From assembly GCF_029263155.1 (NCBI RefSeq), contig NZ_JAJCYB010000075.1, forward strand, positions 1-64,000: a DNA stretch of 64,000 nt. The letters are read 5' to 3'. The position numbers were made by a program, and so were the translations under genes. The notes beneath the pieces are model-generated. The model was not told the origin of the DNA, searched no databases, and saw only the letters and a list, made by a program, of their open reading frames with translations. Shown here piece after piece: positions 1 through 64,000 of the stretch (position 1 is the stretch's first letter; each line of letters starts with the position of its first letter). The stretch comes from Pseudonocardia sp. Its GTDB lineage: Bacteria > Actinomycetota > Actinomycetes > Mycobacteriales > Pseudonocardiaceae.

Positions 1-82
1 CCCCGGCCCCGCCCCGGCGGGGGGGGTCCCCCGGGCCCACCCCGCCCCCGCCCCCCACCCCCGGGGGGGGGCGGGGCCGGGG
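1..82. repeat. Almost pure G/C inverted repeat upstream of tilS
   Basis: Positions 1-15 and 68-82 are a perfect 15-bp inverted repeat. The stretch between is built of C runs and G runs with very few A or T. The G runs at 63-83 abut the tilS start and could form a G-quadruplex or a very stable hairpin. The left edge of the window cuts the sequence, so the repeat may extend further left. It may be the terminator of the preceding gene. Confidence 0.55.
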
Positions 83-1138
83 GTGGCGTGGGACCGTGGC
101 GGTGTGTCCACTCCCTCCGGGAAGCCGCACCCGGCCGTGGCCGAGGTGCGTCGGGCCGTGCGGTCCGCGCTCGGCGGACGGGCCGCGCACGCCGGACACA
201 CCACACCCACCGGACGGGCCACGGTGCCGGTGCTGGTCGCCTGCTCCGGCGGCGCCGACTCCCTCGCCCTCGCCGCGGCCGCGCTGTCGGTGTGCCCTGA
301 GGTGCACGTGGCGGTCGTCGACCACGGCCTCCAGGACGGCTCCGCGGCCCGCGCCGCCGCCACCGCCGAGTTGCTGACCGGGCTCGGGGCGACCGCCGCC
401 GCCCACCGCGTCGAGGTCTCCGGCCCGGGCGGGATCGAGGCCGCGGCCCGGCGCGCACGCTACGCCGCCCTGCGCACCGCGCGCCCGCACCCGCAGTCTC
501 CGGTGCTGCTCGGCCACACCCTCGACGACCAGGCCGAGACGGTGCTGCTCGGGCTGGGCCGGGGGTCGGGGCCGCGGTCGATCCACGGCATGCGCACCTG
601 GGACGATCCCTGGCTGCGGCCGCTGCTGCGGACCCGCCGGGCCACCACCCGCGCCGCGTGCACGGCGCTGGGCCTGCCCGTCTGGGACGACCCGCACAAC
701 ACCGAGCCCCGATTCACCCGTGTGCGACTGCGCCACGAGGTGCTGCCGCTGCTGGAGGACGTGCTCGGCGGGGGGGTGGCACCCGCGCTGGCCCGCACGG
801 CAGCGCAGCTGCACGAGGACGGTGAGGCCCTCGACACGCTCGCGGCGGACGTGCTCGCCCGGGCCGTCACCGACGACGGGCTGCTGCTCGACGCACTCGC
901 ACCCGCACCGGCCGCCCTGCGCAGGCGGGTGCTGCGTTCCTGGATGCACGGGGCGTCGGTCACCGGTCTCACCGACGCCCACCTGCGTGCCGCCGACGAG
1001 CTCGCCGCGCGGGGGCCCGATCGAACGGGTGTCGCCGTACCCGGTGGGTTGGAGCTGGTCCGCGCGCGTGGCAGGCTCAGCCTGCGCCCCAGCCGATTCC
1101 CCCACATCCAGGAGGACGCCCGCCGTGTACGACGGTGA
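83..1138 (+). CDS. tilS: tRNA(Ile)-lysidine synthase
   Basis: TilS converts C34 of the CAU-anticodon tRNA-Ile to lysidine with ATP and lysine, so that the tRNA reads AUA. The PP-loop motif SGGADS is at residues 55-60 and HTLDDQAET at 145-153, both diagnostic of the N-type ATP-pyrophosphatase fold. The length of 351 aa fits actinobacterial TilS. The start is GTG at 83; an in-frame GTG at 104 is an alternative, and the G-rich leader gives no clear ribosome site for either. The 3' end overlaps hpt by 14 nt, the usual tilS-hpt pairing upstream of ftsH. Confidence 0.93.
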
Positions 1139-1709
1139 CATCGCATCCACGCTGGTCACCGAGCAGGCCATCCGCGAGAAGACCGCGGAGCTGGCCGAGC
1201 TCATCGGCAGGGACTACGCGGAGGTCTGCGCGGACCAGCTCAAGGGTGCCTCCAATGCAGGCGGACACGGCGATCTGCTGCTCATCGGGGTGCTCAAGGG
1301 CGCCGTGATGTTCATGACGGATCTGGCGCGCGCCCTGCCGCTGCCCGTCCAGCTCGAGTTCATGGCGGTCAGCTCCTACGGCTCGTCGACGTCGTCCTCG
1401 GGCGTGGTCCGGATCCTCAAGGACCTCGACCGCGACATCGCGAACCGCCACGTGCTCATCGTCGAGGACATCATCGACTCCGGGCTCACCCTGTCCTGGC
1501 TGCTCAAGAACCTGGAGTCCCGGGGCCCGGCCTCGCTGCAGGTGTGCACGCTGCTGCGCAAGCCCGACGCGGTGAAGGTCGAGGTCCCGGTGCGGTACGT
1601 GGGCTTCGACATCCCCAACGAGTTCGTCGTCGGCTACGGACTCGACTACGCCGAGCGCTACCGCGACCTGCCCTACATCGGCACGCTCGACCCGTCGGTC
1701 TACGCCTGA
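1125..1709 (+). CDS. hpt: Hypoxanthine phosphoribosyltransferase
   Basis: Purine salvage enzyme transferring the phosphoribosyl group of PRPP to hypoxanthine or guanine. The PRPP-binding motif VEDIIDSG is at residues 113-120 and the N-terminal loop GVLKGA at about 55-60. The protein is 194 aa, typical of the family. The GTG at 1125 is preceded at 9 nt by AGGAGG (1110-1115), which lies inside the tilS coding sequence; this decides the start. Translation is probably coupled to tilS through the 14-nt overlap. It converges on the protease gene; a 6-bp hairpin at 1722-1737 spans the gap and the end of that gene. Confidence 0.93.
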
Positions 1710-1728
1710 GCGCTCGTGGGTGGCGGCG

Positions 1729-2670
1729 TCAGCCGCCGATCGGCGGGCCCGCCGGCGTGGGCAGGGTGGCGGCGGGCGAGGCGGTGAACGCCTCGGTGCC
1801 CGGCACCAGCTCGATCTCGCCGAGACCACCGTTGGCGTTGGCGTAGGCCAGCGCCATCGCCAGGTCGCTCAGCCCGTTGCTCAGCGGCAGCGGCGCGAGG
1901 TTCAGCGTGGAGAGCAGGCCGATCGCCTCGCCGTCGGCGTCGAGGTAGGCGCTGCCCGAGTCGCCGGGCACACCCGGGGTGAGGGTGTAGACCTCGTGGC
2001 CGAAGCCGCCGCCGACGTCGCCCGCGCTGACGCCGACCTTCGGGCTGAGCTCGGAGATGCCCAGCCGCAGCGGCGAGTTGCCGTAGCTGTAGACCTGCTC
2101 GCCGGCCGGCACTCCGTCGGAGTCGACGCCGGTCGGACCGCCGAAGAACGGAACGGTCGGGTTGACGTCCGCGACGTCCTCGGGCGCGATCTCGACGAGG
2201 GCGAAATCGTTGAACTGGCAGACGTCCAGGTCGGTCTCGCCGTTCTCCTGCATCGCGACCCACGAGCTGTACGCGAGCGTGCCCGTGCGCTGGGTGCCGT
2301 CGGCGGCCTGGATCGCCACCTCGGTGCCCAGCGGGCCGGTACCCGAGTCGCAGCCGTTGGTCTCCGTGGCCTCGCCGGTACCCGCGCAGTGCGCGGCCTG
2401 CCCGATGAAGGTGCGGCCGCCCGCGGTGAAGACGAAGTTGGTGGTGCACGCGCCGCCGCCGACGGTCTCGGTGACCACACCGGGACGGATCGCCGCGGTG
2501 TCCGCCGGGGCGAAGTCGGCGGGGTCGGACTGCGCGGCCGGCAGGACCAGAACGGGTGCGGCGGTGGCGGTCGGGGCGACCACCACACCGACGACGACCA
2601 CCCCGGCGGCAGCGGCGGCCGCCGCGATCCGGGGCCTACCCGTACCGAGCCCGATGTGTCCGAGCCTCAT
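1729..2670 (-). CDS. Secreted trypsin-like serine protease (S1 family)
   Basis: Predicted exported chymotrypsin-fold protease of 313 aa. Residues 1-38 look like a signal peptide: basic start, a long Ala/Val core, then ATAAPV. The catalytic triad is visible as His94 in AAHC, Asp155 in NDFALVEI and Ser238 in GDSGS. Cys75/Cys95 sit around the catalytic His like the usual S1 disulfide. The ATG at 2670 is chosen because it begins the signal peptide; a GTG two codons upstream (2676) is possible. It resembles streptogrisin-type actinobacterial proteases, but the substrate is unknown. Confidence 0.8.
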   Translation of the reverse strand: MRLGHIGLGTGRPRIAAAAAAAGVVVVGVVVAPTATAAPVLVLPAAQSDPADFAPADTAAIRPGVVTETVGGGACTTNFVFTAGGRTFIGQAAHCAGTGEATETNGCDSGTGPLGTEVAIQAADGTQRTGTLAYSSWVAMQENGETDLDVCQFNDFALVEIAPEDVADVNPTVPFFGGPTGVDSDGVPAGEQVYSYGNSPLRLGISELSPKVGVSAGDVGGGFGHEVYTLTPGVPGDSGSAYLDADGEAIGLLSTLNLAPLPLSNGLSDLAMALAYANANGGLGEIELVPGTEAFTASPAATLPTPAGPPIGG

Positions 2671-2855
2671 GTGCACTGCCCCCGTCGCCGCCGATGATCG
2701 CGGAAGGTCAACGAGCGGGACCACTACCTGGATACCCCCCGTTGTGGTGATGTCCGTGGGGGGAACACCGACCGCGTCCCGCTCGTTGAGCGTGACGTAA
2801 CCGAACCGGTGGTACGCCCGTCGCCCGCAGCGACGCAGTCCGGGCCCACGACCGC

Positions 2856-2861
2856 TACCCT
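2856..2861 (+). promoter_or_regulatory. Candidate -10 box for ftsH
   Basis: TACCCT fits the actinobacterial TANNNT -10 pattern and lies about 105 nt before the ftsH ATG in the 296-nt divergent gap. No convincing -35 element is seen. The rest of the gap (2671-2966) shows no gene. Confidence 0.35.
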
Positions 2862-2966
2862 GGACGGATCGGGGGCCGGTCGCGCCGCGGCAGGTCGCCG
2901 CCGGTGTGCTCGAAAGCCGGGATCGTCGCACCAGAGAGGGTGAAGGCCGCCACAGGCCGAAGCTGC

Positions 2967-5282
2967 ATGGACCGCAAGCGCCTGCTCCGCAACCCGTTGA
3001 TCTGGATCCTCGTCGCGGTCCTGGTCTACTTCTCCTTCAGCCTGCTCTTCGACGACACCCGCGGCTACACCCGGGTCGACACGTCGGTGGCGCTCGCGCA
3101 GATCCAGTCCGGCAACGTCACCGAGGCGCTGGTCGAGGACCGCGAGCAGCGCCTGCGGCTCACCCTCGACCAGCCGGTCGAGGGCAGCACCGAGATCCTC
3201 ACGCAGTACCCCCAGCAGACCAGCGACCGGATCGTGCAGGCCCTGCAGGACGCCCCCGACAGCCCGCCGTTCGACGTGGCCGTGCGCCAGGACTCGTTCC
3301 TGACCACGATGCTGATCTACCTGATCCCGCTGGGCCTGGTGCTGCTCGTCCTGTTCTGGATGATGAACAACGCCCAGGGCGGCGGCAACCGGGTGATGTC
3401 GTTCGGCAAGTCGAAGGCCAAGCAGCTCAACAAGGACATGCCCAAGACCACCTTCTCCGACGTCGCGGGCGCCGATGAGGCCGTCGAGGAGCTGTACGAG
3501 ATCAAGGACTTCCTGCAGAGCCCGCAGCGCTACCAGGCGCTGGGCGCGAAGATCCCGAAGGGTGTGCTGCTCTACGGCCCGCCCGGCACCGGCAAGACGC
3601 TGCTGGCCCGCGCGGTCGCAGGCGAGGCGGGCGTGCCGTTCTACACGATCTCCGGCTCCGACTTCGTCGAGATGTTCGTCGGTGTCGGCGCGTCCCGGGT
3701 CCGCGACCTGTTCGAGCAGGCCAAGCAGAACAGCCCGTGCATCATCTTCGTCGACGAGATCGACGCGGTCGGCCGCCAGCGCGGCGCCGGACTCGGCGGC
3801 GGCCACGACGAACGCGAGCAGACCCTCAACCAGCTGCTCGTCGAGATGGACGGCTTCGACGCCCGCGGCGGCATCATCCTCATCGCCGCCACCAACCGCC
3901 CGGACATCCTCGATCCCGCCCTGCTGCGGCCGGGCCGCTTCGACCGGCAGATCCCGGTGAGCGCCCCCGACATGGCGGGACGGCGCTCCATCCTGCAGGT
4001 GCACTCGAAGGGCAAGCCGTTCGCGCCCGACGTCGACTTCGAGGCGCTGGCCAAGCGCACCGTCGGCATGTCCGGCGCCGACCTGGCCAACGTCATCAAC
4101 GAGGCCGCGCTGCTCACCGCCCGCGAGAACGCCACCCTGATCAACGGGGCGGCGCTGGAGGAGTCGGTCGACCGCGTCGTCGGCGGCCCCCGCCGCAAGG
4201 GGAAGATCATCTCCGAGCAGGAGAAGAAGATCACCGCCTACCACGAGGGCGGGCACGCGCTCGCCGCGTGGGCCATGCCCGACCTGGAGCCGGTGTACAA
4301 GCTCACCATCCTGCCGCGCGGGCGCACCGGTGGGCACGCCCTCGTCGTCCCCGAGGACGACAAGGGGCTGATGACGCGCTCGGAGATGATCGGACGCCTG
4401 GTGTTCGCGATGGGGGGCCGCTCGGCCGAGGAGCTCGTGTTCCACGAGCCCACCACCGGGGCGTCCTCCGACATCGACCAGGCCACCAAGATCGCGCGCG
4501 CGATGGTCACCGAGTACGGCATGAGCGCCCGCCTGGGCGCCGTCCGCTACGGCCAGGAGCAGGGTGACCCGTTCCTGGGCCGCTCGATGGGCAACAAGGC
4601 CGACTACTCCCTCGAGGTCGCCCACGAGATCGACGAGGAGGTGCGCAAGCTCATCGAGGCCGCGCACACCGAGGCGTGGGACATCCTCAACACCTACCGC
4701 GACGTCCTCGACGAGCTGGTGTTCGAGCTCCTGGAGAAGGAGACGCTCACCCGCAAGGACCTGGAACGGATCTTCGACCGGGTGCAGAAGCGGCCGCGGA
4801 TCACCGCGTTCAACGACTTCGGCGGACGCACCCCGTCGGACAAGCCGCCGATCCAGACGCCGGGCGAGCTGGCCAAGGAGCGCGGCGAGCCGTGGCCGCC
4901 GTCGCCACCCGAGCCCACCCCCCGCGAGCCGACGCCGGTCGGGTCCTACCCCGGGGGCGCGGTCCCGGTCCCCACGCCCGGGCCACAGGCCGGCTACCCC
5001 GGCGCCGTCCCGGCCCAACCCACCTGGGGCGTGCCGGCGCCGCAGGGGCAGCCGAACTCGGTCCCGCACAACTACGGGGCACCGCCCGGCTGGCGTCCGG
5101 CCACCACACCGTCGGGCCAGACCTGGCCGCCCGCCGGGCAGTGGCAGCCCCCGCAGCAGCCCCCGCCGCAGCCGTGGACCCAGCCCGCGCCGTCGCCCAC
5201 CGGGAACGGGAACGGGAACGGTCACCACACGCCGCCCGCCGAGCAGCCGGGCGACGGTGACGACCCGGGCGGGTCACGCTGA
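2967..5282 (+). CDS. ftsH: ATP-dependent zinc metalloprotease FtsH
   Basis: Membrane-anchored AAA+ protease that degrades misfolded membrane proteins and regulatory substrates. Two N-terminal membrane segments (about 9-29 and 110-130) flank a short extracytoplasmic domain. Walker A GPPGTGKT is at 204-211, Walker B IIFVDEID at 259-266, and the second region of homology includes LLRPGRFD. The zinc site is HEGGH at 426-430, an HEXXH motif in its actinobacterial form. At 771 aa it exceeds the ~640 aa E. coli protein because of a Pro/Gln-rich C-terminal tail from about residue 640. The ATG at 2967 begins the usual [10 protein letters not shown]; GTGs at 2904 and 2940 are alternatives. Confidence 0.95.
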
Positions 5283-5314
5283 GCACCGGAGTCCCCGAAG
5301 GTCTCACGGCCGGG

Positions 5315-5905
5315 GTGGCGCTGACCGACGGCCGCCCCACCATGGACCGTGCCCGGGCCGAGGCCGCGATCCGCGAGCTGCTGCTCGCCGTGGGCGAGGA
5401 CCCCGACCGGGAGGGCCTGCGCGAGACCCCGGCCCGGGTGGCCCGCGCCTACGAGGAGATCTTCGCCGGGCTCTACACCGAGCCGGACTCGGCGCTGGAC
5501 AAGACGTTCGACGAGTCGCACCGGGAGCTGATCCTGGTGAAGGACATCCCGATGTTCTCCACCTGCGAGCACCACCTCGTCCCGTTCCACGGGATGGCCC
5601 ACGTCGGGTACATCCCGGGGGCGGACGGTCGGGTCACCGGGCTGTCGAAGATCGCACGGGTGGTCGACCTGTACGCGCGGCGACCGCAGGTGCAGGAGCG
5701 GCTCACCGGGCAGGTCGCCGACGCGCTGGTGCGCAAGCTCGAACCGCGCGGCGTCATCGTCGTGATGGAGGCCGAGCACCTGTGCATGGGGATGCGCGGC
5801 ATCCGCAAGCCGGGGTCGCGCACGATGACCTCGGCCGTGCGCGGGCTGTTCCAGACCTCGCCGTCGTCGCGCGCCGAGGCCTACTCGCTCATCCGGAGCG
5901 GATGA
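5315..5905 (+). CDS. folE: GTP cyclohydrolase I
   Basis: First committed enzyme of tetrahydrofolate synthesis, converting GTP to 7,8-dihydroneopterin triphosphate. Family zinc ligands are seen as Cys84 and His87 (in TCEHH) and Cys157 (in EHLCM); the active-site region near GLSKIARV is intact. Length is 196 aa. The GTG at 5315 is 32 nt after the ftsH stop; an ATG at 5342 is a shorter alternative. The stop overlaps the folP start, so folE heads the operon folE-folP-folB-folK. Confidence 0.95.
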
Positions 5906-6768
5906 TGGTGGTGCTGCCCCGGCCCGGGCGGTGCGCGGTGCTCGGCGTCCTCAACGTCACCCCCGACTCGTTCTCCGACGGCGGGCGCTACGTCGATCTC
6001 GGCCACGCCGTCGCCCACGGCGTGGCGATGCGGGACGCCGGCGCCGACCTGGTCGACGTGGGCGGCGAGTCCACCCGCCCGGGAGCGGGGCGCGTCGACG
6101 CGGACGTGGAGGCCGGGCGCGTGCTCCCGGTGGTCCGCGAGCTCGTGAGCGAGGGGGTGCGGGTCAGCATCGACACCACCCGCGCCGCCGTCGCCGAGGC
6201 GGCGGTGGACGTGGGTGCATCCGTCGTCAACGACGTGTCGGGCGGGCTGGCCGACCGGCGCATGGCCGCGGTGGTCGCCGCGGCGCGGGTGCCGTGGATC
6301 CTCATGCACTGGCGTGGGCACAGCGACCGGATGAACGAGCTGGCTTCCTACGAGGACGTGATCGGTGAGGTGCGGGCCGAGCTGGTGGCCCGGGCCGACG
6401 CGGCCGTGCTCGCCGGGGTCGATCCCGGACTGCTGGTGCTCGACCCGGGGCTCGGGTTCGCCAAGACCGCGGCGCACAACTGGGCGCTGCTGCGCAGGCT
6501 CGACGTGCTGGTCGCGCTCGGCTTCCCGGTGCTGGTGGGGGCGTCGCGCAAGCGGTTCCTCGGCGAGCTGCTGGCCGACGCCGACGGCATTCCACGGCCG
6601 CTGCCCGCCCGCGACGGCGCCACGGCCGCGGTCACCGCGCTGGCCGCGCACGCCGGGGCCTGGGGCGTGCGGGTCCACGACGTCGAGTCGAGCATGGACG
6701 CGGTGGCGGTCGCGGCGGCCTGGCAGCTCGGCGCCTCCCGCGCCCGATCGGGCCCACCGCGCCCATGA
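5902..6768 (+). CDS. folP: Dihydropteroate synthase
   Basis: Joins 6-hydroxymethyl-dihydropterin pyrophosphate to p-aminobenzoate; the target of sulfonamides. The TIM-barrel signatures are [11 protein letters not shown] (18-28), GGESTRPGA (about 54-62) and GASRKRF near residue 214. Length is 288 aa. The start ATG overlaps the folE stop in an ATGA arrangement, implying translational coupling; a second ATG follows directly at 5905. Confidence 0.95.
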
Positions 6769-6861
6769 CCCGCCGGTCGCACACACCTGGGGTGGGCCGC
6801 ACCCCGGGCCGGAGCGGTGTGCGGGCCCCGCCTCCGGTGTGCGAGCACCTCGGGAGGTGAC

Positions 6862-7251
6862 ATGACGGATCGGATCGAGCTGCGGGGGCTGCGGGTGCGC
6901 GGGCACCACGGCGTGTTGGCGCACGAGCGCCGCGACGGGCAGGACTTCGTCGTCGACATCACGGTGTGGATGGACCTGGCGCCCGCCGCCGCCTCCGACG
7001 ACCTCGCCGACACGCTGCACTACGGCGAGCTCGCCGAACGGGCGGCCGCCATCGTCGCCGGCGAGCCGTGCGACCTGATCGAGACGGTGGCCGGGCGGAT
7101 CGCCAACGACGTCATGACCGACGCCCGGTGCCACGCCGTGGAGGTGGTGCTGCACAAGCCGCAGGCGCCGATCCCGCTGGAGTTCGCCGACGTCGCGGTG
7201 GTGGCGAGGCGCTCCCGCAAGGACACCCGCGGCCGGATCGTGCCCGCATGA
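6862..7251 (+). CDS. folB: Dihydroneopterin aldolase
   Basis: Cleaves 7,8-dihydroneopterin to 6-hydroxymethyl-dihydropterin and glycolaldehyde. The protein is 129 aa, normal for the family, with the N-terminal [12 protein letters not shown] strand and the conserved Glu/Tyr region [17 protein letters not shown] immediately upstream fixes the ATG at 6862. It lies 93 nt behind folP in the folate operon and is followed by the repeat array that separates it from folK. Confidence 0.94.
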
Positions 7252-7256
7252 CCTCC

Positions 7257-7366
7257 CGCGAGTCGGGCCCTGCGGGCGCGCGAGTCGGGGTGCCCGTGCG
7301 CACGAGTCGGGCCCTGCGTGCGCGCGAGTCGGGGTGCCCGTGCGCGCGAGTCGGGCCCTGCGTGCG
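7257..7366. repeat. Five-copy 22-nt intergenic repeat
   Basis: The core CGCGAGTCGG recurs at 7257, 7279, 7301 (as CACGAGTCGG), 7323 and 7345, exactly 22 nt apart. The 12-nt tails alternate between a GCCCTGC-type and a GGTGCCC-type, so the real unit may be 44 nt. It fills most of the 145-nt gap between folB and folK. No frame through it looks like protein. Confidence 0.85.
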
Positions 7367-7396
7367 GGTGCGCCGGGTCGGCGTGAGGAGTCATCG

Positions 7397-7894
7397 ATGA
7401 CGCGCGCCGTGCTGTCGCTGGGCTCCAACCTCGGCGACCGGCTCGCGCACCTGCGCGCCGCCGTCACCGGGTTCGCCGACGTGCTGGTGGCCGTGTCCCC
7501 GGTGTACGAGACGGCGCCGTGGGGCGGGGTGGAGCAGGACGACTTCCTCAACGCCGTGATCGTCGTCGACGACGCGGGCGCCGACGCGTGGGCGTGGCTG
7601 CGGCGCGGGCAGGCGCTGGAGGACGCGTCGGGGCGGGTGCGGGAGGTGCGCTGGGGGCCGCGGACGCTCGACGTCGACGTCGTGACGGTGACCGGCGACG
7701 ACGGACCCGTCCACAGCGACCATCCCGACCTGCAGCTGCCACACCCGGGCACGCCGGCGCGGGCCACCGTGCTGCGTCCGTGGCTCGACGTCGACCCCGC
7801 GGCGGTGCTCCCCGGGCACGGGCCGGTCGCCGACCTGCTCGCCGGGCTCGGACCCGACGCCGAGACCGGCATGCGGCCGGGGCCGGAGCTGTGA
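7397..7894 (+). CDS. folK: 2-amino-4-hydroxy-6-hydroxymethyldihydropteridine pyrophosphokinase
   Basis: HPPK transfers pyrophosphate from ATP to 6-hydroxymethyl-dihydropterin, making the substrate of FolP. Signatures are LGSNLGDR at the N-terminus, PVYETAPWG with the following QDDFLNAV, and the RWGPRTLDVDV metal/ATP motif. Length is 165 aa. TGAGGAGT upstream supports the ATG at 7397. Its stop overlaps the next start (GTGA), so the DUF3180 gene is co-translated. Confidence 0.95.
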   Translation: MTRAVLSLGSNLGDRLAHLRAAVTGFADVLVAVSPVYETAPWGGVEQDDFLNAVIVVDDAGADAWAWLRRGQALEDASGRVREVRWGPRTLDVDVVTVTGDDGPVHSDHPDLQLPHPGTPARATVLRPWLDVDPAAVLPGHGPVADLLAGLGPDAETGMRPGPEL

Positions 7895-8352
7895 TCACCG
7901 CGACCCGGCCGCGGGACCTGCTGGTCGCCGGGCTGGTGACCGCGGTCGTCGTGCACCTGCTGGTCCGCCTGACCTACGGCGGGCTCCCGGCGATCCCGGC
8001 CCCGGCGGGTGTCACCCTGGGCGTCCTCGGGCTGGCCGAGGCCGTCACCGGCTCGCTGCTGCGCGCCCGCATCAGGCGCAGGCCGGGGACCACTCCGGTC
8101 GAGCCGCTGGTCGCGGCGCGGGCCGTGCTCGTCGCGAAGGCGTCCTCGCTGTCGGGGGCCATCGTCGCAGGGGCCTGGCTCGGGTTGCTGGCGTACGTGC
8201 TGCCCCGCAGCACGGACATCGTGGCGGCGGCGGAGGACTCGGTCGGCGCCGCCGTCGGACTGGTCTGCGCCCTGGGGCTGGTGGCCGGTGCGCTGTGGCT
8301 GGAACGCTGCTGTCGCGCCCCCGACGACGCGGAGTCCGACAGCGCACGGTGA
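7891..8352 (+). CDS. DUF3180 membrane protein
   Basis: Small 153-aa membrane protein with about four hydrophobic segments, matching the DUF3180 family that follows folK in many actinobacteria. The GTG start overlaps the folK stop by 4 nt. Its function is unknown; conserved placement behind the folate genes is the only clue. Confidence 0.8.
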   Translation: MITATRPRDLLVAGLVTAVVVHLLVRLTYGGLPAIPAPAGVTLGVLGLAEAVTGSLLRARIRRRPGTTPVEPLVAARAVLVAKASSLSGAIVAGAWLGLLAYVLPRSTDIVAAAEDSVGAAVGLVCALGLVAGALWLERCCRAPDDAESDSAR

Positions 8353-8366
8353 TCCACCGCGGCCCG

Positions 8367-8372
8367 TAGGGT
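8367..8372 (+). promoter_or_regulatory. -10 box of a probable leaderless promoter
   Basis: TAGGGT ends 8 nt before the ATG of the PrsW gene and no Shine-Dalgarno is present, so transcription probably starts at or near the start codon. Confidence 0.5.
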
Positions 8373-8380
8373 GTGGCGGC

Positions 8381-9715
8381 ATGGCGCAGCTCACGGGTGG
8401 ATGGGGGGCGCCGGCGCCGCTGCCGACGCCGGGCCGGCAACGCCGGTGGGTGCTCGGGCCGGTCGTCGGGCTGGTGGCGCTGGCGATCTGCGGGCTGATC
8501 GTGCTCGGCCTGGTCGGGGGCACCGTCGGGGCGGGCGGAGTGATCGTCGGCGCGCTGTGCGCGCTGCTGCCGGTCGGCCCGGTGGTGGCCACGTTCCTGT
8601 GGATCGACCGCTGGGAGCCCGAGCCACCTCGGTTGCTGCTGTTCGCGTTCCTGTGGGGCGCCTGTTTCGCGACGCTGACCGCGCTGCTCATCAACTCCGG
8701 TGCCGCGCTGGCCATCGAGCAGGTGATGACCGGCGCGGGGGACGTCTACGGCGCGGTCGTGGTGGCCCCGATCGTCGAGGAGGCGGTGAAGGGCGCGTTC
8801 CTCGTCGGCCTGCTGGTCTTCCGCTACCGCGAGTTCGACGGCGTGATCGACGGCATCGTCTACGCCGGTCTGGTCGCCGCCGGGTTCGCGTTCACCGAGA
8901 ACATCCTCTACATCGGGCGCGCCTTCGCCGAGGACGCGATGGGGCAGGGCGGTGCCGTGCTGGGCGTGCTGCTCGTGCGCGGGGTGCTCTCCCCGTTCGC
9001 GCACCCGCTGTTCACCGCGATGATCGGGATCGGTGCCGGGATCGCCGCGACGTCGCGCAGCACGGGGGTGCGGGTGGTCGCCGTCGCCGTCGGGTACCTG
9101 CTGGCCGTCGCGCTGCACGCGCTGTGGAACGGCTCGGCCACGCTGCTCGGCGGCACGGCGTTCCTCGGTGTCTACGCGTTCGTGATGGTGCCGCTGTTCC
9201 TGGCCATGGCCGGCGTCGTCGTGTGGCAGCGGCGCCGTGAGCAGCGCACCGTGGCCGACCAGCTCCCGCTGTTCGCACAGGCCGGGTGGATCGCGCCGAG
9301 CGAGATCAGCCTGCTGTCCAGCCTGGCCGGGAGGCGCGGCTGGCAGGCCGCGGTCCGCAGGCGGTCCGGGCGGGCCACCGCGCGGGCCGTGGTCGAGTAC
9401 CAGGCGGCGGTCACCGAGCTCGCCTTCCTGCGGGCGCGGATCGCCCGCGGCACCGTGGGTTCGTCGGCGCCGCTGTGGCACGACCAGGCGCTGGCGGCGC
9501 TCGTCCGGGCCCGGGTGGCCGCCGTCGGCCATCCCGAGGCGCTGACCGTCGCGATGCAGCATCGCGGCCCGCAGAACTGGACCCCGCCTCCGCCCGGTCC
9601 GCCGCCGGTGACCGCACACGGTCCGCAGTCGTGGCCGCCGCCGCCCGGCCCCCATGGGGGCCGGGGTCCGTCCGGGGTCCCCCCGCGCCCGCCGCGGCCC
9701 GGCCCGCCGCACTGA
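8381..9715 (+). CDS. PrsW family intramembrane metalloprotease
   Basis: Polytopic membrane protein of 444 aa. The PrsW signatures are present: Glu-Glu at 133-134 (VEEAVKG), FTEN at 171-174, and two later membrane His positions in SPFAHPLF and ALHALWN. In Bacillus PrsW cleaves the anti-sigma factor RsiW; here the substrate is not known, and the nearest anti-sigma gene is 20 kb away. The last ~70 residues are a Pro/Gly-rich cytoplasmic tail. The start has no ribosome site but a TANNNT box 8 nt upstream. Confidence 0.85.
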   Translation: MAQLTGGWGAPAPLPTPGRQRRWVLGPVVGLVALAICGLIVLGLVGGTVGAGGVIVGALCALLPVGPVVATFLWIDRWEPEPPRLLLFAFLWGACFATLTALLINSGAALAIEQVMTGAGDVYGAVVVAPIVEEAVKGAFLVGLLVFRYREFDGVIDGIVYAGLVAAGFAFTENILYIGRAFAEDAMGQGGAVLGVLLVRGVLSPFAHPLFTAMIGIGAGIAATSRSTGVRVVAVAVGYLLAVALHALWNGSATLLGGTAFLGVYAFVMVPLFLAMAGVVVWQRRREQRTVADQLPLFAQAGWIAPSEISLLSSLAGRRGWQAAVRRRSGRATARAVVEYQAAVTELAFLRARIARGTVGSSAPLWHDQALAALVRARVAAVGHPEALTVAMQHRGPQNWTPPPPGPPPVTAHGPQSWPPPPGPHGGRGPSGVPPRPPRPGPPH

Positions 9716-10171
9716 TGGCGAATGTGCTTCGTTCCTGCAAATGTTTCAGGCGACGCCGGACCTTGCACTCTGGCAACGTTTTCACCCGTTCGGCCCGAAA
9801 TTCGGTGCGCGCGGCCCCATTCCTGGCCCGCGATCACCTGAACAGCACCGGTGGCGCCACGCAGGGGCCTGACCACAGGCTTGCGACTCGTCTTTCCGAG
9901 TGTTCTACCCGGTGAAAATGCTCACGAGAACAGACCAGCGCAATTGAGACCTTGGTCATTCATCTCGCAGTGATCTGTTCGTAATCTCGACGGCGGCCTC
10001 GCGAGACCACCGCTCACCCGGAGCGGAGGGCGCGGGGTCACCGTCTGGACGGACGGGAACGGCGCCACCGCGCACGACCGGCGGCCACGCGACCGCGATC
10101 CCCGTTCGACCGCCGCGCGCTCCCCTGCTCGCGATCGCCGTCCGACGGTGCTCACCTCGAGGACCCCATCC
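9716..10171. other. 456-nt gene-free leader, lower GC
   Basis: No gene is seen. The first ~280 nt are clearly less GC-rich than the flanks and include a TAATCT (9982-9987) that could be a -10 box for the NlpC/P60 gene. The c-di-AMP riboswitch often found before such genes was looked for; its conserved CAGCTAACC-type segment is absent. Confidence 0.5.
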
Positions 10172-10780
10172 GTGCCGATCCACCCCGTGTCGAACCCCGC
10201 GCCGACCAGCACGTCGCCGGCCCCCTCGACGCAGCCCCACCTGCGCGCCTACGCCACCCGTGCCGCGGTCGTGGCCACCACCGCCGCGGCTGCCGCACTG
10301 CTGACCGTGCTGCCGGCGACCGGCGCCGCCGCCGCTCCCGCGACGTCGGCCGCTGCGGCCGCCTCGCTGCAGGCGGCGCCCGTCGTCCGCACGCCGGTCG
10401 CGCCGGTGGCCGCCGCCGCCCCCACCGCCGCCCTCAGCGCCCGCACCACCGCGGTGCGGTTGGCCCTGAGCAAGATCGGCTCCCCGTACCGCTGGGGCGG
10501 CACCGGGCCGTCGTCGTTCGACTGCTCCGGCCTGGTCACGTGGGCCTTCGCCCAGGCCGGCGTCGACGTGCCCCGTACCTCGCGCGCCCAGTCGCGGGCC
10601 GGGACGCCGGTGTCGCGGGCCGACCTGCAGCCCGGCGACCTGGTGTTCTTCTACTCCCCGGTCCGCCACGTCGGCATCTACATCGGCAACGGGCAGATGG
10701 TCCACTCCAGCCGGGCCGGCAAGCCGGTCGCGATCGCATCGCTCGACGGGCGCCCGTTCCACTCGGCCCGCCGCGTCTGA
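10172..10780 (+). CDS. Secreted NlpC/P60 peptidoglycan hydrolase
   Basis: Predicted exported cysteine peptidase acting on cell-wall peptides. An Arg-containing N-terminus followed by an Ala-rich segment (about 31-56) forms a signal peptide. The P60 domain spans about 90-195 with Cys118 in FDCSGL, His166 in RHVGIY and His178 as the third polar position. Length is 202 aa. GAGGA 8 nt upstream supports the GTG at 10172 over the GTG at 10148. Only one catalytic domain and no binding module is visible. Confidence 0.88.
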   Translation: MPIHPVSNPAPTSTSPAPSTQPHLRAYATRAAVVATTAAAAALLTVLPATGAAAAPATSAAAAASLQAAPVVRTPVAPVAAAAPTAALSARTTAVRLALSKIGSPYRWGGTGPSSFDCSGLVTWAFAQAGVDVPRTSRAQSRAGTPVSRADLQPGDLVFFYSPVRHVGIYIGNGQMVHSSRAGKPVAIASLDGRPFHSARRV

Positions 10781-10805
10781 ATCGACCCCGGGCGTCGACG
10801 TGGGG

Positions 10806-10811
10806 CATGAT
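10806..10811 (+). promoter_or_regulatory. -10 box of a probable leaderless promoter
   Basis: CATGAT (5 of 6 to TATAAT) ends 6 nt before the SDR ATG at 10818, with no Shine-Dalgarno. Confidence 0.4.
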
Positions 10812-10817
10812 CCGCAC

Positions 10818-11501
10818 ATGAAGCCCGTCGCCCTCGTCACCGGAGCGTCCCGGGGCATCGGTGCCGCGGTCGCGCGCGCACTCGCCCCGGGGCACGACCT
10901 CCTGCTGGGAGGACGCGATGCGGCCGCGCTCTCCGCACTGGCCGCGGAGCTGCCCGGTTCGCGTCCGTGGCCGGTGGAGCTCACCGACGGCGCGGCGCTG
11001 GCCGAGGCCACCGCCGGGATCGACCGGCTCGACGTGCTGGTGCACTCCGCAGGCACCGGGTTGCTCGGGACCGTGGCCGACACCCCGGCCTCGGTGTGGC
11101 GACAGCAGTTCGAGGTCAACGTCGTCGCCGTCGCCGAGCTGACCCGGCTGCTGCTACCGGCCCTTCGGGCGGCCCGAGGCCGGGTCGTGCTGCTCAACTC
11201 CGGTGCCGGGCTCGCCGCCCGACCCGGGTGGGCGTCCTACGCGGCCAGCAAGTTCGCACTGCGCGCGTTCGCGGACGCGTTGCGCGCCGAGGAGGCGGAC
11301 TCGGGGGTGCGTGTCACGTCGGTGCACCCCGGGCGCGTCGACACCGACATGCAGCGCGCCGTCGTCGAGCACGAGGGCGGCACGTACGACCCCTCCGCGT
11401 TCCTGCGTCCGGAGTCGGTGGCGGGTGCGGTCCTGCTGGCGGTGACGGCTCCCGCGGACGCGGCGCTGACCGAGCTGGTCCTGCGCCCGACCGGCGCCTG
11501 A
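10818..11501 (+). CDS. Short-chain dehydrogenase/reductase
   Basis: Rossmann-fold NAD(P)-dependent oxidoreductase of 227 aa. The cofactor motif TGASRGIG is at 8-15, catalytic Ser128, and YAASK with Tyr141/Lys145; all are intact. The substrate cannot be told from sequence. It stands alone, with a candidate leaderless promoter. Its stop codon lies in the first unit of a 17-nt tandem repeat. Confidence 0.88.
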   Translation: MKPVALVTGASRGIGAAVARALAPGHDLLLGGRDAAALSALAAELPGSRPWPVELTDGAALAEATAGIDRLDVLVHSAGTGLLGTVADTPASVWRQQFEVNVVAVAELTRLLLPALRAARGRVVLLNSGAGLAARPGWASYAASKFALRAFADALRAEEADSGVRVTSVHPGRVDTDMQRAVVEHEGGTYDPSAFLRPESVAGAVLLAVTAPADAALTELVLRPTGA

Positions 11502-11544
11502 GCCCGTTCAGCGCCTGAGTCCGTTCAGCGCCTGAGTCCGTTCA
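11494..11544. repeat. Three-copy 17-nt tandem repeat at a stop codon
   Basis: The unit GCGCCTGAGTCCGTTCA occurs at 11494-11510 (one mismatch), 11511-11527 and 11528-11544. The first copy contains the last codons and TGA of the SDR gene, so the gene end was duplicated twice into non-coding DNA. Confidence 0.9.
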
Positions 11545-11611
11545 GCGGATGTGCTGCTGACAGTTGTCACCATCCGCCGTGCGATCGATGCGCGGACCCC
11601 TCGGGCGCGCC

Positions 11612-11617
11612 TACCCT
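11612..11617 (+). promoter_or_regulatory. -10 box of a probable leaderless promoter
   Basis: TACCCT ends 7 nt before the GTG of the DUF1707 gene; there is no Shine-Dalgarno. Confidence 0.55.
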
Positions 11618-11624
11618 GGGCTCC

Positions 11625-12059
11625 GTGAGCGGGGACATCGAACACCGGGGCGGCCACGGCTACATGCGCGCGTCGGACGCCGACCGCAACGCCGTGGCGC
11701 AGCGGCTGCAGGCCGCCGTCGACGAGGGCCGCCTCGACCTCTCCGACTACGACGAGCGGCTCCAGCATGCCTACGCGGCACGCACCTACGCCGAACTCGA
11801 GCGCGTCACCGCCGACCTGCCCGCTCCCGTGCCCGACCGGAAGGTGGTGGCCAAGGAGAAGGCCGCGGTGGAACGCGCGCAGTGGTGGGACGAGTGGCGT
11901 TCGTGGCTGGGCGGCGCCATCATCATGATCGGGATCTGGGGCGCGACGTCGCTCGCGTCGGGCCAGTTCAACGCGTTCTGGCCGGCGATCCCGCTCGGCA
12001 TCTGGGCCGCGGTCCTGCTCGCCTCCGCCGTGGGCGGCACGTCGCGTCGCCCCGACTGA
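11625..12059 (+). CDS. DUF1707 domain protein with two membrane helices
   Basis: 144 aa. The N-terminal half is a DUF1707 domain (residues about 13-65: RASDADRNAVAQRLQ ... GRLDLSDYDERLQ), a small helical module common at the start of actinobacterial membrane proteins. The C-terminal half has two hydrophobic segments separated by a short loop. Function is unknown. A TACCCT box 7 nt upstream suggests a leaderless mRNA. Confidence 0.8.
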   Translation: MSGDIEHRGGHGYMRASDADRNAVAQRLQAAVDEGRLDLSDYDERLQHAYAARTYAELERVTADLPAPVPDRKVVAKEKAAVERAQWWDEWRSWLGGAIIMIGIWGATSLASGQFNAFWPAIPLGIWAAVLLASAVGGTSRRPD

Positions 12060-12072
12060 CGCCCACGACGGG

Positions 12073-12078
12073 TACGGT
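12073..12078 (+). promoter_or_regulatory. -10 box of a probable leaderless promoter
   Basis: TACGGT ends 6 nt before the ATG at 12085; there is no Shine-Dalgarno. It would drive the nucleotidyltransferase-HEPN pair. Confidence 0.5.
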
Positions 12079-12084
12079 CGCACC

Positions 12085-12834
12085 ATGCTCGATCCGGAGG
12101 CCGTGGATCTCGACGGGCTCTGCGCCGCCCTCGACGACCACACACCGGGAGTCACCTGGTGGCTCGATCCCGACACCGGCGAGATCCGGTCCCACCTCGC
12201 CGATGTCGGCGGTCCGCGGCCCACGGGAAGGCGGATCCGCCGGACCGAGTCGCACGAGAGCTATCAGGACATGGCGCAGTTCGTGGCCGCCGTGCACCAC
12301 CGCCGGGCCGCCGACCTGCTCGATCGCGCGATCAGCGGCCGTGGCGCGTTCCGCCGCTTCAAGGACACGCTGGTCGAGTTCCCGGACCTGCGCGACCAGT
12401 GGTTCCGCTACCGCGACGCCCGGGCACGCAGACGGGCACTGCGCTGGCTCGCCGACGAGGGCCTGGTGGACCGCGCCGTCGCCGAACGGCTTGCGGCCGC
12501 CCACCCCGACCCGACCGCGGGCGAGGAGGACCTCCCGGCCGCGGTCGCGGTCGACCTGGGCATGCTCTACGGCGACCGGCTCCGGCAGGTGCTCGTGTTC
12601 GGTTCCTGGGTGCGCGGTGACGGTCCGGGGGAGTTCGACCTGCAGCTGATCGTGGTGCTCGACGAGCTGCGGTCGATCTGGGAGGAGCTGCACCGGATGG
12701 ACGACGTGCTGTGGCGGCACACCGAGCGCTCCGGGTTGGCGGTCACCGCGGTCCCGGTGGACGCCACCCAGCTGCGCTCGCCCGGCACCCCGATGCTGGC
12801 CCGTGCCGTGGCCGAGGCCCGGGTGGTCGCATGA
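12085..12834 (+). CDS. UPF0158-nucleotidyltransferase (MNT-like) fusion
   Basis: 249 aa. Residues about 1-125 match the UPF0158 family (ESYQDMAQF ... FRRFKDTLVEFPDL). Residues about 160-245 resemble a minimal nucleotidyltransferase domain: GS at 173-174 followed by ten residues and then D185-L-Q187. In the antitoxin MntA the motif is GSX10DXD, so the second Asp is Gln here, or by a shifted alignment an E-F-D acidic pair remains. The gene overlaps the HEPN gene by 4 nt. Known MNT partners AMPylate HEPN toxins; whether this degenerate domain does so is open. Confidence 0.65.
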   Translation: MLDPEAVDLDGLCAALDDHTPGVTWWLDPDTGEIRSHLADVGGPRPTGRRIRRTESHESYQDMAQFVAAVHHRRAADLLDRAISGRGAFRRFKDTLVEFPDLRDQWFRYRDARARRRALRWLADEGLVDRAVAERLAAAHPDPTAGEEDLPAAVAVDLGMLYGDRLRQVLVFGSWVRGDGPGEFDLQLIVVLDELRSIWEELHRMDDVLWRHTERSGLAVTAVPVDATQLRSPGTPMLARAVAEARVVA

Positions 12835-13274
12835 CCCCGGACCCACGTATCGGGGTCCCGCGCGCCCGCGAGGAACTGTTCGCCGCCCACCTGCTCGCGA
12901 CCACCGGGTTCGCCGCCCAGACGGTCGCGCTCGCGTTCCGGGCGGCGCTCGCCGCCGCCGAGTCGGTCCTGCTCGAGCTGGGGCGACCACCGGAGCCCGA
13001 GCCGGGCGCGGTCGTGGCGGCGTTCGTCCGGCACGTGGTGCTCGAACGCGGGCTGGATCCCGACACCGGGCGGCTGCTGCGCTCGCTGTACAACCGGGCC
13101 GAGCTCGCCCACGCCGACGGCGCCGTGCCGCCGGGGGAGGGCCCGGCCGCGATCAGCGACGCCACCACGGTGGTGGACGTCGTCGACGAGTGGCTCAAGC
13201 ACTCCGACTACGTGGCCATCGCCCGCGGGGAGGGCACCCCGACCCGCCCCCGCCCGCCTCGACGCCGGCGCTGA
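12831..13274 (+). CDS. HEPN-like domain protein
   Basis: 147 aa, mostly helical. It contains R89-AELA-H94, an RX4H pair as in HEPN ribonucleases; the following position is Asp (HAD) where HepT toxins have HXY. The ATG at 12831 overlaps the preceding stop in ATGA, so the two proteins are made together, as in MntA-HepT modules. A basic Pro/Arg tail ends the protein. The call rests on the motif, size and operon; it could instead be an inactive relative. Confidence 0.6.
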   Translation: MTPDPRIGVPRAREELFAAHLLATTGFAAQTVALAFRAALAAAESVLLELGRPPEPEPGAVVAAFVRHVVLERGLDPDTGRLLRSLYNRAELAHADGAVPPGEGPAAISDATTVVDVVDEWLKHSDYVAIARGEGTPTRPRPPRRRR

Positions 13275-13418
13275 CGCGACGACCCGTCCGCAGTCCGCCC
13301 CCGGCGTGCGGTAGCCCGGCCCGTCGCGGGCACATTGGCCGGCCCGCCCCTCGTCGCGGTGCCGGAGCCGTTGGTGCCTCCTCCCGTGATCGGCGGGATG
13401 GAACCGGGGGACGTGTCC

Positions 13419-13449
13419 CGCCCGCCTGTCGGTTCCGAGCCGGCGGGCG
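13419..13449. terminator. Candidate bidirectional hairpin between convergent genes
   Basis: CGCCCGCC (13419-13426) pairs with GGCGGGCG (13442-13449), with a further 3-bp inner stem. It lies in the 278-nt gap where the HEPN and leuS genes converge. There is no T tract. Nothing else is seen in this gap. Confidence 0.35.
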
Positions 13450-13552
13450 CCGGGGGCCGGGGGCCGCCCGGCGGTGCACCGCGCTCACCGGTGCCGCGCG
13501 TGGCGCCCGACCCGTGATGTGCCGCGCCGGAACCGGTGAGCGGGCCCGGCCG

Positions 13553-16387
13553 TCAGCGGACCACGTTCACCAGGCGGCCCGGCACCACGATCACCTTGCG
13601 GGGGGCCGCGCCGTCCAGCGCGGCCACCACCTTCGGATCGGCCAGTGCCGCCGCCTCGACGTCGCCGGCCGAGGCGTCCGCCGGGACCGTGACGCGCGAG
13701 CGGACCTTGCCGTTGACCTGGATCGGGTACTCCACCGTGTCCGCCACCAGGTACCGCTCGTCCGCCACCGGGAACGGGGCGTAGGCCAGCGAGTCACCGT
13801 GGCCCAGGCGCGACCACAGCTCCTCCGCGATGTGCGGGGTCAGCGGGGCCATCATCAGCACCAGCTGCTCTGCCACCGACCGCGGTACGGGGGCGCCGCG
13901 CTTCGTCAGGTGGTTGTTGAGCTCGATCAGCTTGGCCGCTGCCGTGTTGTAGTGCAGGGCCCGGTAGTCGACGTGCACCCCGGCGATCGCCCGGTGCAGC
14001 GCGCGCAGCGTCTCGACGTCGGGCTCGTCGTCGGTGACGCGCACGGCCCCGGTCTGCTCGTCGACCAGGTTGCGCCAGACCCGCTGCAGGAACCGCTGCG
14101 AGCCGACGACGTCGCGGGTGGACCACGGGCGTGACACGTCCATCGGGCCGGTCGACATCTCGTACAGCCGGAAGGTGTCGGCGCCGTAGCGCTCGCACAT
14201 CTCGTCGGGCGTCACGACGTTGCGCAGCGACTTGCCCATCTTCCCGTACTCGCGCTGCACCGGCTCGCCGTTCCACGTGAAACCACCGTCGGGCGACTCC
14301 ACGACCTCCTCGGCCGGGACGTAGGTGCCGCGGGCGTCGGTGTAGGCGAACGCCTGGATGTAGCCCTGGTTGAACAGCCTGCGGAACGGCTCCTCGGAGC
14401 TCAGGTGCCCCAGGTCGTAGAGCACCTTGTGCCAGAAGCGGGCGTACAGCAGGTGCAGCACGGCGTGCTCGACGCCGCCGACGTACAGGTCGACGCCGCC
14501 CGGGTCCCCCGGTGTCGCCGGGTCCGGGCCCAGCCAGTACCGCTCGACCTCCGGGTCGACGAAGCGCTCGTGGTTGTCCGGGTCCAGGTAGCGCAGGTGG
14601 TACCAGCAGGACCCGGCCCACTGCGGCATCGTGTTCGTCTCGCGCCGGTAGGACGCCGCGCCGCCTCCCAGGTCCAGCTCGGCGATGACCCAGTCCTCGT
14701 TGCGTGACAGCGGCGGCTCCGGCTCGGTGTCGGCCGCGTCGGGGGCGTAGGTCTTGGGCGAGTAGTCGTCGATCTCGGGCAGCTCGACAGGCAGCTCGGA
14801 GTCGGGCAGCCCGACCGGCAGGCCGTCGGCGTCCCACACCACGGGGAACGGCTCGCCCCAGTAGCGCTGGCGGGAGAACAGCCAGTCGCGCAGCTTGTAC
14901 TGGGTGACCGCCTCGCCGTCGCCGCGGGCGACCAGCCAGTCGGTGATCGCGCGCTTGGCCTCGGCGACGCCCAGCCCGTCCAGGCTGATCTCCTCGTTGG
15001 CCGAGTTGACGGCCGGGCCGTCCCCGGTGAAGGCCTCACCGTCCCACTCGCCCGGGTCGACCGTGCGGACGATCGGCAGCCCGAACGCGGTGGCGAAGTC
15101 CCAGTCACGCTGGTCCTGACCGGGCACCGCCATGATCGCGCCGGTGCCGTACCCCATCAGGACGTAGTCGGCGACGAACACCGGGATCCGCTCGCCGTTG
15201 ACCGGGTTGACCGCGTGCGCGCCGGTGAAGACGCCGGTCTTGTCCCGGTTCTCCTGGCGGTCCAGGTCGGTCTTGCGACCGGCCCGGAACCGGTAGTCCT
15301 CGACGGCCAGCGCCGGCGTGCCCGCGCCCCCGGTCCAGCGCTCGTCGGTGCCCTCGGGCCACTCCAGCGGCGTCAGGCTCGTCACCAGCGGGTGCTCGGG
15401 GGCCAGCACCATGTACGTCGCGCCGAACAGGGTGTCGGGGCGGGTCGTGAAGACCTCGATGTCGGCGGGCGCGCCGGTGCCGGTGGCCGTGCCGAACCGG
15501 ACGACCGCGCCCTCGGAACGGCCGATCCAGTTGCGCTGCATCGCCTTGACCGAGTCGGGCCAGTCCAGGCGGTCCAGGTCGGCGACCAGGCGGTCGGAGT
15601 ACGCGGTGATCCGCATCATCCACTGCTTCAGGCTGCGCCGGAACACCGGGAAGTTGCCGCGCTCGCTGCGGCCGTCGGCGGTGACCTCCTCGTTGGCCAG
15701 CACCGTGCCCAGACCGGGGCACCAGTTCACCGGCGCCTCGGAGATGTAGGCCAGGCGGTGGCCGTCGATCACCCTGCGCTGCTCGACGCGGGACAACTCG
15801 TCCCACGGACCGCGGGTGCCGGCGGCGTACTCGGCCTCCAGCTCCGCGATCGGGCGGGCCTTGCGCTGCTCGGGGTCGTACCAGGCGTTGTAGATCTGCA
15901 GGAAGATCCACTGCGTCCAGCGGTAGAACTCGACGTCGGTGGTGGCCACCGAGCGGCGGTCGTCGTGGGCCAGGCCCAGCTGGCGCAGCTGCTCCTTGTA
16001 ACGACGGATGTTGGCCTCGGTGGTGGTGCGCGGGTGCGTGCCCGTCTGCACCGCGTACTGCTCGGCGGGCAGGCCGAAGGAGTCGAAACCCATCGTGTGC
16101 AGCACCGTGCGGCCGTTCATCCGCAGGTAACGGCCGAGCACGTCGGTGCCGATGAAGCCCAGCGGATGCCCGACGTGCAGGCCCGACCCGGACGGGTACG
16201 GGAACATGTCCATCAGGTAGACCTTCGCCCCGGCGTCGGGTCCCGGGCGGCTGGGCGTCTGGAACGTGCCCTCGCGCTCCCAGCGGTCCTGCCAACGGCG
16301 CTCGATCTCGGTGGCCAGCGCGGCACCGTAGCGGAAGGGCGGCGCATCCGCGACGGGGTCGACGGCGGTGCTGGTGTCGGTGCTCAT
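13553..16387 (-). CDS. leuS: Leucyl-tRNA synthetase
   Basis: Class I aminoacyl-tRNA synthetase charging tRNA-Leu; 944 aa, a usual length. The HIGH-type motif is HVGH at 71-74 (within [11 protein letters not shown]), the KMSKS loop is KMGKS at 716-720, and a CP1 editing domain lies between. The chosen ATG (16387) starts MSTDTST; the in-frame ATG two codons upstream and another further upstream are less likely. Upstream is a leucine-coding leader peptide and a terminator-like hairpin, pointing to attenuation control by leucyl-tRNA supply. Confidence 0.95.
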
Positions 16388-16428
16388 GTCCATCCCGATG
16401 GGTTCGTGGCGGGGCCCGGAAAGCACGA

Positions 16429-16457
16429 AACCCCTCCGCCACGAGGCGTGAGGGGTT
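16429..16457 (-). terminator. leuS attenuator hairpin
   Basis: On the minus strand AACCCCTC (16457-16450) pairs with GAGGGGTT (16436-16429), stacked on a second CGCC/GGCG stem closing a 4-nt loop, with one bulged base. It is followed by TCGTGCTTT, a weak T-rich stretch, and ends about 40 nt before the leuS start. Placement between leader ORF and gene fits a transcription attenuator. Confidence 0.65.
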
Positions 16458-16488
16458 GCCGCGCCGGGGTCGGTCAGACCGGCGCGGC
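16458..16488 (-). promoter_or_regulatory. First hairpin of the leuS leader RNA
   Basis: A perfect 10-bp inverted repeat (16458-16467 with 16479-16488) directly abuts the attenuator hairpin. Its 5' arm lies in the last codons of the leader ORF, just after the Leu codons. A ribosome stalled there would stop this hairpin forming, so it could be the switch element. Confidence 0.55.
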
Positions 16489-16512
16489 GCCGAGAAGAAG
16501 TCGTCGGGCCAC
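16474..16512 (-). CDS. leuS leader peptide
   Basis: A 12-residue ORF, GTG start to TGA, reading [12 protein letters not shown]. Three consecutive Leu codons CTT-CTT-CTC include the T-ending form that is rare in such GC-rich DNA. A TACCCT -10 box ends 6 nt before the GTG, so the leader would be translated from the first nucleotide of the mRNA. Together with the downstream hairpins this is the arrangement of ribosome-mediated attenuation. No T-box sequence is present. Confidence 0.65.
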
Positions 16513-16518
16513 GTCACC

Positions 16519-16524
16519 AGGGTA
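16519..16524 (-). promoter_or_regulatory. -10 box for the leuS leader transcript
   Basis: TACCCT on the minus strand, 6 nt before the leader peptide GTG at 16512. Confidence 0.55.
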
Positions 16525-16559
16525 GACCCGGGGCCGGTCGGGGTGCGATCGGGTTGACC

Positions 16560-16565
16560 TACCCT
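16560..16565 (+). promoter_or_regulatory. -10 box of a probable leaderless promoter
   Basis: TACCCT ends 7 nt before the GTG of the SdpI-like gene at 16573, divergent from the leuS leader promoter. Confidence 0.5.
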
Positions 16566-16572
16566 GGTCACC

Positions 16573-17064
16573 GTGCCCCTCGTGCCGCGCCTGATCCTCG
16601 GTTCCCTGCTGGCGCTGGCCGGGCTGTTGCTGCTGGCGGTGGCCGTGCTCGGGGCGCGGGGGCGCCTGCCGCGCAACCGCTGGGCGGGGGTGCGCACCGT
16701 CGAGACGCTGCGCTCCGACGCCGCCTTCCTGCTCGCCAACCGGGTGGCCGCGGCGCCGATCGGGGCGGCGGGCGCCGTCGCCGTCGCAGGTGGGCTCGTC
16801 ACGCTCGCCGGACCGTCCGGGGCCGTGTCGGTCGCCGTGGTGGCGGTGGCGGTGGCGGGTACCGCGGTGCTCGGCGCGTTCGGCGGAATGATGGGTCAGC
16901 GGGCGGCGGCGACGGTGCCGGACCCGGTGGTGCCGTCGGCCTGCGCCGGAACCTGTGCGGGATGCGATCTGGTGGCGGGATGCGGCGACGGCGCCGGCGC
17001 CGACCCGGCGGGAGCCGAACGCAAGGCCGCCGAGCAGCCGTCCCGCGACGCCGGCCGAGCATGA
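16573..17064 (+). CDS. SdpI-family membrane protein with C-terminal Cys cluster
   Basis: 163 aa. The N-terminal part carries the SdpI signature RNRWAGVRTVETLRSD (about 36-51) between hydrophobic segments; SdpI in Bacillus is an immunity and signalling protein, but distant homologues have no known role. After a further two membrane segments the C-terminus has four Cys in CAGTCAGCDLVAGC (about 124-137), which may bind metal. It is read from a candidate leaderless promoter. Confidence 0.75.
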   Translation: MPLVPRLILGSLLALAGLLLLAVAVLGARGRLPRNRWAGVRTVETLRSDAAFLLANRVAAAPIGAAGAVAVAGGLVTLAGPSGAVSVAVVAVAVAGTAVLGAFGGMMGQRAAATVPDPVVPSACAGTCAGCDLVAGCGDGAGADPAGAERKAAEQPSRDAGRA

Positions 17065-17151
17065 CGGGACGGCGCGTCGCAGACCCTTCGGGCCCTCGCA
17101 CATGCTGCAGCCCGTGCGACGGACGACGGCCTCTGCGACGACGGTACGGAT

Positions 17152-17649
17152 TCACCAGCCCCAGGATCCCTCGCCGCCCTTGAACGGTCCGACCACCTCC
17201 GGGGTCACCCAGCCGCCGTAGAAGCCGCCGGGCTGCGGCTCGACGCGCACCCCGTCGAGCGTGATCTCGTCGAACGGCCCGGCGTAGACGGCCACCCGGT
17301 CGTGCAGGTCCGGATAGCGCCGATCCGGCTCCGGGTACCACCAGCCCACCTCGCGCAGCGGAGCCGCGCCGCGTACCCCCACGTCGACGTAGCGCGCGAC
17401 GCCCTTCCACTCGCAGAACGTGGTCCTCTCCACCGGCGTCAGGTACGTCCCGAACGCGGAGCGCGGCAGGTAGAACGTGGGTGGATGGCTGGTCTCCAGC
17501 ACGCGGACCAGGTCGGTCGTGTCGGCGACGACCACGCCGCCGTGGCGCAGCACCGCGCGGCGCCGGTCGCGCTCGGCGCGAGGTGGGCGCGGGTAGTCCC
17601 AGACGGACTCCTGGCCGGGACCTGCGGGTTCGGGGCGGGGGCGGGGCAT
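17152..17649 (-). CDS. DUF427 domain protein
   Basis: 165 aa, soluble. The DUF427 fold is recognisable from the Glu/Trp-rich core ERTTFCEWKGVARY and the C-terminal GPFKGGEGSWGW. The function of the family is unknown. The ATG at 17649 is chosen because CAGGAT, a -10-like box, ends 6 nt before it; no Shine-Dalgarno is seen. Confidence 0.8.
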   Translation of the reverse strand: MPRPRPEPAGPGQESVWDYPRPPRAERDRRRAVLRHGGVVVADTTDLVRVLETSHPPTFYLPRSAFGTYLTPVERTTFCEWKGVARYVDVGVRGAAPLREVGWWYPEPDRRYPDLHDRVAVYAGPFDEITLDGVRVEPQPGGFYGGWVTPEVVGPFKGGEGSWGW

Positions 17650-17742
17650 GGCCCCATCCTGGCGCGGCCGAGCGCCCGGCGCGCGCCGGTCCGGGTGCCG
17701 AGGCGACCGCGGGCCGGTGCTCGGCACCCCCGGCGGCGCGGC

Positions 17743-18330
17743 TCAGTTCAGCTTCACGTCGTCGGGGAACGTGGCCAGCAACGCGACCGGCATGCCCTGG
17801 CGCCGCAGCACCCGGGCCCACAGCTCCGGGCCGTTGCCCGCGACCACGTCGTCGGGCAGGGCCGGCACCACGATCCAGTCACCGCGGGCGATCTCACCGG
17901 CGAGCTGGCGCGCGTCCCAGCCGGAGTAGCCGGCGAACACCCGCAGCCCGCGCAGCCGAGGAGCGAGGTCGGCGGGGTCGCCGTCGAGGTCGACGAGCGC
18001 CACCGGACCGCGTACCGAGATCAGCCCGTCGACGCCCTCGGGGTCCTGGCCGGTGCGCAGCGCGGCAAGGCACAGGGCCGTCTCGGTCTCGACCGGCCCG
18101 CCGACGAACACCGCGGACGGCCGCGACGACAGCGGCGCCCACATCGGTAACACATCCTGCACCGGCACCTCGCTGGGACGGTTGAGGACCACGCCGAGGC
18201 TGCCCTGCGGGCGGTGCTCGATCATGTAGACGACCGTGCGCCGGAAGTTCGGGTCGGTGAGTCCCGGGGCGGCAACGAGCAACGCACCGGGGGCCACTCC
18301 GGACCGATCCGGCGCGGGACTGTCGACCAC
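17743..18330 (-). CDS. UPF0301 (YqgE/AlgH) family protein
   Basis: 195 aa, the usual family length. Conserved segments are LLVAAPGLTDPNFRRTVVYM near the N-terminus, GVVLNRPSE and the later GYSGWDARQLAGEI. Biochemical function is not established. The GTG at 18330 is chosen because AACGAT (18342-18337) ends 6 nt before it and there is no Shine-Dalgarno; it is divergent from the MFS gene with only 42 nt between start codons. Confidence 0.85.
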   Translation of the reverse strand: MVDSPAPDRSGVAPGALLVAAPGLTDPNFRRTVVYMIEHRPQGSLGVVLNRPSEVPVQDVLPMWAPLSSRPSAVFVGGPVETETALCLAALRTGQDPEGVDGLISVRGPVALVDLDGDPADLAPRLRGLRVFAGYSGWDARQLAGEIARGDWIVVPALPDDVVAGNGPELWARVLRRQGMPVALLATFPDDVKLN

Positions 18331-18360
18331 GGCCCCATCGTTGCACCTCCGCTGCACGCG

Positions 18361-18366
18361 TAGCCT
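18361..18366 (+). promoter_or_regulatory. -10 box of a probable leaderless promoter
   Basis: TAGCCT ends 6 nt before the GTG of the MFS transporter gene; no Shine-Dalgarno. Confidence 0.5.
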
Positions 18367-18372
18367 TCCCCC

Positions 18373-19704
18373 GTGCCGACGCCGCCCGAGCCCGGTCCGC
18401 GCGAGGGCGGCACCGCCGATCCCGGCGTCCGGCTGGGGGTAGCCCGGCTCGCCAGGACGCCTGGCTACCGCAGGCTGCTGGGTGTCCGGTTCGCCGCGCA
18501 GTGGGGCGACGGGATGTTCCAGGCCGCGCTCGGCGGGGCGGTGCTGTTCAACCCGGAACGGCAGGCGGACCCGCTGGCCGTCGCCGCCGGTCTCGCGGTG
18601 CTGCTGCTGCCGTACTCGATCATCGGGCCGTTCGCCGGTGCGCTGCTGGACCGGTGGGACCGCCGCCGGGTGCTGCTGTTCGCCAACCTGCTGCGCGCCG
18701 GGCTCGTCGCCGTCGTCGCGGCGGCGGTGTACGCGGGGGTGGCCGGGCCGCCGCTGTTCGTCGCGGCGCTGGCGGTGGCCGGGGTGAGCCGGTTCCTGCT
18801 GGCCGGACTGTCGACGGCGCTGCCGCACGTCGTGCCGCGACGGCACCTCGTCGAGGCCAACACGCTCGCGGTCACCGCCGGTGCCGCGCTGGCGGCGCTG
18901 GGCGGGGCGAGCGCGATCGGGCTGCGGGAGCTACTGGGCGCGGGGGACGCCGGATCGGCCGGGGTCACGCTCGCGGCGGGGATCGGCTCGCTGCTCTCGG
19001 CACTGCTCGCCGCCGGCTTCCGGGCGCACCGGCTCGGACCGGACGGCGCCGACGAGCGCCCCGCGGTACGGGCGGTCGCGCGCGGCTTCGCCGACGGGGC
19101 CCGGGCCACGGCGGCGGCCCCGACGGTGGCCGCGTCCTTCCTGGCGCTCGCCGCGCACCGTCTCGCGTTCGGCGTCACCACGCTCGTGACGCTGCTGCTG
19201 TTCCGCTACACCTTCACCGACCAGGGCGTGCTGCGCGCCGGGTTCGCGGGCCTGGGGGAGGCGGTGGTGCTGGCCGCGGCCGGGCTGGGCACCGCCGCGC
19301 TGGCGACGCCGTGGCTGGTGCGGCGGATCGGCCGCGCGCGCACGGTGCGGATCGCGCTCGCCGTCGCCGCCCTCACCCAGCTCGGTCTGGCCGCGCTGCT
19401 GAGCCTGCCCGCGGTGATGGTGGCCGCGTTCGTGATCGGGCTGGCCGGGCAGGTGGTGAAGCTGTGCACCGACGCCGCCGTACAGGGTGAGGCGGGCGAC
19501 GGGGTGCTGGGCCGGGTGTTCGCGCTCTACGACATCGTGTTCAACGTCGGCTACGTGTTGGCCGTGGCCGCCGCGGCGTTCCTCAGCCCCCCCGACGGCG
19601 ACGCCCCGGGGCTGCTGGCGGCGGCCGCGGCGCTCTACGTGCTGGGCCTGCTGGGCCACGACCAGCAACTGCGCCGCCGGACCCCTCGCCCCTCGTTGCA
19701 GTAA
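18373..19704 (+). CDS. MFS transporter
   Basis: 443 aa with about twelve hydrophobic segments and the cytoplasmic loop LLDRWDRRRVLLFANL (about 93-108) typical of the DHA3-like drug-efflux branch. The substrate is unknown. The last two codons and the TAA stop (RPSLQ end) are supplied by a 55-nt palindromic element, so the original C-terminus was probably altered by its arrival. It converges on pcnA. Confidence 0.85.
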   Translation: MPTPPEPGPREGGTADPGVRLGVARLARTPGYRRLLGVRFAAQWGDGMFQAALGGAVLFNPERQADPLAVAAGLAVLLLPYSIIGPFAGALLDRWDRRRVLLFANLLRAGLVAVVAAAVYAGVAGPPLFVAALAVAGVSRFLLAGLSTALPHVVPRRHLVEANTLAVTAGAALAALGGASAIGLRELLGAGDAGSAGVTLAAGIGSLLSALLAAGFRAHRLGPDGADERPAVRAVARGFADGARATAAAPTVAASFLALAAHRLAFGVTTLVTLLLFRYTFTDQGVLRAGFAGLGEAVVLAAAGLGTAALATPWLVRRIGRARTVRIALAVAALTQLGLAALLSLPAVMVAAFVIGLAGQVVKLCTDAAVQGEAGDGVLGRVFALYDIVFNVGYVLAVAAAAFLSPPDGDAPGLLAAAAALYVLGLLGHDQQLRRRTPRPSLQ

Positions 19705-19750
19705 GGCCACCTTCACGCAACGAGATTGCGTGAAGGTGGCCTTGCTGCAA
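19696..19750. repeat. 55-nt palindromic element, copy 1
   Basis: Two 25-nt arms (19696-19720 and 19726-19750) are complementary except for one U-G pair, around a 5-nt loop. Ends are TTGCAG and CTGCAA. It provides the stop codon of the MFS gene and sits between convergent genes, where it should act as a bidirectional terminator. A second copy of the same length lies inside recF (47737-47791). Confidence 0.9.
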
Positions 19751-19761
19751 TCCGGGCGGGC

Positions 19762-21234
19762 TCAGTCGCCGCTCTGCGCCGCCCAGCGCAGCAGCTCGGC
19801 CTCCGCCTCCTCGCGGGTCAGGGGACCCTGCTCCATGCGCACGGCCAGGAGGTGCTTGTAGGCCCTCCCCACCTGTGGGCCCGCGGGGATGCCGAGGATC
19901 TCCATGATCGCGTTGCCGTCGAGGTCGGGGCGGATGGAGTCGAGCTCCTCCTGCTTGCGCAGCTCCGCGATCCGCTCCTCCAGGCCGTCGTAGCTGCGCT
20001 GCAGGGCGGCGGCGCGGCGGCGGTTGCGGGTGGTGCAGTCGCTGCGCACGAGTCGGTGCAGCCGATCCAGCAGCGGGCCGGCGTCGGTGACGTAGCGGCG
20101 CACCGCGGAGTCGGTCCACGTCCCGCCCGAGTAGCCGTGGAAGCGCAGGTGCAGGAACACCAGCTGCGACACCTCGTCGATCACCGACTTCGGGTAGCGC
20201 AGCTCGCGCAGCCGCCTCCGCGTCATCTTCGCGCCGACGACCTCGTGGTGGTGGAAGCTGACGCGCCCGTCGGGCTCCTTGCGCCGGGTGTCGGGCTTGC
20301 CGATGTCGTGCAGCAGCGCGGCGAGGCGCAGCACGAGGTCGGGACCGTCGGTCTCGCGCTCGATGGCCTGCTCCATGACGACCAGCGAGTGCACGTAGAC
20401 GTCCTTGTGCTGCATGTGCTCGTCGACGGCCAGCCGCATCGCCGGCACCTCGGGGAGCACGTGCCCGGCCACGCCGGTGTCGACCATCAGCTCGATCGCC
20501 CGCCGCGGGTGCGCGCCGAGGATCAGCTTCGACAGCTCGGCCTGCACCCGCTCGCGGGTGATCCGCGACAGCTCGCCGGCCATCGCCGTCATCGCCTCGA
20601 CGACGCGCGGGGCCGGGGTGAGCCCGAGCTGGGAGACGAACCGGGCGGCGCGCAGCATCCGCAGCGGGTCGTCGGCGAAGGACTCCTCGGGCGTGGCCGG
20701 CGTGTCGAGGACGCCGGCGTGCAGCGCCGCGAGCCCACCGTGCGGGTCGACGAAGGTGCGGCCGGGCGCAGGCTCGCCGGAGCCCGCATCGACTCCGCCG
20801 GTGAGCTCCACCGCCATCGCGTTGACGGTGAAGTCGCGGCGCACGAGGTCGTCGGAGATCGTCTCGCCGAAGGCGACCACCGGGTTGCGGGTGACGCGGT
20901 CGTAGCTGTCGGCGCGGAACGTCGTGATCTCGACGGTGGTGCCGTGGCGGCGCGCGCCGACGGTGCCGAACGCGATCCCGGTGTCCCACACCGCGTCGGC
21001 CCAGCCGCTGAGGGCGGCGAGCACAGCCTCCGGGCGGGCGTCGGTGGTGAAGTCCAGATCGCTGACCCCACGGCCCAGCAGCGCGTCGCGCACGCTGCCG
21101 CCCACGAGGTAGAGCCGGTGCCCGGCCGCGGCGAACCGCGCGGCCAGATCGTCTGCCACCGGCGGGATCGGCACGAGTTCCACGAGCGCATTGTGCTGGG
21201 CGTGCACGAGATCGGAGGCGGAGGCGGTGGGCAC
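19762..21234 (-). CDS. pcnA: CCA-adding tRNA nucleotidyltransferase
   Basis: Adds or repairs the 3' CCA of tRNA. The class II nucleotidyltransferase head shows GGSVRD (45-50) and the catalytic DLD (59-61); an HD domain follows (LLHDIGKPDT near 290). Length is 490 aa. The GTG start lies 8 nt behind TAGACT (21248-21243) with no ribosome site. In mycobacteria the same gene is divergent from a nudix hydrolase gene, as here. Since tRNA-Ile in this window lacks an encoded CCA, the enzyme is needed. Confidence 0.93.
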   Translation of the reverse strand: MPTASASDLVHAQHNALVELVPIPPVADDLAARFAAAGHRLYLVGGSVRDALLGRGVSDLDFTTDARPEAVLAALSGWADAVWDTGIAFGTVGARRHGTTVEITTFRADSYDRVTRNPVVAFGETISDDLVRRDFTVNAMAVELTGGVDAGSGEPAPGRTFVDPHGGLAALHAGVLDTPATPEESFADDPLRMLRAARFVSQLGLTPAPRVVEAMTAMAGELSRITRERVQAELSKLILGAHPRRAIELMVDTGVAGHVLPEVPAMRLAVDEHMQHKDVYVHSLVVMEQAIERETDGPDLVLRLAALLHDIGKPDTRRKEPDGRVSFHHHEVVGAKMTRRRLRELRYPKSVIDEVSQLVFLHLRFHGYSGGTWTDSAVRRYVTDAGPLLDRLHRLVRSDCTTRNRRRAAALQRSYDGLEERIAELRKQEELDSIRPDLDGNAIMEILGIPAGPQVGRAYKHLLAVRMEQGPLTREEAEAELLRWAAQSGD

Positions 21235-21242
21235 GACGGGTC

Positions 21243-21248
21243 AGTCTA
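21243..21248 (-). promoter_or_regulatory. -10 box of a probable leaderless promoter
   Basis: TAGACT on the minus strand ends 8 nt before the pcnA GTG. Confidence 0.5.
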
Positions 21249-21359
21249 GTGTCCGCCGGAGCCGGGTCGTCGGACGGCCGCTCACGGCGGCCGGCGGACC
21301 GGGGGGCGCGACGCGGGTGCACAGCCCGCGCGTCCGGGGTGTGATCTCGGCCGTCTCGT

Positions 21360-21365
21360 TACCAT
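21360..21365 (+). promoter_or_regulatory. -10 box of a probable leaderless promoter
   Basis: TACCAT ends 6 nt before the nudix hydrolase ATG at 21372; no Shine-Dalgarno. Confidence 0.5.
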
Positions 21366-21371
21366 CGGGCC

Positions 21372-21866
21372 ATGTCCACATCGCGCGGTCGCGCCGGGGG
21401 GCGCCGCGCGGGTGGCTCCCCGGACCGCAGGAGACGGCTCCGCACCGTCGACGAGACCTCCGCGGGCGGCCTGGTCGTCGACCACGCCTCGGGCACCGCG
21501 GCCGTCATCGGACGGCTCGACCGGCGCGGCCGGCTGCTGTGGTCGCTACCGAAGGGCCACATCGAGGCCGGCGAGACCGCGGAACAGGCGGCGGTGCGCG
21601 AGGTCGAGGAGGAGACCGGCATCATCGGCGCCGTGGTCGCACCGCTGGGCACGATCGACTTCTGGTTCGTCGCCGAGGACCGCCGCGTCCACAAGACGGT
21701 GCACCATTTCCTGCTGCGCGCGCTGGGCGGCGAGCTGTCCGACTCCGACGTCGAGGTCTCCGAGGTGGCGTGGGTGCCGCTCGCCGAGCTGGAGGCGCGG
21801 CTGGCCTACGCCGACGAGCGCCGGCTGATCCGGCGCGCCACCGAGATGCTGGAGGACTCGGCGTGA
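21372..21866 (+). CDS. Nudix hydrolase (MutT4-type position)
   Basis: 164 aa. The Nudix box GX5EX7REUXEEXGU is complete at residues 62-84. A basic N-terminal extension of ~25 residues precedes the domain. In Mycobacterium the gene at this place, next to pcnA, is mutT4; the substrate is not evident from sequence. It appears to open the run of genes through DUF6049 and murJ. Confidence 0.88.
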
Positions 21867-21954
21867 CCGAGCCTGCGCGGCCACCCTCCGGCACGGCACC
21901 CGGGGGCGCGACACCCGGGGGCGCGGCCGGGGCGGGCGCCCGCGAGGCGGCGGA

Positions 21955-24507
21955 GTGAAGCCGGTCGCGGCCCTGGTCGCGATCGTCGTGCTGCTGTTCA
22001 CGGGCCCGCTCACCGGTGCGGCCCTCGGGCAGCCCTCCCACCAGCCCACCGGGGACGCCACCGGCCCGCTGAGCCTCGTCCTCGACGAGCTCGCCCCCCG
22101 CGTCGTCACCGCGGACGGGCCCGTCGTCCTGACGGTGACCGGCACCCTCACCAACACCGGCGACACACCCGTCGGCGAGATCGGCGTCCGGCTGCAGCGT
22201 GGGCAACCACTGACCACCGAGGGCGCGGTCCGTGACGCACTGGCCGGTGACGCCCCGACCGACGCGATCGTGCCGCAGTTCCAGGAGCTGCCCGACGTGC
22301 TCGGCGTCGGCGAGCAGGTGCCGATCCGGTTGACGGTGTCGCTGCGCGGCGCACCGGAGACCGGCCTGGCCCTCTCCGCCCCGGGGGTGTACGAGCTGCT
22401 GGTCAACGTGAACGGCGTGCCCGACGGCGGCGACCGGGCGCGGCTCGCGGCGGTGCGCACGATGCTCCCGGTGATCGGCCTGCCACCGGGACCGGACGGT
22501 TCGGATGCCGTACCGGACACCGCAGCTCCCGGGCTCGGGGCCGCCCCGGTGACGCTGCTGTACCCCGTCGTCGACCAACCGCGGCGGCTGTCCACGGTGC
22601 CGGGGGAGACCACCCTGCTCACCGACGACACCCTCGCCGACTCGCTGGCACCCGACGGGCGGCTCGGTGGGCTCGTCGCCGCGCTGTCGGAGTCCGCGCC
22701 GGTCGGGTCGGCCGTGCGCGACGCGACCTGCGTCGTGGTGGATCCCGACCTGGTGCAGACCGCGTCCGCGATGGGCGCGGGCTACCAGGTGCTCGACGCC
22801 GGTGGCGGACGCGTTCCGGGCCGGGGCGCGGACGTGGCGTCGGCCTGGCTGGCCTCCTTCGCCGCCGCGGCCCGCGGCGGTTGCGTGCTCGCGCTGCCCT
22901 TCGCCGACACCGACGTCGTGGCCCTGACCAGGGGCGGGCTCGGCGACATCGCCGTCGACGCCGTCACCCGCGGCCGGGAGATCGTCGCCGAACTCCTCGG
23001 CACCCCGGTGCTGCCGAGCACGGCCTGGCCTGCCGACGGGCTCGTCGACGAGCCGACGCTGGGCACGCTCGCCGACGCGGGGGTCCGCTCGGTCGTGCTG
23101 TCCGCCGACGGACTCGACCGGCCCGCCGGCGCCGATCCGGCCGGGGTCGTGCCGATCGCCGGCGGGCCGGCCACGGTCGGGGTGATCGCCGATCCATTGC
23201 TCACCCTCGCGGCGGGGGGCACGGTCGCGGAACGGGTCGTCGCGGAGACGTCCGGCGCGGCGGCGGGCGCGCGCACGGCGGGCGGCGCGCTGGCCACCCA
23301 GGACCTGCTGGGCGCGCTCGCGTTCCGGGTCACGCGCGACGTCCCGGACACCGGGCCGGTGGTGGTGGCCCCGCCGCACCGCTGGGCCGCGGACGGGCCC
23401 GCGGCCCGCGCGCTGCTCGACGGGATCGACCGGCTGGTCGCCGCCGGACTGGTCGGCCCCCGGTCCCTCGGGGACGTCGTCACTGGGGGGGCTCCGGCCG
23501 ACGTCGACGCCGCGGCGCTGGTCTACCCGCTCAGCGCCGGGGCCCGGGAGATCCCGGGCACCACGGTCGCCTCGATCGGGGAGGTGCTCGACGGGATCGC
23601 CGACCTCGCCTCGTCGGTCGTCGACGACGACCTCGGCGTCGACCCGGACGACGTGTTCGATCCCCTGCTGACGGGAGCCGTCCGACCGGCGTCCACGGCG
23701 TGGCGGGGAGCGCCGCAGCAGTCCGCGGCGAGCGCCGTCGCCGGGGCGGAGCGCCTGGCCGACATCCGCGGCACCGTCACGGTCCTGGAACCCCCGAGCC
23801 CCTTCTCGTTGGCCACGTCGGACTCGCCGCTGCTGCTCACGGTGTCCAACGGCCTGCCCGTGACGATGAGCGTGCGCGTCGAGCTGGCCAGCACGGCGGG
23901 ACTGCGCGTGGCACCGATCCCGATCGTGGAGGTACCGCCGCTGGGCAGGCGCCAGATCCAGGCGAGTGCCGAGGTGCTGCGATCGGGCGTGTTCACGGTG
24001 GACGCCGCCGTGCTCACCCGCGACGGCGGCCGGCTCGGACCACCCAGCCGGTTGGAGGTCCGGTCCACCGTCTACGGCACCATCACACTGTGGCTGACGG
24101 GGACCGCGGCGGTGCTGCTCGTAGTGCTGGCGGGCCGTCGGATCCTTCGCAGGATCCGCACGGAGCCCGACCGGCACCCGGCGAGCGCGCCACGCCCGGG
24201 GGTTCCGGAGTCGATCCCGGACACGGCCCCGACGCCGCGGATCCCCCTGCCGGACGGGAGCGGCCCGTCGAGCGGACCGACCCGGGCTGGCCCCCCCACT
24301 GGCCGGAACCGACCCGTGCCGTCGGAGCCACGGATCGCGGGCGGCCCCCCGGTGCGGTACCCGCTCCCGGTGCCGCCGGGTCGCCGCCCGCCGGCCGGCC
24401 CGGCGTACCGGGCCGTCCCCGGCACGGCGCACCCCCCGCCCGGCGCCCGCACCCCGGGCCCCCGCCCGCCCGTCCGGCCACCGGGCCAGGAACCGGGGCC
24501 CCGGTAA
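21955..24507 (+). CDS. DUF6049 family secreted/membrane protein
   Basis: 850 aa. A signal peptide or N-terminal anchor (about 1-25) is followed by a large extracytoplasmic region, one C-terminal membrane helix (about 705-725: LWLTGTAAVLLVVLAG) and a Pro-rich cytoplasmic tail of ~120 residues. It matches the conserved protein always found between the nudix gene and MurJ in actinobacteria, suggesting a part in cell-wall assembly. The GTG start is 88 nt after the nudix stop. Confidence 0.82.
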   Translation: MKPVAALVAIVVLLFTGPLTGAALGQPSHQPTGDATGPLSLVLDELAPRVVTADGPVVLTVTGTLTNTGDTPVGEIGVRLQRGQPLTTEGAVRDALAGDAPTDAIVPQFQELPDVLGVGEQVPIRLTVSLRGAPETGLALSAPGVYELLVNVNGVPDGGDRARLAAVRTMLPVIGLPPGPDGSDAVPDTAAPGLGAAPVTLLYPVVDQPRRLSTVPGETTLLTDDTLADSLAPDGRLGGLVAALSESAPVGSAVRDATCVVVDPDLVQTASAMGAGYQVLDAGGGRVPGRGADVASAWLASFAAAARGGCVLALPFADTDVVALTRGGLGDIAVDAVTRGREIVAELLGTPVLPSTAWPADGLVDEPTLGTLADAGVRSVVLSADGLDRPAGADPAGVVPIAGGPATVGVIADPLLTLAAGGTVAERVVAETSGAAAGARTAGGALATQDLLGALAFRVTRDVPDTGPVVVAPPHRWAADGPAARALLDGIDRLVAAGLVGPRSLGDVVTGGAPADVDAAALVYPLSAGAREIPGTTVASIGEVLDGIADLASSVVDDDLGVDPDDVFDPLLTGAVRPASTAWRGAPQQSAASAVAGAERLADIRGTVTVLEPPSPFSLATSDSPLLLTVSNGLPVTMSVRVELASTAGLRVAPIPIVEVPPLGRRQIQASAEVLRSGVFTVDAAVLTRDGGRLGPPSRLEVRSTVYGTITLWLTGTAAVLLVVLAGRRILRRIRTEPDRHPASAPRPGVPESIPDTAPTPRIPLPDGSGPSSGPTRAGPPTGRNRPVPSEPRIAGGPPVRYPLPVPPGRRPPAGPAYRAVPGTAHPPPGARTPGPRPPVRPPGQEPGPR

Positions 24508-24566
24508 CCCCCCCGCGGGGCCCGGCGGACCCGAACCCGCCTCGTGATCCCCGAACCGGTCGCCCC

Positions 24567-26687
24567 GTGGCCCCCCCGCAGGGTGGCCGCCCGCTGCCAC
24601 CGCGCCGGCCGGTGCCGCCGGGCCAGGGCCCGCCCGCACCCGCGCCGGGCGCCCCGTCGGGTCCGCCCGTCCCACCACCGCCGCCCGGCCGGGGGGATGT
24701 GCCGCCGACCGGGCCCCGGCTCCCCCCACCTCCCCGTCCGCCCGCAGGCCTGCCCGGACATCCCGACCATCGGCCGCCCGCCCATCCCCCGTTCGACCAG
24801 CGCGGGCCCCGCCCCGGCGGCCCGATCGGGCCCCGCCCGGGATCGCCGGGGCCTCCGCCGCACCCACAGGGCCCCCGCCGACCCGCTGCGGGGCCGACCC
24901 GGCCGCGCTCCGATGCCGCGGTACCCCCGCCCTGGTCCGACTCCCGGCGCCCGGGCGGTGCGACGTCGCGCCCGGCGCCCGCGACCCGCCGCTCGTACGA
25001 GCCGCCACCGGGCGCGGACGACGCCACCCAGATCTTCTCGCCGGTCGTCGACGCCGAACCCGCACGGCCGTCGCTGGGCCGCTCGAGCAGCCGGATCGCG
25101 CTGGCCAGCCTGGTCAGCCGCCTGACCGGTTTCCTGCGGCAGATCGCGATCGTCGCCGTCCTGTCGATCGGCGCGGTCAGCGACTCCTACACGGTGGCGA
25201 ACACCCTCCCGGTGATCGTCTACCAGCTGCTCATCGGCGGGGTGCTGAGCAGCGTCCTGGTCCCCGTACTGGTGCGCGCCCAGGTGGAGGACGACGACGA
25301 GGGCGAGGCGTACACCCGCCGCCTGCTCACCCTCGCCGGGCTGGCGCTGCTCGTGGCCACCGTGCTGGCGGTGCTCGCCGCGCCGCTGCTCAGCGCCCTC
25401 TACACCAGCGGCGCTGGCGAGGGGGCGACCCCGGAGCTGACCACCGCGTTCCTGTACCTGCTGCTGCCCCAGATCTTCTTCTTCGGCATCGGGGCCCTGT
25501 TCGGGGCGATCCTCAACAGCCGTGGCGTGTTCGGACCGTTCGCCTGGGCGCCGGTGCTCAACAACGTGGTGGTGCTGGTCGTGCTCGGCGTGTTCACGCT
25601 GGTGCCGGGGGAGATCAGCGTCGACCCGGTGCGGATGGGCGAGCCGAAGCTGCTGGTGCTCGGCATCGGGGTCACGATGGGGATCGTCGTGCAGGCACTC
25701 GTGCTGATCCCCGCGCTACGCCGCCTCGGGGTCCGCTACCGGCCGGTCTGGGGCATCGACGCCCGGCTGAAGGAGACCGTCGGGCTCGCCGCGTGGGTGC
25801 TGCTCTACGTCGCGATCGGCCAGCTCGGGTACCTCGTCATGACCCGGGTGACCTACTCCGCGGCTCCCGGGTCCCTCACCGCGTACTCGAACACCTGGCT
25901 GCTGCTCCAGGTGCCATACGGCATCCTCGGGGTGTCGCTGTTGACCGCCCTGATGCCACGGATGAGCCGCGCCGCGGCCGAGGGCCGTCCCGATGACGTC
26001 GTCTCCGACCTGTCGCTGGGGGCCCGGCTCTCGGCCGTGTTCCTGATCCCGATCTCGGCACTGATCACCGTGTTCGGCACGCCGGTGGCGCTCGCGCTGT
26101 TCGGGCTGCGGTCGGGCAACATCGAGGGCGCACAGGTGATCGGCACCGCGCTCACCGTATCGGCCTTCGGGCTGCTGCCCTACGCGATCACGATGCTGCA
26201 GCTGCGGGTGTTCTACGCCATGTCCGACAGCCGCACGCCCACCCTGCTGCAGACCGCCACCATCGGCTTCCAGATCCCGGTGTTCCTGGCGCTCGGGGCG
26301 CTGCTGCCGCCCGAGAGCGTCGTACTGGGGCTGGCGGCGGCCAACGGGGTGTCGTACGTGTTCGCCGCGGTGCTCGGCCAGATCGTGCTGCGGCGACGGC
26401 TCGGCACGCTGCCCACCTCCGACGCGCTCGGAACCATGGCGTCCACCACGGTGGCCGCGCTGCTCGGCACGTTCGTGGCGTTCGGCGCCACCACCCTCCT
26501 GCCGATCCCGGACAGCTGGCCTCCGGCGGCGGGTGCCTGGGTCACCCTGGTCTTCGCGCTCATCGTCGCCGCACCCGCCGTGCTGCTGGCGATGCGGCTG
26601 CTGCGGGTGCGCGAGGTCGACCCTCTGGTCGACCGGATCGTGCGGCTCGCCGGGCGGCGGATTCCTGGGCGCCGCCCCCGCCGCTGA
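24567..26687 (+). CDS. murJ: Lipid II flippase MurJ (MviN)
   Basis: MOP-superfamily flippase moving lipid II across the membrane for peptidoglycan synthesis. The MurJ core starts near LGRSSSRIALASLVSRLTGF (about residue 170) and has many hydrophobic segments up to the end. Before it lies a Pro/Gly-rich cytoplasmic stretch. The start is uncertain: the GTG at 24567 is taken as the first after the DUF6049 stop, and GTGs at 24612 and 24699 are alternatives; none has a good ribosome site. In mycobacteria a pseudokinase domain is fused to the C-terminus; here it is a separate gene next door. Confidence 0.88.
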   Translation: MAPPQGGRPLPPRRPVPPGQGPPAPAPGAPSGPPVPPPPPGRGDVPPTGPRLPPPPRPPAGLPGHPDHRPPAHPPFDQRGPRPGGPIGPRPGSPGPPPHPQGPRRPAAGPTRPRSDAAVPPPWSDSRRPGGATSRPAPATRRSYEPPPGADDATQIFSPVVDAEPARPSLGRSSSRIALASLVSRLTGFLRQIAIVAVLSIGAVSDSYTVANTLPVIVYQLLIGGVLSSVLVPVLVRAQVEDDDEGEAYTRRLLTLAGLALLVATVLAVLAAPLLSALYTSGAGEGATPELTTAFLYLLLPQIFFFGIGALFGAILNSRGVFGPFAWAPVLNNVVVLVVLGVFTLVPGEISVDPVRMGEPKLLVLGIGVTMGIVVQALVLIPALRRLGVRYRPVWGIDARLKETVGLAAWVLLYVAIGQLGYLVMTRVTYSAAPGSLTAYSNTWLLLQVPYGILGVSLLTALMPRMSRAAAEGRPDDVVSDLSLGARLSAVFLIPISALITVFGTPVALALFGLRSGNIEGAQVIGTALTVSAFGLLPYAITMLQLRVFYAMSDSRTPTLLQTATIGFQIPVFLALGALLPPESVVLGLAAANGVSYVFAAVLGQIVLRRRLGTLPTSDALGTMASTTVAALLGTFVAFGATTLLPIPDSWPPAAGAWVTLVFALIVAAPAVLLAMRLLRVREVDPLVDRIVRLAGRRIPGRRPRR

Positions 26688-26741
26688 CGTAGGCTGGCCG
26701 ACGGGGATCGGGGAACAGGTTCCTCCTGGGGGAGGTGCGCG

Positions 26742-28376
26742 GTGAGCGAGCTGGCGAGCCGTCCCTCCCTGCCCGCAGCCGATCTCGACCCGGCGACCGA
26801 GCTGGTCCCGGCCCAGTCCAGCACGACCGAGCGGCAGGCCGCCGTCGCCCCCGGGGCCCTGATCAGCGGCCGGTACCGCCTCCGAATCCGCGTCGGCGCC
26901 GATCTCGCCGCAGGCGCGGAGTTCTGGTGCGCCGAGGACACCGTCCTGCGTCGCGATGTGGCCGTCACCCTCCTGCGCCTGCTGGCCCGCGAGCAGGGTG
27001 CCATCGGCGGTGACGAGGACCCCACCGGGTCCAGCCGGGCCGGCGAGATGATCGTGCGGGCGCTGCGTTCGGGTTCGTTCGACCATCCCGGGTGCGCCCG
27101 GCTGCTCGACGTGCTGGCCCCGGACGCCACCGGCCTGCCCGACGATGTCCTCGGCGCGGCGGTCACCGAATGGGTCAACGGCCGCAGCCTCGCCGAGGCC
27201 GTCGCCGGAGGAATGATCAAACCGCTGGCCGCGGCACGCGCCGTCGCCCCGCTCGCCGGAGCCGCGGCCGAGGCGCACCGGCACGGCTTCGTGCTCGGCT
27301 GCGACCACCCTGCGCGCGTCCGGATCACCCCCGACGGGCGGGCCCGGCTCTGCTTCGCGCTGCCCCGCCCCGACCTGCGGCCCGCCGACGACGTCCGCGG
27401 CCTCGGCGCAGTCCTGTTCGCCCTGCTCACGACCCGCTGGCCGCTCTCGGGTGCCGACGCCGCCCGCGCCGGCCTGGCCGTCGCCGACCGCACCTCAGCC
27501 GGTGCCCTGGACCCACCGTCGGCACTTCGGCCGGGCGTGCCGATGGAGCTGGACGCCGTGGTGAACGGCACGCTCGGCCCGGCGAACGCCCCCGGGCACG
27601 TGCACACGGCCGCGGCCGTGCTCCAGGTGCTCGACGACGTCGTCGCGGAGGACGACCGGATCGCCCTGTTCCCGCCCGATCACGACGGGGTGCCGTCCGC
27701 GCCGGACGACGTCTGGCAGGACGCCGACCGGGTCACCGCCGACCCGGATCCACGGCGCCGGCGCAACCTGCGGATCGGGATCGGCGCGCTCGCCGTGGCC
27801 GTTCTGGTGGTGCTCGGGTACGTCGGGGTCCAGCTCACGTCGATGTTCTCCGACCCGTCCGGACCGGCGATCATCGTCGCCGCGCCGCCGGGGGGCGGCG
27901 AGGAGCCTCCGCCCGAGGACGGGGCACCCGCGGTCGGGGGCGCGGCCGGGATCGCCGCCGTCCGCGTCGTCGACGAAGCCGGTGACCGCGACAACGCCAA
28001 CCGGGTCACCCGCGTCATCGACGGCGACCCGTCGTCGGCGTGGAACACCGTCACCTACTACCAGCAGTTCCCCGCGCTCAAGCCGGGCATCGGAATCATG
28101 GCGTCCTTCGCGTCGGCCGTGCAGCTCGCCGAGCTCACCGTCACCTCCACCAGCCCCGGTACCCGGGTCGAGGTGCGCTCCGCGCCGTCGGCGGACGCCG
28201 GGGTGGACGGCACCGAGCTGATCACCGAAGCCACCCTCGCCGAGGGAGCCACCACGATCCCGCTCGACGGCAGCCAGCCCGTGGAGCACGTGCTGATCTG
28301 GATCGTCGAGCTGAGCGGCGGCGGCGACGCCTTCTCCTCGGACATCGGCGAGATCGAGTTCCGACGCGCGGGCTGA
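26742..28376 (+). CDS. Membrane pseudokinase with extracytoplasmic domain (MurJ partner)
   Basis: 544 aa. Residues about 45-300 show a degraded Ser/Thr kinase fold: no HRD or DFG motif, and the usual VAIK lysine is missing (DVAVTLLRL). A single membrane helix is at about 345-363, followed by an acidic linker and a C-terminal domain resembling discoidin-like carbohydrate-binding modules. This is the layout of the C-terminal half of mycobacterial MviN, whose pseudokinase is phosphorylated and binds FhaA. GGGGGAGG before the GTG marks the start; TAGGCT at 26690 could be a promoter. Confidence 0.82.
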   Translation: MSELASRPSLPAADLDPATELVPAQSSTTERQAAVAPGALISGRYRLRIRVGADLAAGAEFWCAEDTVLRRDVAVTLLRLLAREQGAIGGDEDPTGSSRAGEMIVRALRSGSFDHPGCARLLDVLAPDATGLPDDVLGAAVTEWVNGRSLAEAVAGGMIKPLAAARAVAPLAGAAAEAHRHGFVLGCDHPARVRITPDGRARLCFALPRPDLRPADDVRGLGAVLFALLTTRWPLSGADAARAGLAVADRTSAGALDPPSALRPGVPMELDAVVNGTLGPANAPGHVHTAAAVLQVLDDVVAEDDRIALFPPDHDGVPSAPDDVWQDADRVTADPDPRRRRNLRIGIGALAVAVLVVLGYVGVQLTSMFSDPSGPAIIVAAPPGGGEEPPPEDGAPAVGGAAGIAAVRVVDEAGDRDNANRVTRVIDGDPSSAWNTVTYYQQFPALKPGIGIMASFASAVQLAELTVTSTSPGTRVEVRSAPSADAGVDGTELITEATLAEGATTIPLDGSQPVEHVLIWIVELSGGGDAFSSDIGEIEFRRAG

Positions 28377-28442
28377 GCCGGTCCTGCCCAGCCGTCCCCC
28401 ACAGGATTTCTCGAACGCCCACGGACGGGCCGGGTACCGGCC

Positions 28443-28448
28443 TACCCT
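28443..28448 (+). promoter_or_regulatory. -10 box of a probable leaderless promoter
   Basis: TACCCT ends 6 nt before the sigM GTG at 28455; no Shine-Dalgarno. Confidence 0.45.
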
Positions 28449-28454
28449 CCCGCC

Positions 28455-29003
28455 GTGCTCCCGCCCCGGACCGACGCCGAGCTGCTCTCGGCGCACCGGG
28501 CCGGGGACGCTACGGCCTTCGCCGAGCTGGTCGGGCGGCACGCCGATCGGATGTGGGGGGTGGCCGTGCGCACCCTGGGTGATGCCGACGACGCCGCGGA
28601 CGCGGTGCAGGAGGCGCTGCTGGCCGCCCACCGCGCCGCCCACCGGTTCCGGGGCGACTCGTCGGTGCGCACCTGGCTGCACCGGATCCTCGTCAACGCC
28701 TGCATCGACCGGATCCGTCACGAGCGCGCCCGACCCGCGGCCGCGCCCTGGCCCCGGGGTGACGTCCCGGGCCGTCGGGACGTGGCCGGGGAGCTCGACA
28801 CTCGGCTGGCCGTCGAGGACGCCCTCGCCGAGCTCCCCGCCCACCAGCGGGTGGCGATCGTGCTCGTCGACGTGCAGGGTTTCGGCATGCACGAGGTGGC
28901 GCAGATCCTCGATCTCCCCGTCGGCACGGTGAAGAGCCGCTGCGCCCGCGGCCGCACCCGGCTCGCCGGGCTGCTCGGCCACCTGCGGGAGGAGGGATGG
29001 TGA
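28455..29003 (+). CDS. sigM: ECF RNA polymerase sigma factor SigM
   Basis: 182 aa with region 2 (AFAELVGRHADRMWGVAVR ... DAVQEALLAAHR) and region 4 (HEVAQILDLPVGTVKSRCARG) of group 4 sigma factors. The position between the MurJ pseudokinase and trxB matches sigM of mycobacteria. A candidate leaderless promoter precedes it. The following gene is its likely anti-sigma factor. Confidence 0.9.
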   Translation: MLPPRTDAELLSAHRAGDATAFAELVGRHADRMWGVAVRTLGDADDAADAVQEALLAAHRAAHRFRGDSSVRTWLHRILVNACIDRIRHERARPAAAPWPRGDVPGRRDVAGELDTRLAVEDALAELPAHQRVAIVLVDVQGFGMHEVAQILDLPVGTVKSRCARGRTRLAGLLGHLREEGW

Positions 29004-29127
29004 CGCCCCTGGGCTCGGCCGGCATCGGGCACCCCACCGCCGGGCGCCCCACCGCCGGGCACCGGCGACCGGTGGAGGTTCCGGAGCAGGTGCGGGCGGC
29101 ACCGCCGCACACCCGCGGGGGGCGGAC

Positions 29128-30108
29128 GTGACCGGGCCGGATCCCGCGCTGCTCGCGGACCTCGACGCCGGCCTGCTGGACCCGGCCCGCGCCGAGGAGG
29201 TCCGGACGGCGGCGCTCGCCGACCCCCGGGCCGCAGCCGTGCTCGACGCGCTGCGCGCGGCCCGCGCCGACCTGGCCGCGCTCCCGGCCCCACCCGTGCC
29301 GCCTGCGGTCCGCCTGCGCTGGCAGGCCGCCCTGGCCGTCGAGGCAGGCGTGCACGGCTCCCCGGGCGGCGCGGCCGCATCGGGTCGACCCGTATCCGGC
29401 ACCACGCCCGCCGCCGGGGCCACTCGTCCGGCGAGCGGTTCCGCGGCGACCGGCCCCGCTGCCACCGCATCCGGTCCGGCCGCCCCGAATGGGTCGGCAG
29501 CGGGCGACGCAGCCTCCCCACGCCCCGCCGCGGCCGGCCCGGCCACCCGCGCCCCCGGTAGTCCGGTGTCCGACCTCACGGCCGGACCGGTCGGGCCGCA
29601 CGCCGCCCACCCGATATCCGGTCGCGCCGGGACCGGTGCCGTGCCACCCCGTCAGGGCTCGGCGGCCCACCCCGGCAGGCCGACACACCAGCCTCCGCGG
29701 GGGCAGTCAACGCCGGGGCCCGACCGTCCCCGCGTTCCGCGATCGCTGCGCCGCCGGGCGACCGTCACGGCACTCGTGGCGGCGGCCGCGCTGGTCGTCG
29801 GCACGGTCGTCGCCACGGCCGGTGGCCGGGGGAGCGCGGTGGACGTGACGCGGGTGGAGCTGGCGACCGTCGCCCGGTCCACGATCGGCGTGTCCGAGCT
29901 GGGCGTCTACACCGACCCGGCGCGCCGGGCCGACTGCCTCGGCACCGCCGGCCACCCCGGAGCGTCGGTCCTGGGCGGCCGGCCGGTCCGGCTCGACGGA
30001 TCCCCGGGCGTGCTGATGGTGCTCACGACGGGAGTTCTCGGCCGGTTCCGCGTGCTCGTCGTCGACGACACCTGCCGCACCCTGGCCGATGACGTCGTCG
30101 GCCGCTGA
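29128..30108 (+). CDS. Putative anti-SigM factor
   Basis: 326 aa. A short N-terminal cytoplasmic part (about 1-75) would bind the sigma factor, followed by a long Ala/Pro/Gly-rich linker, one membrane helix (about 211-233) and an extracytoplasmic domain with two Cys. No zinc-binding HXXXCXXC motif is seen, so it is not a ZAS-type redox sensor. Identity rests on position, as for mycobacterial RsmA, and on topology. Two 15-nt repeats lie in the 124-nt gap before it. Confidence 0.65.
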   Translation: MTGPDPALLADLDAGLLDPARAEEVRTAALADPRAAAVLDALRAARADLAALPAPPVPPAVRLRWQAALAVEAGVHGSPGGAAASGRPVSGTTPAAGATRPASGSAATGPAATASGPAAPNGSAAGDAASPRPAAAGPATRAPGSPVSDLTAGPVGPHAAHPISGRAGTGAVPPRQGSAAHPGRPTHQPPRGQSTPGPDRPRVPRSLRRRATVTALVAAAALVVGTVVATAGGRGSAVDVTRVELATVARSTIGVSELGVYTDPARRADCLGTAGHPGASVLGGRPVRLDGSPGVLMVLTTGVLGRFRVLVVDDTCRTLADDVVGR

Positions 30109-30145
30109 GCCGGAACCGAGGTCACACCGCGGGCCGGTTCAGCGC

Positions 30146-30172
30146 GGAATGACCGACCCTGGGATCGTGTTG
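30146..30172 (+). promoter_or_regulatory. SigR/SigH-type promoter of trxB-trxA
   Basis: GGAAT (30146-30150), exactly 18 nt, then GTTG (30169-30172) matches the thiol-oxidative stress promoter GGAAT-N18-GTT recognised by Streptomyces SigR and mycobacterial SigH. It is 44 nt upstream of the trxB start. trxBA is a known target of that regulon. Confidence 0.75.
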
Positions 30173-30215
30173 TACGCGTCGTAGCGCCGATGACACAGAA
30201 CAGGACGGGGTAGCA

Positions 30216-31217
30216 GTGACCACCGACGAGGTGCACGAGCTGATCATCATCGGCTCCGGACCGGCCGGCTACACGGCCGCGGTGTACGCGGCCCGCGCCC
30301 AGCTGGCCCCGCTGGTGTTCGAGGGCACCCAGTTCGGGGGCGCGCTGATGACCACCACCGAGGTGGAGAACTACCCCGGCTTCACCGACGGCATCATGGG
30401 CCCCGAACTCATGGAGCAGATGCGGGGCCAGGCCACCCGCTTCGGCGCCGACCTGCGCGCCGAGGACGTCGAGAAGGTCTCGCTGTCCGGCGAGGTCAAG
30501 ACGGTCGAGGCGAACGGCGTCACCTACCGCGCCAAGGCGGTCATCCTCGCGATGGGCGCCGCCGCGCGCTACCTCGACGTGCCCGGCGAGCAGGAGCTGC
30601 TCGGCCGGGGCGTCAGCTCGTGCGCCACCTGTGACGGTTTCTTCTTCCGCGACCACGACATCACCGTGGTCGGCGGGGGCGACTCGGCGATGGAGGAGGC
30701 CACGTTCCTGACGCGGTTCGCGAAGTCGGTCACGATCGTGCACCGCCGCGAGGAGTTCCGCGCGTCGCGGATCATGCTCGAGCGCGCCCGGAACGACCCG
30801 AAGATGCGCTGGGCGCTCAACGCCGAGGTCGTCGCGGTGCAGGGCGAGGGCAGCGTCACGGGGCTGACGCTGCGCGACACCGTCACCGGTGAGGAGCGCA
30901 CGCTCCCGGCCACCGCGATGTTCGTCGCGATCGGGCACGACCCCCGCAGTGAGCTCGTGAAGGGCCAGCTGGAGCTCGACGACGCCGGCTACGTCAAGGT
31001 GGCCGCGCCGAGCACGTACACCGCGATCCCGGGCGTGTTCGCCTGCGGCGATCTGGTCGACCACACCTACCGGCAGGCCGTCACCGCTGCCGGGTCGGGC
31101 TGTGCCGCCGCGATCGACGCCGAGCGCTGGCTCGCCGAGGGCGCGGTCACCACCGAGATGGCGGGCGGTGGCTACGGCCGGGCGTCCGAGCAGGTCGCCG
31201 CAGCCACCCACGGATAG
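30216..31217 (+). CDS. trxB: Thioredoxin-disulfide reductase
   Basis: FAD enzyme that reduces thioredoxin with NADPH. The FAD motif [10 protein letters not shown] is at 13-22, the redox pair CATC at 136-139 and the NADPH motif [11 protein letters not shown] follows near 153. Length is 333 aa. It is 32 nt before trxA and read from the SigR-type promoter at 30146. The GTG start is used without a strong ribosome site. Confidence 0.95.
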
Positions 31218-31249
31218 CCATCCACCCGAACCACGTGAAGGAGAACGAC

Positions 31250-31579
31250 ATGGGCAACAACACCGTGGACGTCACCGACGCCACCTTCGACGCCGACGTC
31301 CTGAAGAGCAGCAAGACCGTCGTCGTCGACTTCTGGGCCACCTGGTGCGGCCCGTGCAAGATGGTCGCGCCGGTGCTCGACGAGATCGCGGGGGAGAACG
31401 CCGAGAAGCTCACCGTGGCCAAGCTCGACATCGACGCCAACCCGGAGACCGCGCGCAACTTCCAGGTGATGTCGATCCCGACGATGATCGTGTTCCAGGA
31501 CGGCAAGCCCGTGAAGCAGATCGTCGGTGCCAAGCCGAAGGCCGCGCTGCTGTCCGACCTGGCCGACTACCTGGGCTGA
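31250..31579 (+). CDS. trxA: Thioredoxin
   Basis: 109-aa thioredoxin with the active site WCGPCK (Cys33, Cys36) and the cis-Pro segment MSIPTMIVF. GAAGGAGAA upstream supports the ATG at 31250 over an ATG five codons earlier. It forms an operon with trxB and is closed by a strong intrinsic terminator. Confidence 0.96.
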   Translation: MGNNTVDVTDATFDADVLKSSKTVVVDFWATWCGPCKMVAPVLDEIAGENAEKLTVAKLDIDANPETARNFQVMSIPTMIVFQDGKPVKQIVGAKPKAALLSDLADYLG

Positions 31580-31596
31580 TCCCACCGCTCGGACCC

Positions 31597-31636
31597 GACG
31601 TGCCCCGCTCCGCTCCGGAACGGGGCACGTCCTTTT
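31597..31636 (+). terminator. Intrinsic terminator after trxA
   Basis: GACGTGCCCCG (31597-31607) pairs perfectly with CGGGGCACGTC (31621-31631), followed by CTTTT. It lies 17 nt after the trxA stop. Confidence 0.85.
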
Positions 31637-31753
31637 ATCACGACTCGGACACGCCGGTGGGCGGGCCGCTGTCGGATGCCGTACGGACGGCAAGGCACAA
31701 TGGGCACCCGTCCGCCCGACCGGGTGGTGTCGGCGACACCGAGCGAGGAGTGC

Positions 31754-32911
31754 ATGCAGCTGCTGCGCCGAGGTGACAGTGGTCGGGCCGTGGTCGAGAT
31801 CCGGACCGCGCTGCGACAGTTCGGGCTGCTGCCACCGACCACACCCGGAATCGCCGAGGACCACTTCGACGACGTCGTGGAGGAGGCCGTCCGCGCGTTC
31901 CAGCAGCGGCGCGGACTCATCACCGACGGGATCGTGGGCACGGCCACCCGCAGGGCGATGAGCGAGGCCAGGTGGACACTCGGTGACCGCATGCTCGCAT
32001 TGATGATCTCCGCGCCGATGAGCGGCGACGACGTCACGATGCTGCAGGAGCGGCTGCTCGAGCTCGGCTTCGATCCCGGACGCCCGGGCGGTGTGTTCGA
32101 CGAGCGCACGGAAGCCGCGCTGCGCAGGTTCCAGCGCGAGTACGGTCTCGTCGCCGACGGCATGTGCGGGCCGGCCACGCTGCGCTCGTTGCGGCAGCTG
32201 GGCCGCAAGGTCACCGGTGGCCGGCCCCACCTGCTGCGGGAGCAGGAGCTGCTACGCCAGGCGGGGCCGCGGATGCGTGGCAAGCGGATCGTCATCGATC
32301 CGGGCCATGGCGGCCTCGACCGCGGCGTGTCCGTCAACGGCATCCACGAGTGCGACCTCATGTGGGATCTCGCCCGGCGGGTCGTCGGCCGGATGTCGGC
32401 CACGGGCATGGAGGCCATGCTGTCGCGGCGGGAGGACACCAATCCGCCCGAGGCCGAGCGCGCCGCGTTCGCCAACGACGCCGGCGCCGACCTCGTGCTG
32501 TCCCTGCACACCGACGCCAACCGCAGCATGCACGCCCAGGGCCTGGCCACGTTCCACTTCGGCAACGGTTCCGGATCCACGTCCACGGTCGGCGAGGCCC
32601 TCGCCGGGCTGATCCAGCGCGAACTGCTCACCCGCACGGCGATGGTCGACTGCCGGACGCAGTCCCGCACCTGGGAGCTGCTGCGGCTGACCCGCATGCC
32701 GGCCGTGCGCGTCGAGGTCGGGTACCTCACCAACATGGGCGACAAGCGCAAGCTCCTCGACCCCGGCTTCCGCGACGTCGTGGCCGAGGGCGTGCTCGTC
32801 GCCGTCAAGCGCCTGTACCTGCTCGGTCAGGACGACCAGCCGACCGGCACGTTCACCTTCTCCGACGTTCTCGCACGAGAACTGGAGCGAGGCGGGGCGC
32901 AGGCGATCTGA
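31754..32911 (+). CDS. cwlM: CwlM, amidase-fold regulator of peptidoglycan synthesis
   Basis: 385 aa. Two peptidoglycan-binding-1 domains (about 5-70 and 85-150) precede an amidase_3 domain (about 178-360) with IDPGHGG and SLHTDAN zinc-ligand motifs. In mycobacteria CwlM lacks a signal peptide, is phosphorylated by PknB and activates MurA. Here too the N-terminus has no signal sequence. The start ATG at 31754 has GAGGAG upstream; an ATG at 31700 is less likely. Confidence 0.88.
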   Translation: MQLLRRGDSGRAVVEIRTALRQFGLLPPTTPGIAEDHFDDVVEEAVRAFQQRRGLITDGIVGTATRRAMSEARWTLGDRMLALMISAPMSGDDVTMLQERLLELGFDPGRPGGVFDERTEAALRRFQREYGLVADGMCGPATLRSLRQLGRKVTGGRPHLLREQELLRQAGPRMRGKRIVIDPGHGGLDRGVSVNGIHECDLMWDLARRVVGRMSATGMEAMLSRREDTNPPEAERAAFANDAGADLVLSLHTDANRSMHAQGLATFHFGNGSGSTSTVGEALAGLIQRELLTRTAMVDCRTQSRTWELLRLTRMPAVRVEVGYLTNMGDKRKLLDPGFRDVVAEGVLVAVKRLYLLGQDDQPTGTFTFSDVLARELERGGAQAI

Positions 32912-32972
32912 GATCATGTCCCCGGCCCCTCACCTGGGGATACTCCCGAGAGTTCGGGAGGAACGATCTCAG
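32908..32972. terminator. Nested hairpin between cwlM and the GNAT gene
   Basis: An inner stem CTCCCGA/TCGGGAG (32943-32960) sits within an outer pair CTGAGATC (32908-32915) and GATCTCAG (32965-32972). The genes converge here, so it may end both transcripts. There is no T tract. Confidence 0.5.
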
Positions 32973-33001
32973 GGCGCCCTCAGATCGCCGCTGCGTGCCG
33001 A

Positions 33002-33649
33002 TCAGGATCCGGCAGGAACACGGTGCTCGACCGGTGCCGCGCCCTGCATCGGAATGGTGATCGAGCCGAGCAGTTGCTCGAGCGCTGCCTCGACGTCTTC
33101 CTTCCACGTCATCGCGGACCGCAGCTCCATCCGCAACCGCGGTGTGCGGGGATGCGGGCGCACCGTCTTGAACCCGACGCTGCGGAGGAAATCGACCGGG
33201 ATGACACAACCGGGTTCGGTGCCGGGCCGGGCGTCACCGAACGCCTCGATGGCCTTGACCCCGCGACGGGTGAGGTCACGGACGACGGCCTGGGCGAGCA
33301 TCCGTCCCAAACCCTCCCCGGCGAACTCGGGCATGATCTGCATCGTCGTGAGGAGCACCGCGTCGGCGCTGACCGGTCCGGTGGGCATCTCGGCGGACCG
33401 GGGTACGGCCGAGGGCGGAGCGTAGATCACGTAGCCCGCCGGGGTGCCGTTGACGTGGACGATGCGCCCGCACGACCCCCACTCGAGCAGGATCTCCGAT
33501 ACCCAGGCTTCCTTCTCCAGCTCCACCGAGCCGAAATCGACGGCCTGCTCACCGAGGGTCTCGGACAGCTCCCAGAAGACACATCGGCGACACCTTTTGG
33601 GAAGGTCGTCCAGATTGTCCAGTGTGATGGGAGCAACGTGCCAGGACAC
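33002..33649 (-). CDS. GNAT-like acetyltransferase of the par locus
   Basis: 215 aa. The central GEGLGRMLAQAVVRDL segment is the acetyl-CoA binding loop of GNAT enzymes. An N-terminal RCRRCVFWEL, Cys-containing, is conserved in the orthologue that stands between cwlM and parB in mycobacteria. The substrate is unknown. GGAGG 7 nt before the GTG at 33649 decides the start. Confidence 0.75.
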   Translation of the reverse strand: MSWHVAPITLDNLDDLPKRCRRCVFWELSETLGEQAVDFGSVELEKEAWVSEILLEWGSCGRIVHVNGTPAGYVIYAPPSAVPRSAEMPTGPVSADAVLLTTMQIMPEFAGEGLGRMLAQAVVRDLTRRGVKAIEAFGDARPGTEPGCVIPVDFLRSVGFKTVRPHPRTPRLRMELRSAMTWKEDVEAALEQLLGSITIPMQGAAPVEHRVPAGS

Positions 33650-33890
33650 GACAAACCTCCGGCAGGCCCCGCCGCCGCCCGGTGCGCCGACCGTTCCGAC
33701 GATAGATCGATCCAGCCCGACGCGGTACCCCGCGTGCTGCGACCGGCGTCTCACCGACGACGAAGGGCCGAGGGATAGCCCGACCGGGTGGTGACCGGCC
33801 TGCCTCGGACCGCTGTGCCGCGGTCGAATCGCCGGCGCGGTGTGACCAGCGGGCCTGCCCGCGCACCGGTCCGGGGCCGCGGCCGGAAGT

Positions 33891-33896
33891 TACACT
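33891..33896 (+). promoter_or_regulatory. Candidate -10 box for the aminotransferase gene
   Basis: TACACT, 29 nt before the GTG at 33926, in the 276-nt divergent gap. The gene has a GGAGG ribosome site, so this mRNA would be leadered. No gene is seen in the gap. Confidence 0.4.
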
Positions 33897-33925
33897 CGAT
33901 CGGATCCCGCCACCCTGGAGGACCC

Positions 33926-35245
33926 GTGTCCGATCCGCTGCCCATCCCGCTCACGTCCGACGTCCCGGTCGAGCGGTTCGCAGCACGCACGGCGGGAATG
34001 ACGGCCTCGGAGATCCGGGCACTGTTCGCGGTCGCCAGCCGGCCCGAGGTCGTCTCGCTCGCCGGCGGGATGCCGAACATCGCCGCGCTCCCGCTCGACG
34101 CGCTGTCGGTCGAGGTCGCCGACCTGGTCGCCCGCGACGGACAGGTCGCGCTGCAGTACGGCTCGGCCCAGGGCGTGCCCGCGCTGCGGGAGCAGATCTG
34201 CGAGGTGATGGCGCTCGAGGGCATCGACGCCGAGCCCGACGACGTCGTGGTGACCGTCGGCTCGCAGATGGCGCTCGATCTCGTCACCCGCATCTACTGC
34301 GACCCCGGCGACGTGGTGATCGCCGAGGGGCCGTCCTACGTCGGCGCGCTGGGCAGCTTCGCCGCCTACCAGGCTCGCGTCGTCCACGTCGCGATGGACG
34401 AGCACGGCCTGGTCCCGGAGCTCCTCCGATCGGCGTTGCACACCCTGGCGCAGCGGGCGATCACCCCGAAGTTCCTCTACACGATCCCCAACTTCCACAA
34501 CCCGGCCGGTGTCACCCTCGCCGTGGAGCGGCGATCCGAGGTGCTCGCGATCTGCGCCGAGTTCGGCGTGGCGGTCGTGGAGGACAACCCCTACGGGCTC
34601 CTCGGCTTCAGCGGCACGATCTATCCGGCGCTGCGCTCCCTCGACCGCGACGTCGTGTATCTCGGCTCGTTCTCCAAGACCTTCGCCTCCGGCCTCCGGG
34701 TCGGGTGGGCGCTGGTGCCGCCCCAGGTGCGCGACCGGCTCGTGCTGGCCGCCGAGTCCGCCACCCTCTGCCCGCCGTCGTTCAACCAGCTCCTCGTCTC
34801 GCGCTACCTCGCCGCGCACGACTGGCGCAGCCAGGTCAAGACCTACACCGAGGCCTACCGCGACCGTCGCGACGCGATGCTCCGCGCACTGGAGGCCTAC
34901 CTGCCCGAGGGCTGCACCTGGAACGTGCCCGACGGCGGCTTCTACGTCTGGCTGACCGTCCCGGAGGGTGTCGACACGAAGGCGATGTTGCCGCGCGCCG
35001 TCACCGCACGGGTGGCGTACGCGTCCGGTACCGGCTTCTACGCCGACGGTTTCGGGAGCCGGCAGTTGCGGCTCTCCTACTGCTACCCCACACCGGAGCG
35101 CATCACCGAGGGCGTGCGTCGTCTCGCCGCGGTATTGGAGGCCGAGCTCGACGTGATGCGGACCTTCGGCACCCCCGCTCGACTCCCGGCCACCCCGCCT
35201 GTGGCACGCAACGGCCCGCAGGCGCCTTCACCGCACACGCCGTAG
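33926..35245 (+). CDS. PLP-dependent aminotransferase, class I/II
   Basis: 439 aa fold-type I enzyme. The PLP lysine is Lys251 in GSFSKTFASG, and the NPAG (IPNFHNPAG) and C-terminal SRQLRLSYCY Arg motifs are present. It resembles the multi-substrate LysN/KAT-like group, often annotated as MocR-like catalytic domain, but has no GntR domain. The substrate is not evident. GTG with GGAGG 5 nt upstream. Confidence 0.87.
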   Translation: MSDPLPIPLTSDVPVERFAARTAGMTASEIRALFAVASRPEVVSLAGGMPNIAALPLDALSVEVADLVARDGQVALQYGSAQGVPALREQICEVMALEGIDAEPDDVVVTVGSQMALDLVTRIYCDPGDVVIAEGPSYVGALGSFAAYQARVVHVAMDEHGLVPELLRSALHTLAQRAITPKFLYTIPNFHNPAGVTLAVERRSEVLAICAEFGVAVVEDNPYGLLGFSGTIYPALRSLDRDVVYLGSFSKTFASGLRVGWALVPPQVRDRLVLAAESATLCPPSFNQLLVSRYLAAHDWRSQVKTYTEAYRDRRDAMLRALEAYLPEGCTWNVPDGGFYVWLTVPEGVDTKAMLPRAVTARVAYASGTGFYADGFGSRQLRLSYCYPTPERITEGVRRLAAVLEAELDVMRTFGTPARLPATPPVARNGPQAPSPHTP

Positions 35246-35259
35246 TCAGCAGGCGGCCT

Positions 35260-35275
35260 GGTTTCACGTGAAACC
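35260..35275. promoter_or_regulatory. parS site 1
   Basis: Palindrome GTTTCACGTGAAAC, identical to the core of the bacterial parS consensus TGTTTCACGTGAAACA. ParB binds here to load and spread for chromosome segregation. Confidence 0.92.
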
Positions 35276-35307
35276 GACGACCCTGCCCGGCGGGGGTCCG
35301 GCAGCGA

Positions 35308-35323
35308 TGTTCCACGTGAGACA
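35308..35323. promoter_or_regulatory. parS site 2 (degenerate)
   Basis: TGTTCCACGTGAGACA keeps CACGTG and differs from the consensus at two symmetric-half positions. It lies between two near-perfect sites. Confidence 0.7.
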
Positions 35324-35356
35324 ACGCTGAGATCCGTGCTCGCCACGAGGTGGCCG

Positions 35357-35372
35357 TGTTTCACGTGAAACC
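35357..35372. promoter_or_regulatory. parS site 3
   Basis: TGTTTCACGTGAAACC, one mismatch to the consensus. The remainder of the 408-nt gap 35246-35653 holds no gene. Confidence 0.92.
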
Positions 35373-35641
35373 GTCCGGGTCCCCCTCGACCGCGCACGTC
35401 CGGGGGGTGGTATCGGGGCCGCCGGATGGGGAGGGCACGGAACCGGCCGAAGACGACGTGCGGACAGCTCGCTCACCCTCGCCGCCGCGACGCTGACACC
35501 GTCACCGGAGTCCTGGGTTCGCGCACCGGGGGCGCCGTGGCGCCGGCACGGCCACGCCGATGACCATCGGGATCGACGTGCAGCCCTCCCGGACCGGCCG
35601 CGCATCGCCGCCCGGCGCGGAGCGACCCCGGCGCCGTGGCG

Positions 35642-35647
35642 CAGAAT
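35642..35647 (+). promoter_or_regulatory. -10 box of a probable leaderless promoter
   Basis: CAGAAT ends 6 nt before the GTG at 35654, with no Shine-Dalgarno. Confidence 0.4.
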
Positions 35648-35653
35648 GCCGCA

Positions 35654-36619
35654 GTGACGTCGACAGCACCGACCCCGTTGACCGTGGCCGTCCTTGCCGG
35701 TGGCCTCTCGCACGAGCGTGAGGTGTCACTGCGATCAGGCCGCCGCCTCGCCACCGCACTGCGCTCGACCGGGCTGGCGGTCGTCGAGTGGGACGCCGAT
35801 TCGCGACTGCTGACCCGTCTGCGTACCGAGCGCCCGGATGCCGTCGTCATCGCGCTGCACGGGGGTGAGGGGGAGAACGGATCGGTGCAGTCGGTACTGG
35901 ACCTGCTCGACATTCCCTTCGTCGGCACCGCCGCATCGGCGTGCCGACGGGCATGGGACAAGCCCACGGTGAAGGCGGAACTCCAACGCGCCGGCCTGAG
36001 CACTCCCGAGTGGGTCGCGCTCCCGCACACGACGTTCCGCGAGTTCGGGGCACAGGCCGTGCTGGATGCGATGGTGGTGCGACTCGGACTGCCGCTGATG
36101 GTGAAACCGGACCAGGGCGGTTCCGCTCTGGGCGCGCAGATGGTGGCGACGGCCGCCGATCTCCCCGGGGCGATGGTCAGCTGTCTGGCCTACGCCGACA
36201 CGGTCCTCGCCGAGCGCTACGTGACCGGTACGGAGGTGGCGATCTCCGTCGTCGACGAGGGGGAGGGGCCGCGGGCGCTCCCGCCGGTCGAGGTGGTCGC
36301 CGCCGGTGGGATCTATGACTACACGGCGCGGTACACGCCCGGAGCCACCTCCTTCCACTGCCCGGCCCGGCTCGACGCCCCGACGGTCGCCGCTCTCGAG
36401 AAGGCCGCGCTGCGCAGCCACGAGCTCCTGGGCCTGCGTGACGTGTCCCGGACCGACGCCGTCGTCGACATCGACGGGCGGGTCCAGATCCTGGAGGTCA
36501 ACGTGTCTCCGGGGCTGACCGAGACCTCGCTCCTGCCGACCGCGGTCGCGGCGGCCGGGATCGACCTGGGCACCCTCTATGCCTCGCTCGTGCACCGCGC
36601 GGTGCAACGCGGGCGCTGA
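35654..36619 (+). CDS. ATP-grasp ligase of the D-Ala-D-Ala ligase family
   Basis: 321 aa. The N-terminal GGLSHEREVSLRSG matches the Ddl signature, and the ATP-grasp C-terminus ends with ILEVNVSPGLTETSLLP where Ddl has the N(T)MPG motif. It may be a D-alanine-D-alanine ligase or a relative with another acceptor; classical Ddl is usually longer (~350 aa). It is convergent with parB (17 nt apart). GTG 35654 is chosen from the -10 box; GTG 35636 is the other option. Confidence 0.78.
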   Translation: MTSTAPTPLTVAVLAGGLSHEREVSLRSGRRLATALRSTGLAVVEWDADSRLLTRLRTERPDAVVIALHGGEGENGSVQSVLDLLDIPFVGTAASACRRAWDKPTVKAELQRAGLSTPEWVALPHTTFREFGAQAVLDAMVVRLGLPLMVKPDQGGSALGAQMVATAADLPGAMVSCLAYADTVLAERYVTGTEVAISVVDEGEGPRALPPVEVVAAGGIYDYTARYTPGATSFHCPARLDAPTVAALEKAALRSHELLGLRDVSRTDAVVDIDGRVQILEVNVSPGLTETSLLPTAVAAAGIDLGTLYASLVHRAVQRGR

Positions 36620-36636
36620 CCGCCTGCCCTTGTTCC

Positions 36637-37668
36637 TCAGGCGGGTGGCGGAGCCATCAGTCCGGCGATGCGCTCGAGATCCTCGACGGATCCGAACTCC
36701 ACCACGATCCGCCCCTTGCGCTGGCCGAGCTCGACCTTCACCCGCGTCTCGAAGGTGTCCGAGAGGCGCTCTGCGAGGTCCTGCAGCCCGGGGGCCTGCA
36801 TCGGTTTGCGCCGGGCGGGTTTCGCCGCCGGCTTCTCCTGGCGGGCCAGGACCACGGCCTCCTCGGTGGCTCGCACCGACATGCCCTCGGCCACGATCCT
36901 GGTGGCCAACTCCTCCTGCGCGCCGGCGTCCTCCAGGCCGAGGAGGGCCCGCGCGTGCCCGGCGGACAGCACCCCGGCGGCGACCCGGCGCTGCACCGGC
37001 ACGGGAAGCCGCAGCAGGCGGATCGTGTTCGTGACGACCGGACGGCTGCGCCCGATCCGATCCGCCAGCTCGGTGTGCGTGACGCCGAACTCGGCGAGCA
37101 GCTGCTCGTAGGCCGCGGCCTCCTCCAGCGGGTTGAGCTGGACGCGATGGATGTTCTCCAGGAGCGCGTCCCGCAGCATCACATCGTCGCCCGCGCTGCG
37201 CACGATCGCCGGGATCCGCTCCAGCCCGACCCGCTGCGTCGCCCGCCAGCGCCGTTCGCCCATGATCAGCTGGTAGGAGCCGGCGGAGGTCTCCCGCACG
37301 ACCACCGGCTGCAGCAGTCCGAACTCGCGGATGGAGTGCTCCAGCTCGGCGAGCGACTCCTCGTCGAAGTGGGTTCGCGGTTGCTGCGGGTTCGGGTTGA
37401 TCGCCGCCACGTCGATCTCGCGGTACTCGGCACCCTCGACCGCACCGGGGGCGGCTGACGACGGCTCCGGATCGGCCGCCCAACCCGCCGGGCGGGTGCC
37501 GGCCCGCCGCAACGAGATGTCGATCGCAGCGGGGCCGGTGATGATCGGACTCGACGGTCCGGTGGGGATCAGCGCGGCCAGTCCCCGACCGAGGCCACCC
37601 TTGCGCTCCGGGACCTTGCGATCGGGGACCTTTCGATCGGGCACCCTGCGATCGGACACCGCGGTCAC
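36637..37668 (-). CDS. parB: Chromosome-partitioning protein ParB
   Basis: CTP-dependent DNA clamp that loads at parS and organises the origin. 343 aa: a basic N-terminal tail, the ParB/Srx CTPase domain (about 83-175, with GERRWRA), the HTH parS-binding domain ([19 protein letters not shown]) and a C-terminal dimerisation domain. The N-terminal tail contains a pentapeptide repeat (DRKVP) from a 15-nt tandem repeat at 37610-37654. The GTG overlaps the parA stop by 4 nt. Confidence 0.95.
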
Positions 37669-38582
37669 CGCCCGTCGATCCGGATGCGGCCGCTCGCGCC
37701 GCGGTCGGCGATCTCGCGCGCCGCGTCGACGTAGCTCATCGCCCCACGGGATCCGGGGTCGTAGGCCAGCACCGTCTGGCTGTAGCCCGGCGCCTCGGAC
37801 ACCTTGACGCTGCGCGGGATCACCGTTCGCAGCGCGGTCGGCCCGAAGTGGCTCCGGACCTCGCTCGTGACCTGGTCGGCGAGCTTGGTGCGACCGTCGT
37901 ACATCGTCAGCAGGATCGTGGACACATGCAGGTCCGTGTTGAGGTGGGAGCGCACGAGATCGATGTTGCTGAGCAGCTGCCCCAGCCCCTCCAGTGCGTA
38001 GTACTCACACTGGATCGGGATCAGGACCTCGTCCGCGGCGACCAGGGCGTTGACGGTGAGCAGGCCGAGCGAGGGCGGGCAGTCGATGAAGACGTAGTCG
38101 ACGTCGAGGGCGTCGAGGGACTCGGGGGAGAGGGCCTGCTTCAGCCGCCCCTCACGCGCCACCATGCTGACGAGCTCGATCTCGGCGCCGGCCAGGTCGA
38201 TGGTGGCGGGGACGCAGAGGAGATTGGGGGATGCACTGCTGGCCACGGCCGCGTCGGCCAGGTCGATCTCTCCGAGCAGTGCCTCGTACACCGACGGCGT
38301 GCCGAGCCGGTGCTCGACGCCGAGCGCGGTGGACGCGTTCCCCTGCGGGTCGAGGTCGATGACCAGCACCCGCACGCTGTGCATCGCCAGTGCCGCGGCG
38401 AGGTTGACCGTGCTGGTGGTCTTGCCGACGCCGCCCTTCTGGTTGGCGACCGTCAGTACCCGGCGGTGGACCGGCCTCGGCATGCCGTGACGATCCGGGT
38501 GCAGTACCCGAGCCGCGCGTTCGGCCTCCTCCGCGATCGGGGTCCACTCCGGCGTTTCACGTGAAACAAACTGCTCCGTCAC
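37665..38582 (-). CDS. parA: Chromosome-partitioning ATPase ParA
   Basis: Deviant Walker ATPase that moves ParB-bound origins. 305 aa; KGGVGKTT at 49-56, the switch DLDPQGN and the Walker B FIDCPPS are present. The GTG at 38582 has GAGGAGG upstream. Codons 6-10 (VSRET) are encoded by a parS site, so ParB binding could also affect its own operon. Operon parA-parB. Confidence 0.95.
38553..38568. promoter_or_regulatory. parS site 4, inside parA
   Basis: CGTTTCACGTGAAACA, one mismatch to consensus, within the first codons of parA. Confidence 0.92.
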
Positions 38583-38682
38583 GACACCTCCTCGCCGGCG
38601 CTCGTCGTCGACCTGCTCGACGGTGCTGCGCTGGATGGTGAGTTCGTAGCCTCGGTCCCGCCCCACGACCCCTCCTCGGCGA

Positions 38683-39339
38683 TCATCGTACGTTCCGCCG
38701 TACCGGTCGTCCGGCACCTCGCACGCGTTCCACCACGACGACGGTGGTGAGTGGATCGACCGCCCCGGCCCCGCACTGCTCGATCCTCGGATCACCGCCG
38801 CCCAGCTTACGAACCGCCGCCGCATCGCGGGCGATTTCGGCCGAAGCGCCCGCACCTTTCACGGCGAGCAGACTTCCACCCGTACGGAGCACCGGAAGCG
38901 CCCACCCCGCCAGCCGGGCCAGCGGTGCGACGGCACGGGCGGTCACCACGTCGGCACCCTCCCATCGCCGCCGCACGGCGGTCTCCTCGACCCGGCCCCG
39001 ATCCACCGCGATGGACAGCCCGAGATCGGCGACGACCTCGTCCAACCACTCCACCCGCCGGGCCAGCGGCTCGACGAGGGCGACCTGGAGATCGGGCCGG
39101 GCCAGCGCCAACGGTATCCCGGGGAGCCCGGCACCCGAACCCACGTCCACCAGTCGGGCGCTGTCCGGCACCAGTTCGGCGACGACCGCACAGTTCAGGA
39201 CGTGTCGCTCCCACACCCGCGGCGCCTCACGCGGACCGATCAGCCCACGCTCCACCCCGGTGGTGACGAGGTGCTCGACGTACCGCTCCGCGAGCGGGAG
39301 CCGATCGCCGAACAGCCGCTCCGCCGCGCCGTCACCCAT
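38683..39339 (-). CDS. rsmG: 16S rRNA m7G527 methyltransferase RsmG
   Basis: 218 aa. AdoMet motif VDVGSGAGLPGIPLA and the RAVAPL segment are typical of RsmG/GidB, which methylates G527 of 16S rRNA; loss gives low-level streptomycin resistance in mycobacteria. The ATG overlaps the jag stop by 8 nt. It is followed after 100 nt by parA. Confidence 0.95.
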   Translation of the reverse strand: MGDGAAERLFGDRLPLAERYVEHLVTTGVERGLIGPREAPRVWERHVLNCAVVAELVPDSARLVDVGSGAGLPGIPLALARPDLQVALVEPLARRVEWLDEVVADLGLSIAVDRGRVEETAVRRRWEGADVVTARAVAPLARLAGWALPVLRTGGSLLAVKGAGASAEIARDAAAVRKLGGGDPRIEQCGAGAVDPLTTVVVVERVRGAGRPVRRNVR

Positions 39340-39859
39340 TCCGGAAGACGACGACCTGCCGCCGCGGCTCCTCGCCCTCGCTCTCGCTGGACACGCCCTT
39401 CACGCGGGTGACGGCATCGTGCACGACCTTGCGCTCGAACGGCGTCATCGGCCGCAGGCGGACCGACTCGCCCGACTCGAGCACGTCGTTGGCCGTGCGC
39501 GTGCCGAGCTCGGAGAGCTCGTCACGCCGGGCCTGGCGCCAGCCCGCGATGTCGAGCATCAGCCTGCTGCGGTTGCCCGACTCCTGCTGCACCGCGAGCC
39601 GGGTGAGTTCCTGCAGCGCCTCCAGCACGGCGCCACGGTCGCCGACCAGCTTCTTCAGGTCCTCGCCGCCGTCGATGCTGACGATCGCCCGGCCGGCCTC
39701 GACGTCGAGATCGATGTCGCCGTCGAAGTCGAGCACGTCGAGCAGACGCTCCAGGTAGTCGCCTGCGATGTCGCCCTCACGGACGAGCTGGTCCTCTGCG
39801 GTGATCGCCGGGGCGGCGTCCGCCGCCTGGGTGGTGCCGTCCTGCGCAGTCTTGGGCAC
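39332..39859 (-). CDS. jag: Jag family R3H/KH RNA-binding protein
   Basis: 175 aa. A KH-like domain (about 55-110) is followed by an R3H domain (ERKVVHDAV, near 145). Jag/KhpB proteins bind RNA and affect cell elongation; in this position they accompany YidC. The GTG at 39859 has a purine-rich GAGAGGAGA upstream. Confidence 0.9.
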   Translation of the reverse strand: MPKTAQDGTTQAADAAPAITAEDQLVREGDIAGDYLERLLDVLDFDGDIDLDVEAGRAIVSIDGGEDLKKLVGDRGAVLEALQELTRLAVQQESGNRSRLMLDIAGWRQARRDELSELGTRTANDVLESGESVRLRPMTPFERKVVHDAVTRVKGVSSESEGEEPRRQVVVFRNG

Positions 39860-39957
39860 GGATGCGTCTCCTCTCCGAGATGGCCGGCGACGCCCGGGGG
39901 TCCGGGACGCCGCCGCAGCGACCGCCGACGCGGAGGCGGTCGCGAGTGGTCGGTGGG

Positions 39958-41118
39958 TCAGCGGCGCTTGCGGCCACGCCGCGCCGGGGGCCGGGAGCCG
40001 CCGCCGCGCCGGACCGGCGCACCGCCGGCGACCTTGTCGCCCTGCGCGGGGGCGCCACCGTTGGTGGCAGCCGCACCCGTGCTGCCGGAGCCGTTGCTGG
40101 TCGTGCCGTTGTTGGTCGTGCCGTTGCTCGACGGGCCGGCCTTGCCGTTCGGCGACGCGCCGTTCGAGGTGCTCTGGGCACCGCCCTTGCCCTTGCGGAG
40201 CACCGGCTTCGCACCGGGGGTCTTCGCGGCCGGGTCCGGCGCCGTGGTCTCCGGCCGGACCGGCTTCTGGCCGGGCCGGGGAGCGAGCGCCTGGCGGCTG
40301 GCCGTCGCCTGATCGCGCTTCGCGGTCTCCTCGACGTCGATGCGCTTGTAGACGACGTACTGCTGGCCGAGCGTCCACAGGTTGTTCGCGACCCAGTACA
40401 GGAGCACGGCCAGCGGAAGGAACGGCGCACCGACGACGACGCCGATCGGGAAGACGTAGAGCATCAGCTTGTTCATGATCGCGGTCTGCGGGTTCTCGCC
40501 CTGCGCCGCGGTCTGGCGGGCGACCGAGTGACGCGCCGTGATGTGGGTGAAGATGCCCGCCGCGATCATGAGCGGGATCATCACGATCAGCATCTGGGTC
40601 AGCGACGTACCGTCGGCACGCAGGACTTCGTCGCCCTGCAGTGGCCAGGCCCCCAGCTTCGCGCCGAAGAAGTCGGCGGCGATGAAGGAGCGGACCTCCT
40701 CCTGGCCGAAGAAGTAGTTCTGCGTGCGGATCGAGCCGTCGGCGTTGAAGTAGCTGAAGTTGCGCAGCACCTGGAACAGGCCGATGAACACCGGTACCTG
40801 CACCAGCACCGGGAGGCAGCCGGCCAGCGGATTGACGCCGTGCTCCTTCTGGAGCTTCTGCATCTCCTCGGCCTGCTTCTGCCGGTCGTTCGCGTACTTC
40901 TTGCGCAGCTTCGCGATCTCGGGTTGGAACTCCTGCATCTTGCGCATCGACCGCACCTGGCTGACGAACGGCTTGTACAGGATCGCGCGCAGGGTGAAGA
41001 CGAGGAAGAGCACCGACAGCGCCCACGCGATCCCGTTGTCCGGGCCAAGCAGGAATCCGAAGACCTTGTGCCAGGCCCAGAGGATGAAGGAGACCGGGTA
41101 GTAGATGAAGTTCAGCAC
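39958..41118 (-). CDS. yidC: Membrane protein insertase YidC
   Basis: 386 aa. The conserved YidC core has five membrane segments: [11 protein letters not shown], the [17 protein letters not shown] loop, and [11 protein letters not shown] are recognisable. The tail after about residue 270 is long, Asn/Gly/Ser- and Arg-rich and probably binds ribosomes. The GTG overlaps the yidD stop by 7 nt, as in the conserved rnpA-yidD-yidC order. Confidence 0.95.
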
Positions 41119-41378
41119 GGCGCCTGCTCCTCGTGGTGGTTCGAGGCCGGACGGGCCGGAACCGGGTCGATACCGCCAGGGTGCCACGGCGCGCACTTGA
41201 GCAGGCGCCGGAGCGTGAGCCAGGTGCCGCGCAGTGCTCCGTGGGCCTGCAGCGCCTCGACGGCGTAGCTGCTGCAGGTGGGGTAGAAGCGGCACACCGG
41301 GGGGAACGCGGGGGAGACGTAGGTCTGGTAGCCGCGCAGCAGGGCGATCAGCGGACGGGCGGCGCGCGAGGCCGTCAT
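41112..41378 (-). CDS. yidD: Membrane insertion efficiency factor YidD
   Basis: 88 aa with the family block [15 protein letters not shown] (about 29-43) and CAPWHPGG. It assists YidC-dependent insertion. The ATG overlaps the rnpA stop by 4 nt and the gene overlaps yidC by 7 nt. Confidence 0.94.
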
Positions 41379-41743
41379 CGGACACCGCCGGGGACCTTGC
41401 GCAGCGCGCCACGCAGACCGGCGTCGAGATCGATACCGAGTTCGGCCGACGTGGCCGTGGCCGCGGGGGGCAGCGCGCGGACCACCACCCGGGCTCCGGC
41501 CGGGAGCCCGGTCATCCGGGACGCCAGGAGGTGCCGGAGTCGGCGGGCCACCCGATGGCGGACCACAGCACCTCCGACGGCCTTGCTCACGACGAGGCCC
41601 GCTCGGGGACCCGCGTCGGCGTCTGTACTCGGTCCCATGATCTGCAGATGTACGACCATCCGGTGCCGTCCGCCCCGGCTGCCCCGTCGGATGACGGACG
41701 CGAACTCGTCCGACCTCGTCAACCGCGAGCCGGCCGGGAGCAC
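41375..41743 (-). CDS. rnpA: Ribonuclease P protein component
   Basis: 122-aa basic protein that helps the RNase P RNA trim tRNA 5' ends. The RNR-type block [15 protein letters not shown] is present. The GTG at 41743 gives the standard LPAGSRL start and sits 13 nt after rpmH; a start at 41788 would overlap rpmH and is rejected. Confidence 0.92.
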
Positions 41744-41756
41744 CGGCAGGGCCGGA

Positions 41757-41894
41757 TCAGGCCGAGAGCCGCTCGCGGCCCTTGCCACGGCGGGCGGCGA
41801 GGATCGCGCGGCCGGCCCGGGTGCGCATACGCAGCCGGAAACCGTGCGTACGCGCGCGGCGGCGGTTGTTCGGCTGGAAGGTGCGCTTGCTCAC
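41757..41894 (-). CDS. rpmH: Ribosomal protein bL34
   Basis: 45 aa, the full bL34 sequence pattern [22 protein letters not shown] start with AGGAGAG upstream. First gene of the leftward replication-origin operon rpmH-rnpA-yidD-yidC-jag-rsmG, divergent from dnaA. Confidence 0.96.
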
Positions 41895-42104
41895 GGTCGG
41901 CTCTCCTGCTCGACGGCGCGGGGTCCCCCGGGGATCCGGAGGACACGACCCGCCGTCCACTGTTGTGTCGGGAACGATGGTGCTGCAGACGCTGCGCAAC
42001 ATGCAGCACTTCTGCAGGCCAGGGTACGCAGCCGGTTCGAGGAGGGTCAAACCGCCCCGGGCCCGTCCGCATCACCCACATGCACGTCGCGCCGATCAGC
42101 CGTC

Positions 42105-42133
42105 TTGTGACAGCCGGGCTGTGTTGTTAGCGT
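42105..42133 (+). promoter_or_regulatory. Candidate dnaA promoter
   Basis: -35 TTGTGA (42105-42110), 17 nt, -10 TAGCGT (42128-42133). The start of transcription would be about 170 nt upstream of dnaA. The gap 41895-42308 also holds the DnaA box at 42237; nothing else is seen. Confidence 0.55.
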
Positions 42134-42236
42134 GCCCCCTCACAGTTCGATCCGGGGGGATCGGTCGCACCGCATCGGGGACCTCGGGCCCGCGGGAGCT
42201 CACTCCTGCCGGCCCGCGTACCGTCCTGCGCACAGG

Positions 42237-42245
42237 TGTGGACAA
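42237..42245 (-). promoter_or_regulatory. DnaA box upstream of dnaA
   Basis: TGTGGACAA, the complement of TTGTCCACA, the preferred high-GC actinobacterial DnaA box, followed by TGGGGATGA as a weaker one. It could serve autoregulation of dnaA. Confidence 0.65.
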
Positions 42246-42308
42246 GTCTGGGGATGACGCTCCCGCCAGGCAGGCACGCGTCGCGATCGAGAACCGGAAG
42301 GGGGCCCG

Positions 42309-44015
42309 GTGGGCGATCAGCCAGGCGACCTCGGGCAGGTCTGGAACCGGGTCATCGCCGATCTGTCCGGCGCGGCGGGAGGCCCCAACGCCACCCAGGC
42401 CCTCTCCTCCCAGCAGCGCGCCTTCCTCCGCCTCACCCGGCCCCTCGGCCTCATCGACGGCACGGCCCTGCTCGCCGCACCGAGCGAGTTCGCCAAGAAC
42501 GCGATCGAGCGGGTGCTACGGCAGCCGATCAGCGACGCGCTCGGACGGCATCTCGGCGTCACGGTGAACCTCGCGGTAGTCGTGGACGCGTCCGCGGCCT
42601 CCGGGGGTACCGAGGTCCCCGACCCGCCCGGCCGCGCGTCGAACGGAGCCGCCCACCGCGACCGCGGTCACCTCGACCGGCCGGACCCCGAGTCCCACCC
42701 CGACGGCAGCACCGGGGCCCTCCCGCACGCCGAGGCCCCGCCCGACGGCACGGCACCCGCGTCCCCCGGCGACGCCCCGTTCACCACCGACACCCGCCTG
42801 GCCGACACCCGCCTGGCCGACACCCGCCCGGCCGACTCGCACCAGTCCGACTCGCACCACTCCGACTCCCGTCACTCCGACGGGCGGATGCCCGACGGGC
42901 GGATGGGCGAGGGCCGCGCCGACGTGTGGCCGACCTACTCGGTCGCCCCCGCCGGCGAGCAGGTGGTGACACCACGCTCCCAGTCGCGACTCAACGAGAA
43001 GTACATCTTCGACACCTTCGTCATCGGGGCGTCCAACCGGTTCAGCCACGCGGCGGCCGTCGCCGTGGCCGAGCAGCCGGCACGGGCGTACAACCCGCTG
43101 TTCATCTGGGGCGACTCCGGGCTGGGCAAGACGCACCTGCTGCACGCCGTCGGCCACTACGCGCAGCGGCTGTTCCCCGGCATGCGCGTGCGCTACGTGA
43201 GCACCGAGGAGTTCACCAACGACTTCATCAACTCGCTGCGCGACGACCGCAAGGTGGCCTTCCAGCGCCGCTACCGCGACGTCGACGTGCTGCTGGTGGA
43301 CGACATCCAGTTCCTGGAGGGCAAGGAGGGCACCCAGGAGGAGTTCTTCCACACCTTCAACACCCTGCACAACGCGAACAAGCAGATCGTCGTGTCCTCC
43401 GACCGGCCGCCCAAGCGCCTGGAGACCCTCGAGGACCGGATGCGCACCCGGTTCGAGTGGGGCCTGATCACCGACATCCAGCCGCCCGAGCTGGAGACCC
43501 GCATCGCGATCCTGCGGAAGAAGGCCGCGCAGGACCGCCTGGCCGTGCCCGACGACGTGCTGGAGTTCATCGCCGAGCGCATCGAGCGCAACATCCGCGA
43601 GCTGGAGGGCGCGCTGATCCGGGTCACGGCGTTCGCGTCACTGAACCGCCAGCCCGTGGACACCCAGCTCGCCGAGATCGTGCTGCGCGACCTCATCCCC
43701 GACTCCGGGGCCTCGGAGATCACCGCGTCGACGATCATGGGTGTCACCGCGGAGTTCTTCGGGGTCACGATGGACGAGTTGTGCGGGCCGGGGAAGACCA
43801 AGGCGCTGGCGCAGTCGCGGCAGATCGCGATGTACCTGTGCCGCGAGCTCACCGACCTGTCCCTGCCGCGCATCGGGCAGACCTTCGGCGGCCGCGACCA
43901 CACCACCGTCATGCACGCCGACAAGAAGATCCGCAACGAGATCGCCCAGCGTCGCAAGACCTTCGAGCAGGTGCAGGAGCTCACCGCGCGCATCAAGCAG
44001 CGCGCCCGGCACTGA
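42309..44015 (+). CDS. dnaA: Replication initiator DnaA
   Basis: 568 aa. Domain I (about 1-85), a long linker domain II (to about 230), AAA+ domain III with Walker A GDSGLGKT at 268-275 and Walker B LLVDDIQF, and domain IV with the DnaA-box HTH signature [10 protein letters not shown]. The linker contains eight pentapeptide units beginning with Asp (residues 161-200) encoded by 15-nt repeats at 42789-42908. GTG start. Binds oriC in the downstream gap. Confidence 0.96.
42789..42908 (+). repeat. Eight 15-nt repeats in the dnaA linker
   Basis: Eight successive 15-nt units each begin with GAC and keep the frame, giving DTRLA (twice), [25 protein letters not shown] and DGRMG. The first three are nearly identical, showing recent expansion. 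Confidence 0.85.
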
Positions 44016-44350
44016 GGCCCGCCCCCCGCTGCGCACCGGCCGTGTCGACGCGACCGGCCGGTCGGCACCCGCTCGCCCGGGGCATCGTGGGCTGCCCCCG
44101 CCGGCGCACCATCCCGCCGCCGCGGACACCCGCTCCACCGATCGCCGAACGCCCGCCGCGACCGTTCGGCGTCGCCGCACTCGCGCTGGGCGCCCGCCCG
44201 ACGGCGACCCATGATCGTGCCGTAACCCCGGCCATCACGCAGCGTTCTGAACCATGTGCCGTGCGGGAACACTGTGAGTTCCCCGGCCTCCGCGAACGCG
44301 ACTGTCGGCCCGATCCGGTAGCCCTCCGTCCTCGCGTGACCACGCTTCCA

Positions 44351-44640
44351 CCCACATCTGGGGACAACTCTGTGGATGGACGGGCGATGACCGGTGGACG
44401 GATCGCCGTGGATCGGTGGACAACCGGTGTTCATCCCGGGGACAGCTTCGACCCGCGCGGATCCATCCACCGACCGCGCCGGCCACCCACCGGCCGTCCC
44501 GATACGGGATCCACAGCCAGCCACACCGCGCCACCAGCGACGACGGGCTCGGTCCACACAACACACAGGTGTGAGTACTACTGCTGGATATCTCTTCTTC
44601 ATGAACTACAAGAAGAACAACCGTGTGGACCGGCCCGTCC
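44351..44640. other. Replication origin oriC
   Basis: In the 779-nt dnaA-dnaN gap there are multiple DnaA-box-like 9-mers on both strands: TGGGGACAA (44359), TGTGGATGG (44371), GGTGGACGG (44393), CGTGGATCG (44407), GGTGGACAA (44415), GGATCCACA (44507), CGGTCCACA (44550), TGTGGACCG (44624). Most differ from TTGTCCACA by one or two bases. The most AT-rich stretch nearby (about 44565-44622), with a 7-bp hairpin TCTTCTT/AAGAAGA at 44593-44616, is a candidate unwinding element. The first 330 nt of the gap show nothing clear. Confidence 0.8.
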
Positions 44641-44694
44641 GGGTACTCCCGAACGGGCCCCACGGCCGGGATGACACCCGCGTCCGGCAGGCTC

Positions 44695-44700
44695 TACGGT
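44695..44700 (+). promoter_or_regulatory. Candidate -10 box for dnaN
   Basis: TACGGT about 95 nt before the dnaN ATG, just right of oriC. Confidence 0.35.
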
Positions 44701-44794
44701 GGTCCTCCCGGCGCTGCGGTGTCGGGACCGGCCCCGGCGCTCCGCTCGGTCCACGCCGATGCCACCCGTCCACCGCCCGCGAGAGGTCCCCGTC

Positions 44795-45964
44795 ATGAAG
44801 TTCCGGGTCGAACGCGACGTCCTGGCCGATGCGGCCGCCTGGGTGGCGCGCAGCCTGCCGGCCCGCCCGCCGGTGCCCGTGCTCGGTGGCGTGCTGATCG
44901 AGGCGACGTCCGGGGCCGAGGGGGACCGGCTCACGGTGTCGGGTTTCGACTACGAGACCTCCGCACGGGTCGAGCTGGACGCCACGATCGGCGATCCCGG
45001 ACGGGTGCTGGTGTCCGGGCGGCTGCTGGCCGACATCACGCGGGCGCTGCCGTCCAAGCCGGTCGATCTCGTCGTCGACGGGTCGCGGGCCACGATCAAC
45101 TGCGGCAGCAGCCGGTTCAGCCTCCCGACGATGCCGGTCGAGGACTACCCGCAGCTTCCGGCGATGCCGCAGCTCGCCGGCACGGTCGCGGGCGGTGTGC
45201 TGGCCGAGGCCGTGGCCCAGGTCGCCGTGGCCGCGGGGCGGGACGACACGCTGCCGATGCTCACCGGCATCCGCCTGGAGATCGAGGGGGCGCGGCTCAC
45301 GCTCGCGGCCACCGACCGGTTCCGGCTCGCCGTCCGCGAGCTGGACTGGACCCCGGGCGAGGACCTGACCGAGACCTCGACCGCCGTGCTGATCCCGGCC
45401 AAGACGCTCTCCGACGTCGCCAAGTCGCTCGCGGGTGCGGGCACCGTGGAGATCTCGCTGTCCGCCGGCGACGGGATGCTCGGCATCACCGGAGCGGGCA
45501 GGCGGGCCACCACGCGGCTGCTCGACGCGGAGTTCCCCCGGTTCAGGCAGCTGATCCCGGCCGAACACACCAGCGCCGCGGTGATCGAGGTCGCCGGGCT
45601 CGTGGAGGCGATCAAGCGAGTCGCGCTGGTCACCGACCGGGTGGCGCAGGTGCGCATGGAGTTCGGCGACGACGGGCTGCGGCTCGCCGCCGGCGGTGAC
45701 GACGTCGGCAGCGCGGAGGAGGAGCTGCCCTGCGAGCTCGACGGGGCGCCGCTCACGATCGCGTTCAACCCCGGTTACCTGCTCGACTCGCTCGGCGCGC
45801 TGCACACCGACCGCGCCCAGCTGACGTTCACCACGCCCAACCGCCCCGCCCTGGTCCGGCCCGTCCCGGCGCCGCCGGCCGACGCCGGTGACGACGCTCC
45901 CGGAAGCCCCGAACCGGTCCCCGGCTACCTGCACCTGCTGATGCCCGTCCGGCTTCCCGGCTAG
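44795..45964 (+). CDS. dnaN: DNA polymerase III beta sliding clamp
   Basis: 389 aa, three clamp repeats. [21 protein letters not shown] is the usual N-terminus and the C-terminus ends in the conserved [10 protein letters not shown]. It also contains the hydrophobic-pocket strand [17 protein letters not shown] precedes the ATG at 44795. Confidence 0.96.
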
Positions 45965-46010
45965 CGGCCCGGCGCACGGCGACACCCGACACCCTCAGGA
46001 GAGCGACACC

Positions 46011-46955
46011 GTGCAACTCGGACTCATCGGTCTGGGCAAGATGGGCGGCAACATGCGCGAGCGGTTGCGCGCGGCCGGCCACGAGGTGGTCGGTTTCGAC
46101 CCGCGCCCGGAGGTCACCGACGTCGACTCGCTGGCCGCGCTGGCCGCGGCGCTCGCCGCGCCGCGCGTCGTGTGGGTGATGGTCCCCTCCGGCGAGCCGA
46201 CCCGCGGCACCGTGCGCGCACTGGCCGACGTGCTCTCAGCAGGCGACCTGGTGATCGACGGCGGCAACTCCCGCTACACCGACGACGCCCCCAACGCCGC
46301 CCTGCTCGACGCGAAGGGGATCGGCTACCTCGACTGCGGTGTCTCCGGCGGCATCTGGGGCAAGGACAACGGCTACGGCCTGATGGCGGGCGGATCGGCC
46401 GAGCACGTCGCGCTGGCCATGCCGATCTTCGACGCGCTGCGGCCCGAGGGTCCGCGCGAGGAGGGGTTCGCGCACGCCGGTCCCGTCGGCGCGGGCCACT
46501 TCTCGAAGATGGTCCACAACGGTATCGAGTACGGCCTGATGCAGGCCTACGCGGAGGGCTTCGAGCTGCTGTCCGCGGCCGAGCTCGTCACCGACGTGCC
46601 CGCCGTGCTGCAGGCGTGGTCGCGCGGCACCGTGGTGCGCTCGTGGCTGCTCGACCTGCTGGTGCTCGCGCTGAAGGACGACGCCTCCCTGGCCAAGCTC
46701 GACGACTACGTGGACGACTCCGGCGAGGGTCGCTGGACGATCGAGGAGGCGATCACGCATGCCGTGCCGCTCCCGGTGATCTCCGCGGCCCTGTTCGCGC
46801 GGTTCTCCTCGCGCCAGGAGTCCTCACCGGCGATGCGCGCGGTGGCGGCGCTGCGCCAGCAGTTCGGCGGGCACGCCGTGCGTGCGGCCGGACCGGCGGG
46901 AGCGCCCGGGGAGCACGCCGGACCCACCTCGGGCACCGGCTCCACGCACGGCTGA
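46011..46955 (+). CDS. gnd: 6-phosphogluconate dehydrogenase, decarboxylating (short type)
   Basis: 314 aa, the short GndA-like class. NAD(P) motif [12 protein letters not shown] at 4-15, substrate segment DGGNSRY and GVSGGIWG, and catalytic Lys in [16 protein letters not shown] are intact. It always lies between dnaN and recF in actinobacteria. AGGAGAG precedes the GTG. The last ~30 residues are Pro/Gly-rich. Confidence 0.93.
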
Positions 46956-47046
46956 CCGTGGTCAGGTCCCCTCCGGTCCCGCTCGCCGCCCGCGCCCTCC
47001 GTCGGCGGCGCGCGTCCGCGGGAGCGGCGAGCACGGGAGCCGGGTA

Positions 47047-48225
47047 GTGCACCTGCGACACCTGGCCGTCACCGACTTCCGGTCCTGGGAGCAGGCCGAG
47101 CTCGACCTGGAACCCGGCGCCACCGTGCTGGTCGGGCCGAACGGGGTCGGCAAGACCAACCTCGTCGAGGCCGCGGGCTACCTCGCCACGCTCGGTTCGC
47201 ACCGGGTCGCCTCCGATGCCCCGCTGATCCGCCGCGGCGCCGAGCGCGCCGTCGTCCGTGGGGCGGTGGTGCACCACGGACGCGAGCTGCACGTCGAGCT
47301 GGAGATCACCGCGGGGCGGGCGAACCGCGCACGGGTGAACCGGGCGCCGGTGTCGCGCCCGCGCGACGTGCTCGGCATCCTGCGCACGGTGCTGTTCGCG
47401 CCCGAGGACCTCGCGCTGGTGCGCGGCGACCCCGGCGAGCGCCGCCGTTTCCTCGACGAGCTGCTGACCATCCGCCACCCCCGCTACGCGGGCGTCCGCT
47501 CGGACTACGACCGGGTGCTCCGGCAACGCTCCGCACTGCTCAAGACCGCGCGGGGCGGCCGGGCCGACCTCTCCACCCTCGACGTCTGGGACGGCCACCT
47601 CGCCCGCACCGGAGCCGCCCTGCTGGCCGGCCGCCTGGAACTGGTGGCGGCGATCGCCGGCCCGGCCGCGGAGGCCTTCGCCGAGGTGGCCCCGACGTCG
47701 GACCCGATCGCCCTGCGGTACCGCTCCTCCGTCGCGTTGCAGGAAGGCCACCTTCACGCAACGACACGGCATGACGGTGGCCTTCCTGCAACGAATGCGG
47801 CGGAGCTGGAGCCGCTGCTGCTCGACGAGCTCGCCCGGGTGCGGCGCCAGGAGGTGGAGCGCGGTGTCTGCCTGGTCGGGCCGCACCGTGACGATCTCGA
47901 CCTGATGCTCGGACCGGGCCCGGCGAAGGGCTACGCAAGCCACGGGGAGTCCTGGGCCATCGCCCTGTCGCTGAGGCTGGCCTCCTACCGTCTGCTGTGC
48001 GCCGACGACGTCGAGCCGGTCCTGATCCTCGACGACGTCTTCGCCGAGCTCGACACCCGCCGCAGGCGCGCGCTCGCCGACGTCGCCCGGCGCGCGGAAC
48101 AGGTGTTGATCACGGCCGCGGTCGACGAGGACGTACCCGAGGGTCTCGCGGGCACGCGCCTCGCGGTGAGCGGCGGATCGGTGGCGCACTCGACGCGAAC
48201 CGGCTCGTCAGGGGCACGGCAGTGA
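47047..48225 (+). CDS. recF: DNA replication/repair protein RecF
   Basis: 392 aa. Walker A GPNGVGKT at 30-37, ABC signature [15 protein letters not shown] and Walker [13 protein letters not shown] are intact, so it is probably active. Residues 231-249 ([19 protein letters not shown]) are encoded by a copy of the 55-nt palindromic element and look foreign to the family. The insertion keeps the frame and lies in a loop region before [25 protein letters not shown] start. Confidence 0.95.
47737..47791. repeat. 55-nt palindromic element, copy 2, within recF
   Basis: The left arm 47737-47761 differs from that of copy 1 (19696-19720) at one position. The right arm 47767-47791 has four mismatches to perfect complementarity. 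Length and loop size (5 nt) equal those of copy 1. It starts on a codon boundary; both flanks read CG, so 55 plus 2 nt equals 19 codons. Confidence 0.88.
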
Positions 48226-48236
48226 TCTCGCTCAGG

Positions 48237-48266
48237 TGTGGACAAGGTTGTGGATACTGTGGATAA
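48237..48266 (-). promoter_or_regulatory. DnaA-box cluster at the dciA start
   Basis: Three boxes in 30 nt: TGTGGACAA (48237), TGTGGATAC (48249), TGTGGATAA (48258). The first and third are exact complements of TTGTCCACA and TTATCCACA. They encode the first residues of DciA. Weaker forms TTGTCCCCA (48350) and TGGGGATGA (48363) follow. Confidence 0.78.
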
Positions 48267-48891
48267 CTCGGCACAGGATGGTGACGAACGGCGCGCGCGA
48301 CCGTCCGTCGCCCCTGGCGGACCGCCCGCCGCGCCCGGATCCCGGGCGGTTGTCCCCAGCCCTGGGGATGAGGCGACACCGACCGCCGGTCGTGGATCGG
48401 ACATCGCCCGCGAGGCGCTGCGTGCCGCGCGGGAGTCCTCGGCCGAACGCAGGTCGGCCGAGCGCGCCGTGCCGGGGAAGCGACAGGCCTCGGGTCGGGG
48501 ACGGCGCCGACGCTGGTCCGGCCCGGGACCCGACGACCGGGACCCGCAGCCGTTCGGGCGCGTCGTCTCGCGGGTGGCGCTGGACCGGGGCTGGTCACCC
48601 CGCCTGACCGACGCGACGGTGCTGGGTCGCTGGCCGCAGCTCGTCGGGTCGGACATCGCCGACCACTGCACGCCCGTCTCGCTGCGTGACGGCGAGCTGG
48701 TGCTGCAGGCCGAGTCGACGGCGTGGGCGACGCAGCTGCGCACGCTGCAGCGCCAGCTGCTGGTGCGCCTGGCCGGGGCCGTGGGCAAGGACGTGGTCCG
48801 CCGCATCCGGGTGGTCGGGCCGAGCGGTCCGAGCTGGCGGCACGGCCCGCGCACCGTCCGGGGCCGCGGGCCGCGCGACACCTACGGTTGA
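48238..48891 (+). CDS. dciA: DciA (DUF721) replicative helicase operator
   Basis: 217 aa. The N-terminal half is disordered and basic; the C-terminal DUF721 domain (about 105-190) has [14 protein letters not shown] and the strongly conserved [17 protein letters not shown]. DciA delivers DnaB helicase to the origin in bacteria without DnaC. The GTG at 48238 is the earliest start and lies inside a DnaA box cluster, 12 nt after recF. There is no Shine-Dalgarno. Confidence 0.88.
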
Positions 48892-48925
48892 GGTTCGCGC
48901 GCATCGATGCTGACCAGCCGGAACG

Positions 48926-48946
48926 CGCCTGAGGCAACTCAGGGCG
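48926..48946 (+). terminator. Candidate hairpin after dciA
   Basis: CGCCTGAG pairs with CTCAGGGCG with one bulged G around GCAA, 34 nt after the dciA stop. No T tract follows. Confidence 0.35.
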
Positions 48947-49045
48947 AGATGATGGCGCCGCTGGCGGTTCTCATCCCCCGTGCGCGCCGCCGGACTCGAA
49001 CCGATGACTGTTCGGCGTTCTGTGACGCTTCTGGGCGGGTCCTAG

Positions 49046-51154
<2,109 letters not shown>

Positions 51155-51179
51155 TCCGAGAACCGCGGAAGGAACGACA

Positions 51180-54239
<3,060 letters not shown>

Positions 54240-54298
54240 TCCCCGTGCACCGCCCATCCCGCGCGCGGGCCGGGGGGATCGCCGCCAGAGGAGTGGAT

Positions 54299-55327
54299 GT
54301 GACCGACGAGACGATGACGCCGGAGGAGCAGCCGGACCGTCGCACCACGGTGGCGACGGACGAGCAGGCTGCTGCGGCCGGCCAGGCGGCCACCGAGGGG
54401 AACCCGGCGTCCGGTGGCCAGGTTCCTCCGGGTCCGGCTCCGGCGGGTTCCGCGGCGAGCGGTCCGGCCCACGCGGCTGCGGCCGACGGGTCCGGCCCAT
54501 CCAACGGGTCCGGTCCGGCAGGTGAGTCGTCCGACGCCGCACCTGCCGCACCTGCCGCACCTGCTCCGTCACCCACCCCGCGGTCCGAGGACGAGTCGCC
54601 GCCGGCCCCCGGGGGCCGTGCAGCTGCGGGCCTGCCCGACGCGCCGACGGCGCAGATGCGGGTCTCGTCCGGAGCGTCGGCCGAGCAGACGTTCCGGCCC
54701 GTGTCCCGCTCCGACGGCCCGTCGCCCGCGCCCGGGCCGGTCCCCGGACCGGGACCCGACGCCGCCACCCCGCCGCCGTGGCGGCGTATCCCGGGCCGGG
54801 ACACCTCCCAGGACCGTCGTCCCGGTCCCGCTCAGCAGGTCGGCGGAGCTCTCGGGGACGGTCCCACGGCGTTCCTGCAACCGCCCGTGCTGTCGCGGTC
54901 CACCGCGGAGCCGGGCTCGGAGACCGGTGGCTGGTCGCCGGTGCGCACCACCCGCAACCGCCCGCCGCGCCAGGCCGCGCTGCAGTTGCGCCGGCTCGAC
55001 CCGTGGTCGGTGCTCAAGCTGGCTCTGGTGCTGGCGGTGGTGCTGTTCTTCGTGTGGCTGGTGGCGGTGGGGGTCATCTTCGGTGTCCTCGATGGGGTCG
55101 GGGTCTGGGACCGCCTCAACGGCACCTACGCCGACCTGGTGTCCGGACAGGCCCAGACCGGGACGGCGCCGCTCATCAGCGCGGGTCGTGTGTTCGGGCT
55201 CGCGGCCGTCATCGGTGCGGTCAACAGCCTGCTGTTCGCAGTGGCCGTCACCATCGCGGCGTTCGTCTACAACGTGTCGGCGGATCTCGTGGGCGGTATC
55301 GAGGTCACCCTGTCCGAGCGCGACTGA
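54299..55327 (+). CDS. DUF3566 membrane protein
   Basis: 342 aa. A disordered Ala/Pro/Gly-rich N-terminal ~230 residues precedes the DUF3566 domain with two membrane helices (about 242-265 and 290-325). This protein follows gyrA throughout the actinobacteria; it is thought to be envelope-related but its role is unknown. AGAGGAG 6 nt before the GTG at 54299 decides the start. Confidence 0.85.
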   Translation: MTDETMTPEEQPDRRTTVATDEQAAAAGQAATEGNPASGGQVPPGPAPAGSAASGPAHAAAADGSGPSNGSGPAGESSDAAPAAPAAPAPSPTPRSEDESPPAPGGRAAAGLPDAPTAQMRVSSGASAEQTFRPVSRSDGPSPAPGPVPGPGPDAATPPPWRRIPGRDTSQDRRPGPAQQVGGALGDGPTAFLQPPVLSRSTAEPGSETGGWSPVRTTRNRPPRQAALQLRRLDPWSVLKLALVLAVVLFFVWLVAVGVIFGVLDGVGVWDRLNGTYADLVSGQAQTGTAPLISAGRVFGLAAVIGAVNSLLFAVAVTIAAFVYNVSADLVGGIEVTLSERD

Positions 55328-55397
55328 GCCCGCCCTCGCAGGAGGTATCCGGTTGCGGGCGCTCGGAGACGCTGGGGTAGCCTCGTGTCCGCCGCAG

Positions 55398-55471
55398 GGG
55401 CCTATAGCTCAGTTGGTTAGAGCGCGTCGCTGATAACGACGAGGTCGGTGGTTCAAATCCACCTAGGCCCA
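55398..55471 (+). tRNA. tRNA-Ile (GAT)
   Basis: A 74-nt cloverleaf: acceptor GGGCCTA/TAGGCCC, D arm GCTC/GAGC, anticodon stem CGTCG/CGACG with loop CTGATAA (anticodon GAT), T arm GGTGG-TTCAAAT-CCACC, discriminator A. The 3' CCA is not encoded. Confidence 0.97.
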
Positions 55472-55512
55472 CTCCTCGACCCGCCGGCCCACACCACAGG
55501 ACGTGATCCTCG

Positions 55513-55626
55513 ATGAAGAAGTTGCTCACGGTCGTCGTCGCACTCGCCGCCGGCGCGGTGGTCTTCTCGAAGATCCGTGGTGCCCGTGCGGAGAGCGACC
55601 TCTGGCACGAGGCCACCAACCGCTGA
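55513..55626 (+). CDS. DLW-39 family small protein
   Basis: 37 aa: one hydrophobic segment (about 4-19) followed by ARAESDLWHEATNR; the DLW motif defines the family. Function is unknown. It lies between the two tRNA genes, the position where the family is found in actinobacteria. Confidence 0.85.
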   Translation: MKKLLTVVVALAAGAVVFSKIRGARAESDLWHEATNR

Positions 55627-55675
55627 GCCCGGCCCCGCCCCGCTCCTGCTGAGCGGGTACCGTCCTGCTCGACAC

Positions 55676-55751
55676 GGGGACGTAGCTCAATTGGCAGAGC
55701 ACCGCCTTTGCAAGGCGGGGGTTAGGGGTTCGATTCCCCTCGTCTCCACCA
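55676..55751 (+). tRNA. tRNA-Ala (TGC)
   Basis: A cloverleaf of 73 nt plus an encoded CCA: acceptor GGGGACG/CGTCTCC, D arm GCTC/GAGC, anticodon stem CCGCC/GGCGG with loop TTTGCAA (anticodon TGC), T arm AGGGG-TTCGATT-CCCCT. Confidence 0.97.
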
Positions 55752-55902
55752 GCCTGATCCAGCAACAAGAGCTATCTGCCGGACGTCGTTCTCGATCGAC
55801 ACCAGCCACGAACAATGACGACCGTGAGGCCGGGGCCTGGAGCAAAGTGGGCCACAGCGTGCGCAGGTGGTTCCCGCAGGGCGGTGCGGGTACGCCGGGT
55901 AC

Positions 55903-56601
55903 ATGGTGATGTTGCGGCGGACCACGCCGGACGAGGAGCGCCGGACCGTGCTGGCGGCCGGTCGTGCCGTGACCCTGCGCGCCGTGCGTCCCGAGGACGC
56001 CGCGCTCCTCGTGGAGGGCTTCGAGCGGCTGAGCGCGGAGTCGCGGTTGCGCCGGTTCCACTCCCCGCTGCCCGGGCTCGCGCCCGGGCAGGTGGAGTTC
56101 CTGACCCGGGTGGACCATCACGACCACGAGGCCATCGTCGCCACCATCGGTGGTCTCGGCGCGGAGACGGGCGTCGGCGTCGCGCGGTACGTCCGTTCCC
56201 GGACCGACCCCGACGAGGCCGACGTGGCGGTGACCGTGTCCGACGAGTGGCAGGGCCGCGGCCTGGGCGCGGCCCTGCTGCGGCGGCTCGGCGAGCGCGC
56301 CGTCGACGAGGGGGTCACCCGCTTCACCGCCGACGTGCTGGCCGTCAACTCGGCCATGCTGCGGTTGCTGCGGGTCCTCGGACCCACCACCGCCGAACGT
56401 GCGGGACCGGAGGTGTGCGTCACGGTCGAGCTGACACCCGGGCAGCCGGGCCCGGCTGCCCCGTCCTCGTCGGGGTCGGACGGCGGGGGGTCTGTCGGGA
56501 GGACCGGACACCGCAGGCGCCACCGCGGCCGCGTCGAGGAGCGGCCGGCGGCGGGGGAGGGTCCGACCTGGACCCGCTCCGCCCGCCCGACGCCCTGGTA
56601 G
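55903..56601 (+). CDS. GNAT family N-acetyltransferase
   Basis: 232 aa. The acetyl-CoA binding motif is in EWQGRGLGAALLRRLGERAV (about 113-132) after VTVSD. Substrate unknown. The start is probably the ATG at 55903 or 55909; neither has a ribosome site. The last ~50 residues are Gly/Ser/Arg-rich and unlike the family; they may be read-through into non-native sequence next to the gene-remnant region. Confidence 0.7.
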   Translation: MVMLRRTTPDEERRTVLAAGRAVTLRAVRPEDAALLVEGFERLSAESRLRRFHSPLPGLAPGQVEFLTRVDHHDHEAIVATIGGLGAETGVGVARYVRSRTDPDEADVAVTVSDEWQGRGLGAALLRRLGERAVDEGVTRFTADVLAVNSAMLRLLRVLGPTTAERAGPEVCVTVELTPGQPGPAAPSSSGSDGGGSVGRTGHRRRHRGRVEERPAAGEGPTWTRSARPTPW

Positions 56602-56621
56602 GCGGAGGCGCCGCCCGGGCG

Positions 56622-56899
56622 AGCCCACCGCTCGAGCCGCTGCAACCACGGCGGGCAGCCCCCAGCCCGGCGCCACCACGGCCGCATGGCTGACCAACCC
56701 GCCGGGTAGCGGTGACGATCCCGGCGGCCACGGCCGGCCCGGGCACGTCCTCCGGGCTGGTCTCGGGCGGGATCAGCACGATCGGGGCGCGCCCGTCGGC
56801 GTCGGCGATCCCGGTGGCCTCCTCGGAGGTGAAGACCGCTCGCCCGGTGACGCGCCCGGGCGACGCCCCCAGCCTGCACGCGACCGGCTCGCCACGGTC
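56622..56899 (-). pseudogene. Remnant of a PEP-utilising enzyme (PPDK-like swivelling domain)
   Basis: Minus-strand frame 56899-56702 reads LGASPGRVTGRAVF ... PPETSPEDVPGPAVAAGIVTAT, and after a frameshift the neighbouring frame from 56697 continues MVSHAAVVAPGWGLPAVV. Together they match the phosphohistidine domain of pyruvate phosphate dikinase, including the swivelling His. The rest of the gene is missing on both sides. Confidence 0.7.
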
Positions 56900-56992
56900 T
56901 ACCTCCCCAGCGGCCCGGCCTACCACGCCGCGCCGATCTGGTTCCTCCAGTCGGTGCACCAGGCTGGCGGGACGGTCGTGCTGATGCCGCGC
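56890..56992 (+). pseudogene. Remnant of an AMP-forming acyl-CoA ligase
   Basis: The plus strand reads ATVYLPSGPAYHAAPIWF then LQSVHQAGGTVVLMPR, resembling the PGPLYHSAP ... GGTVVVMPRF block of fatty acyl-CoA synthetases. Only ~33 codons remain; it borders the PEP-enzyme remnant on one side and a reductase remnant on the other. Confidence 0.55.
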
Positions 56993-56997
56993 TCAGC

Positions 56998-57225
56998 GAT
57001 GGCGACGGCGGCGCGATCTTCATCCACGAGAGCGCCGAGCTGGCTCGGCGGCTGTCCGACGCGAGTCTGATCGACCGGTACGACCTGCTCGCCTTTCCCG
57101 TGCTTCTCGGTAGCGGGAAGAGCCTGTTCGGCCGGGCGGACCGGGACAAGCACATGCTGGCGCCGCGGGAATCGGAGAGCTGCTCGAACGGGATCCTGAA
57201 GCTGGTCCACGACGTACAGCGCTGA
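56998..57225 (+). pseudogene. 3' remnant of a dihydrofolate reductase-family (RibD C-terminal) gene
   Basis: The frame 56998-57225 reads GAIFIHESAELARRL, LIDRYDLLAFPVLLGSGKSLF and ends at a TGA. This is the C-terminal third of the DHFR/RibD-like family; the 5' part is replaced by the acyl-CoA ligase fragment in another frame. There is no start codon of its own. Downstream, 57226-57339 holds nothing recognisable. Confidence 0.65.
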
Positions 57226-57339
57226 TCCAGGGCGAGGGCGATCCGGCCGCCGTCGCCCTCGCGCTGCTGTCCGACCGTCTGCCCCGCATAGCAGCTCAGC
57301 GCCCGGGCCGGATGCGGCTCGTCGAAGTAGCCGAGCGCA

Positions 57340-57993
57340 TCACACCCGGCGGGAGGACCCGAGCAGACCGGCCCCGAGTGTGCCGACTCCCGACAGCCAC
57401 AGCACGACCGCCGCCCAGTTGAGCAGACCCCACCACGGGTGCAGCGGTGCCCCGGCAGGCAACGCGAGCAATGAGTGGAGCGGGACGACGACCGCGATGG
57501 CGACGGCCAGCACCAGCAACGGGGTCGCCCAGGCGCGCCAAGCCGGGTCGGCCGCCATCCTGCGGGACAGGACCACGAAGCCGGCGACGGCCCCGACGAA
57601 CACCAGCAGGAAGTGGGGCGGGGCCGGGCCGGTCACCCCGGCCAGTACGGGACCGACGGCACTGACCCCCATCAGGATCGGTCCGGCGGATCCCCAGCGG
57701 GTCGGGCGGATGCCCCGGTGCAGCCCGGCCGCCCAGACAGCCACGAGGACGCCGAGCGCGACCAGGTTCACGCGCTGCACCCAGCCGGTCGGACCCTCGG
57801 CCAGCGCGACCACCGGCTCGGCCACGGCGTCGTAACCCGGCCGGGCCAGGCCCAGGGCCGCCGAGACCAGGACGAAACCGGCGGAGCCGAGGATGCCCGC
57901 CCATCCGGCAGCCGCGCGCAGGCGCCGCCGTGCCGTATCGAACCGCCCGCCGGCTCCCGCAGCGGTGCCGCTCGTCGTGCTTCCCATGTCCAT
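57340..57993 (-). CDS. DUF998 membrane protein
   Basis: 217 aa with about six hydrophobic segments and the DUF998 features RPGYDAVAEPV near the first loop and MGVSAVGPVLAG. Function unknown. AGGAGG 7 nt upstream of the ATG at 57993 supports the start; an ATG two codons in is also possible. Confidence 0.78.
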   Translation of the reverse strand: MDMGSTTSGTAAGAGGRFDTARRRLRAAAGWAGILGSAGFVLVSAALGLARPGYDAVAEPVVALAEGPTGWVQRVNLVALGVLVAVWAAGLHRGIRPTRWGSAGPILMGVSAVGPVLAGVTGPAPPHFLLVFVGAVAGFVVLSRRMAADPAWRAWATPLLVLAVAIAVVVPLHSLLALPAGAPLHPWWGLLNWAAVVLWLSGVGTLGAGLLGSSRRV

Positions 57994-58029
57994 GATCCAC
58001 CTCCTGCTGTGCGTTCTGTGTCGCCGGAC

Positions 58030-58872
58030 TCAACACACGGTTCCGGTGCCGATGTTGACCTGGGCGCTGAGTACTGCCCCCGGGGCTCCTGCGGATCGCT
58101 CGCGAAGCGTTCCCTCGAGTACGCGGACGACCTCGGCCTGCTGCCCGTCGTCGAGGGCGGCGGCCGTCTGCGCGCCGATGGGGTGGCTGGCGGTGAAGGT
58201 GTCCCAGAGATGGCGCGCGGAGTCGAACGCCGACTCCCAGGTGAACGGGTCGATCCGGATCTCGCGCAGGCCCGCGTCGACCATCCGCTCGCGCAGCACG
58301 TCGGGATGCGCCGCCTGGAACGGCAGCGGCGGCGGGTCGGTCGGCAGCGGCATGGCACCCGGTACCGCGGCGCGGACCGCGCCGGCGCAGAACACGATGA
58401 ACTCGACCGTCGGGAGCGGACCGAACGCGGCGATCACCACCCGCCCCCCGGGTCGGGTGACCCGCACCAGCTCGGCGAGGCCGCGCTCCATGTCGGGGAA
58501 CACCGATACGCCGTTCACCGAGGCCGCGACGTCGAAGGTGTCGTCGTCCAGATCGAGGGCGTTGCCGTCCATGATCCGGCCGCGCACGGAGGACAGCCCC
58601 TCGGCGAGCGCCCGCGCGGTGAGGCGTTCGATCATGGCCGGGGCGAGGTCGGTCGCGACGACGTCGGCGCCGATCCGGGCCGCCGGGATGGTCAGGGCCC
58701 CGCTGCCGGCCCCCACGTCGAGCAGTCGGGTGCCGGGGCGCAGCCCGAGACGGAGCACCACCTCCCGGCCGAGAACCATGCTCTCCGGGGTGACGAACCG
58801 GTCGAACCCGTCGGCGACCGCGTTCCACGCGTCGCGGATCTGTTCGAGGCCCGGTGCCTGCTGCGTGGTCAT
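58030..58872 (-). CDS. SAM-dependent methyltransferase
   Basis: 280 aa class I methyltransferase. Motif I LLDVGAGSGALT is at 50-61, followed by VVATDLAPAMIERL and the post-motif region VTRPGGRVVIAAFG; UbiE-like. The substrate is unknown. GGGGAG before the ATG at 58872 supports the start. It lies 36 nt upstream of the DUF998 gene on the same strand, so the two may be co-transcribed. Confidence 0.85.
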   Translation of the reverse strand: MTTQQAPGLEQIRDAWNAVADGFDRFVTPESMVLGREVVLRLGLRPGTRLLDVGAGSGALTIPAARIGADVVATDLAPAMIERLTARALAEGLSSVRGRIMDGNALDLDDDTFDVAASVNGVSVFPDMERGLAELVRVTRPGGRVVIAAFGPLPTVEFIVFCAGAVRAAVPGAMPLPTDPPPLPFQAAHPDVLRERMVDAGLREIRIDPFTWESAFDSARHLWDTFTASHPIGAQTAAALDDGQQAEVVRVLEGTLRERSAGAPGAVLSAQVNIGTGTVC

Positions 58873-59027
58873 GGCGAACTCCCCTTGCTCGGTGGCCGAC
58901 CGACGGCCGGCGTGTGCACGTCCCGGACAGGGTCGAACTGGTGAGGGGGGTGCTGCTTCGGGCGATGTGTGTATCCCGCGACGTGGCGGCGGATGGGTGA
59001 TCCTGTGTAGGCGCCGCGCGGTCGTCG

Positions 59028-60668
59028 CTAGGCCAGCTCGTGCCGGACGGCATAGGCGGTGGCGGCGGCACGTGAGGTCACTCCGAGCTTGCCGAAGATG
59101 TTGCTGACGTGCCGGGCCACCGTCTTCTCGCTGATGATCAGTCTGTCGGCGACCTCGCGGTTGGTCGCACCGGTCGCGACCAACCCGAGCACCTCCACCT
59201 CGCGGGGGCTCAGCCCGCCTGGCGCGTCCGGCGTCGTCGTCCCGGACAGCTCGGCGACCCGGGCCAGCGACGGGGTGGCGCCCAGCTGCTCGAACACACG
59301 CCGCGCCGCGTCCAGCTCCATGCTCGCGGTGTCGTGGTCGGCCAGCTCCCCGCAGGCCTGGGCCATCAGCACCCGCACCCGGGCGGCCTCGTACGGCGCG
59401 TCGAGCTCCTGCCAGGCCGTCCATGCGCGGCGCAGTACCCGGCAGGCGGCCCGGGCGTCACCGTCAGCGAGCAGGACGGCACCGCGTGCGGACCCGGCGA
59501 CCGCGCGCAGGTAGGGGGCGTCGAGCTCCCCGCCGAGCTCGTCGAGCTCTTCGACCGCCGGCCGGGCCGCGGCGACGTCGCCGGAGGCCAGCACGATCTC
59601 GACGAACGCGGACAGCACCCGGGAGCGCTTCACGCGGTCGCCCTCGGCCTCCGCGACCACGCGTCGGATGGCCGCCACCGCGTCCGGGACCCGACCCTGG
59701 GCCAGGCGCAGCAGGGCGAGGCCGGGATGAACGGAGTGCCCGGACTCACCCGCCGTGCGGTAGGACTGCTCGGCCCGCGCGAAGTCCCCGCGCAGCCGCA
59801 GCAGCTCGGCCTGCTGGTAGTGCGCCATGCCGAGCACCGGGTCGCCCGGCGGGTCGGCGAGATGCGAGCAGGCCTGCTGCACCTCCACCATGGCGTCGGA
59901 CCACTCGCCCCGCAGCTGCATGATCTCCGAGCGGTGGACCAGGCACTGGCCCCGGTAGGGCTTGAGGTCCTGCTGGTCGGCGCACCAGCGACTCAACGCC
60001 ACGGTCCACTCCTGTGCCCGCCCCCAGTCGAACACGTCGCGGCACGCGATGATCAGCGCGCAGTAGACGATCCCGGCGGCGACGTGCGAGACGTCGCCGG
60101 TGGTCACCGCGACCATCGCCTCGTCGAGCATCGACACGCCACGGTGGACCTCTCCCATCGCGACCAGCGCCTGGCCGCGGCCCAGCAGGCTCAGCGCGAC
60201 GAGGTCGGGGTCCCCGAAGCGACGGGCGATGCCCGCCGCCTCGCCGAAGACCTCGAAGGCCGCAACCGGGTCGCCGGACCCCATGGTCTGCAGCGCCGCG
60301 GGAATCATCAGGTACCCGTGTTCGACGCTGTCCGACGCCTGCTCGTCCAGCAGGCTCCCGGCCCGGCCGAGCCAACCCCCGCCCTCGGCGTACCGGGCGC
60401 GCTGCACCAGGAACATGCCGACCCAGAACGCGCACCGCACGGCGCGGCCGGTCTCGCCCTGGTCGAGGAACGCGTGGTGGGCCCGCTCCAGACTCGCGAC
60501 GGCCGCCTCGTCGCGCCCGATCAGGTGGGCGGCCATCCCGAGCCGGTCGAGGTCGGGCGCGTCCAGCGGGCTGTGCTCGTCGGCCGCCGAGAGCACGTCG
60601 TAGGTGTCCTGCCAGGCCCGTCGCGCGTACGCCTCACGGCCGCGCATCACCGTGTCGGTGGGATGCAT
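59028..60668 (-). CDS. LuxR-family transcriptional regulator with TPR-like domain
   Basis: 546 aa. Most of the protein (about 20-480) is helical TPR-like repeats without the P-loop of the large LAL regulators. The C-terminal 60 residues are a LuxR HTH: LSPREVEVLGLVATGATNRE followed by KTVARHVSNIFGKLGV. It lies upstream of the methyltransferase on the same strand and may control it. GGGAGAG before the ATG at 60668. Confidence 0.85.
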   Translation of the reverse strand: MHPTDTVMRGREAYARRAWQDTYDVLSAADEHSPLDAPDLDRLGMAAHLIGRDEAAVASLERAHHAFLDQGETGRAVRCAFWVGMFLVQRARYAEGGGWLGRAGSLLDEQASDSVEHGYLMIPAALQTMGSGDPVAAFEVFGEAAGIARRFGDPDLVALSLLGRGQALVAMGEVHRGVSMLDEAMVAVTTGDVSHVAAGIVYCALIIACRDVFDWGRAQEWTVALSRWCADQQDLKPYRGQCLVHRSEIMQLRGEWSDAMVEVQQACSHLADPPGDPVLGMAHYQQAELLRLRGDFARAEQSYRTAGESGHSVHPGLALLRLAQGRVPDAVAAIRRVVAEAEGDRVKRSRVLSAFVEIVLASGDVAAARPAVEELDELGGELDAPYLRAVAGSARGAVLLADGDARAACRVLRRAWTAWQELDAPYEAARVRVLMAQACGELADHDTASMELDAARRVFEQLGATPSLARVAELSGTTTPDAPGGLSPREVEVLGLVATGATNREVADRLIISEKTVARHVSNIFGKLGVTSRAAATAYAVRHELA

Positions 60669-60933
60669 CGCTCTCCCTCGCGGGAGTGGTGATCGGTGCC
60701 CGAGCCGCTCCCACTGCCGTCGTCCTGTTGCCTGGGCCGGTCCCCGCCGCAGCCTGCCGTGCCGCAGTTTCGTGGGGGAGCCGCCGAGGAGCAACCCCAC
60801 CGGTGGAGCACCGCCGTGGGCCCAGACCTACCATAACGGCGAGATCAACACGAGCCACCGCGCGAGCGTCGGCTCCACAGGCACGGTCGGACGCGCTGCC
60901 GGCTCGCTCGTGACGGTGGAATGCCGGGAGTGC

Positions 60934-61878
60934 CTACGCAGGGCAGAAGGACACCGTCGTCAGTTCCTCGGAGAGCTCCCAGACGCGCCGGGCGTCCTCG
61001 GCGCTGCGGAGGCGGGAGTAGACCTTCTGCTCCGCAGGGGACCCACCGAGGTGTCCGGGTCCGCTGGGCCCGTAGAGCCGGGCGCCCCGGGCCTCGACGG
61101 CCGTCGCGGCGAGGAGGGCGGGCAGGAGCGCGGTCTCGACGGTCCCGAGGAGGATGCCGCGCACGGACAGCGCGCGGATGAGTCGCACACTCAGGGTGTC
61201 CCGGGGGCGGCCGACCTCCGGGCGAGCGGCGAGCAGGTTCGTCGGGGCGACACCCGGGTGGGAGAGGTTGCTGGTGATGTCCCAGCCGCCCGCGCGGCTG
61301 CGCCGGTCGAGTTCGAGGCCGAAGAGCCCGAGCGCGATCTTCGACTGACTGTAGGCGCGCCGGCCGTGGTAGGAGCGAATCCAGTTCGGGTCGTCCCAGT
61401 TGATGGAGTTCTGGTCGGCGGCCACGCTGATCTGGGAGGTCACGCGGGCCCGGCCGGCGCGCAGCAGCGGCAGCAGGTGGCCGACGAGGGCGAAGTGGCC
61501 GAGGTGGTTGGAGCCGAACTGGAGCTCGAACCCGTCCGCGGTGGTCTGCCGGTCGGGTGGGGTCATGACGCCGGCGTTGTTGACAAGGATGTGGATCGGC
61601 CGGTCCTCGTCGCGCAGCGTCTCCCCGAGCGCCGCCACCGACTCGAGCGAGGACAGGTCGAGGGAGCGCAGCGACACGGTCGCGCCGGGGGTCTGCCGGC
61701 GGATCCGGGCGATCGCCGCCTCGCCCTTGCGCGGGTTCCGGACGGGCAGGAGCACCTCGGCCCCGGCGGCCGCGAGGCGCCCGGCGAGGCCCAGCCCGAT
61801 GCCGTCGCTCGCTCCGGTGACGACGGCGCGCCGCCCGGACAGGTCGGGGACGGTGATGTCGGGTCGGGTGCGTGGCAT
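60934..61878 (-). CDS. Short-chain dehydrogenase/reductase
   Basis: 314 aa. Cofactor motif TGASDGIG at 21-28, NNAG at 100-103 and YSQSK with Tyr176/Lys180. It resembles the retinol-dehydrogenase-like SDRs usually found divergent from an XRE/MmyB-type regulator, as here. That regulator is therefore its likely repressor or activator. The 265 nt behind it, up to the LuxR gene start, hold no gene. Confidence 0.88.
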
Positions 61879-62052
61879 GTGTTCCCCCTCGTCGGACGTG
61901 TGTCACCGAGGTTCGGCCGCCACCGGGGGGAGTACAACGGCCCGCCGATCCGAGGATCGCCGCGCCGCGCCGCCGGGAAGGGGGGATCGCCGGGGCGTGG
62001 CCGGGCGGGGTGCGCCGACGGTAGAAGTGGTACATCAGCAGGGGAGGAACGC

Positions 62053-62895
62053 ATGGTGATCGATCGGACCGGACTGGCGGAGTTCCTCCGGCGCCGCCGG
62101 GAGTCCCTGCAGCCCGACGACGTCGGCCTTCCCCGTGGTCAGCGCCGCAGGACCACCGGGTTGCGGCGCGAGGAGGTCGCCCTGCTCTGCCACATGTCGA
62201 CCGACTACTACTCCCGCCTCGAGCGCGAGCGCGGGCCGCAACCGTCGCCGCAGATGATCGCGTCGATCGCGCAGGGCCTGCATCTCTCGCTCGACGAGCG
62301 CGACCACCTGTTCCGGCTCGCCGGGCACAACCCGCCCACGCGCGAGGCGGCCGGTGAGCACATCAGCCCCGGCCTGCTGCGCGTGCTCGATCGCCTCGGC
62401 GACACACCCGCGGAGATCGTCACCGAGCTCGGGGAGACCCTGCGCCAGACCGCGCTCGGCGTCGCCCTGACCGGCGACACGACCGGCTACGACGGCCCGG
62501 CCCGCAGCATCGGGTACCGCTGGTTCACCGACCCCGCCGCCCGGCGCCTGTACGCGCCCGAGGAGCATCCGTTCCTGTCGCGGCTGTTCACCTCGGGCCT
62601 GCGTCAGGTCGTCACGCTGCGTGGACCCGGTTCCCGCGCGGCACACCTCGCCGACCTGCTGCTCGCCCGCAGCGCGGAGTTCCGGACCGTCTGGAACGAC
62701 CACGAGGTCGGCGTCCACCCCCACGAGGTCAAGCACTTCGTCCACCCCGAACTCGGAGCGCTGGAGCTCAACTGCCAGACGTTGCTGGACCCGCGCCGGT
62801 CGCACTCCCTGCTCGTGTACACCGCCGTCCCGGGCAGCGAGAGCTACGAGAAGCTGCAGTTGCTGTCCGTGATCGGTGCGCAGGCGCTGCGGTGA
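62053..62895 (+). CDS. XRE-family regulator with MmyB-like ligand domain
   Basis: 280 aa. An XRE HTH (about 7-75, with TGLRREEVALLCHMSTDYYSR) precedes a MmyB-like C-terminal domain ending in the typical NDHEVGVHPHEVKHFVHPELG and TAVPGSES. Members bind small ligands, probably lipids. Divergent from the SDR gene. GGGGAGGAAC marks the ATG at 62053. Confidence 0.9.
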   Translation: MVIDRTGLAEFLRRRRESLQPDDVGLPRGQRRRTTGLRREEVALLCHMSTDYYSRLERERGPQPSPQMIASIAQGLHLSLDERDHLFRLAGHNPPTREAAGEHISPGLLRVLDRLGDTPAEIVTELGETLRQTALGVALTGDTTGYDGPARSIGYRWFTDPAARRLYAPEEHPFLSRLFTSGLRQVVTLRGPGSRAAHLADLLLARSAEFRTVWNDHEVGVHPHEVKHFVHPELGALELNCQTLLDPRRSHSLLVYTAVPGSESYEKLQLLSVIGAQALR

Positions 62896-62933
62896 CCGCG
62901 CCCGTGGGTGGCGACGTTGCAGCCGACCTCACG

Positions 62934-62969
62934 CGACAGCCCCGGCCGGAGCACCGGCCGGGGCTGTCG
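62934..62969. terminator. Strong bidirectional hairpin
   Basis: A perfect 16-bp stem (62934-62949 with 62954-62969) and a 4-nt loop AGCA between the convergent XRE and katG genes. It should end transcripts from both sides although no long T tract follows. Confidence 0.75.
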
Positions 62970-62980
62970 TCGCCAGGCGA

Positions 62981-64000
<1,020 letters not shown>

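Follow-up and report, generated by a model that had tools for sequence, protein, structure and literature searches.

A palindrome within recF of a Pseudonocardia genome is probably one copy of a dispersed REP/RPE-like element

Introduction

A long palindrome lies within the recF gene of a Pseudonocardia genome (here G000), and the reading frame runs straight through it. This raises the question of whether the palindrome belongs to RecF itself or is one copy of a repeat that has spread through the genome and has come to be read as protein. The locus is part of what we call the window, namely the whole stretch of 64,000 nucleotides that was analysed. As far as the accessible parts of the literature go, palindromes that code for protein are known above all from Rickettsia, and REPs inside genes have been described in several other bacteria (PMC2229807, PMC10969869, PMC3733652). 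By comparing the locus with other copies of the repeat and with relatives, we arrive at the view, to which we give a probability of about 0.8, that the palindrome in recF is a copy of an element dispersed in Pseudonocardia, REP/RPE-like and made of two 28-nt hairpins placed head to head.

Results

Anatomy of the element in recF

An earlier note on this DNA had described a 55-nt palindrome at 47737-47791, and this description holds, with the symmetry reaching one base further on each side. The element thus consists of two inverted 28-nt units around one central base, or 57 nt and 19 codons (Table 1). It codes for its RecF residues from a codon boundary, codon 231 beginning at 47737, and the ATPase motif GPNGVGKT of RecF is intact, both as previously claimed. 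The left arm was also correctly recognised as a near copy of that of another palindrome in the window, the two differing at one of 28 bases. With the variable base left open, the arm pattern has three matches in the window (two elements) and none in 100 shuffles. The RNA of 47730-47800 folds at -44.9 kcal/mol (z -8.4), and half-units in general fold better than mononucleotide shuffles of themselves (mean -7.1 vs -3.9 kcal/mol). The CG on both sides of the element, taken earlier as a sign of target duplication, is indeed present; CG is its own complement, however, and can equally well be read as the end of the palindrome.

Table 1. Coordinates of features in the window
Feature	Position	Strand	Remark
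Palindromic element, 57 nt, inside recF	47736..47792	+	RecF residues 231-249
Left half-unit, 28 nt	47736..47763	+	folds alone, -13.0 kcal/mol
Right half-unit, 28 nt	47765..47792	-	inverted; more diverged in the recF copy
recF	47047..48225	+	reading frame open through the element
Second element copy	19695..19751	+	near-perfect palindrome; provides the TAA stop (19702-19704) of the preceding ORF
Transporter-like ORF (our reading of the sequence)	18373..19704	+	ends within the second copy
Block within gyrA	51579..52124		in frame, 182 codons; mini-intein-like
tRNA gene	55398..55471		Rfam match
tRNA gene	55676..55748		Rfam match

Two further features of the window are listed for completeness. The block in gyrA ends in VSHN before TECRLSP, at what we take to be the intein site of mycobacterial GyrA, and the two tRNA genes are the only Rfam matches in the window.

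Spread within the genome and across the family

Genome-wide spread, which the earlier note could only suppose, was borne out by a search of the whole genome for both ends. In G000 we found 39 places at which both arms occur with at most three mismatches at a fixed spacing of 31 nt, and one more at which the second arm is more worn, giving 40 copies. Their alignment reads RTTGCAGSAWGGCCACCTTCAYGCAAY, a short centre and then the complement. Unpaired arm matches in this genome are few (a reversed control has four); a worn 65-bp match is common to two of these unpaired arms. Within the genus, 16 of 62 genomes match the arm pattern, between 1 and 63 times each, and G000 is one of the 16. The comparisons below draw on 207 copies from 13 genomes, a set that holds 4 of the 14 copies of G046, 6 of the 7 of G021 and 16 of the 17 of G006. 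Several of the genomes are drafts or MAGs, G000 itself has a contamination of 5.98%, and G005, G006 and G023 were placed in the genus of the window. Consensus versions are species-specific, which suggests amplification within lineages.

How far the element reaches depends on the pattern used. A loop-specific exact pattern gave 30 stretches, all of them from Pseudonocardia or Pseudonocardiales records, and with two mismatches it occurred in 3 of 397 genomes of the order (G000, and G179 and G205 with a single odd place apiece), a set that holds only three Pseudonocardia genomes. A plasmid search with a 301-base query returned two matches, both to flanking sequence downstream of the insert. The arm alone has at least one match in 29 of 70 genomes of a family survey and is abundant in other genera (forward/reverse matches 46/40 in G310, 27/30 in G205 and 15/19 in G235), and we thus dropped the idea that the element is genus-specific. 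As arms with other flanks are found in related genera, the arm family itself probably predates the genus. Twenty copies in G310 keep the arm spacing with other flanks, none of them coding (best score 1.3). Palindromes with AAGGCCACCTTCA arms and either other outer flanks or an inverted arm order were seen in G310 (loci L370-L385), G205 (L369), G448 (L387, L388) and G460 (L386), and many of the G310 copies, judged by eye, have stop-codon triplets within about 15 nt.

RecF with and without the insert

RecF was aligned for 30 of the 41 genomes with RecF, namely those that had been given loci. The insert is present in three (G000, G006 and G023) and absent from the other 27, including 22 of 25 Pseudonocardia, and because these 22 congeners are without the element, the insert is, on this alignment, derived. 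The dispersed repeat in recF is accordingly what the earlier note took it for, an in-frame insertion. Between two anchors, the linker measures 37 residues in G000 and G006 and 39 in G023; in the 22 congeners without the repeat it measures 23 residues in 14 and 26 to 32 in the other 8 (the value for G032 is unreliable, its anchor being misplaced). The note had also held that a homologous loop of the same length in RecF without the repeat would speak against insertion. Here the congeners, with 23 to 32 residues against 37, side with the insertion, whereas RecF of G040 (L137, from another family) has a linker of 39 residues and unrelated sequence at the same position, so that length alone is insufficient as proof.

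One expectation did not survive: 55 nt and a 2-nt duplication were to add exactly 19 codons, whereas RecF is, on balance, 14 codons longer than in G005 and G008 (16 for G023), and across the 207 copies no duplication came to light. A gain of 14 or 16 rather than 19 indicates that part of the old linker was lost. A RecF tree from which the linker was left out has the form (G023,(G006,(G000,(G008,G005)))), with weak support (85/77) for the fork that joins G000 to G008 and G005, and it requires a minimum of two changes, for example a gain followed by a loss in G005/G008. The linkers of G008 (L110) and G005 (L111) look like those of outgroups, though the tree nests both genomes among those that bear the insert; the element may have been lost there, or recombination may have replaced the linker. 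Most simply, the element would have entered the linker after YRSS in the ancestor of this five-species group, at the partial expense of the old linker, and RecF probably tolerates it as a surface insert.

Other host genes and the bias in reading frame

For a coding test, codons on both sides of the 207 copies were scored in all frames, the gene calls coming from our own codon scorer. Well-supported ORFs contain 24 of the 207 copies, at 15 sites (Table 2), vs 72% of 828 random positions under the same scoring, so that genes are depleted in copies. Three ORFs (L075, L084, L099) were kept out of the coding class, their best start lying within the element, and the nine of 207 copies with middling scores of 3-8 were assigned to neither class in the analyses of covariation, flanks and gene position. 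Of the 414 strand readings, 389 leave one usable frame open and 399 the other, and the coding copies nevertheless fall mostly into one of the two: 22 of 24 are read as LQxGHLHATxLxEGGLxAT (frame 1), the remaining two belonging to a single site in a GntR/aminotransferase regulator. Counted by site, the bias is 14/15 (p=0.00045). Taking E2 as a single site gives 13/14 (p=0.00086), and the inclusion of two less certain frame-2 cases (L066, L189) brings it to 14/17 (p=0.007). The nine middling-score copies are unbiased (four in frame 1, four in frame 2, one in frame 0). As far as sequence can tell, the host proteins are translated through the element, and selection at the level of the peptide may be what causes the bias. 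At 11 of the 14 frame-1 sites, Pfam matches lie on either side of the insert or run across it.

Table 2. Genes that carry coding copies of the element. Host families are from Pfam; the names NadB, EntE-like, CobG and FAD monooxygenase are our reading.
Host gene	Genomes	Frame
RecF	G000, G006, G023	1
NadB	G000, G005, G023	1
Acyl-CoA carboxylase alpha; EntE-like ligase	G000	1
E2	G000; similar site in G003; different linker in G055	1
HypF	G006, G008	1
SMC hinge	G005, G055	1
O-methyltransferase	G018	1
CobG	G003, G018	1
TPP enzyme; MoeA	G049	1
FAD monooxygenase; CobN	G055	1
GntR/aminotransferase regulator	G023, G055	other

Relatives with and without the element were also found for NadB, acyl-CoA carboxylase alpha, E2, the EntE-like ligase, HypF and the SMC hinge, with worn copies judged by eye. 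NadB has an intact element in G000, G005 and G023, a worn one in G008 and none in G006, G004, G017 and G021; HypF has an intact one in G006 and G008, a worn one in G000 and none in G005. At the SMC hinge, a QxxH...ExG remnant can still be recognised by eye in about 17 of the 30 genomes aligned and at least six are without it, these being the best 30 of 57 matching genomes and hence a sample that leans towards the element of the query. Net gains over element-free relatives amount to 12, 6 and 3 codons in NadB (G000, G005 and G023), 12-15 in the carboxylase, 7-15 in E2, 19 in HypF and 34 in the ligase, and a clean empty site was seen in none of these hosts. Such variation, from 3 to 34 codons, means that native linkers were partly replaced; in most hosts, to judge from the alignments, the 19 codons of the element took the place of native linker.

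Three observations concern single hosts. In the EntE-like gene of G000 (L063), the element is preceded by about 15 residues (PAPSQPAPSRPA and neighbours) that are extra relative to G023 and may stem from a local duplication. In the E2 gene of G003 (L307), the intact element stands after the E3-binding domain, and another element-like peptide, LQQGGHTAIGLEQGHLAGI, degenerate in sequence, precedes that domain. Finally, smc of G000 is split over the ends of contigs C30 and C76 near the hinge site that bears the element in relatives, where the hairpin may have broken the assembly.

Position at the 3' ends of genes

Most copies lie outside genes and close behind them. Among the 174 non-coding copies, 161 could be placed, with 60 between convergent, 88 between tandem and 13 between divergent genes, vs 12, 73 and 43 of 128 background gaps (Fisher p<1e-7 for both contrasts). 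Their median distance to gene 3' ends is 13 nt, and 167 of 208 neighbouring ends lie within 30 nt. From position alone, we infer that the symmetric hairpin is probably itself a transcript 3' end, or part of one, that can be used from either strand.

It is conceivable, if doubtful, that copies are at heart bidirectional terminators kept by selection, dispersed mostly by recombination or conversion between terminators, and only rarely captured by genes. The strong bias to 3' ends and convergent pairs agrees with this, as do the related arms seen in the family's other genera and the 26 sites, accounting for 67 of the 207 copies, that are common to two or more sampled genomes. The arms also covary beyond shuffles at three variable positions; given that species have their own consensus versions, this covariation may reflect subfamilies as much as pairing. 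Against selection for termination stand the 24 copies in ORFs at 15 sites, the 140 of 207 copies at sites unshared among sampled genomes, and the species-specific consensus with its hint of amplification within lineages. Furthermore, a U-run is absent after the conserved hairpin, and REPs elsewhere are described as having the same 3' bias (PMC3733652).

Tests of the mode of spread

A MITE that a DDE transposase cuts and pastes, leaving a short duplication of the target, would account for inverted repeat ends, dispersed copies and a derived insertion in RecF. Over the 207 copies, however, no target duplication was evident at lengths 2-9 and up to ten boundary shifts, and the MITE hallmark is thus missing from this set; the largest z (3.4) falls inside the conserved arms, and identity outside the arms is close to shuffled. 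Net gains that depart from 19 or 20 codons also speak against it, and in the fetched loci no longer parent element sharing these ends was found, the extra arms there proving to be paired or degenerate paired copies. We consider this origin unlikely.

We hold similarly little hope for a REP mobilised, now or in the past, by a RAYT, that is, an IS200/IS605-type tyrosine transposase. Both the head-to-head dimer of short foldable hairpin units and the location behind gene 3' ends, convergent or unidirectional, fit REPs. Yet a search of nine element-rich genomes for PF01797 (IS200-type transposase) had no match; these genomes thus show no RAYT association of the kind known for GTAG-class REPs and lend no support to a RAYT as the present mover, though a transposase since lost may have played a part. 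Only two of the 16 arm-pattern genomes have it (G003 and G021), compared with 3 of 46 without the pattern. The GTAG tag is missing too: the outer 8 nt contain GTAG in 0 and CGTC in 13 of the 207 copies. Of the two labels in the earlier note, MITE- or REP-like, the second in the form of REP/RPE-like fits better, and the first lacks its usual duplication.

Insertion into the loops of older hairpins was also considered and rejected, as the flanks of the 174 non-coding copies are C-rich upstream and G-rich downstream, and not complementary beyond composition; for the 24 coding copies, one of eight flank positions stands out (z 3.2). Least of all could the recF feature be an ordinary variable RecF loop with DNA that is palindromic by chance, a reading to which linkers of varying length among relatives (up to the 39 residues of G040) lend some colour and which near-identical DNA at 40 places of the genome, and in unrelated genes, renders almost untenable.

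Discussion

Our preferred reading remains that of a dispersed REP/RPE-like palindrome, and it can be put as a sequence of steps. The element would have spread by copying; most copies would survive just behind stop codons, and a minority within genes, in loops or interdomain linkers, where they would be read as the conserved 19-residue peptide. A bolder version, which we advance tentatively, is that of a transposase-less hairpin family of the Pseudonocardiaceae that copies itself, perhaps templated by repair or replication, and serves both as a portable bidirectional 3'-end hairpin and as a reusable 19-residue linker module, replacing native linkers and remaining, for instance in SMC, once the palindrome in the DNA has worn away.

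The element occupies 15 intragenic sites, at several of which some congeners have the insert and others do not, and its frame bias can be measured; it offers a natural series of intact, worn and absent states, in hosts that include recF, smc, nadB, hypF and moeA. This series could serve the question of how selfish DNA becomes protein, and also that of how a hairpin without a visible transposase spreads. We found nothing on this repeat in Pseudonocardia in the literature, which is weak evidence of absence as subscription papers lay mostly outside the coverage, and a text search with four 13-mers of the arm gave only matches that were unrelated by title.

The element can be set against three kinds of known systems, as described in the accessible parts of the comparison literature (PMC2229807, PMC10969869, PMC5896051, PMC12306157, PMC3733652). 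Intragenic MITEs, such as QMITE2 of Coxiella (PMC5896051) and the ERIC and Correia elements (PMC2229807), are likewise small inverted-repeat elements that form in-frame fusions; they are longer, however, QMITE2 measuring 150-190 bp with direct repeats of 7-11 nt (PMC5896051), and a comparable frame bias does not appear in the available portions of these texts (PMC5896051, PMC2229807).

The REPs covered by Di Nocera et al. 2013 (PMC3733652) come closer. In the sections at hand, they are head-to-head hairpin dimers, with convergent copies less than 20 bp from both gene ends; many intragenic ones lie in genes for DNA synthesis and repair, where dimers or groups encode 20-30 residues, and a transposase is not known for the CGTC class. 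The Pseudonocardia element shares the head-to-head dimers, the 3'-end and convergent position and the intragenic copies, but as a rule lacks a GTAG or CGTC tag. As tests for both the tag and a RAYT came out negative, we do not file it as a GTAG/CGTC REP, and the main text of that paper nowhere mentions Actinobacteria, Pseudonocardia or recF.

Rickettsia RPEs, compared here by description only, are palindromes that lie in frame within conserved protein genes as well as between genes and add a conserved peptide. The Pseudonocardia element resembles them in this, its 24 coding copies standing in frame in unrelated protein genes, and differs in being 57 nt long and in belonging to high-GC actinobacteria, whereas RPEs measure about 105-150 bp (PMC2229807, PMC10969869); some RPEs are themselves said to match CGTC repeats (PMC3733652). 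We read the element as a new, untagged actinobacterial family of protein-coding palindromes, akin to both REPs and RPEs.
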